From the NCBI RefSeq assembly GCF_900103985.1, contig NZ_FNIE01000024.1, positions 1-64,000 on the forward strand: a stretch of DNA of 64,000 nt, read 5' to 3'. Shown here piece after piece: positions 1 to 64,000 of this stretch (position 1 is the first letter of the stretch; every line of letters starts with the position of its first letter). The notes beneath the pieces are model-generated. The model was not told the origin of the DNA. It saw nothing but the letters and a program-made list of their open reading frames with translations, and did no database searches. This DNA is from Actinacidiphila guanduensis (GTDB taxonomy: Bacteria > Actinomycetota > Actinomycetes > Streptomycetales > Streptomycetaceae). The position numbers were made by a program, and so were the translations under genes.

Positions 1-309
1 CATCGCCAGCGCCCCTACGACAGCCACCGCCCCCACCCCGTAGACAGCCACCCGCCGCCGCCCCCGCTTGGCCCGCCGCGCCGCCTTCCGCCGCTCCTCG
101 ACCCGCCGAGCCGCCCGCCCGCCACCGGCCCCGAACTCCTCGCCGTACGCCCCGCCGTCCCCCAGCCCGTCGGGCAACCCCTCGGAGACCAACGGCAAAG
201 GCGCGGTGTCCCCGGCCGGCGGCACCGTGAGCCGATCGGCAGGAGTCCCGCAACCGGGGCACGAGTAGGCACCATTGAGGTGGCGCCGACACGTGTAGCA
301 GTAGTCCAT
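1..309 (-). CDS. zinc-ribbon hypothetical protein, N-terminal part (runs off left edge)
   Basis: The gene starts at an ATG at 309 and continues past base 1, so only the first 103 codons are visible. The protein opens MDYCYTCRRHLNGAYSCPGC, giving two CxxC pairs in the first 20 residues, a compact zinc ribbon. An acidic, Gly-rich linker follows, then a strongly basic stretch (RRVEERRKAARRAKRGRRR) and the beginning of a hydrophobic segment (VAVYGVGAVAVVGALAM), probably a transmembrane helix. The layout (cytoplasmic zinc ribbon, basic linker, single membrane segment) matches a conserved Streptomyces hypothetical family that I recall as SCO2400-like. The function is unknown; the domain beyond the membrane lies outside the window. 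Confidence 0.75.
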   Translation of the reverse strand, partial: MDYCYTCRRHLNGAYSCPGCGTPADRLTVPPAGDTAPLPLVSEGLPDGLGDGGAYGEEFGAGGGRAARRVEERRKAARRAKRGRRRVAVYGVGAVAVVGALAM

Positions 310-488
310 GGCGGAAGGACACTAGGGGACACGTACAGGACAGGGAAACCCTGGCCACCCGCTTCCCCTCCCTTTGCCCGGAAACTCCGCGACACCCCCC
401 GCACACACACGCCACGGCCCAGCCGCACTCCCACCCCAGCCGCGCAACGCGTACCACCAACGAACCGCCCAGCCGTACACCCGCACCC

Positions 489-530
489 GCAGCGGCAGCG
501 GCAGCGGCAGCGGCAGCGGCAGCGGCAGCA
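489..530. repeat. hexanucleotide tandem repeat (GGCAGC)n
   Basis: About seven copies of the 6-base unit GGCAGC stand in tandem inside the 399-nt gap between the zinc-ribbon gene and efeU. No convincing gene covers the gap. The rest of it is C-rich non-coding sequence up to the efeU promoter. Such short repeats can change length by slippage, but nothing here shows a regulatory role. Confidence 0.8.
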
Positions 531-622
531 CCCTCACACGCCAGCGCGAGCAACCCCGCCCCGTTTACGGGTGACACTCCCCACACGGAGCCCGGATTGT
601 CGAAATTGGCGGCGCGAGCGGC

Positions 623-652
623 TTGACGCGTGACATGCCCGGTCCGTAGAAA
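623..652 (+). promoter_or_regulatory. candidate housekeeping promoter of efeUOB
   Basis: TTGACG at 623-628 and TAGAAA at 647-652 are separated by 18 nt. This fits the Streptomyces housekeeping (HrdB-type) consensus TTGACN-N16-18-TAGRRT with one mismatch in the -10. It lies 57 nt before the efeU start and directly abuts the iron boxes at 653-686, so a bound repressor would cover the transcription start region. This is inferred from sequence only. Confidence 0.55.
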
Positions 653-686
653 TTAGGGTGACCTAACCTAGGGCAGGCTCCCCTAA
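653..686 (+). promoter_or_regulatory. two overlapping IdeR/DmdR (DtxR-family) iron boxes
   Basis: The 19-mer at 653-671 (TTAGGGTGACCTAACCTAG) matches the IdeR/DtxR consensus TWAGGTTAGSCTAACCTWA at about 15 of 19 positions. A second 19-mer at 668-686 (CTAGGGCAGGCTCCCCTAA) matches at about 14 and overlaps the first by four bases. The position just downstream of a -10 element and upstream of an iron-uptake operon is what Fe(II)-dependent repression would require. Confidence 0.75.
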
Positions 687-708
687 CCGCCGCGAAGAAG
701 GACCGCAC

Positions 709-1560
709 ATGCTTCCCACGTTCGTCATCGGCCTCCGCGAAGGACTGGAGGCTGCCCTGATCGTCGGCATCATTGCCTCCTTCCTCGGCCAACAGGGCCG
801 CCGCGACGCGCTGCGGAAAGTGTGGCTGGGCGTCGGCGCCGCGGTGGCGATCTGCGTGGCCGTGGCGATCGGCCTGCAGGTGGCCTCCAGCGACCTGCCG
901 ACGCGCCAGCAGGAGCAGTTGGAGACGGTCGTCGGCGCGATCGCCGTGGTGATGGTCAGCTACATGGCGCTGTGGATGCGCCGCCACTCGCGGAACCTGA
1001 AGAAGGACCTGGAGGGCGCGGCCGGCCAGGCGCTGGCCACCGGCTCGGCGACGGCACTGGTCGTGATGGCCTTCCTGTCGGTGCTCCGCGAGGGCTTCGA
1101 GACCGCGGTCTTCCTGCTCGCCACCTTCAACGAGAGCGACAACCCGGCCTACGGCGGCACCGGCGCGGCGCTGGGCATCCTGGTCGCGGCGGTCGTGGGC
1201 TACGGCATCTACAAGGGCGGCGTGCGGATCAACCTGTCCCGCTTCTTCCGGATCACCGGCGTCGTCCTGGTCATCGTCGCGGCCGGCCTGGTCTCCACCG
1301 CGATCATGACCGCGTACGAGGGCGGCTGGATCGACCGCAACAACCCGGCGTTCAACCTGGACTGGCTGGTGCGGCCCGGCACCCCGATCGCCTCGGTGGT
1401 CACCGGCGTGCTCGGCATCCAGCCCAACCCGAGCTGGGCGATGGTGACCGGCTGGCTCGTCTACGCCGTCCCGATGGTCGCGGTCATCCTGTGGCCGACC
1501 CGCCGCAAGGCCCCCGCGAAGCCGCCGGCCGACCTGCCGGTGAACGCCAGCGCCGGCTGA
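709..1560 (+). CDS. efeU: EfeU/FTR1-family high-affinity iron permease
   Basis: This 283-residue integral membrane protein is the permease of the EfeUOB iron-uptake system. Both halves carry the family REGxE motif: REGLE at residues 10-14 and REGFE at 127-131, the acidic sites thought to conduct iron. About seven hydrophobic segments are readable, and the length is normal for FTR1/OFeT proteins. The ATG at 709 is preceded by GAAGGA. It is first in efeU-efeO-efeB, which argues that it imports iron delivered by EfeO with EfeB. The upstream promoter is overlapped by two iron boxes, so expression is probably repressed in iron-replete cells. Confidence in the family is very high. Confidence 0.95.
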   Translation: MLPTFVIGLREGLEAALIVGIIASFLGQQGRRDALRKVWLGVGAAVAICVAVAIGLQVASSDLPTRQQEQLETVVGAIAVVMVSYMALWMRRHSRNLKKDLEGAAGQALATGSATALVVMAFLSVLREGFETAVFLLATFNESDNPAYGGTGAALGILVAAVVGYGIYKGGVRINLSRFFRITGVVLVIVAAGLVSTAIMTAYEGGWIDRNNPAFNLDWLVRPGTPIASVVTGVLGIQPNPSWAMVTGWLVYAVPMVAVILWPTRRKAPAKPPADLPVNASAG

Positions 1561-1716
1561 CGACCGGCCGCGACCGGCCCCGCCCGACAGCGCTGGACAC
1601 CGGCCCCGTCCGGCAGCGAGAGCGCCCCGCACCACCCGTACGCCCGCGTACCGCCCCTGAAACGAACCGTCCCGACTTCCGCCGTGCCCGCACGGCCCCG
1701 TACCGAGGAGCCCACC

Positions 1717-2895
1717 GTGACCCGCCCTGCCCCCACCCGTCGCATCCTGGCCTGCGCCGCGACCGTCGTCTCCGCGGGTCTGCTGCTGACCGCGTGCGGC
1801 GGCCACGACACGAACTCCTCGGCCTCCGGGGCCACGGCGAAGAACGCCGGCGGCAAGACCGCCACCGTGACGATCAGCATCACCGACAAGGACTGCGCGC
1901 CCAGCCCGGCCAAGGTCCCGGCCGGCGCCGTGAAGTTCAAGGTGAGCAACAAGAACTCGGCGAAGGTCACCGAGGCGGAGCTGCAGGACCACGGCAAGAT
2001 GCTCGGCGAGAAGGAGAACCTGACGCCGGGCCTGTCCGGCGACTTCACCCTCAACCTCGACAAGGGCACGTACTCGGTCTACTGCCCGGGCGCCGACACC
2101 GACCGCACGGCCTTCTCCGTCACGGGCGCGACGACGAAGACCTGGAAGGACGACCCGCAACTGGTCGCCGCCACCCAGCAGTACGGCACCTGGATCGACG
2201 GCGAGGTCAAGCAGCTCGTCACGACCACCGACGCGTTCACCGCCGCGGTCAAGGCCGGCAACATCGACGAGGCGAAGTCCCTGTACGGCAAGGCCCGCAT
2301 CCACTACGAGCGCATCGAGCCCACCGCCGAGATCTGGGGCGACCTGGACGCCCGGATCGACGGCCGCGCCGACGACGCCGCGACCCCGGCCGACTTCACC
2401 GGCTTCCACCGCCTGGAGCAGGCGCTGTGGCAGAAGAAGTCGCTGGCCGGCACCGCCAAGCTCGCCGACCAGCTGGACGCGGACGTCAAGACGCTCAACT
2501 CCCAGGTGCCGAGCGTCGAGTACCAGCCCGCGGTGATCGCGAACGGCGCCACCGACCTGATCAACGAGATCCAGTCCTCGAAGATCACCGGCGAGGAGGA
2601 GCGCTACTCGCACATCGACCTGCTGGACTTCGACGGCAACCTCGCGGGCGCCAACGAGGCCGTCTCGGTCCTGATGCCCACGCTGAAGCAGAAGGACGCC
2701 GCGCTGGCCACCGAGATCGACCAGCGCTACCAGGCCGTGCTCACCGCGCTCAAGAGCTACGCGGCCAAGCCCGGCTACGAGGGCACCGGTTACGTGGACT
2801 ACCGGAAGGTGACCGACGCCCAGCGGCGTACCCTGGCGCAGACCGTGGACGCCTACGCCGAGTCCGTCTCCAAGATCGCCGGAAAGATTGCCTGA
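1717..2895 (+). CDS. efeO: EfeO iron-binding lipoprotein (cupredoxin-like plus M75/imelysin domain)
   Basis: The 392-residue extracellular iron-binding partner of EfeU. The GTG at 1717 is chosen because GAGGAG lies six bases upstream; it gives a clean lipoprotein signal ending LLLTAC|GG. An in-frame GTG at 1684 would only lengthen the n-region. Residues of about 45-150 look like a cupredoxin-type domain. The remainder is the imelysin/M75 domain with GFHRLE at 229-234, the family GxHxxE motif. The order efeU-efeO-efeB with a 3-nt gap to efeB indicates one transcript. The gap from efeU is 156 nt and GC-rich. Confidence 0.94.
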   Translation: MTRPAPTRRILACAATVVSAGLLLTACGGHDTNSSASGATAKNAGGKTATVTISITDKDCAPSPAKVPAGAVKFKVSNKNSAKVTEAELQDHGKMLGEKENLTPGLSGDFTLNLDKGTYSVYCPGADTDRTAFSVTGATTKTWKDDPQLVAATQQYGTWIDGEVKQLVTTTDAFTAAVKAGNIDEAKSLYGKARIHYERIEPTAEIWGDLDARIDGRADDAATPADFTGFHRLEQALWQKKSLAGTAKLADQLDADVKTLNSQVPSVEYQPAVIANGATDLINEIQSSKITGEEERYSHIDLLDFDGNLAGANEAVSVLMPTLKQKDAALATEIDQRYQAVLTALKSYAAKPGYEGTGYVDYRKVTDAQRRTLAQTVDAYAESVSKIAGKIA

Positions 2896-2898
2896 CCC

Positions 2899-4203
2899 GT
2901 GACCGATACTCCGGACATCACCCCCGCCCCCGACGAGGCGGGCCCCGAGCGGGCCGCTGTCAGCCGCAGGCGGCTGCTGGGCGCGGTCGGCGCCGGAGCG
3001 GCCGTGGCCGGCGCCGCCCTGGGAGCCGGCGGCGCCGTCCTGGCCCACCACGACAGCGGCTCGTCCGGCGCGGACGCCGCCGGCTCGGGCCCGCAGACCG
3101 TGGCGTTCCGTGGCGTCCATCAGGCCGGCATCGCCACGCCGTCCCAGGACCGGCTGTGCTTCGCCACCTTCGACGTCGGTCCCGGCGCCACCGCGGCCGA
3201 CCTGCGCGAGCTGCTGAAGACCTGGACGGCGGCGGCCGAGGCGATGACGCTGGGCAACCCGGTGCCGGGCAACCCCGGCGACCTGTACACCCCGCCGGAG
3301 GACACCGGCGAGGCGGCCGGGCTGCAGCCGGGCAACCTCACCATCACCATCGGCTACGGGCCCACCCTCTTCGACCGGCGGTTCGGCCTCGCCGGCCGCC
3401 GCCCGTCGGGGCTGGTGAAGCTGCCGCACCTGCCCAAGGACAACCTGGACCCGGCGAACTCCGACGGCGACCTGTGCGTGCAGGCGTGCGCGGACGACCC
3501 GCAGGTGGCCTTCCACGCGGTGCGCAACCTGCGCCGGCTCGCCTTCGGCACGCTGGTGCCGCGCTGGATGGAGCTGGGCTTCGGCCGCACCTCCTCCACC
3601 ACCCCGCAGCAGGCCACCCCCCGCAACCTGATGGGCTTCAAGGACGGCACCCGCAACATCGACGGCACCGACGCCGCGCTGATGGGCGCGCACGTGTGGA
3701 TCGGCGACGAGGAGCCGCAGCGGTGGGCGCGCGGCGGCTCGTACCTGGTCAGCCGGAAGATCCGGATGCTGATGGAGCAGTGGGACCGGGACCGCCTCGG
3801 CGACCAGCAGGACGTCTTCGGGCGCTTCAAGTCCACCGGGGCCCCGCTGACCGGCAAGGCGGAGTTCGACACCCCCGACTTCCACGCGAAGTCCGGCGGC
3901 CAGTACGTCATCCCGGCCGACGCGCACATCCGGCTGGCCGCGCACGAGAACAACAACGGGCTGCGGATCCTGCGCCGCGGGTACTCCTACACCGACGGCA
4001 TCGACCCCGAGACCGGCGACCTGATGGGCGGGTTGTTCTTCATCGCGTTCATGAAGAGCCCGCAGCAGTTCATCACCCTGCAGACCGCCCTCGGGCAGCA
4101 CGACGCGCTCAACGAGTACATCCAGCACATCGGCAGCGGGCTGTTCGCCGTGCCGCCGGGGCTGGCCGCCGGGCAGGACTGGGGCACCCAGCTGTTCGGC
4201 TGA
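2899..4203 (+). CDS. efeB: EfeB Tat-exported Dyp-type heme peroxidase
   Basis: This 434-residue protein starts with GTG three bases after the efeO stop. The twin-arginine motif SRRRLL (22-27) followed by an Ala/Gly-rich hydrophobic stretch indicates folded export by Tat. GFKDGTRN (246-253) is the Dyp-peroxidase signature containing the distal Asp (D249). The AHIR motif around H343 should supply the proximal heme ligand. EfeB proteins act outside the cell with EfeO in iron acquisition, by ferrous iron oxidation or heme deferrochelation depending on the report. It ends the operon; a hairpin follows at 4209-4237. Confidence 0.94.
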   Translation: MTDTPDITPAPDEAGPERAAVSRRRLLGAVGAGAAVAGAALGAGGAVLAHHDSGSSGADAAGSGPQTVAFRGVHQAGIATPSQDRLCFATFDVGPGATAADLRELLKTWTAAAEAMTLGNPVPGNPGDLYTPPEDTGEAAGLQPGNLTITIGYGPTLFDRRFGLAGRRPSGLVKLPHLPKDNLDPANSDGDLCVQACADDPQVAFHAVRNLRRLAFGTLVPRWMELGFGRTSSTTPQQATPRNLMGFKDGTRNIDGTDAALMGAHVWIGDEEPQRWARGGSYLVSRKIRMLMEQWDRDRLGDQQDVFGRFKSTGAPLTGKAEFDTPDFHAKSGGQYVIPADAHIRLAAHENNNGLRILRRGYSYTDGIDPETGDLMGGLFFIAFMKSPQQFITLQTALGQHDALNEYIQHIGSGLFAVPPGLAAGQDWGTQLFG

Positions 4204-4208
4204 CAGGC

Positions 4209-4237
4209 GAGCCCGCCCGGGCGGCTCGGGCGGGTTC
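4209..4237 (+). terminator. hairpin terminator after efeB
   Basis: An 11-bp stem (4209-4219 with 4227-4237, one G-T pair) closes a 7-nt loop six bases after the efeB stop. There is no T tract, which is usual for Streptomyces terminators. Confidence 0.6.
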
Positions 4238-4381
4238 GGGCCGGAAACGGCCGGCCCGTCTCAGCCGGGGACTGCCTATCCCTGGTTGAGGCGGGCCTTC
4301 ATCCGCGGCTGCGGTGGACGCAGGCTGGTGGTGCAGGCAGAAACACGGGGCCCAGGGCCCCCGTCCGCACAGGAGCACACC

Positions 4382-5155
4382 ATGTCGCAGCAGACCGACA
4401 CCCGCCGTATCGCGCTGGTCACCGGCGCCAACCGGGGACTGGGCCGCAGCACCGCGCTGAAGCTGGCCGCCGACGGCGTCGACTCGATCATCACCTACCG
4501 CAGCCACGAGGACGAGGCCAAGGCCGTCGTCGCCGAGATCGAGGCGCTGGGCGGCACCGCGTACGCGCTGCGGCTGGACACCGGCCGGATCGAGGACTTC
4601 CCGGCGTTCACCGACGAGGTGCGGCGGGTGCTGAAGGAGGGCTGGAACCGGGACACCTTCGACCACCTGGTCAACAACGCCGGGCACTCCGGGAACGCCA
4701 GCATCGAGTCCACCACCGTCGAGGAGTTCGACGACCTGGTCGCCGTCCACTTCCGCGGCGTCTTCTTCCTCACCCAGGCGCTGCTGCCGCTGATCGCCGA
4801 CGGCGGCCGGGTGGTCAACGTCTCCACCGGCCTGACCCGCTTCACCTCCCCGGGCAAGGCCGTGTACGGGGCGGTCAAGGGCGCGATCGAGGTGTTCACC
4901 CGCTACCTGGCGGTGGAGCTGGGCCCGCGCGGCATCACCGTCAACACGGTGGCGCCCGGCCCGGTGGCCACCGACTTCAGCGGCGGCCTGGTCCGGGACA
5001 CCCCGCAGGTGCAGGAAGTGCTCGGCGGGCTGACCGCGCTCGGCCGGGTCGGGCAGCCGGACGACATCGGCGACGCGGTGTCCCTGGTCGTGGCGCCCGA
5101 GGCCGGGTGGATCAACGGGCAGCGCATCGAGGCGTCCGGCGGCATCCACCTCTGA
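4382..5155 (+). CDS. SDR-family NAD(P)-dependent oxidoreductase
   Basis: A classical short-chain dehydrogenase of 257 residues. It has the Rossmann glycine motif TGANRGLG (14-21), an NNAG motif, and the catalytic YxxxK at Y162/K166. The ATG at 4382 is preceded by AGGAG eight bases upstream; longer in-frame starts lie in the non-coding region. The substrate cannot be read from sequence. The next gene, in the same direction after 140 nt, is an XRE regulator; SDR-XRE pairs of this type are common in actinobacteria and the regulator may control the SDR gene. Confidence 0.88.
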   Translation: MSQQTDTRRIALVTGANRGLGRSTALKLAADGVDSIITYRSHEDEAKAVVAEIEALGGTAYALRLDTGRIEDFPAFTDEVRRVLKEGWNRDTFDHLVNNAGHSGNASIESTTVEEFDDLVAVHFRGVFFLTQALLPLIADGGRVVNVSTGLTRFTSPGKAVYGAVKGAIEVFTRYLAVELGPRGITVNTVAPGPVATDFSGGLVRDTPQVQEVLGGLTALGRVGQPDDIGDAVSLVVAPEAGWINGQRIEASGGIHL

Positions 5156-5295
5156 GAGGGCACGGAAGGGGCGCCGGGGCGGCACCGGGCCCCTGCGCAC
5201 CGCCCGCGGCGCTCACCGGAGCGCTCGCGGCATCCGGCAGGCACGAGGCCGCCCGGTATGCCGGCGGTCCCGCCCGGAGGAGGGAGACTGGCGGC

Positions 5296-6135
5296 ATGGA
5301 CAGGGAACAGCTCGCGGACTTCCTGCGGACCCGGCGCGAGGCGCTGCAGCCCGAGGACGTGGGGCTGCCGCGCGGGCAGCGGCGCCGTACCCGGGGACTG
5401 CGCCGCGAGGAGGTCGCCGCGCTGTCGGGGATGTCGGCGGACTACTACGGGCGGATCGAGCAGGCGCGCGGCCCGCAGCCCTCGGAGTCGATGCTGGCCG
5501 CCATCGCGCGCGGGCTGCACCTGACGCTGGACGAGCGCGACCACCTGTTCCGGATGGCCGGCCACAGCACCCCGCCGCGCGGCCTGCGGGGCGAGCACGT
5601 CAGCCCGGGCGTCATGCGCATCCTGGACCGGCTCGCGGACACCCCGGCGCAGGTGATGGGCCCGCTCGGCGAGACGCTGGTGCAGACCGCCCCGGCGATG
5701 GCCCTGGTCGGCGACGAGACGCGCTTCACCGGGCCGGCCCGCAGCATCGCCTATCGCTGGTTCACCGACCCGGCCACCCGCCTGGTCTACCCCGAGGAGG
5801 ACCACGGCCTCCAGGGCCGCTTCCTCGCCTCCAACCTGCGCGGTGCCTACACCCGGCAGGGCCCCGGCTCGCCGGCCGCCGAACTGGTCGACGAACTGCT
5901 CGCGGTCAGCGGAGAGTTCGCCGACGTGTGGAAGGCGCACGAGGTGGGGTTGCGGCGCAGCGAGATCAAGCGCCTGCGGCACCCGGAGGTCGGTGTGCTG
6001 GAGCTGCACTGCCAGACGCTGCACGACCCGGGCCAGGAGCAGGTGCTGCTGGTCTACACGGCCCGGCCCGGCTCGGAGTCGTACGACAAGCTGCAACTGC
6101 TGTCGTCGCTGGGGACGCGGCAGCCGGGGAGCTGA
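5296..6135 (+). CDS. XRE-family regulator with MmyB-like C-terminal domain
   Basis: A 279-residue transcription factor. An N-terminal helix-turn-helix of about residues 5-75 carries the family hallmark GLRREEVAALSGMSADYYGRIEQ. The remaining ~190 residues match the MmyB-like ligand-binding domain, including the characteristic stretch HDPGQEQVLLVYTA near the C terminus. The ATG at 5296 follows a purine-rich GGAGGAGGGAG tract. It probably acts on the SDR gene just upstream and on itself; the effector is unknown. A short hairpin follows immediately (6136-6156). Confidence 0.88.
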   Translation: MDREQLADFLRTRREALQPEDVGLPRGQRRRTRGLRREEVAALSGMSADYYGRIEQARGPQPSESMLAAIARGLHLTLDERDHLFRMAGHSTPPRGLRGEHVSPGVMRILDRLADTPAQVMGPLGETLVQTAPAMALVGDETRFTGPARSIAYRWFTDPATRLVYPEEDHGLQGRFLASNLRGAYTRQGPGSPAAELVDELLAVSGEFADVWKAHEVGLRRSEIKRLRHPEVGVLELHCQTLHDPGQEQVLLVYTARPGSESYDKLQLLSSLGTRQPGS

Positions 6136-6156
6136 GCCGGCGGGTTCGCCGCCGGC
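6136..6156 (+). terminator. hairpin after XRE gene
   Basis: An 8-bp perfect stem GCCGGCGG/CCGCCGGC around a GTTCG loop begins at the base after the stop codon. It separates this gene from the convergent operon that ends at 6297. Confidence 0.55.
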
Positions 6157-6296
6157 GGCGGGGGCGGATCGGGGCCGCGGCCGCTGCGCGCGAACCCGCG
6201 CGACACCCGGCGGACGCGGGTGCGGTCAGCTCCGGGGAGCCGATACGGGCAGGTGCGGGCCCCGGTCCGGGTCCGGGGAGGAGCCGCGGCCGCCGG

Positions 6297-7592
6297 TCAG
6301 CCCGTGCCGCACACCGACAGCAGCCAGACCTGGCCGGTGTCGCCGGAGGCGCTGTCGCTGTGCACCCGGTCGCGCACCTTCTCCAGGATGTCCAGCTGCG
6401 CGTCGAGACCGCCGGGGTCGGCGAGGTAGCGCAGGGCGGCCAGCGCGAAGGCGTCGCGCATCGCGGAGGGCATCGCGTCGGAGGCGTCGTAGCAGCGCTC
6501 GGTGTGCGGGTCGCGCAGCACCCTGGCGATGTCCTGGTCGATCCGGTCGGCGCCGGGGCCCGCGCCCTGGCGGTCGCCGGTGAAGCCGTGCTGGGAGCGG
6601 CTCCAGCGCTGCTGGACGTCGGGCCGGGCGAGGTAGGCGATCAGCTTGCGGGCCTGCGGGGTGGCGCGGAACATCGCGGCCAGGTCGCCGGAGACCTCCC
6701 AGTCGGCCGTCTCGGTGCCGGCGCCCGGGACCAGGTCGTGGGAGTGGGCCTCGGCGGGACCGGTGACGATCCAGGGCTGCTCGGTGCGCACGAAGGTGGC
6801 CTGGTGCTCCAGGGTGCAGGGCCGGGCCGCGCCGGGCAGCAGCCCTCGGGCGGCGTCGCCGTAGCCGGTGACCATGGCGTTGCCGACCAAGTGCCGGTCG
6901 CCCGCGCCGACCATCGCGCCCCAGGTGCGGAAGGCCCGCCGGACCGCGGGCGCGGTCCATTCCAGGTTGCCGGTGGCCCACTCCTGGTAGACGTCGTGGC
7001 CGGCCTGCTGGAGCAGGATGTCCTCGATCCAGTCGGTGCCCGGCCAGCCCGAGGTGGCGCCGTCGGCCATTCCCAGGCACCAGGAGTCCTGCTGCCGTGC
7101 GGCATCGGCGAGTTGGGCGGGCTTCATCGTGGCGGGGTGCCACACCAGGCTCTTCAGGTCGGTCTTGATCGGCACCCAGTAGGTGTGCGCGGTGTCGCCG
7201 GGGCCCAGGGCGCGCGATCCCCAGGGCGCGGCGAAGTCGGCGGTGTCCACCAGGCCGTCCAGCGGCTGCAGCCGGCCCTGATGGGCGTATCCGGCCAGCT
7301 CACCGGGGCCGGGCAGCACCGCGACATCCGGGGTGGTGCCCGCCTCGGCGTCGGCGGCGAGCACCTGGCTCACGGCCGAACTGCCCTGGTAGAGCACGTG
7401 GATGTGCTCCTCGGACTCGAATCCGGCGATGACCTTCTCGCGGAACAGCGCCTCGTTGCCGCCGGTCCAGTTGGCCAGCACCGTGACGGAGCCGTGCCAG
7501 GCGACGGCCCTGACGACGACCACACCGGTGACGGCGAGCACGGCCAGGCACAGCGCGGCGGCGCCCAGTGTCCTGCGGCCCGGGCGGCTCAT
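6297..7592 (-). CDS. membrane-anchored extracellular solute-binding protein (GlnH-like position)
   Basis: A 431-residue protein with one N-terminal hydrophobic segment (about 10-28) and no lipobox cysteine, so it is probably a signal-anchored or cleaved extracellular protein. The mature part begins GSVTVLANWTGGNEALFREK, typical of family 1 (sugar-type) ABC binding proteins. No permease or ATPase gene is adjacent. The ATG overlaps the stop of the upstream membrane-protein gene (ATGA). It is the last gene of the kinase operon, so a sensing rather than transport role is likely. By position it corresponds to GlnH in the mycobacterial GlnX-GlnH-PknG pathway, although GlnH belongs to another binding-protein class. 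The ligand is unknown. Confidence 0.8.
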   Translation of the reverse strand: MSRPGRRTLGAAALCLAVLAVTGVVVVRAVAWHGSVTVLANWTGGNEALFREKVIAGFESEEHIHVLYQGSSAVSQVLAADAEAGTTPDVAVLPGPGELAGYAHQGRLQPLDGLVDTADFAAPWGSRALGPGDTAHTYWVPIKTDLKSLVWHPATMKPAQLADAARQQDSWCLGMADGATSGWPGTDWIEDILLQQAGHDVYQEWATGNLEWTAPAVRRAFRTWGAMVGAGDRHLVGNAMVTGYGDAARGLLPGAARPCTLEHQATFVRTEQPWIVTGPAEAHSHDLVPGAGTETADWEVSGDLAAMFRATPQARKLIAYLARPDVQQRWSRSQHGFTGDRQGAGPGADRIDQDIARVLRDPHTERCYDASDAMPSAMRDAFALAALRYLADPGGLDAQLDILEKVRDRVHSDSASGDTGQVWLLSVCGTG

Positions 7593-8527
7593 CGCGGCGC
7601 CCTCGGTCGGTACTCGTTGATCCGCGGTTGCAGACCCCACATGACCAGGCTCACCAGTACCGCTCCTCCCCCGAGTATCCCGTAGCCGGCCGTGGCCCGC
7701 AGGCCCGTGCCGCGGGTGCGGCGGGCGATCTCCGCCGCGGTGTCGCCGATGCCGGGACCCGCGTGGTCGCCGTGCAGCAGGGTCCTGACGTGGAACAGAC
7801 CGGTGTGGGTCTGCCAGGTGAAGACCACCAGGACGGCGGCGCCGGCCACCAGCAGCAGTCCCGCGGCGGCGAGTTGGCGGTTCCAGCGGGTGCGGAAGCG
7901 GGCCCGGGTGAAGCGGTGCGCCTCGGCCAGGGCGGCGACCAGCAGCACGCAGAGCAGCGCGGCCAGCGTCCACCCGGTCCACAGCATCCAGCCGAAGGAC
8001 GCCTGCCGGTCCGCGGTGCGCACCTGCTGGGCCCGCAGCGCGTTCAGCCGCCCCATCACCGAAGTGTCCGACGTCCTGGCGTCCTTGCCGCCCAGCATCT
8101 CGGTGGCGTAGTACACGTACCCTGCGTGCTCCAGCGAGTCCGCCCGCACCTTGTCCGCCTCGGCCACCCAGCCGGTGTAGGTGGTGATCAGGCCGAAGAG
8201 GGTACGCAGCGTCTCGCGCCCGTCCGCGCCGGTGACGTCCTCGGCGGCGGCCGCCGCCAGGCTCTGGTCGGCGGTCGAGATCTGCTGGTAGAAGTCGCCG
8301 GTGCCGGCCCGGTCGGCGGCCACGTCGTTCACCACCCGGCGCTGCGCCTGCAGCAGCGCGGCCTTGGCGGTGTCGACGTCCAGCACCCCGGCCGAGGTCG
8401 AGGTCGCCAGCGGCACCGCCCCCGCGTGCACACCGGTGTAGGAGCCGAACAGCGCGAGGGTGGCCAGCACGCACAGCGCGACCAGCAGCCACTGGCGGCG
8501 CCGCAGTTCGCGGGCGGTGGTGCTCAC
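7589..8527 (-). CDS. four-helix membrane protein with extracellular loop (GlnX-like topology)
   Basis: A 312-residue membrane protein. A helix at about 13-31 is followed by a ~145-residue, mostly helical extracellular region. Three more helices follow near 178-202, 216-236 and 278-298, with a short second extracellular loop between the last two. The GTG start at 8527 overlaps the stop of the vWA gene (GTGA), and its own stop overlaps the start of the binding protein. I recognise no named domain by motif, but topology and neighbours resemble mycobacterial GlnX, which couples periplasmic GlnH to the cytosolic kinase PknG. Function as a transmembrane relay is inference. Confidence 0.75.
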   Translation of the reverse strand: MSTTARELRRRQWLLVALCVLATLALFGSYTGVHAGAVPLATSTSAGVLDVDTAKAALLQAQRRVVNDVAADRAGTGDFYQQISTADQSLAAAAAEDVTGADGRETLRTLFGLITTYTGWVAEADKVRADSLEHAGYVYYATEMLGGKDARTSDTSVMGRLNALRAQQVRTADRQASFGWMLWTGWTLAALLCVLLVAALAEAHRFTRARFRTRWNRQLAAAGLLLVAGAAVLVVFTWQTHTGLFHVRTLLHGDHAGPGIGDTAAEIARRTRGTGLRATAGYGILGGGAVLVSLVMWGLQPRINEYRPRAPR

Positions 8528-10281
8528 GGCGTCTGCGTCCGGCGGCCGCAGGTGGGGCAGAACACCGACTGCTGGGGCATGCGCGCGCCGCAGTGCGGGC
8601 AGTCCCGCAACTCCTGTGCGGCGGCCGCGGCTTGGATGCCGTCGGCGGGTGGGCCGAAGGTGGTGTGGGTGCTGGCGGTGAGCAGGTGCTCGAAGTGCGC
8701 CGCCGTCACGCCCGCGCGCATCTCGACACGGCCCGCGGCGGCGTCGTGCACCGCCACGATGCGCTGCAGCTCGGCGAGTTGGCGCACCGCGCCGAGTTCG
8801 TGGGCGAGCCGGACGGCGGCGGCCAGGTGGTCGAGCACGGCGGGGTCGTGCCGGTCGCGGCGGAAGGCGTCGGCGGCCGACGCGGCGGTGCGGCCCAGGA
8901 GCTGGTGCTTCTCTACGTGGGCGCGCTCCAGGTTCCGCCGGTTCTCCGCCTCGGCCCGCACCGGGTCGTCGGTCCACTGCACCAGGCACGGCAGCTCCGC
9001 CGGCAGGGCCACCGGCGGCCCGCCCGGCACCCGCACCCGCACGGTGGCCGCCTGCAGGTCCTCGCCGAGCGGCCGCCCCTGCGGATCGACCAGCAGGCAC
9101 AGCTGGTACCTGCGCCGCTCGTCGCCCCAGGCGCGGGTGGTGAAGACCGCCGCCCCTGTGCCCGGCGCCTGGGGCAGCTGCGCCTCGTTGGGGTGGACCT
9201 GCCGCAGGTAGCGCACCTGGGTGCCGGGCATGGGGGTGACGACGATCTCCAGCTCGGGGACGGTCCGCTGTGCCAGCCCGGCCACCAGCCGTCGGTAGGC
9301 GGCGGGCAGTTCGCGCTCCTCGTGCACGGAGTTCGCCGAGCCGTGCAGGCGGCCGGTGGCGTCCATCAGCACCTGGGCGTCCCAGCCGTCGCCGATCCCC
9401 CAGGCGTCGCAGACGAACTTCCCTTCCAGGGCGTCGAGTACGGCCGCGAGCGGGTTCTCCTCGTCGTGCTCGTTGCGGCCGTCGGTGAGCATCAGCACGT
9501 GCGGGATCGCCGCGCCCTGCTCGGCGAGCAACCGCCCGGCCAGCTCCAGCCAGTTGCCGACGCAGGTCCCCCCGTGGGCCTCCAACCCACCGATCGCCAG
9601 CGCCGCTTCGCGCCGGGCAGCAGCGTCCGCCGCCCGCATCCCGCCGCCGGGCGGATAGGCGACCTCGGCGGTGTGCGTGCCGCGCACCACGGCGAAGGGC
9701 GTCCCGTCGGGAAGGGCGTCCAGGGCCGCGAGGGCGGCTTTGCGTGCCTCGCGGAACTTGCGCTCGGGCCAGTCCATGGAGCTGGAGCAGTCGAGCACGA
9801 GGACTTCGGCGAGCCGGGCGGGGACCGGAGCGGCGGAGCCGTGGGGCCGGGCCGGTGCGGCCGAGGCGGGGGCGCTCGCGATGGCGGGGCGGCCGGCAGA
9901 TGCGGCGCTCCCAACGGACCCGGCCCGCGCGGCAGTTACGGCGGACCCCGTGGGCACGGCGGGGCTGGTCTGCCCGGCGGACCCCGTGGGCACAGCCGGG
10001 CCGGTCTGCCCGGCGGACCCCGTGGGCACAGCGGGACCGGTCTGCCCGGCGGACTCACCGGGTGCGGCGGGGCCGGCGGGCGCCGCTCCGCCTGCCGAAC
10101 GCGCGGCTTCCGCATGCTTGCCCGCCGGGTCCCGCGCAGCCCCGGCGGCGCTGGGCGCCGTGCCCGTCATCGAGACCGTCACGATCGCGTGCAGCTCCTG
10201 GCGGCCTCTGCCCACGGCCAGGAAGGTGCGCTGGTCGATAGCGAGGCGGACGGACGGCGCCTGCGTGCCCTGGGTGTCCAC
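8524..10281 (-). CDS. vWA-domain protein with C-terminal zinc ribbon
   Basis: About 585 residues. After an N-terminal region and a Pro/Ala/Gly linker with a 12-residue tandem repeat comes a von Willebrand factor A domain. Its MIDAS signature DCSSSMD is near residue 160 and a TDG motif near 262. A helical C-terminal region follows, then a zinc ribbon (CPHCGARM...CPTCGRR) in the last 25 residues. vWA domains bind protein partners through a metal ion. No signal peptide is visible, so it should be cytosolic with the kinase encoded upstream. The GTG at 10281 is the preferred start; a GTG at 10347 is possible but has a badly spaced ribosome-binding site. The stop overlaps the next gene's start. Confidence 0.85.
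   Translation of the reverse strand: MDTQGTQAPSVRLAIDQRTFLAVGRGRQELHAIVTVSMTGTAPSAAGAARDPAGKHAEAARSAGGAAPAGPAAPGESAGQTGPAVPTGSAGQTGPAVPTGSAGQTSPAVPTGSAVTAARAGSVGSAASAGRPAIASAPASAAPARPHGSAAPVPARLAEVLVLDCSSSMDWPERKFREARKAALAALDALPDGTPFAVVRGTHTAEVAYPPGGGMRAADAAARREAALAIGGLEAHGGTCVGNWLELAGRLLAEQGAAIPHVLMLTDGRNEHDEENPLAAVLDALEGKFVCDAWGIGDGWDAQVLMDATGRLHGSANSVHEERELPAAYRRLVAGLAQRTVPELEIVVTPMPGTQVRYLRQVHPNEAQLPQAPGTGAAVFTTRAWGDERRRYQLCLLVDPQGRPLGEDLQAATVRVRVPGGPPVALPAELPCLVQWTDDPVRAEAENRRNLERAHVEKHQLLGRTAASAADAFRRDRHDPAVLDHLAAAVRLAHELGAVRQLAELQRIVAVHDAAAGRVEMRAGVTAAHFEHLLTASTHTTFGPPADGIQAAAAAQELRDCPHCGARMPQQSVFCPTCGRRTQTP
9941..10048. repeat. 3 x 36-bp tandem repeat inside the vWA gene
   Basis: Three near-identical 36-base units begin at 9941, 9977 and 10013. 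On the minus strand they encode the 12-residue unit SAGQTGPAVPTG. They form a flexible linker before the vWA domain and are a likely site of length variation between strains. Confidence 0.8.
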
Positions 10282-10379
10282 TGTGCTTGCTGCTCCCTGA
10301 CTCCTGTGTCGCGACCGCTCGTCGCGGCGTACCCGGTCCGTACTCACCTCATCCGGCGCAGCGCCCCGCCGGCCCCGCC

Positions 10380-13190
10380 TCAGAAGCTGCGCTCCGGCCG
10401 TACGGCGTAGGCGCGGTCGAGGAGGGCACCGCGTTCCTGGGCGTCGGCGGCGCGGTCGGCCAGGGCCCGCAGCGAGGTGTGGAGCAGTTCGGCCAACTGC
10501 TCCCTGCTGTCCGCCCCTTCGAACAGTTCCCCCGTGGGCAGCACGGGGAACTCGGCGGCACCGCGCGGGTCGGCGAACCGCCGCAGATAGGCGGCCCTGC
10601 TGCGCGGCCCGCCAGGCTCCTCGCCGCCGCCGAGCGCCTTGCGGACCAGCTCGGCGGCCCGTGCGAGGGCGGCGGGCCGCTCCGGCGGGCCGTTCCCGGG
10701 TCCGGTGAGCGGGCCGAGAAAGGCGGCGAGTACGTTCTCGCGGACCTCCGCGACCAGCCGGTCCCGCGACTCGCCGGGCGCGAGCTCCTCCACCCGGTGG
10801 GCGGCCTGCCACAGCATCGCCGCCGACGGGACGCCGGGGCCGAGCCGCCCGGTGAGCACGCGGATCGCGGCGACCCGGGCGGTGTCGTAGTGCCGCGAGG
10901 TGGAGGGCACCTGGTCGAGCACCGCCACGGCCGCCTCCCGCGCGCCCGGCTCGCGTCCGACCGCCCGCAGCCGGGCCCGGGCCAGCCCGAAGGCCGCGCT
11001 CGCCTGGCTGCGGTCCCGCTCCCAGACGGCCGCGTAGAACTCCCGTACCGTCGCCTCGGGGTTGCGCAGCCGCTCCGCGCAGTAGCCCAGCGCCAGTTTC
11101 GGCGCCCACTCCCCCGGCACGATGTCGTACACGGCCGCGAACTCCGCCTGCGCCTTGCCGACATGGCCGGCCATCAGGAACTGCAGTCCGCGGTGCCAGG
11201 CCAACCGCCAGTCGTAGCCGGCGACATCGCGGCCCATCAGCTGCTCGGCCTCACCCAGCCAGCGGTTGGCCTGCCGCGCCGACTCCGGCTCCCCGCGCAG
11301 CAGATAGGCCCGGCACAGCCACAACGCGACCTCCACCGTCCGCAACTCCCGCTCCCGCTCGACCCGTTCGGCCACCCGCTCGGGCACGGCGGCGCCGCCC
11401 AGCCGGCCGAGGAAGACCACCGAGCCGTCCTGCGGGTCCGGGATCGGCACCGGCAGGCCGCGGGCGGCCTCGCGCGGCTCCGGCGTGGAGATGTCCAGGT
11501 CGGGCGGATCGGCCAGGTCCAGGCCCGGGCGATCGGTCCAGTGCGCGGTGCCGGGGATCGCGCCGAGCCCGGCGCCGAAGAGGACCGCGGTCGGGCCGAA
11601 GCGGGTGGAGCGCTCGGGGTGCCGCTCGTGCCGGCCGAGCGCCCGGTGCTCGCGCAGCACCTCCCACAGCTGGCGGGACATCTGCGCGGCGGAGGTGAAG
11701 CGGGCGGCGGGGTCGTCATGGGTGGCGCGAGCGATCAGCCGCTCGAAGGAGCGCGCGGCGAGCCCCGCTCCGGGTGCCGCCCGCGCGGCCAGCTCCTGCA
11801 GGGTGCGGCCGACCGTGAACAGGTCGCTGTCGATGTGGAATCCGCGCCGCTCGCGCTCGTAGGACAGCGGCGCGTAGTCCCGGGTGAAGGACAGGCGCGA
11901 CTCGTGGTCGTCGATCCGCCGTACCGCGCCGAGGTCGATGAGCTTGATCTGGCGGCCGTAGTGGATGACGTTGGCGGGCTTCATGTCGCAGTAGAGCAGG
12001 CCCTGGTCGTGCAGGTACTCCAGAGCGCCGAGCAGCTTGCAGCCGTAGGTGAGCACATGGTCCAGGGCGAAGGGCTCGCCGAAGATCTCGGCCAGTTCCT
12101 CGTCGCTGGAGCGCAGCAGCAGGTTGAGCGGGCGGCCGCCGACGTACTCCATGACGATGTAGTCGGTCGGCTCGGTCTCGCCCTCGGCGAGGTGGCGGCG
12201 CGAGGAGATGACGCTGACGATGTCGCGGTGGTGCAGCGAGGTCAGCGACCGCAGTTCCTCCACCGCGCGCCGCCGCGCGATGGCGTCGCTGTTGTTGACC
12301 TGCGCCTTGAGCACCACCAGCTGCCCCTCCAGCGCGGTGTCCTCGGCGAGGTACACCCAACTCGTGCCGCCCGGCGTCAGATAGCCCAGCACGCGGTACG
12401 TCTGGCTGCCGGCCTCCCCGATCTCCTCGCCGGGCCGCAACTGCGGCCGGAAGGAGTACGGGGTGCCGCACTGCGGGCAGAACCCGTGGTCGGGCGACGG
12501 CCCGCCGTCGTAGGCGACCCCGATGGTGCCCGTGCACTCGGGCACACCGCAGTTCCGCCCGCCGACGGGCGGCGGCGCGGGCACCCGCGAGATGGTCGAG
12601 AGGGCCGGGGCGGGGATGTCGGGCAGCAGCACGAGCCCGTCCCGGTCGAGCCCTCCGGGGGCCGGGGGTGCAGGTGGCTCGTTGGGCGCGGGGTGCGCGT
12701 GTTCGGGGGCGGAGGAAGGGAGTTGGGCGTCGAGGTCTGCTTGCGGGGCTTCGGGAGCGCGAGGAGTGGGGACGGAGAGCCTGCCGGACGCGGGAGTCGG
12801 CGAGGACTGTGGAGCGGAAGGCGCGGGCGGAGCCGGGGTCGAGGAGGGTGAGAGGGCAGAAGGCGCTGGCGGAGCCGGAGGTGAGGTGGGCGGTACGGCG
12901 GAGGACCCCGGCGGAGCGGGAGTTGAGGACGGCGGTACGGCCGAAGGCGCGGGCGGAACCGGAGTTGGTGACGGTGGTGGGGTCGAGGACGCGGGCAGGG
13001 CTGAAGTCGGCGTGGACCGTACTCCAAGGCTGCCCTGCGCGGCAGTCGGCGAAGAAGGCGCGGCGGACGCACCGTTGGGGTCGGCGGGCAGGGCCGGGGC
13101 CGCGCGCAGGCAGGTGTCGCAGTAGCCCGTTGCCATGAGGGTGCCGCCCTCGCAGTCGGGGCGCGGGCAGGGCGTACGGGTTCCGGTCAT
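10380..13190 (-). CDS. PknG-family serine/threonine protein kinase with two zinc motifs and TPR region
   Basis: A 936-residue cytosolic kinase. Residues 8-31 hold one Cys4 motif (CPRPDCEGG...CDTC). A ~170-residue Pro/Ser/Ala-rich repeat linker follows. Near 213-245 is the PknG-type zinc module ending CPQCGTPYSFRPQLRPG, then the kinase domain of about 262-500. There, VVLK supplies the ATP-binding lysine, DYIVMEYVGG the hinge, YCDMKPAN the catalytic loop and KLIDLGAV the DFG-equivalent. The ~400-residue C-terminal part is helical and TPR-like. These motifs match mycobacterial PknG, which is ~750 residues; the extra length is the N-terminal zinc motif and linker. The ATG at 13190 overlaps the upstream stop (ATGA). 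The substrate is unknown; no FHA partner is encoded nearby. Confidence 0.9.
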   Translation of the reverse strand: MTGTRTPCPRPDCEGGTLMATGYCDTCLRAAPALPADPNGASAAPSSPTAAQGSLGVRSTPTSALPASSTPPPSPTPVPPAPSAVPPSSTPAPPGSSAVPPTSPPAPPAPSALSPSSTPAPPAPSAPQSSPTPASGRLSVPTPRAPEAPQADLDAQLPSSAPEHAHPAPNEPPAPPAPGGLDRDGLVLLPDIPAPALSTISRVPAPPPVGGRNCGVPECTGTIGVAYDGGPSPDHGFCPQCGTPYSFRPQLRPGEEIGEAGSQTYRVLGYLTPGGTSWVYLAEDTALEGQLVVLKAQVNNSDAIARRRAVEELRSLTSLHHRDIVSVISSRRHLAEGETEPTDYIVMEYVGGRPLNLLLRSSDEELAEIFGEPFALDHVLTYGCKLLGALEYLHDQGLLYCDMKPANVIHYGRQIKLIDLGAVRRIDDHESRLSFTRDYAPLSYERERRGFHIDSDLFTVGRTLQELAARAAPGAGLAARSFERLIARATHDDPAARFTSAAQMSRQLWEVLREHRALGRHERHPERSTRFGPTAVLFGAGLGAIPGTAHWTDRPGLDLADPPDLDISTPEPREAARGLPVPIPDPQDGSVVFLGRLGGAAVPERVAERVERERELRTVEVALWLCRAYLLRGEPESARQANRWLGEAEQLMGRDVAGYDWRLAWHRGLQFLMAGHVGKAQAEFAAVYDIVPGEWAPKLALGYCAERLRNPEATVREFYAAVWERDRSQASAAFGLARARLRAVGREPGAREAAVAVLDQVPSTSRHYDTARVAAIRVLTGRLGPGVPSAAMLWQAAHRVEELAPGESRDRLVAEVRENVLAAFLGPLTGPGNGPPERPAALARAAELVRKALGGGEEPGGPRSRAAYLRRFADPRGAAEFPVLPTGELFEGADSREQLAELLHTSLRALADRAADAQERGALLDRAYAVRPERSF

Positions 13191-15340
13191 CGGGAAGGAC
13201 CCGCCCCCTCCCCGCCCTGGCCGTCCTGCCGGTACGGCCCCGCGTCCGGCGCCCGCTCGGCACCGCGCGCGTGGAAGGCGATCCGGGGATCCGGCGGCTG
13301 GTGCGGCCTCGGCGGTACGTCTCGGGACTCGCGTCCACCGCCGGGTGCGGGCGGTACGGCTCCTGGGGCGGACTCCTGCGACGCCGTACGCGCCTGCGCC
13401 CCACCGCCCGGGGCCTGTTCGGGCTCGTCCTCCGCCCCGGCCTCGTGCCCACGAGCGGTGTCCTGCTCGTCCGCCCCCGCACCGCGCGCGTGCGGGATGC
13501 CGTGGGCACGCGGCTCGATCTCCGGCTCCGACGGGCCGGCCGGAACCGCGGGATTCGGCCCGGCGTCGCCCACGGGCGGCCCCTCCGCCGTGGCCTTTTC
13601 GCCCAGGGCCGGCTCCGCATCGGACACCCGCCGACCGCCCGGCCCCGCCGGGTCCTCTCCCGCAACGGGGCCGGCGTCCGGGCGGCTGTCGCCGGTCCAT
13701 GCGTCCACGAACTCCGTGTAGCGGGCCACCGCCGCCTCCGCCGCGGGCATCTCGCAGGGGGTGGCGGCCAGCAGCTCCTGGGCCTCGCGGTAGAGCGCGT
13801 CCGCGGCCAAGTCCTCGCGTACGGCGGCGGCTTGGTAGAGGGCGCGGTAGGCGGTGAGGCGGCCCGCCAGCTCCTTGCGGCGCTCGATGAGCCGGTCCAT
13901 CGCGGTGTTGGCCTCGCGCAGCCGCCGCTCGTAGCGCCGGGCGGACCGCTCGTAGCGGCCCGCGTCGGGGAAGCGGCCATGCGCGGTGAGCACGCCCGTC
14001 GTCCCGGCCACGCGCGTCCGCAGCGCCTCGGCCCGTACGAGGGCGTCCAGCGCGCGGTCGGTGTCGGCGCGTACGACGGCGCGGCGCTCGTAGAAGGCGC
14101 GGGCGAGCGGCCCGGTGATCCGCTCCAGCCGCTCCACCAGGGCCGCGTGGCGCTGCTGGTTGGGCTCGATGACGAGCTGGCTGCGGGCCCGCGCGTACGT
14201 CTCGGTGTCGTGCCGGAAGACGAGCAGCAGCCGGTCCTCGCGGGCCCGCAACTGCGCCAGCAGGTCGAGGAGTTGGCCGGGCTCGTCGGATTCGTCCACG
14301 CCGGCGACGACGAGGGTGAGGGTGGGCCGCGCGGCCTGGATGCGCTCCTCGGGCGGCGCGGGGTCGTCGGCGGGCAGCCCGAGGCGGTCGGCGACGCGCT
14401 GGGCGAGCCAGTGCGCGGTGCGGCCGGTGACGTCGACGGCGAGGTCGAGGCCGCCGGGCGGGGGCACCGCCGGGTCGTCGGCGCCGCCCGTACCGGCCGA
14501 CTCGGCGCTGTGCGGGCGCAGTTCGCGGTCGGCGAGGAGCAGCGAGCGGCGCAGGGTGCCGAGCCGTACGGTGTCGTCGGTGCGGACCAGGCTGATCTTG
14601 ACCTGGCTGCCGTCGCCGTGCCGCCCGTCCGGCCCGCGGCTGTCGCCGCGGAACCACTCGGCGAGGCGGCGGCCGAAGTGCGGGTCGATCAGGGCGGGCA
14701 GGCCGGGCGGCAGGGCCTGCAGCGACTCGTCCACGGCCTTGCGCCCACGGGTCCAGCCGGCGGCGCGCGGCAGGTGCCGGACGATGGATTCGGCGGGAAC
14801 GACGTGGGCTTCCCGGCTCGGCTGCCCGGGGTCGGCGCCGGGCAGCAGCACGCCGAGCAGGTCTCCGGTGAGCGCGTCGGCGACGCCGGCTCCCGCGTGG
14901 TCCGGGCCGAGCGGTTCGGCGAGGGCGAGGCGGGCGCGGCCGTCGGCTCCGCCGGGGCCGGGCCGGGTGGTGCCGTCGGTCCACCGGCCGGGGCCGTGGC
15001 CCCGCGGGAAGCCGTGGACGCGCACGCGGCGCCCGGGCACCGACAGCCGCAGCAGCGAGCCGGCGGCGCCCGCGGGCGCGGGCTGCTGCAGCCGTATCGC
15101 GGCGATGCCGCCGTGCTCGGGCGGGCACACCTCCTGCACGATGCCCGCGCGTGAGCCGCCGTCGCCGAACTCCACGGTGATCCGCTCGCCTTGGGCCACG
15201 GTGTACGCGCTCGTCAGCACCCACCCGGGCGCCACCAGCACGCCGGCTCCCGCGACTTCGCCGTCGCCCCGCCGTACGCGCACGGCCCAAGCCGGTGCTC
15301 CCCAGGAGTACCCGCCGCCGAATCCCCCTCCGGCCTCCAT
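13187..15340 (-). CDS. trypsin-like-fold protein lacking catalytic residues, with coiled-coil C-terminal region
   Basis: A 717-residue protein, first gene of the kinase operon. Residues of about 10-190 follow a trypsin-like pattern (GVLVAPGWVLTSAYTVAQGE), but the usual TAAHC histidine is Tyr in TSAYT. The Asp strand reads GGIAAIRL and the expected GxSGxP serine loop reads ALTGDLLGVLLP. All three triad positions therefore appear lost. A middle region (~230-400) has no motif I recognise. Residues ~400-540 are Arg/Glu/Ala-rich and probably coiled-coil, and the C terminus is acidic and disordered. It probably binds peptide or protein without cleaving it. The start at ATG 15340 is supported by a promoter 9 nt upstream. 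Confidence 0.78.
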   Translation of the reverse strand: MEAGGGFGGGYSWGAPAWAVRVRRGDGEVAGAGVLVAPGWVLTSAYTVAQGERITVEFGDGGSRAGIVQEVCPPEHGGIAAIRLQQPAPAGAAGSLLRLSVPGRRVRVHGFPRGHGPGRWTDGTTRPGPGGADGRARLALAEPLGPDHAGAGVADALTGDLLGVLLPGADPGQPSREAHVVPAESIVRHLPRAAGWTRGRKAVDESLQALPPGLPALIDPHFGRRLAEWFRGDSRGPDGRHGDGSQVKISLVRTDDTVRLGTLRRSLLLADRELRPHSAESAGTGGADDPAVPPPGGLDLAVDVTGRTAHWLAQRVADRLGLPADDPAPPEERIQAARPTLTLVVAGVDESDEPGQLLDLLAQLRAREDRLLLVFRHDTETYARARSQLVIEPNQQRHAALVERLERITGPLARAFYERRAVVRADTDRALDALVRAEALRTRVAGTTGVLTAHGRFPDAGRYERSARRYERRLREANTAMDRLIERRKELAGRLTAYRALYQAAAVREDLAADALYREAQELLAATPCEMPAAEAAVARYTEFVDAWTGDSRPDAGPVAGEDPAGPGGRRVSDAEPALGEKATAEGPPVGDAGPNPAVPAGPSEPEIEPRAHGIPHARGAGADEQDTARGHEAGAEDEPEQAPGGGAQARTASQESAPGAVPPAPGGGRESRDVPPRPHQPPDPRIAFHARGAERAPDAGPYRQDGQGGEGAGPSR

Positions 15341-15348
15341 AGGGGCCC

Positions 15349-15377
15349 ACTCTACGCGTGACGGCCCGTCATGTCGG
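15349..15377 (-). promoter_or_regulatory. candidate promoter of the PknG-type operon (near-leaderless)
   Basis: On the minus strand CCGACA (15377-15372) and TAGAGT (15354-15349) are 17 nt apart, and the -10 ends 8 nt before the ATG at 15340. The transcript would be leaderless or nearly so. The 316-nt gap 15341-15656 holds no other feature I can support. Confidence 0.35.
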
Positions 15378-15656
15378 TGCGAAGCATATGTATTGGGGGT
15401 CGTGGGGCTGCTGCGCTCGGGCCACCGGCACGACGGAGGCGCCCTTCGTGCGGTTTGCGGCGATGCCCTGGCGGGGCGGCCCCGCCCGTTCGGCTCCCCC
15501 TGCTTGCTCAGCACGGACGTGTCGGTGGTGCCTGGTGTGTTGCATTGCCGCCTGCGGCGGGGCCGCGCCGGTGGGGTACGCGGGGGCGCGGACGGCTGCG
15601 GCTTTCCGCTCGATGGGCCGGCCAAGCGCCGCGCAGCCCCTCCCGCAAGCCACCAG

Positions 15657-15845
15657 CTAGCGGACGCGGAAGAGTCGCCAGCTGCGCCACGTGGCGTATG
15701 CGAAGACCGGGACCGGCAGATATGCCACCAGGCGGCCGCCCGCGTGGGAGGCGGCGACCGCCGAGCCCACGGTCAGGAAGGCCGACACCACGCACACCGC
15801 GGCCAGTGCCCTCCTGCGCAGCGTCCGCGCCCGCCCCTTGCCCAT
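15657..15845 (-). CDS. small two-helix membrane protein, hypothetical
   Basis: A 62-residue basic protein. MGKGRARTLRRR is followed by two hydrophobic segments of about 13-32 and 38-51, ending in a basic tail (RSWRLFRVR). It has the G/C third-position bias of real genes and stands alone between the kinase operon and the alcohol dehydrogenase, in the same direction. I do not recognise a family; it could be a chance frame, though the membrane pattern and start context favour a gene. Confidence 0.5.
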   Translation of the reverse strand: MGKGRARTLRRRALAAVCVVSAFLTVGSAVAASHAGGRLVAYLPVPVFAYATWRSWRLFRVR

Positions 15846-16016
15846 GCCGAAGAGCCTAGTCGCTGCGCCGAGGCCAACTCACCGACCGCCAAGGGCCGTT
15901 CGCCGGTCAGGTGGCCCGTACGAGCCCGGCACACCCGGCTCAGAGGCGCCCGTGCGAAGGGCCACCGCGCCGACCCGCGCTCGCTCCCCGTACAACTCCG
16001 TTGCGGGCCGCACCCG

Positions 16017-17054
16017 TTACGGTCGCAGCAGCGTCTTGATCGCCCGTCGCTCGTCCATCGCCCGGTAGCCCTCGGCCACTTCCGACAGCGGCAGTTCCAG
16101 GTCGAAGACGCGGCCGGGGTCGATCGTGCCGGCGAAGACGCGGTCCACCAGGTCGGGGAGGAAGGCGCGCACGGGAGCCGGACCGCCGCGCAACGACACG
16201 TGGGAGTTGAAGAGTTCGGCGCCGTCGATCTCCACGCCGTGCGGCACGCCGACGAAGCCGATGCCACCGCCGGGGCGGGCCGACCGCAACGCCTGCCGCA
16301 TCGACTCGGCTGTGCCGACGCATTCGAGCACCGCGTCCGCCCCGATCCCGCCGGTCAGCTCCTTGACCCGCTCGACGCCCGCCTCGCCGCGCTCCACGAC
16401 GATGTCGGTGGCGCCGAAGGCGCGGGCCAGCTCCTGGCGCGACTCGTGCCGGCTCATCGCGATGATCCGGCCCCGCCCGCCGGAGCCCGCGCCCAACTCC
16501 CTGGCGGCGAGGACCGCGCACAGCCCGACCGCCCCGTCACCGACCACCACGACCGTGGAGCCGGGCACCACACCAGCGGCCACCGCCGCGTACCAGCCGG
16601 TGCCCATCACGTCCGAGCAGGCGAGCAGGCTCTTGAGCTGCCGCTCGTCGGGCGGCTGGGGTGCGGCGACGAGCGTGCCGTCGGCGAGCGGGACCCGGAT
16701 GTACTCGGACTGGCAGCCCTGCGCGCCCATCGGCTGCCGCCGTACGCAGTTGGTCTGGTAGCCGTAGCGGCAGTTGGGGCAGGTGTTGTCCGAGGCGAAG
16801 AAGGAGCCGACGACGACCTGCCCGGGTCTGATCGCGGCGACCTCGGCGCCGACCTCCTCCACGACCCCGACGTACTCGTGCCCGATCGGCTGCGGCCCGG
16901 CGATCTCGTTGATCCCCCGGTACGGCCACAGGTCCGAGCCGCACACGCACGCGGCCAGCGTCCGGATCACGGCGTCCGTCGGCTCGACCACCGCCGGGTC
17001 GGCCCGTTCCTCGAACCGCACATCCCGAGCCGCGTGCAGCACGGCACCCCGCAT
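16017..17054 (-). CDS. zinc-dependent alcohol dehydrogenase (MDR family)
   Basis: A 345-residue medium-chain dehydrogenase. The GroES-like N-terminal domain carries the catalytic-zinc region CVCGSDLW (C38) and GHEYVG. A structural zinc loop NTCPNCRYGYQTNC lies near residues 92-106. The nucleotide-binding domain has VVVGDGAVGLCAV. MRGAVLHA is the family's usual start, and the ATG at 17054 has GGTGGGAG upstream; an in-frame ATG further out lacks support. The TetR gene reads away from it across 118 nt, so the regulator probably controls this gene. The substrate is unknown. Confidence 0.9.
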   Translation of the reverse strand: MRGAVLHAARDVRFEERADPAVVEPTDAVIRTLAACVCGSDLWPYRGINEIAGPQPIGHEYVGVVEEVGAEVAAIRPGQVVVGSFFASDNTCPNCRYGYQTNCVRRQPMGAQGCQSEYIRVPLADGTLVAAPQPPDERQLKSLLACSDVMGTGWYAAVAAGVVPGSTVVVVGDGAVGLCAVLAARELGAGSGGRGRIIAMSRHESRQELARAFGATDIVVERGEAGVERVKELTGGIGADAVLECVGTAESMRQALRSARPGGGIGFVGVPHGVEIDGAELFNSHVSLRGGPAPVRAFLPDLVDRVFAGTIDPGRVFDLELPLSEVAEGYRAMDERRAIKTLLRP

Positions 17055-17172
17055 GGCTCCCACCTCGCATTTCGGCAATCAGACGTCCCGACCCAACCTA
17101 GGCCCACCCCACCGCCCGCCGCGACCGCTGCCCACCCCGGGGGACAGGGACCGCCCTCACTACGCTGGTGCC

Positions 17173-17877
17173 ATGGCCACCAGCAAGCGAGGCAACCCCG
17201 GCCGTGCCCCGGGGCGCGGGGGCGCCGGAGCGCTCAGTGTCGAGGCGCTCGTCGGCTCCGCGCTCGCCCTCGCCGACGCCGAGGGGCTGGACGCGCTGAC
17301 GGTGCGGCGGATGGCGGCCGAGCACGGGGTCACGCCGATGGCGATGTACCACTACTTCGCCGACAAGGACGCGCTGCTGGGCGCCTTGGCCGAGCGGCTG
17401 CTGTCGCAGGTGCGGCTCGATGACGCGGGCGGTTCCTGGGAGGCGCGGCTGGAAGCGTTCTTCACGTCCTTCCTCGCCGTCCTCCGCCCGCACCCCGAGG
17501 TCGCGGCGCTGGTCCGCACCCGCATCCTGGACGGGCCGGCCGGCCTGGCCGTGGCCGAGCACGTCCTGGGGCTCCTGACCGCCGCCGGGCTCGACGCCGA
17601 GCAGACCGCCGAGGTCGGCACGTACGCGCTGAGCGCCCTGGTCACCCTCGTCACGGCCGCGCCCGGGCCGCCGGCGGCCACGGCGGACCGGGCCGGCCAG
17701 GTACGCCGCCGGCGCGCGCGGCTCTCCGCGCTGGACCCCGCGCGCTTCCCCCACGTGATCGCCGCCGCCGAACCGCTGGCCGACTGCCGCGACGAGGACG
17801 TCTACTTCGACCGCGGCCTCGCCCTCCTGCTCGGCGGCATCCGCGCCCTCCCCGGATCGGGCACCGGACAGCTCTGA
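17173..17877 (+). CDS. TetR-family transcriptional regulator
   Basis: A 234-residue repressor-type protein. A basic, disordered tail (1-20) is followed by the TetR helix-turn-helix: ALTVRRMAAEHGVTPMAMYHYFADKDALL at about 38-66. The effector-binding C-terminal domain has the helical pattern of the TetR_C family, ending GLALLLGGIRAL. The ATG at 17173 has no clear Shine-Dalgarno sequence, so a leaderless transcript is possible. It is divergent from the alcohol dehydrogenase gene, the most likely target. Confidence 0.9.
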   Translation: MATSKRGNPGRAPGRGGAGALSVEALVGSALALADAEGLDALTVRRMAAEHGVTPMAMYHYFADKDALLGALAERLLSQVRLDDAGGSWEARLEAFFTSFLAVLRPHPEVAALVRTRILDGPAGLAVAEHVLGLLTAAGLDAEQTAEVGTYALSALVTLVTAAPGPPAATADRAGQVRRRRARLSALDPARFPHVIAAAEPLADCRDEDVYFDRGLALLLGGIRALPGSGTGQL

Positions 17878-18002
17878 CACCGGCCCGCCGCACACCCCAC
17901 CGGTCGGCCGGGCAGCCGGGCCGGGAACGGCGGTATCCCGAACGGCAAACATTGTTATCTTCGATGATGGGATTGCCGAACGAACTGACGAGGATGGTGT
18001 CG

Positions 18003-18500
18003 ATGGTGTCCAACGATGCTGTGAGCCATGACGGGACCCCTGCGGCGCTGCGAGATGACTTCCTCCTCGCCGGCCGGACCGGGTTCCTCTTCCACCGCGC
18101 GGCGCTGCTGCTGGCCGAGGACGTCGAGCGGGCCCTGCTGACGGCCGGCATGCGCACCCGGTACTTCTTCGTCCTGGCTTCCCTGGCCGGCGGCCCCACG
18201 CTCTCGCAGCAGGACCTGAGCCGGCTGCTCAACCTCGACCCCACCACGGTCGTCACGGTGATCGACGAGATGGAGCACAACGGGCACGTGGAGCGGCGCC
18301 GCAGCGCCGCCGACCGGCGCCGGTACGAGCTGTTCCTCACCGACGACGGCCGCGAGACCCTCGCCAAGGCCGAACAGATCGCCTTCGACGCGGAGTCGGC
18401 CTACTTCTCCGGCCTCGGGGACGACGAGCGCACCGCCCTGGTGGCCACCCTCCGCCGGGTGCTGGAAGGCCGCTGGCCCGCCTCGGTCTGCACGACCTGA
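18003..18500 (+). CDS. MarR-family transcriptional regulator
   Basis: A 165-residue winged-helix regulator. DLSRLLNLDPTTVVTVIDEMEHNGHVERR (~76-104) is the recognition-helix and wing region, and DRRRYELFLTDDG the following beta hairpin. The ATG at 18003 is chosen because GAGG lies nine bases upstream; an ATG at 17994 abuts that sequence. The MFS efflux gene starts 110 nt downstream in the same direction, the classic MarR-exporter arrangement. The less GC-rich DNA before both genes shares an ATCATCGA motif that could be its operator. Ligands of the family are usually phenolic or other small lipophilic molecules, possibly here the product of the adjacent biosynthetic locus. Confidence 0.9.
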   Translation: MVSNDAVSHDGTPAALRDDFLLAGRTGFLFHRAALLLAEDVERALLTAGMRTRYFFVLASLAGGPTLSQQDLSRLLNLDPTTVVTVIDEMEHNGHVERRRSAADRRRYELFLTDDGRETLAKAEQIAFDAESAYFSGLGDDERTALVATLRRVLEGRWPASVCTT

Positions 18501-18558
18501 CGGTGCGCGGCCGGTAGCCGCGCGTGCTCTCCTGCTCACGTTGACGGTCGGAAACCAA

Positions 18559-18584
18559 ATCATCTAGATTTCTATCATCGATTT
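18559..18584. promoter_or_regulatory. candidate MarR operator upstream of the efflux gene
   Basis: Two direct repeats, ATCATC-TA-GATTT (18559-18571) and ATCATC-GATTT (18574-18584), start 15 nt apart in an unusually A/T-rich 50-nt stretch. The first contains the palindrome ATCTAGAT (18562-18569). The inverse of ATCATCGA (TCGATGAT) occurs at 17961-17968, upstream of marR. Its occurrence before both genes suggests a shared regulator site. Confidence 0.4.
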
Positions 18585-18609
18585 CGCGTAGAGATCTGGA
18601 GAGCCAGTC

Positions 18610-20226
18610 ATGCACGCTGAACGCGTCCCCTCGCCCCTGCGATGGTGGACACTGGGCATCGTCGCGTTGGGCACGTTCATGCTCATGCTCGACCTGAGCG
18701 TCGTGTCCATCGCGCTGCCCCAGATCCACACCTCCCTGCACAGCAGCTTCAGCGACCTGCAGTGGGTGTTCGACGCCTACGCCCTGACCCTGGCGATCTT
18801 CCTGGTGGCGGCCGGCTCGACCGCGGACCGGGTCGGCCGCAAGAAGGTCTTCCAGGTCGGCTTCGGCATCTTCACCGCCGCCTCGCTCGCCTGCGGCCTC
18901 GCCGGTGACGCGGTCGCCCTCAGCTCCTTCCGCGCGGTCCAGGGCATCGGCGCCGCGATCATGTTCGCCGTCGGCCCGGCCCTGCTCGGCCACGAGTTCC
19001 ACGGCAAGGAGCGGGCCACCGCCTTCACCGCGTTCGGTGCCGCGGTCGGCCTCGCGGTCGCCACCGGCCCCCTCATCGGCGGCGGCCTGACCAGCGCGCT
19101 CTCCTGGCGCTGGATCTTCTTCATCAACGTGCCGGTCGGCGTCATCGCCATGGCCATCGGCGCGCTGCGGGTCCGTGAGTCGTTCAACCCCCGCTCGCTC
19201 GGCACCGACTGGACCGGCCTGGTCACCTTCAGCGTCGCCCTCGGCGCCCTGGTGTTCGCCACGATCCGCGGCCCCGAGGAGGGCTGGACCAGCGCGACCA
19301 TCCTGAGCCTGTACGCGGTGAGCGCGGTCTTCCTGGTCGTCTTCGCGCTCGTCGAGCGCCGGGTGGGCGAGAAGGCGATGATCGACCTCGCCTTCTTCCG
19401 CAACCCGACCTTCGTCGGCATCTCCCTGGTCGCCATGATCGGCAACGCCGGCGCGCTGCCCTCGGTGTTCTTCGAGACCAGCTACCTGGAGAACATGCTG
19501 CACGTGGACGCCTGGGGCGCCGGCTTGCGCTTCCTGCCGCTCACCTCGGCCATGTTCGTCGCCGGCGCCGTCGCCGGCGGCCTGATCGGCAAGGTGCCCT
19601 TCCGGGTGCTGCTCGGCTTCGCCACCGGCCTGCTCGCGGTCGGCCTGGTGCTGCTGCGCCTGACCCACCTGGACTCGACCTGGACCGCGCTGATCCCGAG
19701 CATGATCGTCAGCGGTATCGCCATGGGCGCCTTCAACCCGGCCCGCGCCGCCCTCGCGATCGGCGTCACCGAACCGTCCAAGGCGGGTGTCGCCTCTGGT
19801 ATCAACGAGACGTTCCAGCAGGTCGGCATCGCGGTCGGCATCGCCGGTGTGGGCGCGCTCTTCCAGAACCGGGTGGCGCACGCCTTCACCTCCTCCGACG
19901 TCGGCCACCAGATGGGCCACGACGCGGCCTCCGGCGCGGCGAGCGGCATCAGCGCCGGCGGCATCGACGCGGTGGCCGCCAAGGCCGGGCCCGCGCACGA
20001 CCAGGTGCTGCACGCCGCCCGCAGCGCGTTCCTGACCGGCTTCCACGACGCGATGCTGCTCTCCGCGATCCTCGCGGGCACCGCCGCGGTCGTCGCCTTC
20101 CTGCTGCTGCGCACGAAGGACCTGCACGCCAGCGCGCTGTCCACCATCCCGCCGGACGTGGACGACGAGGGCAACATCGTCCCCGACACCGAGGACGCCG
20201 TGGACAGGGCCGCCGCCCCGGCCTGA
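18610..20226 (+). CDS. DHA2-family (EmrB/QacA-type) MFS efflux transporter
   Basis: A 538-residue, 14-helix proton antiporter. LDLSVVSIALPQI in helix 1 is the DHA2 hallmark. ADRVGRKK is the MFS loop 2-3 motif, and GPLIGGGL lies in helix 5, the antiporter motif region. The ATG at 18610 has GGAGAG upstream. It follows marR and converges on the ketosynthase gene across a strong terminator. It probably exports a drug-like molecule, plausibly the product of the neighbouring NRPS/KS genes. Confidence 0.92.
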   Translation: MHAERVPSPLRWWTLGIVALGTFMLMLDLSVVSIALPQIHTSLHSSFSDLQWVFDAYALTLAIFLVAAGSTADRVGRKKVFQVGFGIFTAASLACGLAGDAVALSSFRAVQGIGAAIMFAVGPALLGHEFHGKERATAFTAFGAAVGLAVATGPLIGGGLTSALSWRWIFFINVPVGVIAMAIGALRVRESFNPRSLGTDWTGLVTFSVALGALVFATIRGPEEGWTSATILSLYAVSAVFLVVFALVERRVGEKAMIDLAFFRNPTFVGISLVAMIGNAGALPSVFFETSYLENMLHVDAWGAGLRFLPLTSAMFVAGAVAGGLIGKVPFRVLLGFATGLLAVGLVLLRLTHLDSTWTALIPSMIVSGIAMGAFNPARAALAIGVTEPSKAGVASGINETFQQVGIAVGIAGVGALFQNRVAHAFTSSDVGHQMGHDAASGAASGISAGGIDAVAAKAGPAHDQVLHAARSAFLTGFHDAMLLSAILAGTAAVVAFLLLRTKDLHASALSTIPPDVDDEGNIVPDTEDAVDRAAAPA

Positions 20227-20274
20227 TCGGCACCCGGCCCGCACGGGACGGACCGCACGCGGCAAGAGCACACA

Positions 20275-20311
20275 ACTCGGCCTCCGGCAGACATCCTGCC
20301 GGAGGCCGAGT
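20275..20311. terminator. strong bidirectional hairpin terminator
   Basis: A perfect 16-bp stem (20275-20290 with 20296-20311) closes a 5-nt loop between the convergent efflux and ketosynthase genes. The stem alone is strong enough to stop transcription from both sides. Confidence 0.85.
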
Positions 20312-20357
20312 GCTGTGCGGCGCGCCCGTCGGGGAACGGCGGGAGCAGCGGAAGGCG

Positions 20358-21653
20358 TCAGCCGACCTCGGGCGGCGTCACGCCGCGGAAGGTCAGTGCC
20401 ACGTTGTGGCCGCCGAAGCCGGCCGAGTTCTTCACCGCCACGATCTGCTCACCCACCAGCTTGCGGGGGGTGCCCTGCACCACGTCGAGTTCGATGCCGT
20501 CGTCGCAGCGCCGGAAGTTGCGGGTCGGCGGCACCACGCCGTGGTGGACGGCGAGCACCGTGGCGATCGACTCGATGGCACCGGAGCCGCCGAGGCTGTG
20601 GCCGATCAGCGACTTGTTGGCGGTCAGCGGCAGGCGCTTGGCGTGCTCGCCGAACACCTCCCGCACCGCCAGCCCCTCGGCCGCGTCCCCGGGGAGCGTG
20701 GCGGTGCCGTTGGCGTTGAAGTGCGCGACCTCCTCCGGGGCCACCCCGGCGTCGGCCAGCGACAGCCGTATCGCCTCGGCGTCCCCGACGCCCTGGGGGT
20801 CCGGCTGCACGACGTGGTAGGCGTCGGAGGAGATGCCGACCCCCGCCAACTCGGCGTAGACGCGCGCGCCCCGGGCCCTGGCGTGCTCCTCGGACTCCAG
20901 GATCACGATGCCCGAGCCCTCGCCGAGGACCATGCCGTCCCGGTCGGCGTCGAACGGGCTGGGCGCCGAGGTGGGGTCGTCAACCCGCTTGGACAGCGCC
21001 CGCATCGCGGCGAAGGCGCTCACCACCACCGGGTGCACCGGGGCCTCGGCGCCGCCGGCGACGACGATGTCGGCCAGGCCGCGGCGGATCAGGTCGGCGC
21101 CCGTGGCCAGCGCCTGGGTGCCGGACGAGCAGGCGTTGACGCTGGAGTGCACGCCGGAGCGGGCCCCGACCAGCAGGCTGACGGCGGCCGCCGGGCTGTT
21201 CGCCATGGACGTCGGCACGGCCAGCGGCGGGACGCGGTCCCAGCCCTTCTGCTTCAGCGTCTCCCAGACGTCGATGACGGCGCCCAGGTCGCCGGTCGCG
21301 GTGGACACGGACACGGCCACCCGCTCCCCGGACGTGTCGGTCCCCTCCAGGCCGGCGTCACGCCACGCCTCGGCGGCGGCGGTCACCGCGAACTGGGCGC
21401 AGCGGCCGAGCCGCCGGCGCTGCAGCGGCGCGAGGCCCGCGGCCGGGTCGACGGCGGCGGTGCCGGCGATCATGGGCGGCATGCCCTCCCACAGGTCGCC
21501 GTCGACCAGGCGGACGCCGCTCTCGCCGCGCAGCATGGCCTCCCATGTGGTGGTGACGTCACCGCCGAGCGCGGTGGTGGCGCCCAGGCCGGTGAGGACG
21601 ACGGTGCGGCGCGGAGCGGGCACGGACGTGCCCTCGGTGGTTTCCGGATGCAT
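20358..21653 (-). CDS. FabF-like beta-ketoacyl-ACP synthase with an Asn in place of one catalytic His
   Basis: A 431-residue KAS II-type enzyme. The nucleophile is C175 in NACSSGTQA, and the second histidine is present as H352 in KSLIGHSLGG. The first histidine, normally in NAHGT/NAHAT, is Asn315 here (FNANGTATLPGD; the codon reads AAC). Cys-His-His synthases use both histidines for decarboxylation of the malonyl extender, so this enzyme may condense poorly, use another acceptor, or act as an acyltransferase. The ATG at 21653 has GGGAAG upstream. A 197-nt gap with a hairpin separates it from the SRPBCC gene, so it may have its own promoter. Confidence 0.88.
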   Translation of the reverse strand: MHPETTEGTSVPAPRRTVVLTGLGATTALGGDVTTTWEAMLRGESGVRLVDGDLWEGMPPMIAGTAAVDPAAGLAPLQRRRLGRCAQFAVTAAAEAWRDAGLEGTDTSGERVAVSVSTATGDLGAVIDVWETLKQKGWDRVPPLAVPTSMANSPAAAVSLLVGARSGVHSSVNACSSGTQALATGADLIRRGLADIVVAGGAEAPVHPVVVSAFAAMRALSKRVDDPTSAPSPFDADRDGMVLGEGSGIVILESEEHARARGARVYAELAGVGISSDAYHVVQPDPQGVGDAEAIRLSLADAGVAPEEVAHFNANGTATLPGDAAEGLAVREVFGEHAKRLPLTANKSLIGHSLGGSGAIESIATVLAVHHGVVPPTRNFRRCDDGIELDVVQGTPRKLVGEQIVAVKNSAGFGGHNVALTFRGVTPPEVG

Positions 21654-21720
21654 GACTCACTTCCCGGTGTGATCTGGCGCGATGGTGGATGTCGACCCCC
21701 GTGTGACAACTCCCCACCGC

Positions 21721-21757
21721 CACCGCCCGCCCGGCGGGCGACTGCCGCCGGGCGGTG
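21721..21757 (-). terminator. candidate hairpin after the SRPBCC gene
   Basis: CACCGCCCG (21721-21729) pairs with CGGGCGGTG (21749-21757), with further self-complementary sequence in between. It lies about 95 nt downstream of the SRPBCC stop and upstream of the ketosynthase start. It has no T tract and is weaker than the hairpin at 20275. Confidence 0.35.
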
Positions 21758-21850
21758 CGGTGTGCGGGGAAGCCGCGTGCCGCCGTCGCGTGCGCGCTTC
21801 GGCCGGACGGCGGACGGGGCGGTCGGGGCCCGCGCGGGCGGGCCCCGCGG

Positions 21851-22306
21851 TCATGCCAGGGCGGCTGCGCCCTGGGCGGCGAGTGTCCCGGCCAGCCGGC
21901 CGGAGTCCTTCTTGACCTGGCTGATCAGGAGCTTCTTCACCAGTGACAGCGGCATGACGCCGAAGTAGTCGCCCGGGTCGACCTCGAAGGTCCAGTGGAC
22001 CGCCGTGGTGCCGTCGGGCTGCTCGCTGTAGCGGTAGGTGCCCAGGTAGCCGAAGGGGCCGTCCAGGGTCTTGAACCGGGAGAGCACGCCCGGTTCGTAG
22101 TCGAGGATCTCCACGGTGAACTGCATCTTCTTGCCCACCATGTGGAAGAGGATCTCGTACTGGCAGCCCGGTCGGGCCTCGCCGTTGAGCAGGCGGGTGG
22201 ACTTGCAGGCGGTCTGCCAGTCGGGGTCCTTGGCCGGGTCCGACAGGAGGGCGAACGCCTCCTTCGGCGGAACCGGCAGCGTGAACTCGTGCTCAGCCCT
22301 GATCAT
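21851..22306 (-). CDS. SRPBCC-family (START-like) protein of the NRPS locus
   Basis: A 151-residue single-domain protein with the SRPBCC pattern: an opening strand EHEFTLPVPPKEAFALLSDPAKDPDW, alternating beta strands, and a long C-terminal helix (LVKKLLISQVKKDSGRLAGTL). Such proteins bind hydrophobic ligands in a deep cavity; in polyketide pathways relatives act as cyclases or dehydratases. Its start overlaps the 3' end of the NRPS gene by 14 nt, so it is translated with the pathway enzymes and probably acts on the released or tethered intermediate. The actual reaction is unknown. Confidence 0.82.
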   Translation of the reverse strand: MIRAEHEFTLPVPPKEAFALLSDPAKDPDWQTACKSTRLLNGEARPGCQYEILFHMVGKKMQFTVEILDYEPGVLSRFKTLDGPFGYLGTYRYSEQPDGTTAVHWTFEVDPGDYFGVMPLSLVKKLLISQVKKDSGRLAGTLAAQGAAALA

Positions 22307-25300
22307 CGTTCTGCTGTGCTCCCAGGTGCGGTGCGATCGCCTCGGCGGCGACCGCGGCGTGCGGCGGATACATCACGGAGTTGTGGTCGCCGGGGACCTC
22401 CAGGACCCGCAGGTCGCCCTCGACCAGCCGGTCCCAGCCCAGCGACGGCCCGTAGTCGACCGGCTCGTCCTTCGCCTTCAGCAGCAGCAGGTCCAGCTGC
22501 CGGGGCTCGGGGAGGTAGGTCTGCAGGGCGATGCCGTTGGCGAGGTACGCCTCGAAGTACCGCAGGATCTGCGCCCGGTCGGCGTCCTCGGCGAGCACGC
22601 CGATGGCGGCGGCGCGCTCCAGGATGTGGTCGAACGCGGCGTCGCCGCCGAGTTCGCGCAGATGGTCGGCCGGGATGTCGAGGGTCTTGCCGTACGGGAC
22701 GGCCAGGTCCCGGGCGAACCACGACAGCAGTGTCGAGTCGTCCGCGGTCTCCGGGATGTTCTCCTCGATCGGGGCCCGGGAGTCGATCGCGACGTACAAC
22801 TCGACCTCCTCGCCCGCGTCCTGGAGCAGGCCGGCGACCTCGTAGCCGATGACGCCGCCGAAGCACCAGCCGCCCAGCGCGTACGGGCCGGTCGGCTGCA
22901 GCTCGCGGATGTACTCCAGGTAGCGCTCGGCCATGCCCTCCACGCTGACCTCGGCCTCGCCGTCCGACTCGATGCCGGGTGCCTCGATGGCCAGGACCGG
23001 CCGGCCGGGCGGCAGGTGGCGGGTGAGCTCGACGTAGCAGAAGACGGTCCCGCCGAAGGGGTGGAAGAGGAAGAGCGGGTTGGCGCCCTCCTCGCCCTCG
23101 CGCAGCGTCACCACCGGGGTGCGGGCGTCGATCCGGCCGCCGCGGCGCACGAGGGTGGCGAGTTCGGCGATGGTGCCGTGGCGCAGCAGCTCCGACAGGG
23201 GCACCTCCACGTCCCACTCCTCGCGGATGGCCTTGGTGAGCCGGACCGCGAGCATCGAGTGGCCGCCGATGTCGAAGAAGTTGTCGTGGACGCCGACCTC
23301 GGGGATGCCCAGGATCTCCGTCCACATCCGCGCCAGCGTGATCTCGGTGGCGTCGCGGGGCTTCTCGAAGACCGCGTCCGAGACGACCGTCGGGGGCGGC
23401 AGCCGGTTGCGGTCGACCTTCTTGTTGGCGGTCAGCGGCAGTTCGTCGAGGATCGCCAGGGCGCCGGGCACCATGTACTGCGGCAACGACGCCGCCGCGG
23501 CCGCCTTGATCTGCGACACCTTCAGCTCGACGCCGGGGTCGGGCACGACGTAGCCGACCAGCCGTTCGTCGCGGACCACGACGACGGCGGTGGACACGCC
23601 CTCGACCGCCTGCAGGACGGCCTCGACCTCGGCCAACTCGATACGGTAGCCGCGGAGTTTGACCTGGTTGTCGAGCCGGCCGTGGTGCCGCAGCAGCCCG
23701 TCACCGGTCCAGCGGGCCCGGTCGCCGGTGCGGTACAGCCGGGTCTGCGGCGCGGCCGGCAGGCCGGTGACGAACCGCTCGCCGGTCAGCTCGGCCCGGT
23801 CCCAGTAGCCGAGCGCGAGACCCTCGCCGCCGATCCAGAGCTCGCCGGGGAAGCCCGGTTCGACCGCGCGGCCCTGCTCGTCCAGCACGTGCAGTCCGGT
23901 GTTCGCCAGCGGCCGGCCGATGTCGATCCGGCGGGCGGGCTGCACCAGGCCGGCGGTGGACCAGATGGTGGTCTCCGTCGGCCCGTAGACGTTGCGGACG
24001 CTTGCCGACACGTAGACCAGGAACTCCGCGAGTTCCTGCGGCAGTTCCTCGCCGCCGCACAGGATGTTGAGGTCCTCGGCGCCCTTCCAGCCGGCCTCGC
24101 GCAGCATGCGCCACGAGGTGGGCGTGGCCTGCATCCAGGTGGCACCCGACTCCGCGACGCGCACGGCGAGCGCGGCGCCGTCCGCGGCGGTCGCGCTGTC
24201 GCACACCAGCACCCGGCCGCCTGCCACCAGCGGCAGGAACAGCTCCAGGCCCGCGATGTCGAAGGAGATCGTGGTGACCGCGAGCAGGCTGTCGGCCGGG
24301 CCGAAGCCGGTCTCCTCCCGCATCGAGAGCAGCAGGTTGACCAGCGCGCGGTGCGGGATCGCGACGCCCTTGGGGCGGCCGGTGGAGCCGGAGGTGTAGA
24401 GCACGTAGGCGAGGTCGGCGACGGCCGCCGGGTCCTCTCGGGTGCGCTCCACCGGGGTGCTCGCGCCGGCGGCCAGGTCGTCCAGACGCAGCACGGGCAG
24501 ACCCGTAATCCACCGCTCCCGCAGGTCTCCTTGGGTGAGCAGCAGCGCGGCCCGGGAGTCCTCGGCCATGTACGTCAGCCGGTCGGCGGGCAGCTTCGGG
24601 TCGAGCGGCACGTACGCCGCGCCGGCCGCGAGCACACCGAGCAGCGCGGGCACCAGGCCGGTGCCGCGCTCGACCATCACCGCGACGCGGTCGCCCGCGG
24701 CCACGCCGGTGGCGCGCAGGGCGGTGGCGACCCGCTCGGCCTCCTCCAGCAGCCGGCCGTAGCTCCACTCCTCGCCGTCGGCCACCACGGCCGCGGCGTC
24801 CGGGGTGAGCAGGGCCTGGCGGCGGAAGAGGTCCGGCAGCCGCTCGTCCGGCAGTTCGCGGACGGGCCCGGTGCCCCACTCGGCGAGCAGCGCGCGCTGG
24901 CGCGCGTTGCCGCGGGTCAGGTCGCGCAGTTTCGCGTCCGGCTCGGCGACCATCGTCTCCAGCGTGGTGACGAAGGCGTCGGCCAGCTCGCGGGCGGTGG
25001 CGGGGCCGAAGACGTCCGTGCTGTAGCGCAGGACGCCGCCGTAGGCGCCGTCGCGCTCGGCGCCCATCTCGATCCACAGGTCGGCCTGGCCCTCCTGCTG
25101 CGGCACCGGGAAGGGGCGCACGACCGTGCCGGCGATCTCGACCGCGGTGCCCGAGCCGGGATCCAGGAGGAAGAAGTCGCCCATGTCGGTGAGGAAGGGC
25201 AGCCGGTCCCAGGCGAAGCCCGCCTGGTAGAGCGGGGTGCGGGCGGCGTCCCGCGGCGGGGCCAGCTCGCGCACCAGCCACGGGAACGGCAGCTCCTGGC

Positions 25301-26282
25301 CGCGCAGGGCGCCCAGGGCCCGCTCGCGGGTGGCCGCCAGCAGCTCCCGGTAGGTGCGCTCCTCGTCGACCTCGCCGCGCACCACCACGGTGTTGACGAA
25401 GTTGCCGAGGGCGTTGCGGTACTCGCGCTTCAGGCGGCCGGAGGTCGGCGTGCCGACCATCACCTCCGACTGCCCGCTGAGCCGGCTGAGCAGCACCAGG
25501 TAGGCGGAGAGCAGCACCATGTACGGCGTCGAGGCGGTCTCCCGCGCCAGGCGCCGCACGCCGTCGGTCACCTCGGCCGACAGGGCGAAGGGCGCCGAGC
25601 CGCCGTCGTACGACGGGGCCGGCGGGCGGGGGCGGTCGCCGTAGAGGTCCAGCGCGGGCGGCGCGCCGGCGAGCCGCTTGCGCTCGTCCTCCAGCAGCTG
25701 GGCGGCCCGCTCGGAGCGCAGGAACTCCTGCTGCTGCTCCGCGTAGGCGGCGAACGCGGTGCCGTCGAGCCGCACCGGCTCCTGCCCGGCGCCGCCGAGG
25801 CGGTCGCGGACCGCGCCGAGCAGCAGTGCGAGCGTCCAGAAGTCGAAGGCCGCGTGGTGCATCACCAGGGCCAGCACCCAGGTGTCCTCACCCGTGCGGT
25901 AGAGGTGCACGCGCCACAGCGGCGGCTCGGCGAGGTCGAAGGGGGCCCGGGTGTCGCGGCGGACGAGGTCGCGCAGCGCCTCGGGGTCGGTGCCCCGGGC
26001 GTCGGTGTGGCGCACGTCCACGGCGACGTCGTCGCCCACGACGGTGACCGGGCCGTCGGCGCCGGGGCGGAACGCGACGCGCAGGGCCTCGTGCTCCGCG
26101 GTCAGCTCGTCGAGGATCTTCAGCACCTGGCCGCCGACCGCAGGGTCGCCGGTCGCCTCGGCGGCGAAGACGATGTGGTAGGCAGAGCAGTCGGGGTCGG
26201 TCTGGTGGATGAACCACAGACCGGACTGCTGCGCGTTGGCGGGCAGCACACGCTGCGCCGTTGCCGTGCTCAGGGGAGTCAC
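22293..26282 (-). CDS. single-module NRPS, C-A-T-TE, predicted glycine-activating, Cys-type thioesterase
   Basis: 1329 residues. C domain (~5-430): ANAQQSGLWF, EHEALRVAF and the catalytic MHHAAFDFW. A domain (~465-975): YTSGSTGRPKG, NVYGPTETT, LYRTGDRARW, GRLDNQVKLRGYRIE and NKKVDRNRLP. T domain: FFDIGGHSML with S1009. TE (~1065-1325): nucleophile motif GGWCFGG with C1140, then D1167 and H1300. Reading the ten specificity positions against GrsA gives DILQLGVIWK, one residue from the glycine code DILQLGLIWK as I recall it. GTG at 26282 overlaps the ACP stop (GTGA). With one module and a discrete ACP upstream, the C domain probably joins an ACP-bound acyl group to glycine. Confidence 0.92.
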   Translation of the reverse strand: MTPLSTATAQRVLPANAQQSGLWFIHQTDPDCSAYHIVFAAEATGDPAVGGQVLKILDELTAEHEALRVAFRPGADGPVTVVGDDVAVDVRHTDARGTDPEALRDLVRRDTRAPFDLAEPPLWRVHLYRTGEDTWVLALVMHHAAFDFWTLALLLGAVRDRLGGAGQEPVRLDGTAFAAYAEQQQEFLRSERAAQLLEDERKRLAGAPPALDLYGDRPRPPAPSYDGGSAPFALSAEVTDGVRRLARETASTPYMVLLSAYLVLLSRLSGQSEVMVGTPTSGRLKREYRNALGNFVNTVVVRGEVDEERTYRELLAATRERALGALRGQELPFPWLVRELAPPRDAARTPLYQAGFAWDRLPFLTDMGDFFLLDPGSGTAVEIAGTVVRPFPVPQQEGQADLWIEMGAERDGAYGGVLRYSTDVFGPATARELADAFVTTLETMVAEPDAKLRDLTRGNARQRALLAEWGTGPVRELPDERLPDLFRRQALLTPDAAAVVADGEEWSYGRLLEEAERVATALRATGVAAGDRVAVMVERGTGLVPALLGVLAAGAAYVPLDPKLPADRLTYMAEDSRAALLLTQGDLRERWITGLPVLRLDDLAAGASTPVERTREDPAAVADLAYVLYTSGSTGRPKGVAIPHRALVNLLLSMREETGFGPADSLLAVTTISFDIAGLELFLPLVAGGRVLVCDSATAADGAALAVRVAESGATWMQATPTSWRMLREAGWKGAEDLNILCGGEELPQELAEFLVYVSASVRNVYGPTETTIWSTAGLVQPARRIDIGRPLANTGLHVLDEQGRAVEPGFPGELWIGGEGLALGYWDRAELTGERFVTGLPAAPQTRLYRTGDRARWTGDGLLRHHGRLDNQVKLRGYRIELAEVEAVLQAVEGVSTAVVVVRDERLVGYVVPDPGVELKVSQIKAAAAASLPQYMVPGALAILDELPLTANKKVDRNRLPPPTVVSDAVFEKPRDATEITLARMWTEILGIPEVGVHDNFFDIGGHSMLAVRLTKAIREEWDVEVPLSELLRHGTIAELATLVRRGGRIDARTPVVTLREGEEGANPLFLFHPFGGTVFCYVELTRHLPPGRPVLAIEAPGIESDGEAEVSVEGMAERYLEYIRELQPTGPYALGGWCFGGVIGYEVAGLLQDAGEEVELYVAIDSRAPIEENIPETADDSTLLSWFARDLAVPYGKTLDIPADHLRELGGDAAFDHILERAAAIGVLAEDADRAQILRYFEAYLANGIALQTYLPEPRQLDLLLLKAKDEPVDYGPSLGWDRLVEGDLRVLEVPGDHNSVMYPPHAAVAAEAIAPHLGAQQNDDQG

Positions 26283-26560
26283 ACCTCCTCCGCGACCGGC
26301 TGCTGCTGAATGAGGGCCCACAGGGCGTCGGCGAGGGAGTCCACGGTGGGGTGGTCCCACAGCAGGTCCACCGGCAGGTCCTTCAGCCCGCAGGTGTCCT
26401 CGATCTCCATGCCGACGGACAGCGCGGCCATCGAGTCGAGCCCGTAGGAGGTGAAGGGCTCGTCGGTGGCGACGGTGTCCGCGGGGACACCTGCCTCCAC
26501 GGCTATCGCCTCCACCAGCATGGCGCGGACCTCGTCGATGGTCTGGACGGTTGTGCTCAT
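26279..26560 (-). CDS. discrete acyl carrier protein
   Basis: A 93-residue carrier protein. GLDSMAALSV contains S43, the phosphopantetheine attachment site, followed by the helix II/III pattern of PKS/FAS-type ACPs and WDHPTVDSLADALW. It overlaps the NRPS start by 4 nt and lies 171 nt after the dehydrogenase gene; that gap contains a 13-bp repeat (gtgtcgtcaggtg) twice near 26632-26657. It probably carries the acyl substrate of the dehydrogenase and donates it to the NRPS condensation domain. Confidence 0.9.
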   Translation of the reverse strand: MSTTVQTIDEVRAMLVEAIAVEAGVPADTVATDEPFTSYGLDSMAALSVGMEIEDTCGLKDLPVDLLWDHPTVDSLADALWALIQQQPVAEEV

Positions 26561-26731
26561 GATGATCAGGACCTTTCTGACCCGGCGTCCGACCGCGCCG
26601 CGACGAGGGCGGCCGGTATCCGTCGGGACGTGTGTCGTCAGGTGGTGTCGTCAGGTGGTGTTCTCGGGTGGGATGGCCGGTGTGCGGGCACCGCGGGACG
26701 GCCCCGTGTGCCCGCGGCACCGGACGGGCGG

Positions 26732-28600
26732 TCAGCCGGCGGGTACGGGTGCGGGCCCGCTCGCCTCCACGGCGCCGGGCGCGGCCTGGCGCACGCGGCG
26801 GACGGAGAAGTACTCGCCGTTCGTCCGCTGGCGGTTCATCTGCTCGAACAGGCGGTGCGCGGTGGCGGGTTCGAGGTCGCCCACCTCGTACTCGTGGACC
26901 TGGCGGCGGGCGAGCGCGGCCTGCAGCCACTCGCCGTCGGCGAAGAAGCCGCCGAGCCGGTCCCGGTTGTGCAGCCACACGCCCAGCGCGGAGACCTTGG
27001 CGTGCAGCGCGCAGACCTCCTCGGCCAGCCGCATCAGCTGCGGAGGGGTGGTCTTCCCCGAGGCGAGCGGAATCTGCGCCTGCGCGGCGCTCCACTGGCG
27101 GGCCTCGCCCAGCCGCTCGAAGACGCCGTCCAGCTCCGCGGCCAGTTCGGCGGCCTGCTTCCGCAGGATCGCCAGCCGCTCCTCGCCGCAGCCCTCGCTC
27201 GGCGCCAGGTCGTCCAGCATCGAGGCGAGCCCGGGCAGGCTGGCGAACACGGCGTCGCGGCCGCGGCCGAAGACCGTGACCCGCTCGGGCCGGAACTCCG
27301 GCAGCGGGGCCTGGAGGTCGTACAGCGCGCTCCAGTCCTCCTCGCGCTCCTGGCGCCGGGCCTTGGCCATGGCGGACAGCTGCAGGGCGATGCTGTCCAG
27401 GCACACCGGCTCGCTGCCGTCGAAGACCGAGACGATCGAGCCGTCGCGCAGCATCTTCTGGAAGATGCCGGCGTGCTCCTCGGCCCGCATGTAGTAGCGG
27501 GCGCCGAGGACCTTGGAGAGGACCTTGCCGTTGAAGTCCACCAGGCGGGCGACCTGCACCTTGGCGAGGTTGGCCCAGATGCTGAACTCCTCGGTGTACA
27601 GGTGCAGTCCGCGGACGCCGACCAGGGCCTCGCAGTCCGCCACGAGCATGCTCAGGTAGGAGTTGGCCAGCAGCTCGGCGACGTAGGGGATCTCGGCGGC
27701 CGGGCCGTCGTACAGGTGCCGCTCGGACAGGAAGGAGGCGGCCGTCCGCAGCATGGTGTCGCCGGTGCCCAGCGACAGGCCGGTGCAGAAGGTGCGGGTG
27801 ATCAGCAGGCCGCGCAGGGCCAGTTCGAGCCCTTCGCCCTCCTCGCCGATCCGCGTGGTGGCGGGCACCCGCGCGTCGTCGAAGCCGATGCCGCTGATGT
27901 CGCAGCCGCGCAGGCCGTAGGTGGGCACGCGGTCCAGGCCGCGCACGCCGCCGGATTCGACCTCGGCGCGGTCCAGCAGGAACAGCGACTGCCGGCGCTT
28001 GGCTGGGGTGTCCTCGTCGCCGGTGCGGCCGATGATCACGACGTGGGTGGAGGTGCGGCCGCGGTTGATGGGCCACTTCTCCCCGTTGAGGACGTAACCG
28101 CCGCCGTCCGGGGTCGCCAGGAAGTCGTTGGCCGCCAGGTCGGCGCCGTGCGCGGTCTCGGAGTAGGCCAGGCACGGGATGACTCCGCCGCGCAGCACGG
28201 CCGCGGCGTTCTTCTCCTGCTGCTCGGGGCTGCCGCCGATCCAGGCGAGCATCATCCACAGCTGGGTGCTCTCGCTGACGGCCACGTTCATGTCCCTGCG
28301 TGCCACCGCGCGGGCGAGCATGAACAGCTCCTCGGCGCTGCGCAGCCGGCCGCCGAGCCGCGCGGGCACGAAGAAGTGGCCGAAGCCGAAGGCGCGCAGC
28401 CGGTCGATGCCGTCCTGCGGGAGTTCGTCGCGGTCGTCGAGTGCGAGTCCGCGGGAGAAGGAGACGGCGTTGCCGGGCACGGCAGGGTCGCCGAGCCAGT
28501 CCTCCAGTTCCTCGGTCACGGCGACGGCGTCGACAATGGACCGTAACGGCGTCCCGGGGGTGTCCGTCTCATTGTTCGGCGAGAAATGGGCATCGGTCAT
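26732..28600 (-). CDS. large acyl-CoA/acyl-ACP dehydrogenase-like flavoprotein
   Basis: A 622-residue protein. Residues of about 75-470 follow the acyl-CoA dehydrogenase fold: LAYSETAHGADLAAND is the flavin/substrate strand, GGGYVLNGEKWPINRG the following hairpin, and ISGIGFDDARVP a central strand. A ~150-residue helical C-terminal extension (rich in Leu/Ala/Glu) exceeds the usual ~380-residue enzyme. The ATG at 28600 has AGGAAAGGGG upstream; an upstream in-frame ATG would add a non-homologous tail. As first gene before the ACP and NRPS it probably oxidises an ACP-bound acyl chain. Substrate and final product are inference. Confidence 0.88.
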   Translation of the reverse strand: MTDAHFSPNNETDTPGTPLRSIVDAVAVTEELEDWLGDPAVPGNAVSFSRGLALDDRDELPQDGIDRLRAFGFGHFFVPARLGGRLRSAEELFMLARAVARRDMNVAVSESTQLWMMLAWIGGSPEQQEKNAAAVLRGGVIPCLAYSETAHGADLAANDFLATPDGGGYVLNGEKWPINRGRTSTHVVIIGRTGDEDTPAKRRQSLFLLDRAEVESGGVRGLDRVPTYGLRGCDISGIGFDDARVPATTRIGEEGEGLELALRGLLITRTFCTGLSLGTGDTMLRTAASFLSERHLYDGPAAEIPYVAELLANSYLSMLVADCEALVGVRGLHLYTEEFSIWANLAKVQVARLVDFNGKVLSKVLGARYYMRAEEHAGIFQKMLRDGSIVSVFDGSEPVCLDSIALQLSAMAKARRQEREEDWSALYDLQAPLPEFRPERVTVFGRGRDAVFASLPGLASMLDDLAPSEGCGEERLAILRKQAAELAAELDGVFERLGEARQWSAAQAQIPLASGKTTPPQLMRLAEEVCALHAKVSALGVWLHNRDRLGGFFADGEWLQAALARRQVHEYEVGDLEPATAHRLFEQMNRQRTNGEYFSVRRVRQAAPGAVEASGPAPVPAG

Positions 28601-29664
28601 GGGCGTTTTCCCCTTTCCTGTGCGGTTTCCGGGCAGCGTCGGGCAACCGAGCAGCCCCGGAATTGCAGCGCGAATCAACCGGACCGCGGCGGTCGGCGAA
28701 AGGCACGCCGGCATACCGCGTCCGGCTCGCGAAATGGGCGCGCCGAAGGCAGCCGATATCGGCTCCGGATGGCGCGCATGCGTCAGTCGGACCGTGTCGT
28801 GTTGTCTTCTTTATCGCGGCACCGCGCACCTACCGGTGCAGGTCTCCGTCAGCCGGTGAAGGCACGGCACACGGAAGCACGCCGACGCGACGGAAGGCAC
28901 CCGGCCTGAGGCCGGGGCAGGTCGGCGGTGCGTAGGTCGATCCGCGGTGTGTCGTTGTTGTACTGCCGGTCTTCCACGTGCACTCCTTCGGGTCTCACGC
29001 TCCCCGTGACCCGTCTCCTGAGCTTGCATGGCAAAGCCGGTGGCGGCACGGACCCCTGTCCGGCCTCTCCCCGTTCGAGCCCTATCTTTCCACTAGACGT
29101 GAAGCTCGCGCCAATGGTTCTCCCTACATCCAGGTGAATTCTCGCGCGTATCGCGGCGCACACGAGCCCGGCTACCGCCGGTAAGGCGGCCGCGCCGCCG
29201 TGAACTGGGGCTTCCCGGACGGCACGATGGCCAACAATCGGCAATTGATGTGACGAGCATCACCCACCATCCCGCACTCCTTTACAGGCCCGCCATAGCA
29301 CCCGAGCAACGTTGCCCCGCGTATGCATCCCTCCACCACCAAGAGGAATTAACCATTCCGGACCGGGTGGTGCGGGGAAATTCGCCCCGCCGTGCACATA
29401 CAGACTGTCACCTGTGCACAGATGTGCCCCTGCGGCGAGGGATGCCCGATGGGACGTCAGGGACGATTCGGGCCGGTACGGCCTCCTCGGGCGAAAGGGG
29501 CGGTTCGGTGCCGAACGCGGCGACGGGGACGCGGGCGGGAGGGCGGCTCGGCGGCGGAATGCGGCAGCGGAGCCCTCATCCTCCACGACAAGGGCGAGAG
29601 GACGGCCGGATCAGCGCGCGGCCCGCCGAAACCTGCTGCTCGTGGACTCTCCGCCCGGCTCGGG
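28601..29664. other. 1.06-kb gene-free region upstream of the NRPS locus
   Basis: No reading frame here has convincing codon bias, start site or recognisable motif on either strand. The stretch from roughly 28.56 to 29.46 kb is visibly richer in A/T than its surroundings (for example around 28960-29160 and 29240-29400). It should contain the promoter of the dehydrogenase-ACP-NRPS operon, but no hexamer pair is convincing enough to list. Confidence 0.5.
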
Positions 29665-30066
29665 TCAGAGGCCGATGAGCCCGACCCGGTTGCCGCACAA
29701 GCGGCCCATGTCGTCGATGTCCGAGGTCAGCAGGACGACAGGGCCGGCCTGCCGTAGGGCGGCCTCCGCGACGGTCGCGTCGATGGCGTACTTGTGACCG
29801 TGGAGGCCGGCTGCCTTGAGCAGTCGCGCCGCCTCCTCGGCGGTCTGCTCGGTGACCGGCTCCACCTTGGTCCGGGACAGGATCCACTGGAGCCGCGGCA
29901 TGTTCACCCGGGAGTGGCTGACTTCCACGACGGTGTTCGCGCTGATGACGAGATCCGCGCCCATCTCGTGGAACACCTGCAGCAGACCGAGGACCTTCCG
30001 GTCCTGGGCGACCCAGGCGGACAGACCCTCGCTGTCCAGAACCACGGATTCGACGTGCTGACTCAC
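29665..30066 (-). CDS. VapC-type PIN-domain toxin ribonuclease
   Basis: A 133-residue PIN-domain protein. The conserved acidic residues are visible in VVLDSEGLSAW near the N terminus, in the central VVEVSHSR, and in YAIDATVAEAAL and LTSDIDDM near the C terminus. PIN toxins cleave RNA with bound Mg2+. The ATG overlaps the stop of the antitoxin gene by 4 nt, the standard antitoxin-toxin order. The neighbouring 16-bp palindrome suggests autoregulation. The RNA target is unknown. Confidence 0.85.
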   Translation of the reverse strand: MSQHVESVVLDSEGLSAWVAQDRKVLGLLQVFHEMGADLVISANTVVEVSHSRVNMPRLQWILSRTKVEPVTEQTAEEAARLLKAAGLHGHKYAIDATVAEAALRQAGPVVLLTSDIDDMGRLCGNRVGLIGL

Positions 30067-30311
30067 GCGGCGCTCGCGCCGTCGCCGGGTTTCGTCGCCC
30101 CCGCGACACGCGCCCTGGCTTCGGCCAGTTCCTCTTCGGTGAAGGAGCCGTGCTCGTCCTCGTAGCTCCGCAGGTCGGCCCCGAGCAAGTGGTGCCGGAT
30201 CTGTCGGGCGACCGCTTCGGCCACATAACCGGAGACGTTGTCGGTGAGCGTTTTCAGCTCCGCCACCTGCTCGGACGGCAGCGTGACCGTGATCCGGGTC
30301 GTTTCAGCCAT
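30063..30311 (-). CDS. ribbon-helix-helix (VapB-type) antitoxin
   Basis: An 82-residue protein. The N terminus TTRITVTLPSEQVAELKTL is a ribbon-helix-helix DNA-binding strand-helix pattern, and the acidic C-terminal part (SYEDEHGSFTEEELAEARARV) is the likely toxin-binding segment. No Shine-Dalgarno sequence precedes the ATG. TATGCT lies six bases upstream, so the transcript is probably leaderless and its -10 element overlaps the palindromic operator at 30319-30334. Confidence 0.82.
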   Translation of the reverse strand: MAETTRITVTLPSEQVAELKTLTDNVSGYVAEAVARQIRHHLLGADLRSYEDEHGSFTEEELAEARARVAGATKPGDGASAA

Positions 30312-30318
30312 GCAGCAA

Positions 30319-30334
30319 GCATACCGCGGTATGC
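30319..30334. promoter_or_regulatory. 16-bp perfect palindrome, candidate VapB operator
   Basis: GCATACCGCGGTATGC is a perfect inverted repeat starting 8 nt upstream of the antitoxin ATG. It overlaps the putative minus-strand -10 TATGCT. Antitoxin-toxin complexes of this class normally bind such palindromes to repress their own promoter. Confidence 0.6.
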
Positions 30335-30493
30335 GTGCAGCGGCCTTCCCCTCGATCCTGTCGAGCGCCGGCTGCGCCCTCTTGCGGGCAGGGGGCCGGG
30401 CACCCGGACGCGGACCGAGGGTGGCGAGGTGTACGGGAGCGGGGGCCGGGCAGCCGGAACAGCAAGTCGAGGGACAGACAAGGAGAATCGCTC

Positions 30494-30946
30494 ATGTCGA
30501 TGATCGAGGAATCCGTCGAGGTCGAGGTCCCGGTGCGCTCGGCGTACGACCAGTGGACGCAGTTCGAGGAGTACCCGTCGTTCATGGACGGCGTGGAGCG
30601 GATCGAGCAGCGCACGCCGACGCTGACGCACTGGTGGACGTCGGTGGACGGGGTGACCCGGGAGTTCGACGCCAAGATCACCGAGCAGATCCCGGACGAG
30701 CGGGTGGCGTGGACCACCGTCGGCGGCGAGGTCCGTCAGGCGGGGGTGGTCACCTTCCACCGGCTGGACGACCGGCACACCCGGATCATGCTCCAACTGG
30801 AGCACGACCCGCAGGGGTTCACGGACACCGTCGGCGACAAGCTCGGTTTCGTCCGCCGGCAGGCGAAGGGCGACCTGCAGCGGTTCAAGACGTTCATCGA
30901 GAACCGCGGCGGCACGCAGACGGGTGCCTGGCGCGGCCAGGTCTGA
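30494..30946 (+). CDS. SRPBCC-family protein (cyclase/dehydrase-like)
   Basis: A 150-residue protein of the SRPBCC ligand-binding fold. It opens EESVEVEVPVRSAYDQWTQFEEYPSFMDGVERIEQ, continues with alternating strands, and ends in a C-terminal helix (DLQRFKTFIENRG). The ATG at 30494 has a strong AAGGAG nine bases upstream. It stands alone and is not the same subfamily as the NRPS-locus protein at 21851. Members of this common actinobacterial family have no firmly assigned role. A strong hairpin follows at 30972. Confidence 0.85.
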   Translation: MSMIEESVEVEVPVRSAYDQWTQFEEYPSFMDGVERIEQRTPTLTHWWTSVDGVTREFDAKITEQIPDERVAWTTVGGEVRQAGVVTFHRLDDRHTRIMLQLEHDPQGFTDTVGDKLGFVRRQAKGDLQRFKTFIENRGGTQTGAWRGQV

Positions 30947-30971
30947 CGGTCCGTCATCCCGCCCGTACGAC

Positions 30972-31009
30972 ACGGCCCCCGGCCCGGCTCACCGCCGGCC
31001 GGGGGCCGT
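30972..31009. terminator. bidirectional hairpin terminator
   Basis: A perfect 13-bp GC-rich stem (30972-30984 with 30997-31009) and 12-nt loop lie between the convergent SRPBCC and glycosyltransferase genes. Confidence 0.75.
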
Positions 31010-31123
31010 CGTCCGTCGCCCGCCCCGCACGTCCCGGCGCGTGCCGTACGGCTCCGGAACGACGCGCGAGGGCGCACAACCGGGTCCGGCCGGGGGGAAG
31101 TGGGTGAAGCCGGGTGAGCCGCG

Positions 31124-31834
31124 TCAGGGCGCTGGTGCGCGCGCGGCCAGTCCCGCGAGGTGGTCGGCGAAGCCTCCGACGGCGCGGCCGCGCAGCCGCG
31201 CCGAGGTGGTGACGGGTGCGGCGGCCGTCCGCAGCACCCGGTGGCCGGCCCGTTCCAGCGCGGCGACCAGTGCGTGGTCCTCGCCCGTCGCCAGGGGCGG
31301 GAAGCCGCCGACGGCCCGGTAGGCGGGTGCGGCGACTCCGAGGCTGGCGCCGTGCACGTGCCGGTGGTGCCAGGCCGTGCCGTCGCCGGGCCGTCCGGCC
31401 TCGTACAGCGCCTGGTGGCGCAGCTCCAGCGGGCTGCCGCCGGGCACGGCGACGGTGCCGACGAGGGCGTCCCACCCGTCGGCGGCGGCCTCGGCGTGCT
31501 GGGCGAGCCACTGCGGGGGGACGGTGCTGTCGGCGTCGGTGGAGGCGAGCCAGGTCTCGTGCTCGGCGCCCGCGAGCAGGGCGAGCGCGTGCCGGGCGCC
31601 GGCGGCCCGCGCCCGGCCGGGGTTGCGGAAGCGTCCGCGGACCACCACCGCCCCGGCCCGCTCGGCGATCGCCGCGGTGCCGTCCCGGCAGGAGTCGGCG
31701 ACGACGACCGTGAGCACCCGCACGTCCCGGACACGGGGGTGGGCCGCCGCGGCGGCGAGCGCCCGCAGAGCGGCGGGCAGCAGTTGCGCCTCGTCGCGCG
31801 CGGGGACGACGACGGCGAGGTGGCGCACCCTCAC
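31124..31834 (-). CDS. family 2 glycosyltransferase
   Basis: A 236-residue GT-A fold enzyme. LAVVVPARDEAQLLPAAL is the nucleotide-sugar binding start, WLASTDADS holds the metal-binding DxD-like motif, and GGFPPLATGEDHALVAAL the acceptor-region GED motif. No membrane helices are visible, so it should be cytosolic. The GTG at 31834 overlaps the methyltransferase stop (GTGA). It ends the four-gene operon and presumably builds or modifies a sugar product with the deacetylase and methyltransferase. Donor and acceptor are unknown. Confidence 0.87.
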   Translation of the reverse strand: MRVRHLAVVVPARDEAQLLPAALRALAAAAAHPRVRDVRVLTVVVADSCRDGTAAIAERAGAVVVRGRFRNPGRARAAGARHALALLAGAEHETWLASTDADSTVPPQWLAQHAEAAADGWDALVGTVAVPGGSPLELRHQALYEAGRPGDGTAWHHRHVHGASLGVAAPAYRAVGGFPPLATGEDHALVAALERAGHRVLRTAAAPVTTSARLRGRAVGGFADHLAGLAARAPAP

Positions 31835-32463
31835 ACCAGTCCCTCCCGCTCGGCGGGGGTGGGGGCCCGGCCGGCGCCGGGCAGGGCGCGGGTGTGCACC
31901 TGGAGGACGAAGTCGTCCTCGCGGTGGTCGGCGAGCAGGTGCAGCCAGGGCAGGGCGGCCAGGCGCGCGGCGATGTCCGTGCCGGTGCGCAGGTGGTCGG
32001 GGACGGGGTGGTTCCAGTGGACGGTCACCAGGGTGCCGCCGCCTTCCAGTGAGGCCCGCACGCGCTCCAGCAGCTCGTCCATGGTGTCGTCGGCGAGGTA
32101 GTAGAGCAGTTCGGAGAGCACGACGAGGTCGAAGGCGCCGCCCGGCCACTCCCGCGGGACGGTGAGCCGGCGGACCGTCACCCCGGGCAGGTCCGCCGTG
32201 CGGCGGCGGGCGGTGAGGACGGCGGACCCCACCCGGTCGGCGGCGAGCAGGCTGTCGCAGCGACCGGCCAGCCGCCGCGTCAACTCGCCGACCGAGCAGG
32301 CCGGTTCGAAGGCGCGGCGGTAGCGCGGCTGCGGGAGGGCCGCCACCGTGAGGTCGTACTTGCGGCGCTCGTACCAGCGCTCGGCGAGGTGCCAGGGGTC
32401 CTCGGTGCCGGCGTACATGTCCTCGAAGTAGGCGTCGGGCGTGCCGGGGCGGGCGGCGCTCAT
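31831..32463 (-). CDS. NodS-like class I SAM-dependent methyltransferase
   Basis: A 210-residue methyltransferase. The N terminus YFEDMYAGTEDPWHLAERWY and following ERRKYDLTVAALP are characteristic of the NodS family. The SAM-binding motif reads FEPACSVGELTRRLA, and FDLVVLSELLYYL is motif II. NodS N-methylates deacetylated chitooligosaccharides in rhizobia; here the gene directly follows a PIG-L deacetylase, so N-methylation of a freed amino sugar is a reasonable guess. Both ends overlap neighbours by 4 nt. Confidence 0.86.
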   Translation of the reverse strand: MSAARPGTPDAYFEDMYAGTEDPWHLAERWYERRKYDLTVAALPQPRYRRAFEPACSVGELTRRLAGRCDSLLAADRVGSAVLTARRRTADLPGVTVRRLTVPREWPGGAFDLVVLSELLYYLADDTMDELLERVRASLEGGGTLVTVHWNHPVPDHLRTGTDIAARLAALPWLHLLADHREDDFVLQVHTRALPGAGRAPTPAEREGLV

Positions 32464-33230
32464 CCGAACACCACCTCGAACGGGCGCAGGTGGTGGGCCA
32501 GTTCGTCGGGCGGGAGGACGGCGCGGTCGGCCGGGCCGGGCCCGAGCGGCCGGATCTGGGTGACGAACCGCCCGACGGCTGCGCGCTTGCGGGCCAGCTC
32601 GGCGGGGTCGAGCCGGACGGCGGACGCGGCCTCCCACGGCACCCGCGGGTCGCCGGGCCGGGCCCAGTGCCACGTCCACACCGGGTACATCAGGCACCGG
32701 ACGTGTTCCTGCGCGGCGGCGACGAGCGCGGCGCGGCCGACCGCCTCGTGGTCCGCGTGCACGTCCCCCGTCCAGGGCGCGAGGCACAGGGCGGCGCCCG
32801 CGAATGACTCGCGCAGCGCGGCGGCCACGTCCTGCTGGTGCCGGGCGACCTGGGTGTCGGGGACGCGCAGCCGCCGCACCTCGGCGTCCGGCGCGCCCAG
32901 CTCGGCCAGGGCCGCGCGCAGTTCCTCGGCGCGCAGGGCGGCCAGCCGGGCGGGGCCGACCGCCGTGCTGCCCGGGTGGGAGCCCTCGCCGTCGGTGACG
33001 GAGACGACGGTGACGCGCAGCCCGGCCGCGGCGAGCCGGGCCAGGGTGCCGCCCAGGCCGAGCACCTCGTCGTCCGGGTGGGCGGCGGCCACCACGACCC
33101 GGCCGGCGGCGGGCAGGCGCAGGTCGGGCAGGCGGTCCCAGCCGTCCCACGCCTGCCACTCCCACTCGTCGGTGCCGGGTGCCTGGATGGGGTCGGCGTA
33201 CACGGGCGCGGTGCCGGGCCGGCCGCTCAA
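32460..33230 (-). CDS. PIG-L (LmbE)-family zinc deacetylase
   Basis: About 256 residues. AAHPDDEVLGLGGTLARL carries the zinc-binding HPDDE motif and GDVHADHEAVGRAAL the downstream HxDH. These are the signatures of enzymes removing N-acetyl groups from GlcNAc-type sugars. The proposed start is TTG at 33230, which overlaps the upstream stop (TTGA); no closer ATG or GTG is present, so the start is the least certain part. It is translationally linked to the methyltransferase downstream. Confidence 0.85.
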   Translation of the reverse strand: MSGRPGTAPVYADPIQAPGTDEWEWQAWDGWDRLPDLRLPAAGRVVVAAAHPDDEVLGLGGTLARLAAAGLRVTVVSVTDGEGSHPGSTAVGPARLAALRAEELRAALAELGAPDAEVRRLRVPDTQVARHQQDVAAALRESFAGAALCLAPWTGDVHADHEAVGRAALVAAAQEHVRCLMYPVWTWHWARPGDPRVPWEAASAVRLDPAELARKRAAVGRFVTQIRPLGPGPADRAVLPPDELAHHLRPFEVVFG

Positions 33231-34882
33231 GACGGCTGTCCGGTGGTGACGAGGCGGCCGAGCTCGGCGAGGTTGCGCTCGGCGTGGTGCTGGCGGACGT
33301 AGACCTCCAGGTCGGCGACGGTGCGGGCGTGCCGGGGGTCGTGGCACAGCGGTCCGGCGCCGGTGGCGCGCCCGACGTGGGTGAGGACGTCCGCGCAGGC
33401 CGCCTCGACGACGGCCCGGGTGCGCAGGCTGCGCAGGCGGGCGGTGGCCTCGGTGTCGGCGGGGTCGGCGTCGATGCCGTCGGCGGCCTCGGCAAGGGCC
33501 GCGCGGGCGGCGTGCAGCGCCACGTCGACAGCGCCGCGGTGGGCGTCGGTCAGCGGATCGGGCCCGCGCCCGGTGTCCTCCAGCAGGACGCGGGCCACGG
33601 CGCGGGCGCCGCCGTACCAGCAGGCCGCCACGCCGATGCCGCCGTGCTGGAAGCCGGGGCGGGTGAGGTAGGCGGCGACATCGCCGACGGGTTCGGCGGG
33701 CACGTTGTCGAACCGCACGTCAGGGCTGTCGCTGCCGGCCATGCCGATCGCCTGCCAGCTGTCCGCCACGGGACGGCAGCCGGAGCCGAGCCGGACGGCG
33801 AACAGCCGGCGGCCGTCGCTCGCGGTGGCGGTCACCAGGGCGTGGGTGAGGGTGTGCGCGCCCGAGCAGTACGCCTTGCGGCCGCTCAGGTGCCACCCGT
33901 CGCCGTCGCGCATGGCAAGGAGACCGGTGCCGGGCGGTTCGGCGGCCCAGACCCCCCACCGCTCCCCCGGCCGGACGGCAAGCCCGCCCAGTTCGGCGAG
34001 GATCGCGACGGCGTCCACGTGGCCCTCGAACAGCCGGGCGGCGCTCAGGTCCTCCTCGGCGACGGCGGAGAGCACGGCGAACCGCTCCCGCGTCCGTCCG
34101 ATTCCAGGGAGGGGACACACCAGCTCACCGGTCTCCAGCCGCTCCACCAGGTCCCCGAACCGCCGCGCGGCGGCGAGGCCCTCGGGGGTGTCGGGGGTGT
34201 CGGGGGTGCCGGGGGTGCCGGGGGTGCCGGGGGTGCCGGGGGCGTCGGGGGCGTCGGGGGCGCTCGGGGTGCCGTCTTCCGCGCGGCCGGCGGGTTCACC
34301 AGGAGGGGCGGCGGGCCCTGTGGGCACGGCTGCGGGGCCGGTCGCGGGGAGCGGGACCTGCCCCACGGCGGGCTCCACGCCGACGGGTATGGGCCCCACG
34401 ACCGGCTCCGGGCCAGCGGGTACGGGCCCCACGACCGGCTCCGCGCCAACGGGTACGTGCCCCGCAGCGGGCTCTGCGCCGGCGGGTACGGGCCCCGCGC
34501 CAGCGAGTACGGGCCCCACGACCGGCTCCGGGCCAGCGGGTACGGGCCCCGCGACGGGGTCCACGCCAACGGGTACGGGTCCCGCGCCAGCGGGTACGGG
34601 CCCTGCGGCGGGTGCGCTCGCGGAAGCCGGGGCGGTTCCGGGGCCTGCGGCGTCCGCATGTGCGGGACGGCCCTGCGGCCCCACGAACCAGCTCCCGCCC
34701 GACGGGGAGGCGGCGCCCCCGGGCACGGAGGGCTCTGCGGCGGGGGCGCCCGGTGCGCCGGGCGGGGGCGTGACGGCCGGGCCGGGCCGGGCGGCGTGGG
34801 TAGGCCAACCGTCAGGCTCGGACCGGTCGGCGGGCTCGGGCCGGGTGCCTGGCGCGGCGGGCTGGTGGGTCGGGGTCGGCAT
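33227..34882 (-). CDS. acyl-CoA dehydrogenase-like protein with a long repetitive N-terminal extension
   Basis: 551 residues from the ATG at 34882, with GAAGAGAG upstream. The first ~230 residues are low-complexity Pro/Ala/Gly/Val repeats (units such as GPVPAGPEPVV, then GTPGTPGTP). The rest is an acyl-CoA dehydrogenase-like domain: GDGWHLSGRKAYCSGAH is the flavin-site hairpin, and DVRFDNVPAEPVG the family strand. At ~320 residues this domain is a little short. A start inside the gene is possible, but the open frame is continuous and well biased. It leads the operon with the deacetylase, methyltransferase and glycosyltransferase. The reaction is unknown. Confidence 0.75.
   Translation of the reverse strand: MPTPTHQPAAPGTRPEPADRSEPDGWPTHAARPGPAVTPPPGAPGAPAAEPSVPGGAASPSGGSWFVGPQGRPAHADAAGPGTAPASASAPAAGPVPAGAGPVPVGVDPVAGPVPAGPEPVVGPVLAGAGPVPAGAEPAAGHVPVGAEPVVGPVPAGPEPVVGPIPVGVEPAVGQVPLPATGPAAVPTGPAAPPGEPAGRAEDGTPSAPDAPDAPGTPGTPGTPGTPDTPDTPEGLAAARRFGDLVERLETGELVCPLPGIGRTRERFAVLSAVAEEDLSAARLFEGHVDAVAILAELGGLAVRPGERWGVWAAEPPGTGLLAMRDGDGWHLSGRKAYCSGAHTLTHALVTATASDGRRLFAVRLGSGCRPVADSWQAIGMAGSDSPDVRFDNVPAEPVGDVAAYLTRPGFQHGGIGVAACWYGGARAVARVLLEDTGRGPDPLTDAHRGAVDVALHAARAALAEAADGIDADPADTEATARLRSLRTRAVVEAACADVLTHVGRATGAGPLCHDPRHARTVADLEVYVRQHHAERNLAELGRLVTTGQPS
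34183..34266. repeat. 9-bp tandem repeat in the dehydrogenase-like gene
   Basis: About nine copies of GGGGGTGCC-type 9-mers lie in tandem and encode GTP/DTP/DAP tripeptides on the minus strand. Copy number is a likely point of strain variation or of sequencing error. Confidence 0.75.
34378..34620. repeat. degenerate ~33-bp repeats in the dehydrogenase-like gene
   Basis: Roughly seven imperfect ~33-base units, each containing CGGGTACGGGCCCC or a close variant, encode an 11-residue Pro/Val/Gly motif in the N-terminal extension. Confidence 0.65.
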
Positions 34883-35155
34883 GCTGGGCTCTCTTCGTTG
34901 CGGGGTGGTGCAAGCGTTTCCGGGCGGGCACCCAAGGGGCAGGGGTGCTGCATCACAGCTGGTCGCCCGTCCTGGACGGCGCAAACGCCCGGCGGACGGA
35001 TCGTCGCCGGGCTCACAGGGGACGTGGGGCAAGGGGCGGCCCGTCGCGGACCGCGTCCTGGGCGGCTCGCGACGGGACCGTTCGGGGGGATTCCAGAAGT
35101 TCGGGGGGCTGCGGGGGGCGGCTCGGGCCGTCCGGGAGGGGCGACTCGGGCGGGC

Positions 35156-35902
35156 TCAGTGCAGACGGCGCCGTACGGCGTCGGCCGCGTCCGTCACCCC
35201 GCCGGCAACCGTGTCCGCGACGGTGCCGGCGATGTCACCGGCACCGTGGGCGACGGTTCCGGCCGCCCCGCCGACCGTGTGAGCGACGGTTCCGGTGGCG
35301 CCCTGCACCGCGTGGGCGACCGTTCCCGTCACGTCGCGCACCGCGTGGGCGACATCGCCCGCCGCGCCGCCGAGCGCGTCCGTCACCCCGGAGGCCGCGC
35401 CGCCGAGCAGGTCGGCGGCCGAGTGGGCCCGGTGCGCGACAGTGTCGCCGGCGTGACCGGCCGCGCCGCGGGTGCGGTAGGCGAGGGAGGGCTTGCCGTG
35501 GGTGTCGGCGGCGGCCAGAAGGAGCCCGCCGAGCATGGACACGTTCTTGAGGAACTCCACCCGCTGGGCGGCCCGCCGCTCCGGGTCCTCCTCCTCCCAG
35601 AAGCGGTGGGCGGCGAGCGTGGTCGGCACCAGCGTCACGGCCAGCGCGAGCGACGCGAGCCGGGGCGCGCGCCCGAGCGCGAGCAGCACGCCCGCGCCCA
35701 GCTGGACGGCGCCGTTGATGCGGACGAGCTGCTCGGGGTTCTCCGGGAGCAGGGAGGTGCGCGGTGCGACCGTCGAGCTCACGGGCTCGACCACCGGCTT
35801 CGCGGCGGGCAGCAGGTGCGCGGGGTCGCGCACCTGCTCGTATCCGCCGCTCACGAACATCGAGGCCAGCAGGGGCCGGGCGATTCTGCGCAGGACAGCC
35901 AT
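35156..35902 (-). CDS. DoxX-family membrane protein with repetitive C-terminal tail
   Basis: 248 residues. Residues ~1-140 match the DoxX pattern: RRIARPLLASMFVSGGYEQVRDP, then QLGAGVLLALGRAPRLASLALAV and FLKNVSMLGGLLLAAADTHGKPS, about four membrane segments. The C-terminal ~100 residues are an Ala/Gly/Thr/Val repeat of about 11 residues (GTVAHAVQGAT, GTVAHTVGGAA, GTVAHGAGDIA), probably an amphipathic helix. The ATG at 35902 gives the standard N terminus. DoxX proteins have uncertain roles in redox or quinone chemistry. Confidence 0.85.
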   Translation of the reverse strand: MAVLRRIARPLLASMFVSGGYEQVRDPAHLLPAAKPVVEPVSSTVAPRTSLLPENPEQLVRINGAVQLGAGVLLALGRAPRLASLALAVTLVPTTLAAHRFWEEEDPERRAAQRVEFLKNVSMLGGLLLAAADTHGKPSLAYRTRGAAGHAGDTVAHRAHSAADLLGGAASGVTDALGGAAGDVAHAVRDVTGTVAHAVQGATGTVAHTVGGAAGTVAHGAGDIAGTVADTVAGGVTDAADAVRRRLH

Positions 35903-35984
35903 GTCCACCGGCTGCCCCGCCCCCCGCCGCCCACACCCGCCGCCGGCGGTGAAGCAGCGGAGTGGGGGGTCTTCGTACTGGCGG

Positions 35985-36173
35985 TCAGGAGGTGATGAAC
36001 ATCCGGACCGGGCGCTGCTTTCCGGTACCCGTACACGCCCGGCACCGCGTGACCCCATCCGCCCCCAGGCCCTTCCCGCGGCAGGGGCCGCACGGCGACG
36101 GCCGCGCGGCGAGCTGGGCCCGGCGGAGATGGGCCACGGTCTCGGCGTGGCGCGGGTCGATCCACTCGGACAT
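35985..36173 (-). CDS. small DnaJ-type zinc-finger protein
   Basis: A 62-residue protein with an excellent ribosome-binding site (AAGGAGGC, seven bases before the ATG at 36173). CGPCRGKG and CRACTGTG are two CxxCxGxG motifs, the zinc-finger type of DnaJ. No J-domain is present. It lies with two other small minus-strand genes behind a divergent XRE gene and beside an integrase remnant, so it may belong to an old mobile element. Function is unknown. Confidence 0.75.
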   Translation of the reverse strand: MSEWIDPRHAETVAHLRRAQLAARPSPCGPCRGKGLGADGVTRCRACTGTGKQRPVRMFITS

Positions 36174-36198
36174 GAACGCCTCCTTCGTCGCCAGCAGG

Positions 36199-36705
36199 CT
36201 ACGCGGCCGAGTCGCCGCCGGAGTTGCAGTGCGAGGCGCACCGGCCGGGGTTGATCGGGCCGCAGCCGCCCGGCTTGGGCGTGTGGGAGCAGTTCGCCGC
36301 CACATCGATGACCATTTCCAGCGGCCGCGTCCACAGCTCCATGTCCGGGATGTGGCCGGCCTCGCGCATCAGGTCGAGGGTGCGGTCCATGACGCCGTCC
36401 TTGTGCCGGGTCGGGTCGGGCCGCTCGGGGTAGTGGTGGACGAAGCGGCCCAGGCGGTCGCACAGCCGAGCGTACAGCGCGGTGTGGAGGATCAGGGCGT
36501 GCCAGCCCTCGTCCACGGTGCGGGACGGGGAGATGTAGACGCCGGGGTTGCGGGCCGCGGTGGTGACGTAGGCCAGGGCGTCGATGACGATGCGCTCGGC
36601 GGTAGCCTGGTCCATGCCCGGGTTGTTGCCCAGGACGGTGGCGCTGACGTCGGCCATCTCGTCGTTGGTGAGTAACCCGCGGACGTTGATGAGTGTGGTG
36701 CTCAT
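36199..36705 (-). CDS. conserved protein with Cys-rich C terminus (glycine-rich-domain-like)
   Basis: 168 residues starting at ATG 36705 with GGAAGGA upstream. The core has EGWHALILHTALYARLCDRLGRFVHHYPERPD, an HxxxH-like pattern that I associate with glycine-rich-domain-containing-protein-like families. The tail CSHTPKPGGCGPINPGRCASHC is cysteine-rich and could bind metal. It is in line with the small zinc-finger gene at 35985, 25 nt away. No enzymatic role can be assigned. Confidence 0.75.
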   Translation of the reverse strand: MSTTLINVRGLLTNDEMADVSATVLGNNPGMDQATAERIVIDALAYVTTAARNPGVYISPSRTVDEGWHALILHTALYARLCDRLGRFVHHYPERPDPTRHKDGVMDRTLDLMREAGHIPDMELWTRPLEMVIDVAANCSHTPKPGGCGPINPGRCASHCNSGGDSAA

Positions 36706-36782
36706 GCGTGGTCCTTCCGGTCGGTAGGGGCAGGTGGCGCGTATCAGGGGGTTGCGGGTGCCGCCGTCGTCCCACGTGGGCA

Positions 36783-36956
36783 TCAGGCGGTCCCGACGCA
36801 TCGGACACAGCGGCACGGGGGCCACATCATCGTCTTGGCGGCCTCTTCGGACGGAGGCAGCTGGGTGCGCTCGATGAGCGTCGTGACCCGCCCGGTGGCC
36901 GGGTTCTTGCGGTATACCCGGATCGTGAGCCCCGGGTGGGCACGTGCCGTATCCAT
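36783..36956 (-). CDS. 57-residue conserved small protein next to XRE gene
   Basis: MDTARAHPGLTIRVYRKNPATGRVTTLIERT is a sequence type I recognise from many Streptomyces small proteins encoded near XRE regulators or integrated elements. The C terminus has CRCVRC. The ATG at 36956 is 117 nt from the divergent XRE start at 37074, and shared promoter DNA is likely. Function is unknown. Confidence 0.65.
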   Translation of the reverse strand: MDTARAHPGLTIRVYRKNPATGRVTTLIERTQLPPSEEAAKTMMWPPCRCVRCVGTA

Positions 36957-37073
36957 GCAATTACAGTGACGCCGGAATGTCGCCTGACGCGGCGTCACAT
37001 GAGGCGACAAAGCGGCGACACTGAAGGCGTCAAATCGGTGTCAGAACCACCCGGCGGCAACTACCGTGACCCC

Positions 37074-37844
37074 ATGGGCACCCCGAACGCCACGCTTCGC
37101 GCCATCCGTATGGGCATGCTCCTCTCCCAGGACGACATGGCCCGCGCCATCCGCGATGCCGGCTCCCGCGCCGGCGAACCCAACGACGCCAACAAGCGGC
37201 TCATCCAGCGCTGGGAATCCGGCCAGATCACCAGCCCGCGCCCCGTCTACGCCCGCGCCCTCGAAGCCGTCACCGGCCTCCCGCTGGCCGCCCTCGGCTT
37301 CTCCGTGCCCGTCCCCGAGCCCCGGGTCACGGGCGACGGGCACGGCGGCCACGACATGGCGCCCCACTCCCCGGGGGTCGCTCCCCCCGCGGGACAGGCC
37401 ACCACCCAAAGCGCCCCACGGGGACCCCACGGGAACTTCTCCGGCGTGTGGCTCTCCCGGTACGAATACTTCTCCTCCGGGCGCGACGGCTCCTTCACCG
37501 GCCTGCACTACGTCGTCGTCCTGCAGCACGGCGACCGGCTCACCGTGCGCTCCCTGCCCGGCTCGTCCGACTCCCCGCTGACGATGGACCTCGAAATCGA
37601 CCGGAACATCGTCACCGGCACCTGGACCGAACAGACCGCGGCGAACGGCTACTACCGCGGCGCCCGCTACCACGGAGCGATCCAGCTGCTGATCGAGCCG
37701 ACCGGCCGGCGCATGGCGGGCAAGTGGGTCGGCTTCGGCAAGGAGTTCGACATCAACACCGGCCCGTGGGAACTCGTCCTCCAGGACGCCTCCACGAACC
37801 GGGCCACCCTCGACGCGTACAACCGGCTCCCGGCGAACGCGTGA
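37074..37844 (+). CDS. XRE-family regulator with beta-rich C-terminal domain
   Basis: 256 residues from ATG 37074. An in-frame GTG at 37038, with GAAGG ten bases upstream, would add 12 residues and is about equally possible. Residues 1-75 form a Cro/CI-type helix-turn-helix (SQDDMARAIRDAG, LIQRWESGQI). A Pro/Gly/His-rich linker leads to a ~130-residue beta-strand domain (GVWLSRYEYFSSGRDGSF, GKWVGFGKEFDINTGPWELV) resembling a small lipocalin-like sensor. It is divergent from three small genes it may control. A strong terminator follows. Confidence 0.8.
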   Translation: MGTPNATLRAIRMGMLLSQDDMARAIRDAGSRAGEPNDANKRLIQRWESGQITSPRPVYARALEAVTGLPLAALGFSVPVPEPRVTGDGHGGHDMAPHSPGVAPPAGQATTQSAPRGPHGNFSGVWLSRYEYFSSGRDGSFTGLHYVVVLQHGDRLTVRSLPGSSDSPLTMDLEIDRNIVTGTWTEQTAANGYYRGARYHGAIQLLIEPTGRRMAGKWVGFGKEFDINTGPWELVLQDASTNRATLDAYNRLPANA

Positions 37845-37953
37845 GCCCCAGCCGCGCAACCGGCCGGGGACTGGCCACCGCACTGCCCGTGGATGGGATA
37901 CCGCCACGGTAGACCCCGGCACCGACACGCGCCCCGCGCTCGAGCAACGACGA

Positions 37954-37987
37954 AAGCCCCCGCCCTCCCGAAGGAGAGCGGGGGCTT
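37954..37987 (+). terminator. hairpin terminator after XRE gene
   Basis: A 15-bp stem with one mismatch (37954-37968 with 37973-37987) closed by a CGAA tetraloop and followed by a T-rich tail. It is one of the clearest intrinsic terminators in the window. Confidence 0.85.
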
Positions 37988-38039
37988 CTGTGCTCAGGCT
38001 CTGCGGCGCTCCAGCACGGCAGGCGAACTCGACGGCGGC

Positions 38040-38640
38040 GAGGAACTCGCCTCGGGGAAGCGGCCGAAGGCGAAGATGTGGGCCGACCAGTACGTGGGGG
38101 CGTGGCGGGCGACCGGCCAACGCCCGTCCGCAGTCATCACGCCGGATCAGATCGGCGCGTTCCTCGACGTCGCGGTCGACTCGCGGCTGTACGTCTTCTA
38201 CCACCTGTTGCTCTTCCGCGGCCTGCGGCGGGGCGAGGGCGTATGTGCGGACTGGGTCAACGTGGACTTGGACGCGGGCGAGTTCACGGTGCAGCGCGAG
38301 ATCATCGTGGACGGCTGGATGCCGATCGAAGAGGGCCCGAAGGCCGAGGAGTCCGCGGCGACGATCGCCCTGGACTCCCTGACGGTCGCCGTGCTGCGCG
38401 AGCACAAGGAGCGGCAGCCGGCCGAGCGCGAGAAGGCCGGCACGGCGTGGACCGAGACGGGGAAGGTCTTCACCGACGAGCTGGGCGGCTGCCGCACCGC
38501 TGTTCAAGGAGGTCGACCGGGCGTTGGCGGAGAAGGCGGCCGTTCTGGTGCCCAGCGCCCGCAGGGAGCCCGCCGGGAAGCCGCCGGGACGGATGCTCAC
38601 GCATCGCTCACGCAGCCGACCCGTGAGGGCCGCGCCGGTT
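38040..38640 (+). pseudogene. tyrosine recombinase (phage-type integrase) remnant
   Basis: One frame reads MWADQYVGAWRATGQRPSAV, then ITPDQIGAFLDVA and FYHLLLFRGLRRGEGVCADW. The last contains the integrase box I arginine context (GLRRGE), followed by VDLDAGEFTVQREI. The match breaks near 38490-38520, where the frame shifts by one (PLFKEVDRALAEKAA continues in another frame). The N-terminal DNA-binding domain and the C-terminal HxxR...Y residues are missing. The remnant ends about 60 nt from the 3' end of a tRNA gene, the usual attachment site of such elements. Confidence 0.7.
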
Positions 38641-38701
38641 GGGGAGGTGGTGAAGTGCCGGCTTCGCACCTCGTTTGCGCCAGCACTCCCCGGCGGCACG
38701 G

Positions 38702-38775
38702 TGGGGCGGGTGGGACTCGAACCCACGACCGACGGATTATGAGTCCGCTGCTCTAACCGGCTGAGCTACCGCCCC
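38702..38775 (-). tRNA. tRNA with CAT anticodon (Met elongator or Ile2)
   Basis: A 74-nt cloverleaf. The acceptor stem GGGGCGG pairs with CCGCCCC, followed by discriminator A. The D arm is AGCTCAGCCGGTTAGAGC, the anticodon loop CTCATAA with anticodon CAT, and the T arm GTGGGTTCGAGTCCCAC. No CCA is encoded. It is not an initiator (normal 1-72 pair). Whether C34 is modified to lysidine, making it tRNA-Ile, cannot be decided from sequence alone. Confidence 0.93.
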
Positions 38776-38920
38776 GTCACGGCGTGGCGTGCACGCCGTC
38801 TGCCGCAGCATAGCTGCTCATACGATCTGTCGCCCTCGCGGGTGGAGGACGCGGGCGCCGGGTGGACCCCCGGTGGGCCCGACCTGCGCGGAAGCGCGCG
38901 GGCGCCGCGGGAGAAGGCAG

Positions 38921-38943
38921 AAAAAAGGACCCCGAAGGGTCCT
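38921..38943 (-). terminator. intrinsic terminator of the tRNA-Asn pair
   Basis: On the minus strand a 7-bp stem AGGACCC/GGGTCCT with a TTCG loop is followed by six T residues (38926-38921). It lies 11 nt downstream of the second tRNA-Asn to be transcribed, a canonical Rho-independent terminator and rare here in having a T tract. Confidence 0.9.
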
Positions 38944-38953
38944 GGGTCCTGCG

Positions 38954-39026
38954 CTCCCCCGACTGGACTCGAACCAGTAACCTGCCGGTTAACAGCCGGC
39001 TGCTCTGCCAATTGAGCTACGGAGGA
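38954..39026 (-). tRNA. tRNA-Asn (GTT), copy 1
   Basis: A 73-nt cloverleaf. The acceptor is TCCTCCG/CGGGGGA with one G-T pair, discriminator G, D arm AGCTCAATTGGCAGAGC, anticodon loop CTGTTAA (anticodon GTT) and T arm with GGTTCGAGTCC. No CCA is encoded. It is identical to the copy at 39032 and separated from it by 5 nt. Confidence 0.96.
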
Positions 39027-39031
39027 CCGAG

Positions 39032-39104
39032 CTCCCCCGACTGGACTCGAACCAGTAACCTGCCGGTTAACAGCCGGCTGCTCTGCCAATTGAGCTACGG
39101 AGGA
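39032..39104 (-). tRNA. tRNA-Asn (GTT), copy 2
   Basis: An identical 73-nt copy of the tRNA at 38954, transcribed first. The 5-nt spacing implies processing from one precursor ending at the terminator at 38921-38943. Confidence 0.96.
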
Positions 39105-39325
39105 CCGCTCTGTGCACCGAATGCACCCGCCGGAAGGGTCTCCGGAGGGCGCGTGCTCGGTGCGACACATACATTAGCGCAAGTGGGGGGGTGCTCCGCC
39201 AACCGCTTGCGGCGGGGTTGCGGCCACGCACGCAGGGTAGGCGCCAGTAGGCCCCTAGGAGGGCCGCGCAGGGCCCGCAGGTCCCGAGAAGGTCGCACGA
39301 GGATTCCGAGAGGAAGGGTGGAGCC

Positions 39326-39622
39326 ATGCGCTACCGGCTGACGTTCATCGCAGGAGCCCTGGTCGGCTTCGTCCTCGGCGCGCGCGCCGGGCGGGAGCGG
39401 TACGAGCAAATGCGCGAGGGCGCACGCAAGCTCGCGCAGAACCCGGCCGTGCGCAACACCGCCGAGAGCGCCGTCCAGCAGGGCCGCACCGTTGCCGTCA
39501 AGGCCAAGGACACGGTCTCGGCCAAGGTCGGCGACCGCATGCCCGACGCCCTGGCGGGCAAGCTGCGGGCCGGCCGCAACGGCAGTGCCCCCGAGGACGA
39601 CTGGGGCACCTCCAACACCTGA
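39326..39622 (+). CDS. YtxH-like small membrane-associated protein
   Basis: 98 residues. MRYRLTFIAGALVGFVLGARAGRERYEQMREGARKL combines one N-terminal glycine-rich helix with a charged amphipathic helix, as in YtxH-type general stress proteins. The Ala/Lys/Val-rich middle continues that helix. The ATG at 39326 follows GAGGAAGGGTGGAG. It is a common single gene next to tRNAs in Streptomyces. The following 396 nt (39623-40018) hold no supported feature. Confidence 0.8.
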   Translation: MRYRLTFIAGALVGFVLGARAGRERYEQMREGARKLAQNPAVRNTAESAVQQGRTVAVKAKDTVSAKVGDRMPDALAGKLRAGRNGSAPEDDWGTSNT

Positions 39623-40018
39623 CGGCCACCGATCGGCTCCCGCCGGGCTTCCCCCCAAGCCGCCGGCGGCTCCGCTCAAGGCTGCCGACGCACCGGCCGT
39701 TGCAGACGCACCGGCCGCCCGGCCCGGAGCGAACCCGGCCCGCCCGCGGGACGACCGCGAGCGGGCCGCACCGCGCTCCGGCCCCGGAGAACGGCACCGA
39801 TGCCGCAGAAGCTCAGTGGCACCCCGTGCTCCGGACCCGCCCCCGCCCACCACACCGCCCTGGTGCGCGGCAAAGCTCCGTCCACCCGCCCGCGGGACAC
39901 CCGCGCCCCCTCCCCGCGACAGCGCCCCCGCGCCCCTCCTTACGACAGGCGACCCCGCCGCCCCTCTCCGCACCCCACCCGCCCCCACGCCCACCCCCGC
40001 GTACGGCATCATCGGCTC

Positions 40019-41464
40019 ATGGGGAAAGTCGCTGGTATAGAGAGCTCGTCGGCCGGCACCACGATCGTCGTCTGCGACACGGACACCGGTGAGGTGCTGC
40101 GGCACGGGCACGCGCCCCACCCGCTGGGCGAGGGTGAGAAGCCGACCGAGATCGACCCGCAGGCGTGGCTGCTGTCGCTCGGCGAGGCGGCGACCGGCGG
40201 GGTGCTGGAGGGCGTGCAGGCGATCGGCGTCGCCGGGCAGCAGCACGGCCTGGTCGCCTTGGACGCCGGCGGTGTGGCCGTACGACCCGCGCTGCTGCGG
40301 GGGGACAAGCGGGCCCAGGTGCAGGCCGCGGACCTGGTGGAGGAACTCGGCGGCGCGCCCGGCTGGACGGAAGCGGTCGGCGCGGTCCCCCAGGCGGCCC
40401 ACCCGGTGGCGAAACTGCGCTGGCTGGCCCGGCACGAGCCGGCCGCGGCCAAGCGGATCGCCGAGGTGATGCTCCCCCACGACTGGCTGGTCTGGCAGCT
40501 GCTGGGCCGCCCGGCCCGCCGGACCACCGACCGCGGCGACGCCTCCGGCACCGGCTACTGGTCGGCCGCGACCGGCCAGTACCGCCCCGACCTGCTGGAA
40601 CGCGCGCTCGGCCACGGCGTCCGGGTGCCCGACGTGCTCGCACCCGCCGAGCCGGCCGGGCAGACCCCCGAGGGGCTGCTGATCTCGGCGGGCACCGGCG
40701 ACACCATGGCCGCCGCCCTCGGGCTGGGGCTCGGCCCCGGTGACGCGGTGGTCTCGCTGGGCGCGAGCGGCACCGTCTTCGCCATCCACCACGAGGCGCT
40801 GCGCGACCCCACCGGCACGGTCACCTCGTACGCCGACGCCACCGGCCGCCATCTGCCGCAGCTGCAGGTCCGCAACGTCGTCCGCACCCTGCGCGCCACC
40901 GCCGACCTGCTGGGTACGGACGTCGGGGGCCTGTCGGAGCTGGCGCTGAAGTCGACCCCGGGCTCCTACGGCCTGGTGCTGCTCCCCTATCTGGAGGGCG
41001 AGCGGACCCCGGACCTGCCCCACACCGCGGGCACCCTGACCGGGCTGCGGCGGGAGTCGATGAAGCCCGAGCACCTGGCCCGCGCGGCTTTCGAGGGCAT
41101 GCTGTGCGCCCTGGCAGACGCGCTGGATGTGCTGCGCGGCAAGGGTGTTGCGGTCCGCCGGGTCGTCCTGCTGGGGCCGGCCGCCGAGTTGGAGGCCGTC
41201 CAGGTGATCGCGCCCCCGCTGCTGGGCGCGCAGGTCGTGGTGCCGCCGGCGGCGGAGTACGCGGCGATCGGCGCGGCCCGGCAGGCGGCCTGGGCGCTGG
41301 GTGTGGTGCTGGGCACGCAGTCGCAGGCGGAGCCGCCGCAGTGGCCGCTGAACGGCGCGCGGCTGCTGGAGCCGGGCGAGGACGCGGCGGTGGGCAGCGC
41401 GGTGCGCCAGCAGTTCCGCTCGGTCCGCGAGCACACCCACCCGGGGGCGTTCGACGCGCTCTGA
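40019..41464 (+). CDS. xylB: xylulokinase-type FGGY carbohydrate kinase
   Basis: 481 residues. The FGGY fold is shown by VAGIESSSAGTTIVV (phosphate loop), GVAGQQHGLVALD (xylulokinase-type substrate loop), the DWLVWQLLGR and RGDASGTGYW segments, and ISAGTGDTMAAALGLG and SLGASGTVF in the C-terminal ATP domain. It should phosphorylate D-xylulose to xylulose 5-phosphate; specificity within FGGY kinases is not certain. No xylose isomerase or transporter gene is adjacent. The ATG at 40019 lacks a strong Shine-Dalgarno sequence. It lies alone in a GC-rich region. Confidence 0.88.
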   Translation: MGKVAGIESSSAGTTIVVCDTDTGEVLRHGHAPHPLGEGEKPTEIDPQAWLLSLGEAATGGVLEGVQAIGVAGQQHGLVALDAGGVAVRPALLRGDKRAQVQAADLVEELGGAPGWTEAVGAVPQAAHPVAKLRWLARHEPAAAKRIAEVMLPHDWLVWQLLGRPARRTTDRGDASGTGYWSAATGQYRPDLLERALGHGVRVPDVLAPAEPAGQTPEGLLISAGTGDTMAAALGLGLGPGDAVVSLGASGTVFAIHHEALRDPTGTVTSYADATGRHLPQLQVRNVVRTLRATADLLGTDVGGLSELALKSTPGSYGLVLLPYLEGERTPDLPHTAGTLTGLRRESMKPEHLARAAFEGMLCALADALDVLRGKGVAVRRVVLLGPAAELEAVQVIAPPLLGAQVVVPPAAEYAAIGAARQAAWALGVVLGTQSQAEPPQWPLNGARLLEPGEDAAVGSAVRQQFRSVREHTHPGAFDAL

Positions 41465-41651
41465 GGAATCCCAGCGGCCGTGGGAGCAGACGGGCGAACG
41501 GCGGCGTGAGCCGCAGCGGATGGGCGCCGCTGCGGAGAGCCGCCGCAGCCACGTCACCCGACGTCCCCGCACACCCCTACGTACGCCGCTGCGGCTACGG
41601 CCACCGGCGCCGGTGCCGACACCCCCGCGGACGTTGCCGTGACCCTGTAAC

Positions 41652-41661
41652 CGATATATCG
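41652..41661. promoter_or_regulatory. CGATATATCG palindrome upstream of the ABC exporter operon
   Basis: This perfect 10-bp A/T-rich palindrome stands out in a very GC-rich 544-nt gap (41465-42008). It lies 348 nt before the first ABC gene. Such ATAT-centred palindromes are typical binding sites of PadR- or GntR-type repressors, but no such regulator gene is in the window. The rest of the gap shows no gene I can support. Confidence 0.4.
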
Positions 41662-42008
41662 TAGAGCGGTCGCAACTGCTCGCCCCTGAGGGCATACCCG
41701 GCCGGCCCGGACGGCCTCGCCTGCCCGGAGGGGCAGCCGCCCGTGCGGCCGCAATTCCGCTGCGCCGCACAGCCGGCGGGGGTAGGGTGGCGCGCCGCCG
41801 ACCCGGCGGCGGCACCGTCGCGGGGAGCCGCTCAACCCCGCGGCCGGCTCCCGCGTCCTCCTGGTCGGCGTCCACGCCACACCTGTGCCCGCAGGGGACC
41901 GTGGAAGCCCGCAAGGCCCGGAAGGGCCCGGAAGCAAGAACCCGGCACACCCCCCACCCCAGACGCCCGAGACGACCCGGCCGCCCTCAGACCGAGAAGG
42001 AACCCAGC

Positions 42009-43745
42009 GTGCTGATCACCCTCCTGCGGTCCCACCTGAGACCGTACACACGCCCCATCGGCGTCCTGGTGCTGCTCCAACTGCTGTCCACCCTGGGCGC
42101 CCTGTACCTGCCGACCCTCAACGCCGACATCATCGACAACGGCGTGGTCAAGGGCGACACCGGCTACATCGTGGGCCTGGGCGCCGTGATGCTCGGCGTC
42201 ACCGTGGTGCAGATGGTGTGCGCGATCGGCGCGGTGTACTTCGGCGCCCGTACCGCCATGGCCGTCGGCCGCGACATCCGCGGATCGGTCTTCCGCCAGG
42301 TGCAGCGCTTCTCCGCCCGCGAGGTCGGCCAGTTCGGCGCGCCCTCGCTGATCACCCGCACCACCAACGACGTCCAGCAGGTGCAGATGCTGGTCCTGAT
42401 GAGCTTCACGCTGATGGTGTCGGCGCCGATCATGTGCGTCGGCGGCATCGTGATGGCGCTCGGCCAGGACGTGCCGCTGTCCTCGCTGCTGCTGGCCGTC
42501 GTCCCCGTGCTCGGCATCGCGGTGAGCCTGATCGTCCGGAAGATGCGGCCGCTCTTCCGCAGCATGCAGAAGCGGCTGGACACCGTGAACCGGGTGCTGC
42601 GCGAGCAGATCACCGGCATCCGCGTGATCCGCGCCTTCGTCAAGGATGACTACGAGCAGCGCCGGTTCGACGGCGCCAACAAGGACCTGACCGCGGTGTC
42701 GCTGGCCACCGGCAGGCTGATGGCGCTGATGTTCCCGACCGTGATGGCGATCGTGAACGTCTCCAGCGTCGCCGTCCTGTGGTTCGGCGCGCACCGGATC
42801 GACAGCGGCGGGATGCAGGTGGGCGCGCTGACGGCCTTCCTCAGCTACCTGATGCAGATCCTGATGTCGGTGATGATGGCCACCTTCATGTTCATGATGG
42901 TGCCGCGCGCCGAGGTGTGCGCCGAGCGCATCCAGGAGGTGCTGCACACCGACTCCAGCGTGGTGCCGCCCCAGGTCCCGGTCACCGAACTGCGCCGGCA
43001 CGGCCACCTCCAGCTCTCCGGCGTCGACTTCGCCTACCCCGGCGCCGAGGCCGCGGTGCTGCGCGGCGTGGACATCGAGGCCCACCCCGGTCAGACCACC
43101 GCCGTGATCGGCTCCACCGGCAGCGGCAAGTCCACCCTGCTCGGCCTGATCCCGCGGCTGTACGACGCGACCGGCGGCCGCGTCCTGGTCGACGGCGAGG
43201 ACGTGCGCGTACTGGACCCGAAGGTGCTCTCCGAGACCGTCGGCCTGGTGCCGCAGAAGCCGTACCTGTTCTCCGGCACCGTCGCCAGCAACCTGCGCTA
43301 CGGCCGCCCGGACGCCACCGACGAGGAGCTGTGGCACGCGCTGGAGGTCGCGCAGGCCAAGGACTTCGTCGCCGCGCTGGAAGGCGGCCTGGAGGCGCCG
43401 ATCGCGCAGGGCGGCAGCAACGTCTCCGGCGGCCAGCGGCAGCGCCTGGCGATCGCCCGATGTCTGGTCCGCCGCCCCGAGATCTACCTCTTCGACGACT
43501 CCTTCTCCGCCCTGGACTACGCCACCGACGCGGCCCTGCGCCGGGCGCTGGCCCGCGAGACCTCGCAGGCCACCGTGGTGATCGTCGCCCAGCGGGTGTC
43601 CACCATCCGCGACGCCGACCGCATCGTGGTCCTGGACGAGGGCCGCGTGGTCGGCACCGGCACCCACGCGGAGCTGATGCGCGACAACAAGACCTACCGG
43701 GAGATCGTCCTCTCGCAGCTGACCGAGCAGGAGGCCGCGGCATGA
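42009..43745 (+). CDS. ABC exporter half-transporter, subunit 1 (TMD-NBD)
   Basis: 578 residues. Six membrane helices occupy ~1-310, then the ATPase domain. Walker A reads GSTGSGKST, the signature VSGGQRQRLAIARC, and Walker B IYLFDDSFSALD, where the catalytic Glu is replaced by Asp. GTG at 42009 has GAGAAGGAA upstream. The stop overlaps the start of the second half-transporter (ATGA), so the two form a heterodimer. Its degenerate Walker B pairs with the degenerate signature of subunit 2 to make the non-catalytic ATP site. Substrate is unknown; lipid or drug export is likely. Confidence 0.92.
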   Translation: MLITLLRSHLRPYTRPIGVLVLLQLLSTLGALYLPTLNADIIDNGVVKGDTGYIVGLGAVMLGVTVVQMVCAIGAVYFGARTAMAVGRDIRGSVFRQVQRFSAREVGQFGAPSLITRTTNDVQQVQMLVLMSFTLMVSAPIMCVGGIVMALGQDVPLSSLLLAVVPVLGIAVSLIVRKMRPLFRSMQKRLDTVNRVLREQITGIRVIRAFVKDDYEQRRFDGANKDLTAVSLATGRLMALMFPTVMAIVNVSSVAVLWFGAHRIDSGGMQVGALTAFLSYLMQILMSVMMATFMFMMVPRAEVCAERIQEVLHTDSSVVPPQVPVTELRRHGHLQLSGVDFAYPGAEAAVLRGVDIEAHPGQTTAVIGSTGSGKSTLLGLIPRLYDATGGRVLVDGEDVRVLDPKVLSETVGLVPQKPYLFSGTVASNLRYGRPDATDEELWHALEVAQAKDFVAALEGGLEAPIAQGGSNVSGGQRQRLAIARCLVRRPEIYLFDDSFSALDYATDAALRRALARETSQATVVIVAQRVSTIRDADRIVVLDEGRVVGTGTHAELMRDNKTYREIVLSQLTEQEAAA

Positions 43746-45703
43746 GCGGTACGGGAGGCGGCGCGGCCGCCAGGGGACCGCGCCCGATGGCGGGACCGGC
43801 CCGCTTCATGGGCGGCGGCCCGATCGAGCGGTCCATGGACTTCAAGGGCTCGCTGAAGCGGCTGCTCGGGATGATGCGCCCGGACCGCTTCAAGATCACC
43901 CTGCTGCTGGCCCTCGGCACGGCGAGCGTGGCGCTCGCCGTCACCGGGCCGCGCATCCTCGGCCACGCCACCGACCTGATCTTCGCCGGCGTCATCGGCC
44001 GGCAGATCCACGGCGTCTCCAAGGACCAGGCGCTGCAGGCGATGCGCGACCACGGCAACGGCGGCGTCGCCGACATGCTCAAGGGCATCGACTTCACCCC
44101 CGGCCAGGGCATGGACTTCGGCGCGATCGGCAATGTGCTGCTGCTCGCCCTCGGGGTCTACGTCGCGGCCGCGCTGCTCAGCGTGCTCCAGATGCGCACG
44201 GCCACCGGCGTCATCAACCGCGCGGTCTCCCGGCTGCGCCGCGATGTGGAGGTCAAGCTGTCGCGGCTGCCGCTGTCGTACTTCGACGGCCAGCCGCGCG
44301 GCGAGGTGCTCAGCCGCGCCACCAACGACATCGACAACATCGGCCAGACCATGCAGCAGACCATGGGGCAGCTGATCAACTCGGTGCTCACCATCGTCGG
44401 CGTGCTGGCGATGATGTTCTGGATCTCCTGGCTGCTGGCCCTGGTCGCCCTGGTGACGGTGCCGGTGACGCTGCTGGTGGCCACCCAGGTCGGCAAGCGC
44501 GCGCAGCCGCAGTTCGTCCAGCAGTGGAAGACCACCGGCAAGCTCAACGCCCACATCGAGGAGATGTACACCGGCCACTCGCTGGTGAAGGTCTTCGGCC
44601 GGGCCAAGGAGTCCGAGGAGATCTTCGACGAGGAGAACGAGGCGCTGTTCCGGTCCGGCTTCCGGGCCCAGTTCATCTCCGGCACCATCCAGCCGCTGAT
44701 GATGTTCATCGGCAACCTCAACTACGTGCTGGTGGCCGTGGTCGGCGGCCTGCGGGTGGCCTCGGGCGCGCTGTCCATCGGCGACGTGCAGGCGTTCATC
44801 CAGTACAGCCGGCAGTTCAGCCAGCCGCTCACGCAGGTGGCGAGCATGTCCAACCTGATCCAGTCCGGGGTCGCCTCGGCCGAGCGGGTCTTCGAACTCC
44901 TCGACGCCGAGGAGCAGTCGGTCGAGCCGACTGCGCCCGCGCGCCCCAAGAAGCTCCGCGGACAGGTCGCGCTGGAGGACGTCTCCTTCCGCTACCTGCC
45001 GGACAAGCCGCTCATCGACGGGCTGTCGCTGACGGTGGAGCCCGGCCACACGGTGGCGATCGTCGGCCCCACGGGCGCGGGCAAGACAACGCTGGTCAAC
45101 CTGCTGATGCGGTTCTACGAGGTCTCCGGCGGCCGGATCACCCTGGACGGGGTGGACATCGCCACGATGTCCCGCGAGGAACTGCGGGCCTCGATCGGCA
45201 TGGTGCTCCAGGACACCTGGCTGTTCGGCGGCTCGATCGCGGAGAACATCGGCTACGGCCACGAGGGCGCCACGCGCGAGGAGATCGAGGCGGCGGCCCG
45301 CGCGGCCCACGCCGACCGCTTCATCCGCACCCTGCCCGACGGCTACGACACGGTGGTGGACGACGAGGGCAGCGGGGTGAGCGCGGGCGAGAAGCAACTC
45401 ATCACGATCGCGCGGGCGTTCCTGTCCGACCCGGTGATCCTGGTGCTGGACGAGGCCACCAGCTCGGTCGACACCCGTACCGAGGTGCTGATCCAGCAGG
45501 CGATGGCCAAACTCAGCCACGGCCGCACCAGTTTCGTCATCGCCCACCGGCTCTCCACGATCCGCGACGCGGACGTCATCCTCGTCATGGAGTCCGGCGC
45601 GATCGTCGAACAGGGCACCCACGACGAGCTGCTGGCCAAGGAAGGCGCCTACGCCCGCCTGTACGCGGCGCAGTTCGCCCAGGCGGTGGCGGAGGTCGAC
45701 TGA
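43742..45703 (+). CDS. ABC exporter half-transporter, subunit 2 (TMD-NBD)
   Basis: 653 residues, with an extended N terminus and an ~80-residue insertion between helices 1 and 2 (about 70-135). Walker A is GPTGAGKTT, and Walker B LVLDEATSSVD is canonical. The signature is VSAGEKQL instead of LSGGQ. The partner supplies a normal signature, so only the ATP site with this subunit's Walker motifs should be catalytic. This asymmetry is typical of heterodimeric exporters such as BmrCD or TM287/288. A good terminator follows at 45742. Confidence 0.92.
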   Translation: MSGTGGGAAARGPRPMAGPARFMGGGPIERSMDFKGSLKRLLGMMRPDRFKITLLLALGTASVALAVTGPRILGHATDLIFAGVIGRQIHGVSKDQALQAMRDHGNGGVADMLKGIDFTPGQGMDFGAIGNVLLLALGVYVAAALLSVLQMRTATGVINRAVSRLRRDVEVKLSRLPLSYFDGQPRGEVLSRATNDIDNIGQTMQQTMGQLINSVLTIVGVLAMMFWISWLLALVALVTVPVTLLVATQVGKRAQPQFVQQWKTTGKLNAHIEEMYTGHSLVKVFGRAKESEEIFDEENEALFRSGFRAQFISGTIQPLMMFIGNLNYVLVAVVGGLRVASGALSIGDVQAFIQYSRQFSQPLTQVASMSNLIQSGVASAERVFELLDAEEQSVEPTAPARPKKLRGQVALEDVSFRYLPDKPLIDGLSLTVEPGHTVAIVGPTGAGKTTLVNLLMRFYEVSGGRITLDGVDIATMSREELRASIGMVLQDTWLFGGSIAENIGYGHEGATREEIEAAARAAHADRFIRTLPDGYDTVVDDEGSGVSAGEKQLITIARAFLSDPVILVLDEATSSVDTRTEVLIQQAMAKLSHGRTSFVIAHRLSTIRDADVILVMESGAIVEQGTHDELLAKEGAYARLYAAQFAQAVAEVD

Positions 45704-45741
45704 GCAGCAGGCCGGCGGGCGCGGTCCCGTCGAGCCGCCAC

Positions 45742-45774
45742 GGTGGCCGGTCCCGCGGGGGCCGGCCACCTTTT
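45742..45774 (+). terminator. hairpin terminator after ABC exporter
   Basis: GGTGGCCGG (45742-45750) pairs with CCGGCCACC (45762-45770), followed directly by TTTT. It begins 38 nt after the stop. Confidence 0.75.
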
Positions 45775-45921
45775 GCGTCACAGCGCGTTCCCGATTGCCA
45801 ACGGAGCGTCAAAAGCACCTCGTCATCGGGCAAAGTCGGCAACAGCCCTCCCGCCTCCGGATGAACTGGGGCACGACCGACCGGAGCGACTGGCGCGGCC
45901 ACTGTGACAGGGGGGAACGGG

Positions 45922-47943
45922 ATGGGCGATTTCTCGGGCATCGACCCGCAGGCGCTCCAGGGCATGATCACGTCCTTCGCGAAGGACAAGGACCATCTGC
46001 GGGGCCGCGCCTCGGAGTTCCGCACACGGTTCGCCGCCCTGGGCCTGGACACCGGGCCGCTCGCCGAGATCGTCGGCATCTGCGGCTGGCTGGACGACCA
46101 ACTGCCGGGCCTGAGAAGGCGGCACACCCTGGCGGTGGCGATGGACCGCACCGCGGGCAAGGACCACTTGGTGCACGTGCCCGAGCCGGTCCTCAGCACG
46201 AGCGCCGCGCAATCCGACGGCAAGGCGCTCGCCGAGCGCCTCAACCACAACACGGGCGGCGACGCCAAGGCCGGCCAGGCGTACCACGACATGGCCCTCG
46301 AACTGGCCGCGCGCAAGGACGACCCGGACTTCTGCTCGGCCTTCTACGCGAACCTGAACCCGGTGGTGGCCAACGAGTTGCCGCAGGACCTCTCCGGCGC
46401 GGGGAGCGGTACGGCGGCCGCCGATCTGAGGATCTACAGTCACGCGTTCGCGACCGCCGTCAGTGCCCAGCACCCCGCACCGGGCTTCGACAAGCTCAAG
46501 AAGGCATACCTCACGCCGGTGCCCGGCAACGACAGCCAGATCGCGTGGAACCGGGCCGCGATGCTGTCGGCCGGCGACTTCCCCAGCGACTTCCTCGCCA
46601 AGGCGGTCCGCGCGAACGGCCTGGACCGGCTCGCCAAGGACCCGAAAGGGGACTATCGCAGTCTCACCACGGTGTCGGCGCCCCTCGGGCTGCCCAACGA
46701 CCTTGTCGCCTTGGGCCTGCAGGACCTCTCCCGCAACGGCCGGGCCGCCTTCGACGCCGTTGCCCAGATGGGCGACCCCGACAACCCCGATCTGCAGGGC
46801 CACTTGTCCTCCCTGATGACCTACGGCCACCGCAACAGCGAAGTGCAGACAGCGCTGGGCGCGATGATGGACACCGCCTCGGGCGTCCACGGCACCACGG
46901 ACTCCCACGGCCTCTGGCACGTGGACGCCTCCTACAAGCCGAACCCCTGGGAGCAGAACTTCGCCTACTGCGCGATCCTCGCGGCGGCGAACACGAAGGA
47001 CACGCTGGGCTTCAACGGCAACTTCAAGTCCGACATGGGGCGGTTGGCAGCCACGTACGCACCGGAGTTCGCAACGGCGGGGAACGTGATGGACGCCGTT
47101 GCCTCCGACGATTCGTCCTTCGGAGCGCCGAGTGACGAGAGCTATCACGAACTCCCTGGCCTTGAACCGGCGTTCCACCTCGGTGGCGTGGACACCTACA
47201 ACTTCCTGAAGATCTTCGCCGACGCCGACGCCCATTCCGCGCCCTACGACGAGGCGATGGGCAACCTCCAGCACGACGTGCTTCTACGGGCCGCGCGCAT
47301 GGACAAGGAAGGGCTGATCAAGGACACGCCAGGCGGCGCCAACTACTTCAACCGAGCGGCCAAGGCATTCGGCAACGTGTCGAGGCTGGAGTACAACGCC
47401 ACAGTGAAAGTGCGTGGCGAAAGCGACGAGCAGGTGGACGCCTTCCGCGAGAACCTCAAGGCCGGTCTCATCCTGCCGATGGAGATGGTGGGTGAGCCGG
47501 ACTGGAGTTACGGCCCGACGATGCTGTGGCGTGCCTTCACCTGGGGCGGCAAGGAGTTCGGCCTCACGACAGCCATCAGTATGACTGCGGGACCGGAGGA
47601 GTTGGAGGGCGTGGAGGAGAAGAACATCGAGATGCTCGAGGCGTCCCGCTACAACACCGCCTCGATCCTCGTGGAGGCCGGCTGGCCGACTACGGACATC
47701 CCGTCGGACCTGCGGGACAAGGACGGCAAGCTCAAGCCGTTCGAGGAACTGAGCGACAGTGCGGACCCGGAGAAGGCCGAGGAGCAGCGCGCGGACCGGC
47801 TCGGCCAGTTCGACAGGTGGCTCGCAGACCAGGACATCCCCGTGGGGACCTCTACCTTCCACGACCGCGAGGAGGAGGGCTCGGGACTCCTGACCAGCGC
47901 TCAGGCGGACGCTGTCGCACACGCGGCCGAGAAGGGGGACTGA
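45922..47943 (+). CDS. large hypothetical protein, possibly WXG100/ESX-associated (DUF6571-like)
   Basis: 673 residues. ATG 45922 is chosen for the AGGGGGGAA tract just upstream; GTG 45904 would add six residues. The N terminus (GDFSGIDPQALQGMITSFAKDKDHL) resembles the helical start of WXG100-like proteins. The rest is helical, with SHAFATAVSAQ and LMTYGHRNSEVQTALGAMM segments, and no membrane helix or signal peptide. I associate this pattern with actinobacterial DUF6571-type proteins of unknown function, perhaps secreted through an ESX system. Codon bias is softer than that of its neighbours. Convergent with a lipoprotein gene. Confidence 0.7.
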   Translation: MGDFSGIDPQALQGMITSFAKDKDHLRGRASEFRTRFAALGLDTGPLAEIVGICGWLDDQLPGLRRRHTLAVAMDRTAGKDHLVHVPEPVLSTSAAQSDGKALAERLNHNTGGDAKAGQAYHDMALELAARKDDPDFCSAFYANLNPVVANELPQDLSGAGSGTAAADLRIYSHAFATAVSAQHPAPGFDKLKKAYLTPVPGNDSQIAWNRAAMLSAGDFPSDFLAKAVRANGLDRLAKDPKGDYRSLTTVSAPLGLPNDLVALGLQDLSRNGRAAFDAVAQMGDPDNPDLQGHLSSLMTYGHRNSEVQTALGAMMDTASGVHGTTDSHGLWHVDASYKPNPWEQNFAYCAILAAANTKDTLGFNGNFKSDMGRLAATYAPEFATAGNVMDAVASDDSSFGAPSDESYHELPGLEPAFHLGGVDTYNFLKIFADADAHSAPYDEAMGNLQHDVLLRAARMDKEGLIKDTPGGANYFNRAAKAFGNVSRLEYNATVKVRGESDEQVDAFRENLKAGLILPMEMVGEPDWSYGPTMLWRAFTWGGKEFGLTTAISMTAGPEELEGVEEKNIEMLEASRYNTASILVEAGWPTTDIPSDLRDKDGKLKPFEELSDSADPEKAEEQRADRLGQFDRWLADQDIPVGTSTFHDREEEGSGLLTSAQADAVAHAAEKGD

Positions 47944-47958
47944 CGCGCAATCCTGCTG

Positions 47959-48480
47959 TCAGGACGTGCGCAGGCAGTCCGTCGTGCTCTCCAGCACGAG
48001 GACGAACGCTCCGGAATCCGCCTTCCCCGTGATGAGGGCGCGGGCGTGATGCCGGCTGCTGGTCGCCTTCTCGCTGACGGTGACCGGACCTTGGTCCTTT
48101 TCCGTCCTGCTCCCCGGTACATAGACCTTGGACTGGTCGAGGAAGCCCGCCAGGCTCTCCACCTCACCCAGCATGAAACCGGGATCGGTCACGCCCTTGC
48201 CGGTCCTGCGCTGCATGGTGGTGTAGACCCGGCGTGCCTTGCCCTTGCCGCAGGAAATGTCCTTCGAACCGTCCGACGTCACGGTGAACGGCGGCGTCAG
48301 TTCGTTCTGCGCCATGTAACCCTTGACCGCCGCCTGAAGGTCGGCCTGCAAATCCTTCCCCGCCTGCGCCGCGGTCGGGCCCGAGGGGGACGAGGAGCAG
48401 GCCGTGGTCGCGAGGAGCAGCGCTGCGAGCAGTGCGGCGGATGCGGCTGGGCGGGCGGCCGTTGCTGGAGTTCCCTTCAC
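47959..48480 (-). CDS. secreted lipoprotein, hypothetical
   Basis: 173 residues from GTG 48480. A signal peptide ends LLLATTAC|SSS, a lipobox. The mature domain is beta-rich with two conserved-looking cysteines (DISCGKG and TTDCLRTS) that may form a disulfide. It converges on the 673-residue gene with 15 nt between stops; relatives of such pairs often occur together, so the lipoprotein may be its surface partner. No family name recognised. Confidence 0.75.
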   Translation of the reverse strand: MKGTPATAARPAASAALLAALLLATTACSSSPSGPTAAQAGKDLQADLQAAVKGYMAQNELTPPFTVTSDGSKDISCGKGKARRVYTTMQRRTGKGVTDPGFMLGEVESLAGFLDQSKVYVPGSRTEKDQGPVTVSEKATSSRHHARALITGKADSGAFVLVLESTTDCLRTS

Positions 48481-48599
48481 CCGGTCACGCTATCGGGACG
48501 GCCCGTGACCCTACCGGTACGTGGGGCGTTCTTGGCAACGTCTTTGCGCGGGCGGCCGGGCGCGGGCAGCATCTGGCGGGGCGGCAGGCCGGAGCGGCC

Positions 48600-49427
48600 T
48601 CAGGCCACCGGCGGGCCCTGGATGTAGCGGCCCTGGGCGTCGTACGGCCACGCGTTGGCCTTGCAGCCGTGCAGGCCGTCGATCTGCTGCATCATCACGG
48701 GGGCGAGCCTGCCGGGGCCGGGGCAGCCCTCGTGGCCGTGGCCGATGCGGTGGCCGACCTCGTGGTTGATGATCAGCGCGCGGTAGTCCTGGATGGGGCC
48801 GGGGAATTCGGGCGAGCCCAGCAGCCAGCGCTTGAGGTTGACCACCACGGTGGGCCCGACGTCGCAGTTGACCTCGCCGTGGGTGTGCAGCCCCGCGGCA
48901 CCGCAGATGGCGTCCACCGTGTCGGGTGTGGCGATCTTGATCACGAAGTCGGCCGGGCCGGAGGAGACGAGCTGGAAGCCGTCGCGGCCGTCGTCGGTCC
49001 AGCCGCGCGGGTCGGCCAGGATGCCCTGGATCTCGCGGGCCGCGTCGGCGGCGGAGATGTCGGCCCCGCCCTCGACCTGCACCTCATAGCGGCGTATGTG
49101 GCCCGACCCCGCCGGCTTCGCCGAGGCGTCGGCGGTGGTGAAGGAGCCGGTGCCGTGCTGCGGCACCGAGGAGGTGGCGGTCGCGGACGGCGTAGCGGTC
49201 GCGGTCCGGGTGGGCGCGTCGGTCGTCGGGACCGGGGCCGTCGTGGACAGGTCGTACGTCCGCGTGTCCGCCTCGGCCGAGCGCCCCGGCCGTACCGCGA
49301 AGGCGGCCATGGCGACGAGCACGGCGAGGAGGAGCCCGACGACGAGGAAGATGCCGCGGCCGCCGCGGGCCCGCCCGCCCGCGTGCGCCGCCTTGGCGCT
49401 CCCGTTGCCCCTGCGTGTCCCGCCCAT
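48600..49427 (-). CDS. DUF3152 metalloprotease-like secreted protein
   Basis: 275 residues. A basic N terminus and one membrane segment (GIFLVVGLLLAVLVAMAAFAV) are followed by a Thr/Pro/Ala-rich linker and the DUF3152 domain. That domain contains NHEVGHRIGHGHEGC, an HExGHxxGH zinc-protease-like motif, plus paired cysteines (ICGAAG, VNCDVG, HEGCPG, LHGCKA). The ATG at 49427 has GGGGAAG upstream. It probably sits outside the membrane as a zinc hydrolase; the substrate is unknown. Confidence 0.85.
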   Translation of the reverse strand: MGGTRRGNGSAKAAHAGGRARGGRGIFLVVGLLLAVLVAMAAFAVRPGRSAEADTRTYDLSTTAPVPTTDAPTRTATATPSATATSSVPQHGTGSFTTADASAKPAGSGHIRRYEVQVEGGADISAADAAREIQGILADPRGWTDDGRDGFQLVSSGPADFVIKIATPDTVDAICGAAGLHTHGEVNCDVGPTVVVNLKRWLLGSPEFPGPIQDYRALIINHEVGHRIGHGHEGCPGPGRLAPVMMQQIDGLHGCKANAWPYDAQGRYIQGPPVA

Positions 49428-49672
49428 ACCGCTTCCCCTTCGACGACCGGCGGGCCCGGCGGCCGCAGCCGCCCGATGCCCTTCCGGTCGCCACCCTCGT
49501 GGCGCCACATGATGGGCCCTGGCCCAATCGGTCACGTATCGGTAACGGCCGGTGAAGGTCCGCTGCTGGGCGGCGGTGGGGGCCGGGCGCCCATGTGACC
49601 GTTCTGCAACAGTCGCCGCCCGCGGGCCGCCCACAGGCCCGTCACCGCGCCGGCCCGCCCATACTGAGGGGC

Positions 49673-50362
49673 GTGTCCGACGTCCTGCTGATCGAAGACG
49701 ACCCCGCCGTCCGGCAGGGTGTCACGTGGGGGCTCCGGCACCGGGGGCACCGCGTCACGGCGGCGGCCACCGGCGAAGAGGGCCTGGCCGCGCTGCGCTC
49801 GCACCGCCCCGACGTGGCCGTGCTCGACCTGATGCTGCCGGGCATGACGGGCCTGGACGTGCTCAAGCGGATCCGGGACCGCGACCAGCTCCCCATCATC
49901 ATCGTCACCGCCCGCGGCGACGACGTGGACGTGGTGCTCGGCCTGGAGACGGGCGCGGACGACTACGTGATCAAGCCCGTGCAGGCCGGTGTGCTGGAGG
50001 CCCGCATCCGCGCCGTGCTGCGCCGCTTCGGTCCCGAGGCCGCGGTGCCGGCCCATCTGCGGCCCCGCAGCTACGGCGAGCTGACCATCGACCGGGCCGC
50101 CTACACCGTCACCCGCAACGGCGAGCCGGTGCCGCTCGGCCCCTCCGAACTGCGCCTGCTGCTCGCGCTGTCCGCGGCCCCGGGCCAGGTGCTCAGCCGC
50201 CAGCAGCTGCTGGAGCAGGTCTGGGAGCACAGCTACCACGGCGATGTCCGGCTGGTGGACGCCTGTGTGAAGCGGCTGCGGGGCAAACTCGGCGAGACGA
50301 GCGGCGGTGCCCGGTACGTGGAGACGGTCCGCGGCTTCGGCTACCGCTTCCGTGCCGGATGA
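49673..50362 (+). CDS. OmpR/PhoB-type response regulator
   Basis: 229 residues. In the receiver domain VLLIEDDPA holds the acidic pair, VAVLDLMLPG the phosphorylated Asp, and DDYVIKPV the switch Lys. The C-terminal winged helix ends DACVKRLRGKLGE...ETVRGFGYRF. The GTG at 49673 follows CTGAGGGG. The sensor kinase gene starts 33 nt downstream. Together with the following lipoprotein the set recalls envelope-sensing systems such as CseBC or MtrAB-LpqB, but I cannot assign it to either. Confidence 0.92.
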   Translation: MSDVLLIEDDPAVRQGVTWGLRHRGHRVTAAATGEEGLAALRSHRPDVAVLDLMLPGMTGLDVLKRIRDRDQLPIIIVTARGDDVDVVLGLETGADDYVIKPVQAGVLEARIRAVLRRFGPEAAVPAHLRPRSYGELTIDRAAYTVTRNGEPVPLGPSELRLLLALSAAPGQVLSRQQLLEQVWEHSYHGDVRLVDACVKRLRGKLGETSGGARYVETVRGFGYRFRAG

Positions 50363-50395
50363 GGGCCCGATGAGGGCCGGATCGCGGGGGACCCG

Positions 50396-51940
50396 GTGAA
50401 GGCCCGGATACCCGGCGTCGTGGGCGGTCTGCGGTTCCGCCTGGTGGTGGGCTTCGCGCTGGTGGCGGTGGTGGGCGTGCTCGGCACGGGGGCGCTCACC
50501 TTCCGCGAGGCGCGGGTCGGGGTGCTCCAGCAGAGCCAGGACATGGTGGTCGACCAGTTCCGCGACAGCGTCGACGCCCAGATCCCGGCCGCCGGCACCC
50601 CGCCCCAGCGGGACGGGCTGGCCGCGGTGGTCACCGACCTGGCCACGACCCACAGCTCCCAGCACTGGCGCGTGCTCGCCACCTACCGCGACCTGCGGGT
50701 CACCTCGCAGCCCGGCGACAGCTTCCCCGAGGTGACCGCGGCCCTGCGCAGGTCGGTGGACACCCGCTCGGTGGCGGTGTTCCAGCGGGTGCGCTCCGGC
50801 AGCGCCTCCGCCCTGGTGGTGGGCCTGCCCGTCACCTACGGGTACGGCACGGTGGCGCAGTCCAGTTCCGGGCTCGCCTTCTACCTGGTGGTGCCCCAGA
50901 CCGCCGAGCAGCGCTACGTGAGCGCGCTCGTCACGGCGATCGAGCGGGCGGCGGTGCCCGCGGTGTGCCTGGCGGTGCTGCTGGCGCTGCTCGTGGCGCG
51001 GGGGGTGCTGCGCCCGGTCCGTGCCCTGCGCGGGGCGACCCGCAGGATGGCGTCCGGCCACCTCGACACCCGGCTGACCGTCCAGGGGTCGGACGAACTC
51101 GCCGACTTGTCGCGGACGTTCAACGAGACGGCAGCCGCGCTGGAGCGCTCGGTGACGGAGCTGCGCCAGATGGAGGCGCAGGCCAGGCGGTTCGTCGCCG
51201 ACGTCTCCCACGAACTGCGCACCCCGCTGGCCGCGATGTCGGCGGTGACCGAGGTGCTGGACGACGAGGTGGCGCACCTGGAGCGCGGGACGGCCGAAGC
51301 GGTCCAGCTGATCAGCGGGGAGACCGGGCGGCTGGTGACGCTCGTCAACGACCTCATGGAGATCTCCCGCTTCGACGCCGGAGCGGCCGAACTCGCCCTG
51401 GACGAGATCGACCTGGCCGAGTCGGTGCGGCGCTCGCTGGCCGCCCGGGGCTGGCAGGAGCAGGTCGGGGCCGAACTGCCGCAGGCGCTGCGCGCAGTGG
51501 TGGACCCGCGGCGGCTGGACGTGGTGGTGGCCAACCTGGTCGGCAACGCCCTGCGGCACGGCGCCGCCCCGGTCACGGTCACCCTCACCGCCTATCAGGA
51601 GGCGGGCGGGGAGCCGTGGGCGCGGCTGGTGGTGGCCGACAGCGGGCCGGGCATCGCCCCGGAGGCGCTGCCGCACATCTTCGAGCGCTTCTACAAGGCG
51701 AGTTCGGCCCGGACCCGCAGCGCGAGCAGCGGCCTGGGCCTGGCGATCACCGCCGAGAACGTGGCGCTGCACGGAGGCCGGCTGCGGGCGGAGAACGGTC
51801 CCGGCGGCGCCGTGTTCACCGTCGAGCTGCCGTGCCGGCCGGGCGGGCGGAACGCGGACGACTGGGACGGCGCAGACGGCGTGGACGACGGAGAAGACGC
51901 GGAGGACGCGGACGGCCGCGGGAAGGCGGGGGCGCGGTGA
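50396..51940 (+). CDS. sensor histidine kinase with extracellular sensor and HAMP domain
   Basis: 514 residues. A helix at ~14-34 leads to a ~145-residue extracellular sensor region, a second helix (~183-203) and HAMP. HisKA follows, with the phospho-accepting His in FVADVSHELRTPLAAMSA. The ATPase domain has NLVGNALRHG (N box), ADSGPGIAPE (G1) and GLGLAIT (G2). An acidic Asp/Gly tail ends the protein. The stop overlaps the lipoprotein start (GTGA). Ligand is unknown. Confidence 0.92.
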   Translation: MKARIPGVVGGLRFRLVVGFALVAVVGVLGTGALTFREARVGVLQQSQDMVVDQFRDSVDAQIPAAGTPPQRDGLAAVVTDLATTHSSQHWRVLATYRDLRVTSQPGDSFPEVTAALRRSVDTRSVAVFQRVRSGSASALVVGLPVTYGYGTVAQSSSGLAFYLVVPQTAEQRYVSALVTAIERAAVPAVCLAVLLALLVARGVLRPVRALRGATRRMASGHLDTRLTVQGSDELADLSRTFNETAAALERSVTELRQMEAQARRFVADVSHELRTPLAAMSAVTEVLDDEVAHLERGTAEAVQLISGETGRLVTLVNDLMEISRFDAGAAELALDEIDLAESVRRSLAARGWQEQVGAELPQALRAVVDPRRLDVVVANLVGNALRHGAAPVTVTLTAYQEAGGEPWARLVVADSGPGIAPEALPHIFERFYKASSARTRSASSGLGLAITAENVALHGGRLRAENGPGGAVFTVELPCRPGGRNADDWDGADGVDDGEDAEDADGRGKAGAR

Positions 51941-52533
51941 ACCGGCGGCGGGCGATCCTCGGGGCCTGCGGGATCGCGGTGGGGGCGGCCCTGCTCGCGG
52001 GGTGCGGGGTGCCGACGACCGGGGTCGTGGACGTCGGGGCGCCCGCGACCGGCCTTCCGCAGCCGCCACCGGCGAGTGCCCTGGTGGTGGTCTACCTCGT
52101 GGCGGACGGGCACCTGGCCGCGGTGTGGCGGAAGGCACCGGGCGCGGCGGACCCCGCGGCCTGGGCCATGCGGCTGCTGTTCGCCGGGCCCTCCCCCGAG
52201 GAGGCCCGCAAGCATCTGACCACGCACCTGCCGCGGCCGCCCGGGACGGTCGAGGTGCAGGTGGACCGGAGTTCGATGACGGTGCGGCTGCCCTCCGGTG
52301 TGGCGGCGCCCGACGGGCTGGGGATGCAGCAGGTGGCGTGCACGGCCGCGGCGTTCCGCATGCCGGTCCCGACAGCGGCGCCCGGCGCCTCCGGTGGAGC
52401 GTCGGGCGCGGCTTCGGGGTCGGCCTCCCGCGCGGCCCAGGCGCGCTCGCGGCGCGTCACGGTCACCGGGACCGGCTGGAGCCGGGACGCGACCTGCACC
52501 TCGCCGTCTCTCGCCGCGCCACCGGCGGGCTGA
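51937..52533 (+). CDS. GerMN-domain lipoprotein
   Basis: 198 residues. The signal peptide ends ALLAGC|GVPTTG, a lipobox. The domain ALVVVYLVADGHLAAVWRK...LLFAGPSPEEARKHLTTHLP is of the GerMN type found in spore-germination and LpqB-like proteins. The gene overlaps the kinase stop by 4 nt, so it is probably an accessory of the two-component system, acting on its sensor domain at the outer membrane face. The last ~60 residues are Ala/Gly/Ser-rich. Confidence 0.82.
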   Translation: MNRRRAILGACGIAVGAALLAGCGVPTTGVVDVGAPATGLPQPPPASALVVVYLVADGHLAAVWRKAPGAADPAAWAMRLLFAGPSPEEARKHLTTHLPRPPGTVEVQVDRSSMTVRLPSGVAAPDGLGMQQVACTAAAFRMPVPTAAPGASGGASGAASGSASRAAQARSRRVTVTGTGWSRDATCTSPSLAAPPAG

Positions 52534-52667
52534 GCGCGGGCCGCGCCCGTCGGCCGGCGGGGCGGCCGGATTGCATCGGTCGGGCGCGCGGCGGCGGTCC
52601 TTCCGGTGGGAAGTCCCGGCCGATGGAGTCACCATGGTCGGGGGTCACTTCGGCGGTGGGAGCAGCC

Positions 52668-53597
52668 ATGGTCGGTCGGCGGGTGCTCGTGGCGGGGATA
52701 TCGGCTGTGCTCGCGCTGGTGGCGGCCGCGTGCACGCCGAACGCGGGCGGCGGCCCGTCGCGGACCACCGGGCCGTCCCGCTCGGTGCTGACCGGCGAGC
52801 CGGGGGCGGCGGGGCGCGTGCTCGCGGTGAAGATCGACAACGTGGCGGCGGCGCGGCCGCAGACGGGGCTCAACGACGCCGACCTGGTGTACGCGATCGA
52901 GGTCGAGGGCGGCCTGTCGCGGCTGATGGCGGTCTTCGACGACACGCACCTGCCGTCGGTCGTCGGCCCCGTGCGCAGCGCCCGCGAGACCGACCTGCAG
53001 CTGCTGGCCGCCTACAACCACCCGGCGCTGGCGTTCTCCGGCGCCCAGAGCAAGCTGCTGCCGGTACTCAAGAACAGCGACGAGATCGTCGCCCGCACCG
53101 GCGGCACGGCGTTCTTCCGCTCCCCGGACCGCCCGGCCCCGCACAACGAGTACCTGCGCACGAAGGGGCTGACGGACGGCGCGGGCACGGCCAAGGACAT
53201 CGGGCTGACCTTCGCCGCAGCCGTGCCCGCGGGCGGCACCGCCCGCACCGGCGCTTCGGCGGCCATGCCCGCGGCCCGGTTCTCCTTCACCTGGTCCGGC
53301 GGGAGCTACCGGGTGGCGATGGACGGCACCCGCTCGCCGTGGACGGCCGACAACGTGATCGTCCAGCACGTCCAGGTCAAGGAGTCGCAGTACCACAGCC
53401 GCACCGGCTTCGTGCCCTTCTCGCAGACGGTCGGGCAGGGGCAGGCGCTGCTGCTGCGCGACGGGCGGGCCTGGCAGCTGCGCTGGGACCGGCCGGCCGC
53501 GCAGGACGGCACGTCGTTCACGCTGGACGGCAAGGCGGTGCCGCTGCATCCGGGGCGCACCTGGATCGTGCTGGAGCCCGAGCGCGCGTCCTCGTGA
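52668..53597 (+). CDS. DUF3048-family lipoprotein (YerB-like)
   Basis: 309 residues from ATG 52668 with GGTGGGAG upstream; an ATG at 52623 would add 15 residues before the signal peptide. The lipobox is LVAAAC|TPN. The mature part has the DUF3048 hallmarks VLAVKIDNVAAARPQTGLNDADLVYAIEVEGG, VVGPVRSARETDLQLL and the C-terminal SQYHSRTGFVPFSQTVGQGQ. It is a cell-surface protein of unknown role. It follows the GerMN gene after 134 nt and may share its envelope function. Confidence 0.88.
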   Translation: MVGRRVLVAGISAVLALVAAACTPNAGGGPSRTTGPSRSVLTGEPGAAGRVLAVKIDNVAAARPQTGLNDADLVYAIEVEGGLSRLMAVFDDTHLPSVVGPVRSARETDLQLLAAYNHPALAFSGAQSKLLPVLKNSDEIVARTGGTAFFRSPDRPAPHNEYLRTKGLTDGAGTAKDIGLTFAAAVPAGGTARTGASAAMPAARFSFTWSGGSYRVAMDGTRSPWTADNVIVQHVQVKESQYHSRTGFVPFSQTVGQGQALLLRDGRAWQLRWDRPAAQDGTSFTLDGKAVPLHPGRTWIVLEPERASS

Positions 53598-53605
53598 CCG
53601 CCGGT

Positions 53606-53663
53606 TGAGTCGGCGGGTTCCAGCCGCCGGTTTCAGTCGCCGGTTTCAGCCGCCGGGTTTCAG
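53606..53663. repeat. short direct repeats between convergent genes
   Basis: About four imperfect copies of a ~14-base unit (GCCGCCGGTTTCAG and variants) fill the 62-nt space between the DUF3048 stop and the sigma factor stop; the last copy includes the sigma stop codon. No long hairpin is visible, so their role in termination is unclear. Confidence 0.6.
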
Positions 53664-54934
53664 TCCAGGTAGCCGCGCAGCTGCTGGGCGTAGGTGTGGT
53701 CGCGGAGCTTGCCGAGGGTCTTGGACTCGATCTGGCGGATGCGCTCGCGGGTGACGCCGAAGAGGCTGCCGATCTCCTCCAGGGTGCGCGGGCGCCCGTC
53801 GGCGAGGCCGTAGCGCAGCTGCACCACGCGCCGCTCGCGCTCGCCGAGGGTGGAGAGCACCGCCTCCAGGTGCTCGCGCAGCAGCAGGAAGGCGGCGGAC
53901 TCGACGGGCGAGGCGGCGTCGCCGTCCTCGATGAGGTCGCCGAGCGCGACGTCGTCCTCCTCGCCGACCGGGGCGTGCAGCGAGACGGGTTCCTGGGCGA
54001 GCCGCAGCACCTCGGCGACACGCTCGACGGGCAGGCCGAGCTGGGCGGCGACCTCCTCCAACGTCGGCTCGCAGCCGCGCTCCTGGAGCAGCCGGCGCTG
54101 CATCCGCACCACCCGGTTGATCAGCTCCACCACGTGGACGGGGACCCGTATGGTGCGGGCCTGGTCGGCCAGCGCCCGGGACATCGCCTGCCGGATCCAC
54201 CAGGTGGCGTAGGTGGAGAACTTGTAGCCGCGGGCGTAGTCGAACTTCTCCACCGCGCGGATCAGGCCGAGATTGCCCTCCTGCACCAGGTCCAGCATGG
54301 TCAGGCCGCGCCCGATGTACCGTTTCGCCACCGAGACCACCAGCCGCAGGTTCGCCTCGATCAGCCGCCGCTTGGCGACACGGCCCTGCACGACCAGCCG
54401 GTCCAGGTCGACCGCGAGCCGGGAGTCCAGATCGGGAAAGGCGGCCAGCCGCTCCTCGGCGAACAGGCCCGCCTCGACCTGCCGGGCCAGCTCCACCTCG
54501 CCCTCGGCGGTGAGCAGCGGGATGCGGCCGATCTCGCGCAGGTACTGGCGGAACAGGTCGGCCGACGGTCCGGCGGTGTCGGCGCGGGTGGGGCGGCGGC
54601 CGGGTACGGGTGCGGGCTCACCGTCGAGGTCGGAAGCGGAGCCGGGGGCCGGGTCGCCGTCGAGGTCGGGGACGAGGTCCGGAACCAGGTCGGGGGCCGG
54701 CGCGGTGACAGGGTCGAGGGCGTCGGCGTCCGGCACGAGCCCCGGCAGGGCGGCCGCACCGGGCACGCCGCCGGGAGCGTACGGGTCGTCCTCCCGCTCG
54801 TCCGCCCGGCGCTGGCCGGGGACCCGGGGCACGGCGAGCGGGGCCGGCGGGGCGGGGGCCGGCAGTATGGCGGCGGCCGCGCCGGCGAGGGCGGGCAGCT
54901 CGGTCGGGACGGTGGTCTGGGCTTGGGTCTGCAC
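53660..54934 (-). CDS. sigma-70 group 1/2 RNA polymerase sigma factor (HrdB/HrdA-like)
   Basis: 424 residues from GTG 54934, with GGAGG upstream. The first ~125 residues are acidic and low-complexity ([13 protein letters not shown]). Region 1.2 starts at [16 protein letters not shown], regions 2.1-2.4 include [36 protein letters not shown] and [19 protein letters not shown], and region 4.2 reads [20 protein letters not shown]. It should recognise housekeeping-type promoters. Length and neighbours suggest an alternative principal-like (Hrd) factor rather than the essential HrdB, which has a longer N-terminal region. It stands convergent to the DUF3048 gene. Confidence 0.9.
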
Positions 54935-55183
54935 GGAAGCGACCTCCGCGGTGAGCGCGTCGTTGGGCTCGGAGGGGACTCGGCGCCGTCAGCCAGTGTG
55001 ACCCACGACGCGCCTCCGCCACGAGGGTCGTGCGCCCCCTTTTTCACGCCACGTCACCGCGCGCGTCCGTGCCGTGACGCATGTGCCCGCGGCGGTTACC
55101 CCCCGCACACCCGCCCGCGTCGTCGTACCCCCCGCGCCGGCCCCTTGCCGTGCGCCTTCGTACGGCGGCCCCGGCCGGGTGCC

Positions 55184-55804
55184 TCAGAGCAGGCCGTGGC
55201 GCATGGCGCTGGTGACCGCGGCCGTGCGGTCGGCCACGCCGAGCTTGCCGAAGGCGCGCAGCAGGTGGGTCTTGACGGTGGACTCGCCGATGAACAGGCG
55301 GCGGCCGATCTCGGCGTTGGTGCAGCCCTCGGCGACCAGCCGCAGCACGGCCGTCTCGCGCGAGGACAGCCTCGGCCGCTCGGTGCGGGCGCGCATCCGG
55401 TCCACCAGGCGGGCCGCGACCGAGGGGGCGAGCACGGTCTCGCCGCGGGCGGCGGCGCGGACCGCCTCGGCGAGTTCGGCCCGGGCCACGTCCTTGAGCA
55501 GGTAGCCGGCCGCGCCCGCCTCGACGGCCCGCAGGATGTCGCCGTCCGACTCGTAGGTGGTCAGCACGACGACCCGGCAGGGCAGCCCGGCCGCGGTCAT
55601 CCGCTCGGTGGACTCCGCTCCCCCGCCGCCGGGCATCCGCAGGTCCATCAGCACGATGTCGGGCAGCAGGGCCGCGGCCAGCGCCTCGGCCTGCGGGCCG
55701 CTCCCGGCCTCCCCCACGACCTCCAGGTCCGGTTCCGCGCCCAGCATCGCGGCCAGGCCCTGCCGGACGACCGGATGGTCGTCGGCGAGCAGCACCCGGA
55801 TCAC
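55184..55804 (-). CDS. NarL/FixJ-type response regulator
   Basis: 206 residues. The receiver domain has VLLADDHPVVRQGL, IVLMDLRMPG (phospho-Asp) and LLKDVARAEL (switch Lys). A LuxR-type helix-turn-helix follows: LSSRETAVLRLVAEGCTNAEI and FIGESTVKTHL. GTG 55804 overlaps the kinase stop (GTGA). Last gene of an ATPase-permease-kinase-regulator operon, it probably activates that exporter operon. The 249-nt space to the sigma gene shows no strong feature. Confidence 0.92.
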   Translation of the reverse strand: MIRVLLADDHPVVRQGLAAMLGAEPDLEVVGEAGSGPQAEALAAALLPDIVLMDLRMPGGGGAESTERMTAAGLPCRVVVLTTYESDGDILRAVEAGAAGYLLKDVARAELAEAVRAAARGETVLAPSVAARLVDRMRARTERPRLSSRETAVLRLVAEGCTNAEIGRRLFIGESTVKTHLLRAFGKLGVADRTAAVTSAMRHGLL

Positions 55805-57021
55805 CGGGCGGCGTCCACAGGCAGCACCACGGACACGGTCACCCCCTTCCCCGCCTCGGCGGACACCTGCGCCCGCCCACCCAACTCCGCGGCCCTGGCC
55901 CGCAGTCCGGGCAGCCCGTAGCCGGGCCCGGGGGCCGCGGAGCCGTCGAAACCGCATCCTTCGTCCCGCACGGTGACGGCCAGCTCCTCTTCGCCGTAGG
56001 CGAGTTCAAGGGCGACCGGAACGGCGTGGCCGGCATGGCGGCGGACGTTGGCCAGCGCCTCCTGGCAGGTCCGCAGGGCGACGACCTCGACGGCGGGCGG
56101 CAGGGCCCGGACCACCCCGGTGACATCGACCGCGGCCGGGGCCCCGGACTGCTCCGCGTGCCGCGCGGCCAGCCGCCGCACCGCGTCGGGCAGCGATCCG
56201 GCCGCGAGGTCGGCGGGGGCACCGCCGGCCACCAGCGCACGGGCCTCGGCGAGGTTCTCCCGGGCCGTGCGGTCCATCAACTCCAGGTGCACGCGGGCCT
56301 GTTCCAGGTCGCGGTCCAGCTCCGAGAGCACGGCCTGGCTCAGCATGAGCAGGCTGGTGAAGCCCTGCGCGAGGGTGTCGTGGATCTCCCGGGCGAGCCG
56401 CTCGCGCTCGGCGAGAGCGCCGCGCTCGGCGGACAGCCGGGCCACCCCCTCGCGGCTCGCCTCCAACTCCGCGAGAATCTCCGCCCGTTCGCTGCTCTGC
56501 TCGATGATGCGGATGATCCAGCTGCCGAACACCAGCGAGAACACCAAGGTGGCCACCGCGGTCAGCGACGTGTAGTACAGGACGTGCTCCTCGGGCCGCC
56601 ACAGCAGCGCCCACCCCGCCACCGGCACCACGTTGACGACGGCGCCGGCGACCAGAGCGGCCCGCAGCCGCAGCACCATGAAGCACTGCGGCACCAACGC
56701 GAAGGTCCCCAGCCGCAGTTCGGCGACGAGCGAGGCCGCCACCGCGAACACCGCGACGAGGACGGCGATGTAGCGGGCAGCGGCCCGGCCGTCCACGGCC
56801 GGCGCGACCAGCACCGGCCGCCCGGCCGCCAGGTACCAGGGCACCAGCAGCGCGAAGAGCCCCACCGCGGTGAGCCGGACCGGCTCGCCCGGCCGGTCGG
56901 CGGCCAGGCCGAAGAGCGCGGTGGCCACCCAGGACACCGCGAAGTAGCAGTCCCACAGCAGGAACGGGCCCTCCCAGACGTGCTTGCCGCCGGCCGCGGC
57001 ACCAGCCCCGTCAGCGCTCAC
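55801..57021 (-). CDS. NarL-type sensor histidine kinase (HisKA_3), multi-helix membrane sensor
   Basis: 406 residues. About six hydrophobic segments occupy ~15-180 with no large extracellular loop, so it senses within the membrane. The HisKA_3 dimerisation helix has ERERLAREIHDTLAQGFTSLL (phospho-His), and the ATPase domain CQEALANVRRHA and DEGCGFDGS, ending GYGLPGLRARAAELGG. The start (GTG 57021) overlaps the permease stop. Placement directly after the ABC genes suggests it senses the exported compound or membrane stress. Confidence 0.9.
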   Translation of the reverse strand: MSADGAGAAAGGKHVWEGPFLLWDCYFAVSWVATALFGLAADRPGEPVRLTAVGLFALLVPWYLAAGRPVLVAPAVDGRAAARYIAVLVAVFAVAASLVAELRLGTFALVPQCFMVLRLRAALVAGAVVNVVPVAGWALLWRPEEHVLYYTSLTAVATLVFSLVFGSWIIRIIEQSSERAEILAELEASREGVARLSAERGALAERERLAREIHDTLAQGFTSLLMLSQAVLSELDRDLEQARVHLELMDRTARENLAEARALVAGGAPADLAAGSLPDAVRRLAARHAEQSGAPAAVDVTGVVRALPPAVEVVALRTCQEALANVRRHAGHAVPVALELAYGEEELAVTVRDEGCGFDGSAAPGPGYGLPGLRARAAELGGRAQVSAEAGKGVTVSVVLPVDAAR

Positions 57022-57863
57022 TCGTCCCGCCCGCGCCACCGGAAGGTCAGCAGGCACAGCACCAGCCCTCCCACGCACCACGCCCCGAGCACCAGGGCGA
57101 TCCGCCCGTACTCCCAACTGCCCGCCGGCTCCATCGCGGCGGCCGCCGACGGCAGGAACACCCCGCGCAGCCCCTGGCAGAGCCACTTCAGCGGGAAGAG
57201 CGACCCGACGGTGAGCATCCAGCGTGGCACGGTGGTCACCAGGATGTAGACCCCTGAGATGAACTCCAGCACCAGGAAGGGCAGGACGACCACCGAGGTG
57301 GCGCTGCGAGCGGAGCGCGGCACGCTGCTGATGGCGATGCCGAGCAGCGCGCAGCCGGTGATGCCGAGCACGAAGATCCAGCCGAAGGTGAGCCAGCCGG
57401 TGACGTCCGAGGGCAGGTCCACCCCGTAGACGACCGTGCCGAACGCCAGCAGCAGCGCGGTCTCCAGCAGACCGGTGACCAGCACCAGCCAGATCTTGCC
57501 GAGGAAGTACGCGGCCGGCGGCATCGGGGTGCTGCGCAGCCGGCGCAGCACCTTCTGCTCGCGCTCCACCGCGATGGACACCCCGAGCGACTGGAAGCTG
57601 GTGGACATGATCCCGGCGGCGGTCATGGACGCCACGTAGTACTGCGAGGCCGTGGCACCGGTGCCGGCCATGCGGTCGTGGAAGATCGAGGCGAACAGGA
57701 AGAGGAAGACGATCGGGAACGCGAAGGTGAAGACCACCTGGTCGCGCATCCGGAAGAACAGCCGCACCTCCATCGCGCCGCGGGACAGTCCCAACCGCCA
57801 GGCGCCCGGCAGCCGTTCGTCCGCGCCCGCGGGGGTGGCCAGCACCGCGCCGGCGGCGGTCAC
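57018..57863 (-). CDS. ABC-2 type exporter permease
   Basis: 281 residues. Six helices are readable, beginning MRDQVVFTFAFPIVFLFLFASIF. The middle ISSVPRSARSATSVVVLPFLVLEFISGVYI is the conserved ABC-2 region. GTG 57863 overlaps the ATPase stop (GTGA). With the ATPase it forms a DrrAB-like drug or lipid exporter. Confidence 0.9.
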   Translation of the reverse strand: MTAAGAVLATPAGADERLPGAWRLGLSRGAMEVRLFFRMRDQVVFTFAFPIVFLFLFASIFHDRMAGTGATASQYYVASMTAAGIMSTSFQSLGVSIAVEREQKVLRRLRSTPMPPAAYFLGKIWLVLVTGLLETALLLAFGTVVYGVDLPSDVTGWLTFGWIFVLGITGCALLGIAISSVPRSARSATSVVVLPFLVLEFISGVYILVTTVPRWMLTVGSLFPLKWLCQGLRGVFLPSAAAAMEPAGSWEYGRIALVLGAWCVGGLVLCLLTFRWRGRDE

Positions 57864-58738
57864 CGTGCCACCTCCCCGGCCTCGCCCGCGGCACCGGCGT
57901 GGCCGATCAACCGCAGGTAGACGTCCTCCAACGTCGGCCTGCTCACCCGCAGTCCGGGCACCTCGCCGCCGAACCGAGCGGCCAGCGCGGCCACTTCGGC
58001 GGTCGGCGTCGCCGTGACGATCTCGCCCGACGAGCCGTCGGCGTTCGTCCAGCGCACCCGCGCCGGCGCCTGCGCCCGGCCGCCGAGCGTCGCCGGCTCC
58101 CCCACCGCCCGCACCCGCCCGGCCGAGATCACCGCGAGCCGGTCGGCCAGTTCCTCGGCCTCCTCCAGATAGTGCGTGGTGAGCACGATCGTCGTGCCCT
58201 CGGCCGCCAGCGCGCGGATCAGCGACCAGAACTGCCGCCTGGCCACCGGGTCGAAGCCCGTCGTCGGCTCGTCGAGCAGCAGCAACTCGGGCCGGCCGAT
58301 CACACCCAGCGCCACATCCAGCCGCCGCCGCTGCCCGCCGGACAGGTGCTTGGCGCGCACGCCCGCCCGCTCCTGCAGGCCGACCAGCGCGATCACCTCG
58401 CCCGGGTCGCGCGGCCGCGGGTAGTAGCCGGCGAAGTGCCGCACGATCTCCGCCACGGTCATCTCCTCGGCCGCGGACTCGTCCTGCCACACCACCCCGA
58501 TCCGCGCCTGCCAGCCGCGCCCCGCCCGCGCCGGGTCCTCGCCCAGCACCGCCACCTCGCCGCCGTCGCGGCCGCGGTGGCCCAGCAGGATGCCCACCGT
58601 CGTGCTCTTGCCGGCCCCATTGGGCCCCAGGATCCCGAACACCTCGCCCCTGCGGATGTCCAGATCCACCCCGTCCACCGCGGCGACCGCGCCGTACCTC
58701 TTGCGCAGCCCCCGTACCCGTACCGCGTGTTCCGTCAT
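57860..58738 (-). CDS. ABC-2 type exporter ATPase (DrrA/CcmA-like)
   Basis: 292 residues. Walker A GPNGAGKST, signature LSGGQRRRLDVA, Walker B LLLLDEPTTGFD and the H-loop TTHYLEEAEELAD are all intact. The C-terminal ~70 residues match the DrrA-type extension (PTLEDVYLRLIG). It starts the four-gene operon at ATG 58738. It should power the permease encoded next; substrate unknown. Confidence 0.93.
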   Translation of the reverse strand: MTEHAVRVRGLRKRYGAVAAVDGVDLDIRRGEVFGILGPNGAGKSTTVGILLGHRGRDGGEVAVLGEDPARAGRGWQARIGVVWQDESAAEEMTVAEIVRHFAGYYPRPRDPGEVIALVGLQERAGVRAKHLSGGQRRRLDVALGVIGRPELLLLDEPTTGFDPVARRQFWSLIRALAAEGTTIVLTTHYLEEAEELADRLAVISAGRVRAVGEPATLGGRAQAPARVRWTNADGSSGEIVTATPTAEVAALAARFGGEVPGLRVSRPTLEDVYLRLIGHAGAAGEAGEVAR

Positions 58739-58892
58739 ACGGCCCAGACTCCCGCGCTCTGCGCGGCTGCCGCGTCGACCGGGCGGACCCGGCGGTGTCC
58801 CCCGATCGGTGGACACCCACCCCCCCGGGCCCACGCGGGGACGTGCCGGCGGGACCTCCGACTCCACGGCACCGGACGGCACGTGCGCCCGC

Positions 58893-60860
58893 CTACAGCG
58901 CCGCCGCCCCCTGCGTGCGCAGCCGCTGGGCGTACTGCTGGAGCGCCCACAGCTCGCTGTGGGCCGCACTGGCGTCCGGGGCGTCCGGCGGCAGGCCCTG
59001 CGCGGCCAGGCGGGCGAGCGTCGCGTGCACCTGCGCGATGCGGCGGTCCACCGCGAGCAGCCGGACCCGGACCAGCACCTCGCCCGCGTAGATCTCCGGC
59101 ACCTTGTGCATCACCGGCTCGACGGCCAGCTCGGTCACCATCCCGCGCACCGAGTCGTCGGGCGCGGCCTCGCGGACCCGCAGCAGGTAGTCCCCGTCGG
59201 CGAACTCGGTGCCCCCGGCCTCCGCGATGGCGCGGCGCACCGCGGCATAGGGCGGGCCGGTGAACTCGTCCTCGCCGTAGGCGTCGAAGGCCGGGGCGAC
59301 CAAGGCGGGGAACTGCAGGGCCAGCTTGAGCAGTTCGCGCTCCACGCGGTGCGCGGGACTGCGCAGGTCCAGGCGCGGCCCGCGGGGAGCCGGCGGCGCC
59401 TGCACCCCGCCGCCCTGCGCCCGCGCGGCCCCCTGCGGGCCACCCGGCGGCCCGCCGAACGAACCGCCGTACGGGCCCCCGGCGTACCGCTCCGGCCCGG
59501 CCGGGCCGCTGCCGCCGGACGCGCGAGCCCTGGCCAGCGCCCGCACCCGGCGGATGATGCTCTGCTCCTCGGCCTGCGTGGCCATGCCCGCCATCCCCAC
59601 CAGCCGGATCGCGTAGCGGTCGCGCAGCGCCTGGTTCTTGATCGCGGCCACCACCGGCACCGCGGCGTCCACCGCGGCGACCCGGCCCTCGTCGGTGTCG
59701 AGGTTGTAGCGGGACACGATCGAGCGCAGCGCGAAGGCGAACAACGGGGTGCGTCCCTCGATCAGCCGCTGCACGGCCGCGTCGCCGTCGGCGAGCCGCA
59801 GCTCGCAGGGGTCCATGCCGCCGGGGGTGATCGCGATGGAAGTCTCGGCGGCGAACTTCTGGTCGTCCTCGAAGGCCCGCAGCGCCGCCTTCTGACCGGC
59901 CTCGTCGCCGTCGAAGGTGAAGACGACCTCGGCGGTGGAGTTGTCCATCAGCAGCCGGCGCAGGATCTTGATGTGCTCGCCCGCGAAGGCAGTGCCGCAG
60001 GTGGCGATGGCGGTGGTGACCCCGGCCAGGTGGCAGGCCATGACGTCGGTGTAGCCCTCGACGACGACCGCGCGGCCGGTGCGGGCGATCTCCTTCTTCG
60101 CCAGGTCGATCCCGTAGAGCACCTGCGACTTGCGGTACAGCGGCGTCTCGGGGGTGTTGAGGTACTTCGGGCCCTGGTCGTCCTCGCGCAGCTTGCGGGC
60201 GCCGAAGCCGATCACCTCGCCGGTGATGTCGCGGATCGGCCAGATCAGCCGGCCCCGGAACCGGTCGATCGCCCCGCCCCTGCGGCTCTCGGAGGCCAGC
60301 CCGGCGGTGATCAGCTCCTTGTCGGTGAAGCCCTTGCCCCGCAGATGGCGCACGAGGTGGTCCCAGCCGGCCGGCGCGTACCCGACGCCGAAGTGCTCGG
60401 CGGCCGCCCGGTCGAAGCCGCGCCCGGCCAGGAACGCCCGCCCGATCTCCGCCTCGGCCGAGCCCATCTGCTCCAGGTAGTACGCCGCGGCCGCCCGGTG
60501 GGCCTCCACCAGCCGGATCCGCTCGCCCTGCTGGCGGCCGGGGACGTGGCTGCCTTCCTCGTACCGCAGCGTGATCCCGGCCCGCGCCGCGAGGCGCTCC
60601 ACGGCCTCGGTGAAAGACAGGTGGTCCACCTTCATCACGAACCCGAGGGTGTCCCCGCCCTCCCCGCATCCGAAGCAGTGGTAGAGACCCTTACTGGGGC
60701 TGACCTGGAAGGAAGGGGACTTCTCGTCGTGGAAGGGGCACAGGCCCTTGAGGTTGCCGCCGCCGGCGTTCTTCAGCTGCAGGTAGTCGGAGACGACGGC
60801 GTCGATCGGGACGGCGTCGCGTACCGCCTTCACGTCCTCGTCCCTGATCCTGCCCGCCAC
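58893..60860 (-). CDS. dnaG: DNA primase
   Basis: 655 residues, GTG start at 60860. The CHC2 zinc finger is CPFH (C41, H44) with CFGC about 20 residues later. The catalytic core contains [12 protein letters not shown], and the TOPRIM domain [13 protein letters not shown] and [12 protein letters not shown] supplies the metal-binding acidic residues. A Gly/Pro-rich linker leads to the helical C-terminal helicase-binding domain (~500-655). It makes RNA primers for replication. Confidence 0.97.
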
Positions 60861-60949
60861 GGGGGAAGTCTACGGCCAGGCCGGGACCTGACCGGGACGC
60901 GGTACGGCCGCGACCGGACCGCGGGACGGTGCCGGGCGCCGGGGTGGGC

Positions 60950-62212
60950 TCAGTCCAGGAACGAGGCGAGCGGCACCGTCGGGTCGGACAGCGCCTCGGG
61001 GTCGACCTGGCGGCCGCTGCGGATGAGCTGCTGGATCGGCTCGGTGACGTCCCACACATTGACGTTCATGCCCGCCAGCACCCGGTTCTCGCGCAGCCAG
61101 AAGGCGATGAACTGCCGCTTGCCGACGTCCCCGCGGGCGACCACCTGGTCGTACGACCCGGGGGCGGCGTGCCCGGAGAACTCCATGCCCAGGTCGTACT
61201 GGTCGGAGAAGAAGTAGGGCACCCGGTCGTAGACGACGTCCTGGCCGAGCATCGAACGGGCGGCGGCGGGGCCGCCGTTGAGGGCGTTGGCCCAGTGCTC
61301 GACGCGCAGCCGGCGGCCGAGCAGCGGGTGCGCGGCGCCCGCGACGTCGCCGGCGGCGAAGATGTCGGGGTCGCTGGTGCGCAGGGCGGCGTCCACGGCG
61401 ATGCCGCCGCCCTCCTCGCGGGAGGCGATCGTCAGGCCCGCGGACTCGGCGAGCGCGGTGCGGGGGGCGGCGCCGATGGCGGCGAGGACGTCGTGGGCCG
61501 GGTGCTCGGTGCCGTCGTCGGTGATCGCGGCCAGCACCATGCCGTCTTGGCCGGCGATCTCGGTGAGGCGGGCGCCGAAGTGGAAGCGGACGCCGTGCTC
61601 GGTGTGCAGGTCGGTGAAGACCGAGCCGAGTTCGGGGCCGAGGACGCTGTGCAGCGGGGTCGGCTCGGGCTCCACGACGGTCACCTCGGCGCCGTAGCCG
61701 CGGGCGGCCGCGGCCACTTCGAGGCCGATCCAGCCGGCGCCGGCGATCACCAGGTGGCCGTTCTCCCGGCCGAGGCTGGTGAGCACGTTCTTCAGCCGCT
61801 CGGCGTGCGCGAGCCGGCGCAGGTGGTGGACGCCGACCAGATCGGTGCCGGGAATGTCCAGGCGGCGCGGCTCGGCGCCGGTGGCCAGCAGCAGCTTGTC
61901 GTAGGTGAGGGTGGTGCCGTCGCCCAGGCGGACGGTGTGGGCGGCGCGGTCCAGATGCACCACGGGCTGGCCGAGGTGGAGTTCGACGTCGTGCTCGGCG
62001 TACCAGGCGGCGGGCTCGACGAAGACGGAGTCGCGTTCCTCGGCGCCGGTGAGGAAGCCCTTGGACAGGGCCGGGCGTTCGTAGGGGTGGTCGCGCTCGT
62101 CGCCGATCAGTATCACCCGGCCGGTGAAACCCTCGGCGCGGAGCGTCTCGGCGGCTTTCGCCCCGGCGAGGCCGGCTCCGACGATCACGAAGGTCTGGTG
62201 CGCGTCCACCAC
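60950..62212 (-). CDS. FAD/NAD(P)-dependent oxidoreductase (ferredoxin/rubredoxin reductase-like)
   Basis: 420 residues. GTG 62212 is chosen for GGGGAGG six to seven bases upstream; the next codon is also GTG. FVIVGAGLAGAKAAETLR is the FAD-binding Rossmann motif, LVIAGAGWIGLEVAAAARG the NAD-binding one, and DPDIFAAGDVA the C-terminal FAD motif. It ends with a reductase C-terminal domain (YDLGMEFSGHA...WLRENRVLAGMNVN). Such proteins pass electrons from NAD(P)H to ferredoxins or P450 partners; no partner gene is adjacent. Confidence 0.92.
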   Translation of the reverse strand: MVDAHQTFVIVGAGLAGAKAAETLRAEGFTGRVILIGDERDHPYERPALSKGFLTGAEERDSVFVEPAAWYAEHDVELHLGQPVVHLDRAAHTVRLGDGTTLTYDKLLLATGAEPRRLDIPGTDLVGVHHLRRLAHAERLKNVLTSLGRENGHLVIAGAGWIGLEVAAAARGYGAEVTVVEPEPTPLHSVLGPELGSVFTDLHTEHGVRFHFGARLTEIAGQDGMVLAAITDDGTEHPAHDVLAAIGAAPRTALAESAGLTIASREEGGGIAVDAALRTSDPDIFAAGDVAGAAHPLLGRRLRVEHWANALNGGPAAARSMLGQDVVYDRVPYFFSDQYDLGMEFSGHAAPGSYDQVVARGDVGKRQFIAFWLRENRVLAGMNVNVWDVTEPIQQLIRSGRQVDPEALSDPTVPLASFLD

Positions 62213-62661
62213 AGTGTGCCTCCCCGGCGGGTTGTCCCATGTACGGCCGTGCCCTGCTGCGTCCTGCTGGGTTGTGTTGCGTTGGTGCGTTGTTGTGCTT
62301 GTGCTGTGTCGCTCGTGCTGCCTGTGCCCCGTGGTGCCCCGTCTGCCCCGGGCGCCTTGCGCGTCCTGCGGCCGTGCTGCGGGTGTCCTGGGGGCTGTCC
62401 CGGTGCCGTCCCGCCGCTGTACTGCCATGCCGGACCGCGTCGTACTGCCGTCGTGCTGCGTCCTCCTGCCCTGCTGAGCGTCCCGCACGGCGCCCCGGAC
62501 GGGAAGAGTGCCGCGCCGGTCGGCCCGCAGGGGAAGATCATCGCACCGCTCGGGCGTTCCGGGCCCGCCCGTGCGGCACTTTGCCGTGACGGATGGGGCG
62601 GGTGGGCCGTTCGGGGCGGTGCGGGGTGATGCCCGGGGCGCGGTGCGGCTCGTATCCGGCC
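62213..62661. other. 449-nt gap with a T/G-rich, locally repetitive segment
   Basis: About 62260-62320 is dominated by TGTTGTG/GTTGTGCTTG-like words, and copies of CGTCGTGCTGC-like words continue to about 62470. On the minus strand this would be an A/C-rich, structure-poor leader before the oxidoreductase. No gene or hairpin is supported here. Confidence 0.5.
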
Positions 62662-63969
62662 TCAGGCGGCCAGCCGCGCGTGCAGGGCGGTCGCGGCCGC
62701 GTCGGTGAGGGAGGCGATCTGGTCGACGACGGCCCGGCACCGCGCGCGGTCGTCGGGCGCGGCCTCGAACAGGGCGCGGAACTGCGGGTCGAGCCCCTCG
62801 GGCGCCCGCTCCAGCAGGGTGTGGGCCAGCTCGCCGATCACCACCCGCTGCTCGGCCCGCCGTCTGGCCTGGGCGGCGCGCTGCATGACCCAGCAGTCGG
62901 CGACGGCCTTGAGGACCGCGCACTCCAGCCGCTGTTCGCGGGGGACGACGAGTTCGGCGCCGTAGCGGGTGAGCGGCGCGGTGCCGTGGCGGGCCCGGGT
63001 GGCGGTCTCGGCGGCCAGGCAGAAGCGGCCGATGAGCTGGGAGGCGGCGTCCTTCAGCCGGGCCTGGTCGAGCGCGGAGCCGTCGTAGCGGCCGGGCCAC
63101 CAGGGCTGGGCGAGCAGCCGGTCCAGCGCGGCGTCGAGTTCGGCGGCGTCCGCGCCGGGCGGGGCGTAGCGGCCCAGCGCGCAGGCGAACACCTCGGCCC
63201 GCTCGGGGGCCGAGCGCAGCGCGCGGGGGTCGATGTGCCCGGCCTGCAGGCCGTCCTCGACGTCGTGGACGGAGTAGGCGACGTCGTCGGACCAGTCCAT
63301 GACCTGCGCCTCGAAGCAGGTGCGGGTGCCGGGGCCGTCGGGCGCCGCCGCGCCCGCCGCGAGGCGCACCCAGGCGAAGACCGGCAGGTCGTCCTCGTAG
63401 ACACCGAACTTGCGGGAGGCCGGCTCGGTGGGGTGGCCGCCGCGCGGCCAGGGGTACTTGGTGGCGGCGTCGAGCGCGGCGCGGGTGAGGTTGAGGCCGA
63501 CGCTGACCGGGCCGTCCGGCGAGGGGGCGAAGCGCTTGGGTTCGATGCGGGTGAGCAGGCGCAGGCTCTGGGCGTTGCCCTCGAAGCCGCCGCAGTCGGC
63601 GGCGAACTCGTCGAGGACCTGCTCGCCGTTGTGGCCGAAGGGCGGGTGCCCCAGGTCGTGGGCGAGGCACGCGGTCTCCACGAGGTCGGGGTCGCAGCCC
63701 AGGGCGGCGCCCAGTTCCCGGCCGACCTGGGCGCACTCCAGCGAGTGCGTGAGGCGGGTGCGGGGGCTGGTGTCGGTGACGGCGAACGCTCCCGCGCCCG
63801 GGTCCACGACCTGCGTCTTGCCGGCGAGCCTGCGCAGGGCGGCCGAGTGCAGTACCCGCGCCCGGTCCCGCTGGAAGGCCGTCCGCCCGGCCCGCTTGTC
63901 GGGTTCGGCGACGAAACGCTCCAGGTCGGCGGTCGTGTACGGCTGCGGCGCGAGTCCTTCCATATCCAC
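62662..63969 (-). CDS. dgt: deoxyguanosinetriphosphate triphosphohydrolase (dGTPase)
   Basis: 435 residues from GTG 63969; ATG 63963 two codons later is equally possible. The HD-domain residues are visible in [32 protein letters not shown] and [16 protein letters not shown], the dGTPase pattern. It hydrolyses dGTP to deoxyguanosine and triphosphate and helps balance dNTP pools. Its position two genes upstream of dnaG is the usual replication neighbourhood in Streptomyces. Confidence 0.93.
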
Positions 63970-64000
63970 GACGGTAACCGCCCGCCCCTGTGGAGCGGCC

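Follow-up and report, generated by a model that had tools for sequence, protein, structure and literature searches.

A conserved actinobacterial operon joining a PknG-type kinase and a GlnX-like membrane protein to a sugar-type binding protein and a trypsin-fold partner in Actinacidiphila guanduensis

Analysis of a 64,000-nucleotide stretch of A. guanduensis DNA (contig NZ_FNIE01000024.1, positions 1 to 64,000; hereafter the window) established that five adjacent minus-strand genes, coding respectively for a trypsin-fold coiled-coil protein, a PknG-type kinase, a vWA protein, a GlnX-like membrane protein and an anchored solute-binding protein (SBP), constitute a genuine and conserved operon. 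Its composition indicates that many soil actinobacteria have adapted the chain of receptor, transducer and kinase known from PknG signalling, giving it a sensor of sugar type and a partner with a protease fold; the operon probably encodes a pathway that senses a ligand across the membrane in the manner of GlnH-GlnX-PknG.

Organisation and conservation of the operon

The genes, numbered 1 to 5 in the direction of reading (Table 1), all have open reading frames in the window. Adjacent genes overlap by 4 nt at three junctions (ATGA, GTGA and ATGA), and the coordinates confirm the first-pass annotation of five linked minus-strand genes with one 98-nt gap, a length that assumes the start of gene 3 at GTG 10281 and falls to 32 nt with GTG 10347. 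Pfam searches found neither a permease or ATPase nor a MoxR, VMAP or GTPase core among the five proteins, and none of the five genes codes for an FHA protein.

Table 1. Coordinates of the operon genes and their principal domains in the window.
Feature	Coordinates	Strand	Basis or remark
Gene 5, 431 aa, membrane-anchored sugar-type solute-binding protein	6297..7592	-	SBP_bac_1, 2.5e-12
Gene 4, 312 aa, GlnX-like protein with four TM helices and a single large helical domain outside	7589..8527	-	hydropathy, profiles
Gene 3, 585 aa (alternative GTG start 10347)	8524..10281	-	vWA with intact MIDAS, C-terminal zinc ribbon
Gap between genes 2 and 3	10282..10379	-	98 nt; the one junction usually without a 4-nt overlap
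Gene 2, 936 aa, PknG-like Ser/Thr kinase	10380..13190	-	Pfam; MtbPknG 2pzi, E 2.3e-74
PknG TPR domain of gene 2, residues about 568-823	10722..11489	-	PF16918, 1.5e-50
Kinase domain of gene 2, about residues 262-520	11631..12407	-	Lys, HRD-Asp, Asn, DFG-Asp present
Gene 1, 717 aa, with trypsin-fold and alpha/beta domains followed by a long coiled coil and a disordered tail	13187..15340	-	ORF, AF2
Coiled-coil part of gene 1, about residues 377-553	13682..14212	-	blastp, model helices
Trypsin-like domain of gene 1, residues about 16-200, predicted inactive	14741..15295	-	triad columns, model, fold matches

Co-occurrence of the five genes, the absence of which had been named as one of two outcomes that would refute the initial proposal, was borne out: 68 of the 79 loci with enough flank carried the order 1-2-3-4-5 on a single strand, as judged by six-frame matches to profiles partly built from the same loci. 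Loci of the genus itself had been chosen through gene 1, named loci through gene 5 (the best 80 of the 436 matches listed), and L051 and L052 through their kinase, so this proportion describes loci of this protein family rather than all genomes. Outside the 79 lie 13 loci with short flank and L031, which meets a contig end, and five named repeats of own-genus loci (L062-L066) were dropped before order, overlap, triad, residue and Trypco counts were made; gene calls in the comparison loci, as in the standard pknG cluster of the host, were those of a simple script rather than a standard gene finder. Loci with the full order belonged mostly to Streptomycetaceae and Pseudonocardiales, and within Actinacidiphila itself the order was identical in all 15 loci with enough flank. 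Incomplete loci among the 79 included five with genes 2, 4 and 5 only, three with no detectable gene 3 and two with the 4-5 pair alone; in two class genomes (L149 and L150) the 4-5 pair likewise had no adjoining kinase.

Overlaps of the type seen in the window recurred at unfused junctions, the 4-nt overlap being present in 75 of 76 between genes 3 and 4, 79 of 80 between genes 4 and 5, and 54 of 70 between genes 1 and 2; between genes 2 and 3 it was found in only five of 74, matching the gap in the window. Conservation of gene order in several actinobacterial families, together with these overlaps, goes far beyond what chance would provide. Distribution of the operon is nonetheless patchy, with gene 1 present in 16 of 35 genomes of the genus (a further one, G017, was recovered by way of its kinase).

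Genes 4 and 5 form one open frame in 10 loci (eight from Actinacidiphila, two from Streptomyces), and genes 1 and 2 do so in two loci, each joining Trypsin_2, kinase and PknG_TPR domains in a single protein, with PknG_rubred additionally present in one. Genes 3 and 4 were also seen as one open frame in a single locus.

Sensor, transducer and kinase components

PknG signalling acts as an amino-acid sensor steering the TCA cycle, and FHA proteins (GarA/OdhI) are the known type of PknG substrate. Work on Mycobacterium and Corynebacterium (PMC6069109, PMC9769921, PMC8546545) describes the GlnH-GlnX-PknG amino-acid sensing system, with which the present operon shares an outer SBP, a four-TM GlnX-like protein and a co-encoded cytosolic PknG-type kinase with a TPR domain. 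It differs from that system in taking its SBP from another family (SBP_bac_1), in having a GlnX-like protein without the second sensor bundle, in including trypsin-fold and vWA proteins, and in placing the kinase ahead of the membrane protein. One of these papers (PMC6069109) records the Streptomyces kinases SCO1468 and SGR_4432 as adjoining a solute-binding protein.

Hydropathy gave gene 5 one N-terminal anchor. Profile comparison revealed no similarity to the GlnH family (hhalign 0.2 %), gene 5 being of the SBP_bac_1 rather than SBP_bac_3 type. The earlier description of a sugar-type protein is supported by PDB sequence matches of the gene 5 family, mainly to sugar-binding proteins with two iron-binding proteins lower down, and by a fold search with a fused relative, in which nearly all of the 50 best matches were sugar binders by title (Z 28-36). 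Eight Trp residues were invariant in 13 binding proteins. Fold and family thus suggest that the ligand may be a sugar. In the class sample, 16 genomes gave the strongest binding-protein matches (that of the host included), and 15 of these have gene 4 directly upstream, against none of the 25 weaker matches examined. The cut between operon-type and ordinary binding proteins (264 versus 232 bits) was set after the contexts had been viewed; the 25 loci represent some of the lower-scoring matches, and in L179 and L180 among them the kinase profile matched close by on the opposite strand. Further binding-protein profile matches occur in the host at C12 and C15.

Gene 4 has four hydrophobic segments and one large outer loop, and aligned with GlnX at 98.2 % hhalign probability over 202 columns (E 3.6e-14). 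The NCBIfam GlnX model (NF058618) returned 31.6 bits (E 9.4e-8), under its curated cut-off of 250 bits, and gene 4 is accordingly regarded as a distant GlnX homologue without being filed as a member of that family. The match covers only the first GlnX sensor bundle plus helices 2-3: hydropathy, and a model of the fused relative L065, indicate that only a loop of about 40 residues stands in place of the second bundle. The GlnX role assigned by the first-pass annotation, the other point on which the proposal could have been refuted, is consequently upheld as regards homology, although the pair of periplasmic helical bundles typical of GlnX is replaced in gene 4 by one large domain. In the L065 model of the fused gene 4-5 protein, the anchor helix is predicted to cross the membrane as a fifth TM segment, so that the binding protein stays on the outer side. 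An EYR-type C-terminal tail in common with GlnX, a weak marker, occurs in 56 of 90 gene-4 proteins.

Gene 2 comprises, in order, N-terminal Cys pairs, a Pro-rich stretch, a rubredoxin-like knuckle with its four Cys present, a kinase domain (Pkinase, Pfam 3.5e-19) and a PknG TPR domain (PF16918, 172 bits against a cut-off of 27). PknG_rubred (PF16919) scored 25.6 bits (1.2e-5) in hmmscan, below its cut-off of 28.5, and 31.2 bits in the genome search. All of the PknG-specific motifs previously reported (CPQCGTPYSFRPQL, YIVMEYVGG, KLIDLGAV) are present, and by sequence this is a PknG-type kinase; the catalytic residues K, D, N and D were intact in each of the 79 readable sequences (of 81). An unrooted quick tree gathered seven standard kinases into one group (the L057 kinase was not included), and in the same tree the operon kinases lay on several sides of that group, which does not show them as a single clade apart from standard PknG.

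Gene 3 combines a vWA domain (VWA_3, Pfam 9e-10) with a zinc ribbon. Across the family the first Ser of the MIDAS was replaced by Ala in 15 and His in one of 75 readable sequences, with changes in some Streptomyces, so the metal site is not always kept. The view of the vWA protein as an extra component did not survive comparison with the standard cluster of the host (L004: GlnX, GlnH, coiled coil, PknG, PP2C, vWA, FHA), whose vWA gene is homologous (36 % over 389 aa, E 1e-52). Of the other standard clusters examined, five (L055, L056, L058, L060 and L061) also carry PP2C, vWA and FHA genes, and an addition of vWA to a three-gene GlnX-GlnH-PknG module was rejected; L057 has the three genes only, while L050 has kinase, vWA and FHA genes with no recognised GlnH. 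A coiled-coil gene was called in L056, L058 and L060, and was not called in L055 or L061. L004 thus resembles the operon in that genes 2, 3 and 4, along with part of the gene 1 C-terminus, have homologous counterparts there, and differs in having PP2C, FHA and SBP_bac_3 proteins and no trypsin domain.

The trypsin-fold protein and its Trypco neighbours

The AF2 model of gene 1 (residues 1-560, pLDDT 90.4) matched DegP/HtrA/trypsin folds with Z about 21, the trypsin domain filling the match lists; Pfam Trypsin matched the window protein at sub-threshold level only (0.16). The motif GxxxxGK[ST] occurred in no gene-1 sequence scanned, and on that ground the middle domain was rejected as an NTPase. 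Near its C-terminus, gene 1 aligned with the coiled-coil protein of the standard pknG cluster of the host (blastp 40 % over 73 aa, E 9e-7).

In the window copy the catalytic triad is lost (His to Tyr, Asp to Gly, Ser to Ala). By way of contrast, it was intact in 65 of 73 gene-1 sequences and lost in seven (named loci being the best 80 of 436), with L141 standing outside both classes because its Ser column is a gap. The term pseudoprotease used initially is therefore apt for this clade and misdescribes the system. The seven degenerate copies represent at most three independent lineages: a five-row Actinacidiphila clade that includes this strain (tree support 100), L099 and L116. Among the degenerate copies are those of S. 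calvus and Solihabitans, where the catalytic residues may have been lost separately. Within the degenerate clade (four sequences, L039 left out) conservation was 65 % in the trypsin domain, 67 % in the middle domain and 66 % in the coiled coil, whereas triad-intact relatives showed 79 % in the trypsin domain and 60 % in the coiled coil, which implies that constraint on the domain has dropped in the degenerate clade. L039, a member of that clade, has an apparent frame break within the trypsin domain.

A Trypco1 or Trypco2 gene lay nearby in 40 of the 65 triad-intact loci (best 80 of 436), the calls resting on three proteins checked with Pfam and profiles grown from those three, and none lay near the seven degenerate copies; S. 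olivaceus is one source of a triad-intact gene 1 with its Trypco. No Trypco was found in the window by tblastn, or by profiles on its first 22 kb. As 25 of the 65 triad-intact loci also have no Trypco nearby (two of these, L089 and L117, have fewer than 400 bases after gene 5, where a Trypco1 could be missed), loss of Trypco only upon loss of the triad was rejected, and the association is one-way: degenerate copies have no Trypco nearby.

Proposed pathway and its alternatives

Domain content, GlnX homology, operon conservation, the 4-5 and 1-2 fusions and triad status are all taken from sequence or models, as are the folds of gene 1 and of the fused gene 4-5 protein. The likeliest reading is a pathway built like GlnH-GlnX-PknG in which the sensor is a different one and a protease-like protein takes part. 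In its favour are the shared gene order, the fusions, the 4-nt overlaps, the GlnX homology, the intact kinase residues, the pairing of the strongest binding-protein matches with gene 4, the lack of a permease gene, the invariant Trp residues and sugar-binder folds of the SBP, and the even conservation of the degenerate gene 1 within its clade; the missing FHA gene, the variable MIDAS, the incomplete loci, the triad-intact loci with no Trypco, the lowered constraint on the trypsin domain and the iron-binding matches of the SBP weigh against it. The initial idea of a variant ligand-sensing pathway stands as regards GlnX homology, co-occurrence and a sugar-type SBP, although vWA is no addition and the term pseudoprotease fits the clade of this strain rather than the system. 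Signalling would run inwards: gene 5 would close on an outside ligand and so alter how it touches the one helical domain that gene 4 exposes outside. The four helices of gene 4 may relay the signal to the kinase, a cytosolic PknG-like protein, at its TPR domain. The kinase could in turn act on, or together with, the vWA protein (probably a scaffold) and gene 1, both of them cytosolic. Most relatives of gene 1 retain what a functional serine protease needs at its active site, and regulated proteolysis was therefore probably the ancestral output; in the clade of this strain the trypsin domain, still folded, has probably been kept for binding or inhibition.

The two principal kinds of fusion, SBP with GlnX-like protein and protease with kinase, hint directly at contacts, and the poorly understood step from GlnX to PknG thereby becomes testable in Streptomyces, of which S. 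glaucescens and S. olivaceus are examples that carry the operon. More tentatively, the operon may specify a widespread actinobacterial cascade in which extracellular carbohydrate acts through the GlnX-like transducer and the PknG-type kinase on an intracellular trypsin-like protease, with Trypco as inhibitor or adaptor, the output having turned from cutting to binding where the triad is lost and no Trypco was found (one Actinacidiphila clade, S. calvus and Solihabitans). Loss of protease residues in Trypco-free loci, in up to three lineages, suggests a route to the role of Trypco.

The Trypco neighbours of triad-intact relatives recall the conflict systems of Kaur et al. (2020; PMC7159879), which include trypsin-like peptidases beside Trypco1 or Trypco2 and, in actinobacteria, linkage of kinase, PP2C and stand-alone vWA genes, the kinase likewise standing beside a vWA gene here. 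A defence role, with the SBP sensing a foreign or damage-derived glycan and the kinase freeing the protease to harm cell or invader, would also suit the patchy distribution of the operon, yet it seems unlikely: the five genes have no MoxR, VMAP or GTPase core, and a solute sensor spanning the membrane is linked to them here; those systems are not known to sense outside signals by way of a GlnX-like protein, and the words 'PknG' and 'solute' are absent from the main text of that paper; PADLOC returned kinase-model matches for gene 2, weak protease-model matches for triad-intact gene 1 and none for the other proteins tested; and the window copy has lost its protease residues.

Regulation of uptake, whereby the SBP would belong to a sugar importer encoded elsewhere and tuned by the kinase, appears decidedly improbable. 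The nearest structures are mostly sugar-binding proteins of ABC importers, and the host has its further matches at C12 and C15, but the operon provides neither permease nor ATPase, and both the SBP fusion and the 4-nt coupling to the GlnX-like protein point to a receptor.

That the operon is a decaying paralogue of the standard pknG cluster, functionless in this clade, is very improbable: the lost triad, the rubredoxin score just short of its protein-scan cut-off (though above it in the genome search), the frame break in L039 and the lowered constraint on the trypsin domain would all fit decay, but the five frames are open, the kinase and MIDAS residues are intact, the trypsin domain is conserved like the rest of gene 1 within the clade, and every own-genus locus with enough flank has the same gene order.

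The five-gene operon and the standard pknG cluster of the host

The arrangement claimed in the first-pass annotation, five minus-strand genes that overlap by 4 nt at three junctions and are separated by 98 nt at the other, was confirmed, as was the identification of the gene 2 product as a PknG-type kinase, which combines PknG_TPR and Pkinase matches with Mycobacterium tuberculosis PknG as its best solved relative (2pzi, E 2.3e-74).

Coordinates and domain content of the operon genes and of other loci discussed
Feature	Position	Strand	Content
Gene 1, trypsin-fold coiled-coil protein	15340-13187	minus	Pfam: trypsin match sub-threshold only
Gene 2, PknG-like kinase	13190-10380	minus	Pfam: PknG_TPR, Pkinase, weak rubredoxin match
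Gene 3, vWA protein	10281-8524	minus	Pfam: vWA and zinc ribbon
Gene 4, GlnX-like protein	8527-7589	minus	Pfam: no meaningful match
Gene 5, binding protein (SBP)	7592-6297	minus	Pfam: SBP_bac_1
Three genes downstream of the operon	709-4203	plus
L004, host's standard pknG cluster			GlnX, GlnH, coiled coil, PknG, PP2C, vWA, FHA (full cluster)
L005 (G000:C24:32000-47000), host's third PknG-like gene	5610-7436	minus
L053, PknG-like giant	8378-12298		1306 aa
L054, PknG-like giant	8108-13912		1934 aa

The rubredoxin domain of PknG occurs at three places in the host genome, including the standard cluster L004, whose GlnX scored 454 bits against the NCBIfam GlnX model, above the cut-off. Gene 2 shares 37 % identity with the L004 kinase over 369 aa and gene 3 shares 36 % with the L004 vWA protein over 389 aa, while a stretch of 73 residues close to the C-terminal end of gene 1 aligns with the L004 coiled-coil protein (E 9e-7) and gene 4 matches the L004 GlnX (E 9e-4). 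The extended L004 layout was found again in five further genomes of the order among those examined; one genome of the class contains GlnX-GlnH-PknG alone. From these homologies and this recurrence it follows that the larger cluster and the window operon are divergent relatives, the latter lacking PP2C and FHA and having a different SBP. The alternative of a three-gene module with two additions was rejected as regards the vWA protein, a homologue of which is already present in L004; that protein is thus not the extra component it had been taken for. Titles and abstract starts searched in the open-access literature yielded no published description of the extended layout from GlnX to FHA; for GTPase systems of actinobacteria, Kaur et al. 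(PMC7159879) mention that a kinase, PP2C and a stand-alone vWA protein are linked.

The L005 gene encodes a rubredoxin domain and a kinase up to the catalytic loop, followed in frame by an alpha/beta-hydrolase part (DUF900, E 4e-4, slightly under the cut-off), a frame that may reflect a genuine fusion, a deletion or an error of assembly. Two genomes of the genus encode PknG-like giants, of which the L053 protein also gives a weak vWA-profile match.

Conservation of the operon and the gene 4-gene 5 pair

Gene 1 was detected in 16 of the 35 genomes examined from the genus. The best 80 of 436 loci retrieved with the SBP alignment, with species named, were mostly from Streptomyces, and also from Actinacidiphila, Amycolatopsis, Kutzneria, Streptoalloteichus, Actinokineospora, Solihabitans, Micromonospora, Actinomadura and two metagenome-assembled genomes. 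Where gene 5 was preceded by 8 kb or more of sequence (79 loci), six-frame profiles detected, among the matches listed, all five genes in order at 68, so that the gene order proposed for checking across actinobacteria is retained at most loci of this protein family; the incomplete loci held genes 2-4-5 only (n = 5), 1-2-4-5 only (n = 3), 4-5 only (n = 2) or gene 5 only (n = 1). Among 296 genomes sampled from the class, the 16 ranked highest by SBP match (own genome included) had gene 4 directly upstream in 15 cases, the remaining strong locus adjoining putative ABC-type permeases as read from ORFs; gene 4 was found at none of 25 weaker SBP loci.

A short version comprising only kinase, GlnX-like protein and binding protein was observed at L097, L098, L100, L102 and L140, the zinc-cysteine columns being gaps in all five; Pfam gave no rubredoxin match in the stretches scanned from L097, L098 and L140, outside which the N-terminus possibly lies. 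L149 and L150 each contain a GlnX-like and binding-protein pair with no adjoining kinase, and the flanking genes are similar in the two loci (243/244 aa and 431/430 aa).

Genes 4 and 5 form one open frame at 10 loci among the matches listed (Actinacidiphila 8, Streptomyces 2), and likewise in L059, a further Actinacidiphila contig. In the model of one such fusion, L065 (pLDDT 88.5), the SBP follows a fifth long helix, and hydropathy indicated five TM segments in a second.

Profile-profile comparison of the gene 4 and GlnX families gave 98.2 % (E 3.6e-14) over 202 columns, corresponding to the first sensor bundle plus helices 2 and 3 of GlnX, and the GlnX model was the sole NCBIfam match at E <= 0.01 (E 9.4e-8). 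The proposed equivalence with GlnX therefore held as regards homology and the four TM helices common to both, but gene 4 falls far under the 250-bit cut-off and its second outer loop is short; judged by sequence, it is a distant GlnX homologue and, by the curated threshold, no member. Equivalent comparison of the gene 5 and GlnH families revealed no similarity, so that on profile evidence gene 5 is not a GlnH. Its assignment as a sugar-type binding protein was borne out, both its PDB sequence matches and the fold matches of L065 being mainly sugar-binding proteins.

The trypsin-fold partner and the proposed signalling chain

The designation of gene 1 as a pseudoprotease fits the window, where the His-Asp-Ser triad is degenerate, but not the family, since among the matches listed 65 of 73 gene-1 sequences, window included, have an intact triad (degenerate 7, unreadable 1). 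The window, L027, L037, L039 and L040 constitute exactly one supported clade in the kinase tree, the triad letters of L039 being uncertain owing to an apparent frame break within its trypsin domain. For the window, modelling predicts that the domain retains the whole trypsin fold (pLDDT 90.4), with a Z of about 21 against DegP/HtrA. Over the 6 pairs formed by 4 sequences of the clade, the trypsin domain equals the rest of gene 1 in conservation, whereas among triad-intact relatives the relative conservation of the domain is higher, a difference indicating at the sequence level that some constraint on the domain is gone in the clade.

Trypco1 and Trypco2, named by Kaur et al. (PMC7159879) for their linkage with trypsin-like peptidases in conflict systems, were found on the upstream side of gene 1 or beyond gene 5 at 40 of 65 triad-intact loci among the matches listed (three proteins tested with Pfam, E 5e-21 to 1e-25); around the operon they were absent from all 7 degenerate loci, and from 25 of the 65 triad-intact loci too. 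The close sisters L116 and L135 are 91 % identical across the 236 bases compared, a stretch that starts ~90 bases ahead of gene 1 and stops inside it, with similarity absent further upstream. Both the Ser and Trypco2 are kept in one sister; in the other, Ser is replaced by Gly and Trypco2 is missing.

In the literature, GlnH and GlnX are proposed to relay extracellular aspartate/glutamate signals to PknG, probably via its TPR domain (PMC6069109, PMC9769921, PMC8546545). Homology and the fusion of genes 4 and 5 make an equivalent chain of genes 5, 4 and 2 most likely, here with another ligand; gene 5 would bind what is probably a carbohydrate and signal through gene 4 to the gene 2 kinase. The first of these sources predicts amino acid binding for all PknG-linked GlnH proteins and mentions further Streptomyces kinases next to SBPs (PMC6069109). 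The suggestion of a variant pathway without known description in Streptomyces stands within the open-access titles and abstract starts searched (most subscription journals lying outside), where no earlier account was found of an operon that combines an SBP of sugar type with a trypsin-fold partner.

At L108 and L133, among the matches listed, genes 1 and 2 run together as a single open frame, the product uniting trypsin, kinase and PknG TPR within one protein. This fusion and the common operon would place the trypsin-fold protein beside the kinase, where the kinase may control the protease, the protease may trim the kinase, or both may bind a third protein. The window gene 1 product may bind and, judged by its residues, should not cut.

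The three plus-strand genes downstream of the operon, which we take to be an EfeUOB-type iron-uptake set, recur next to it in many Actinacidiphila loci.
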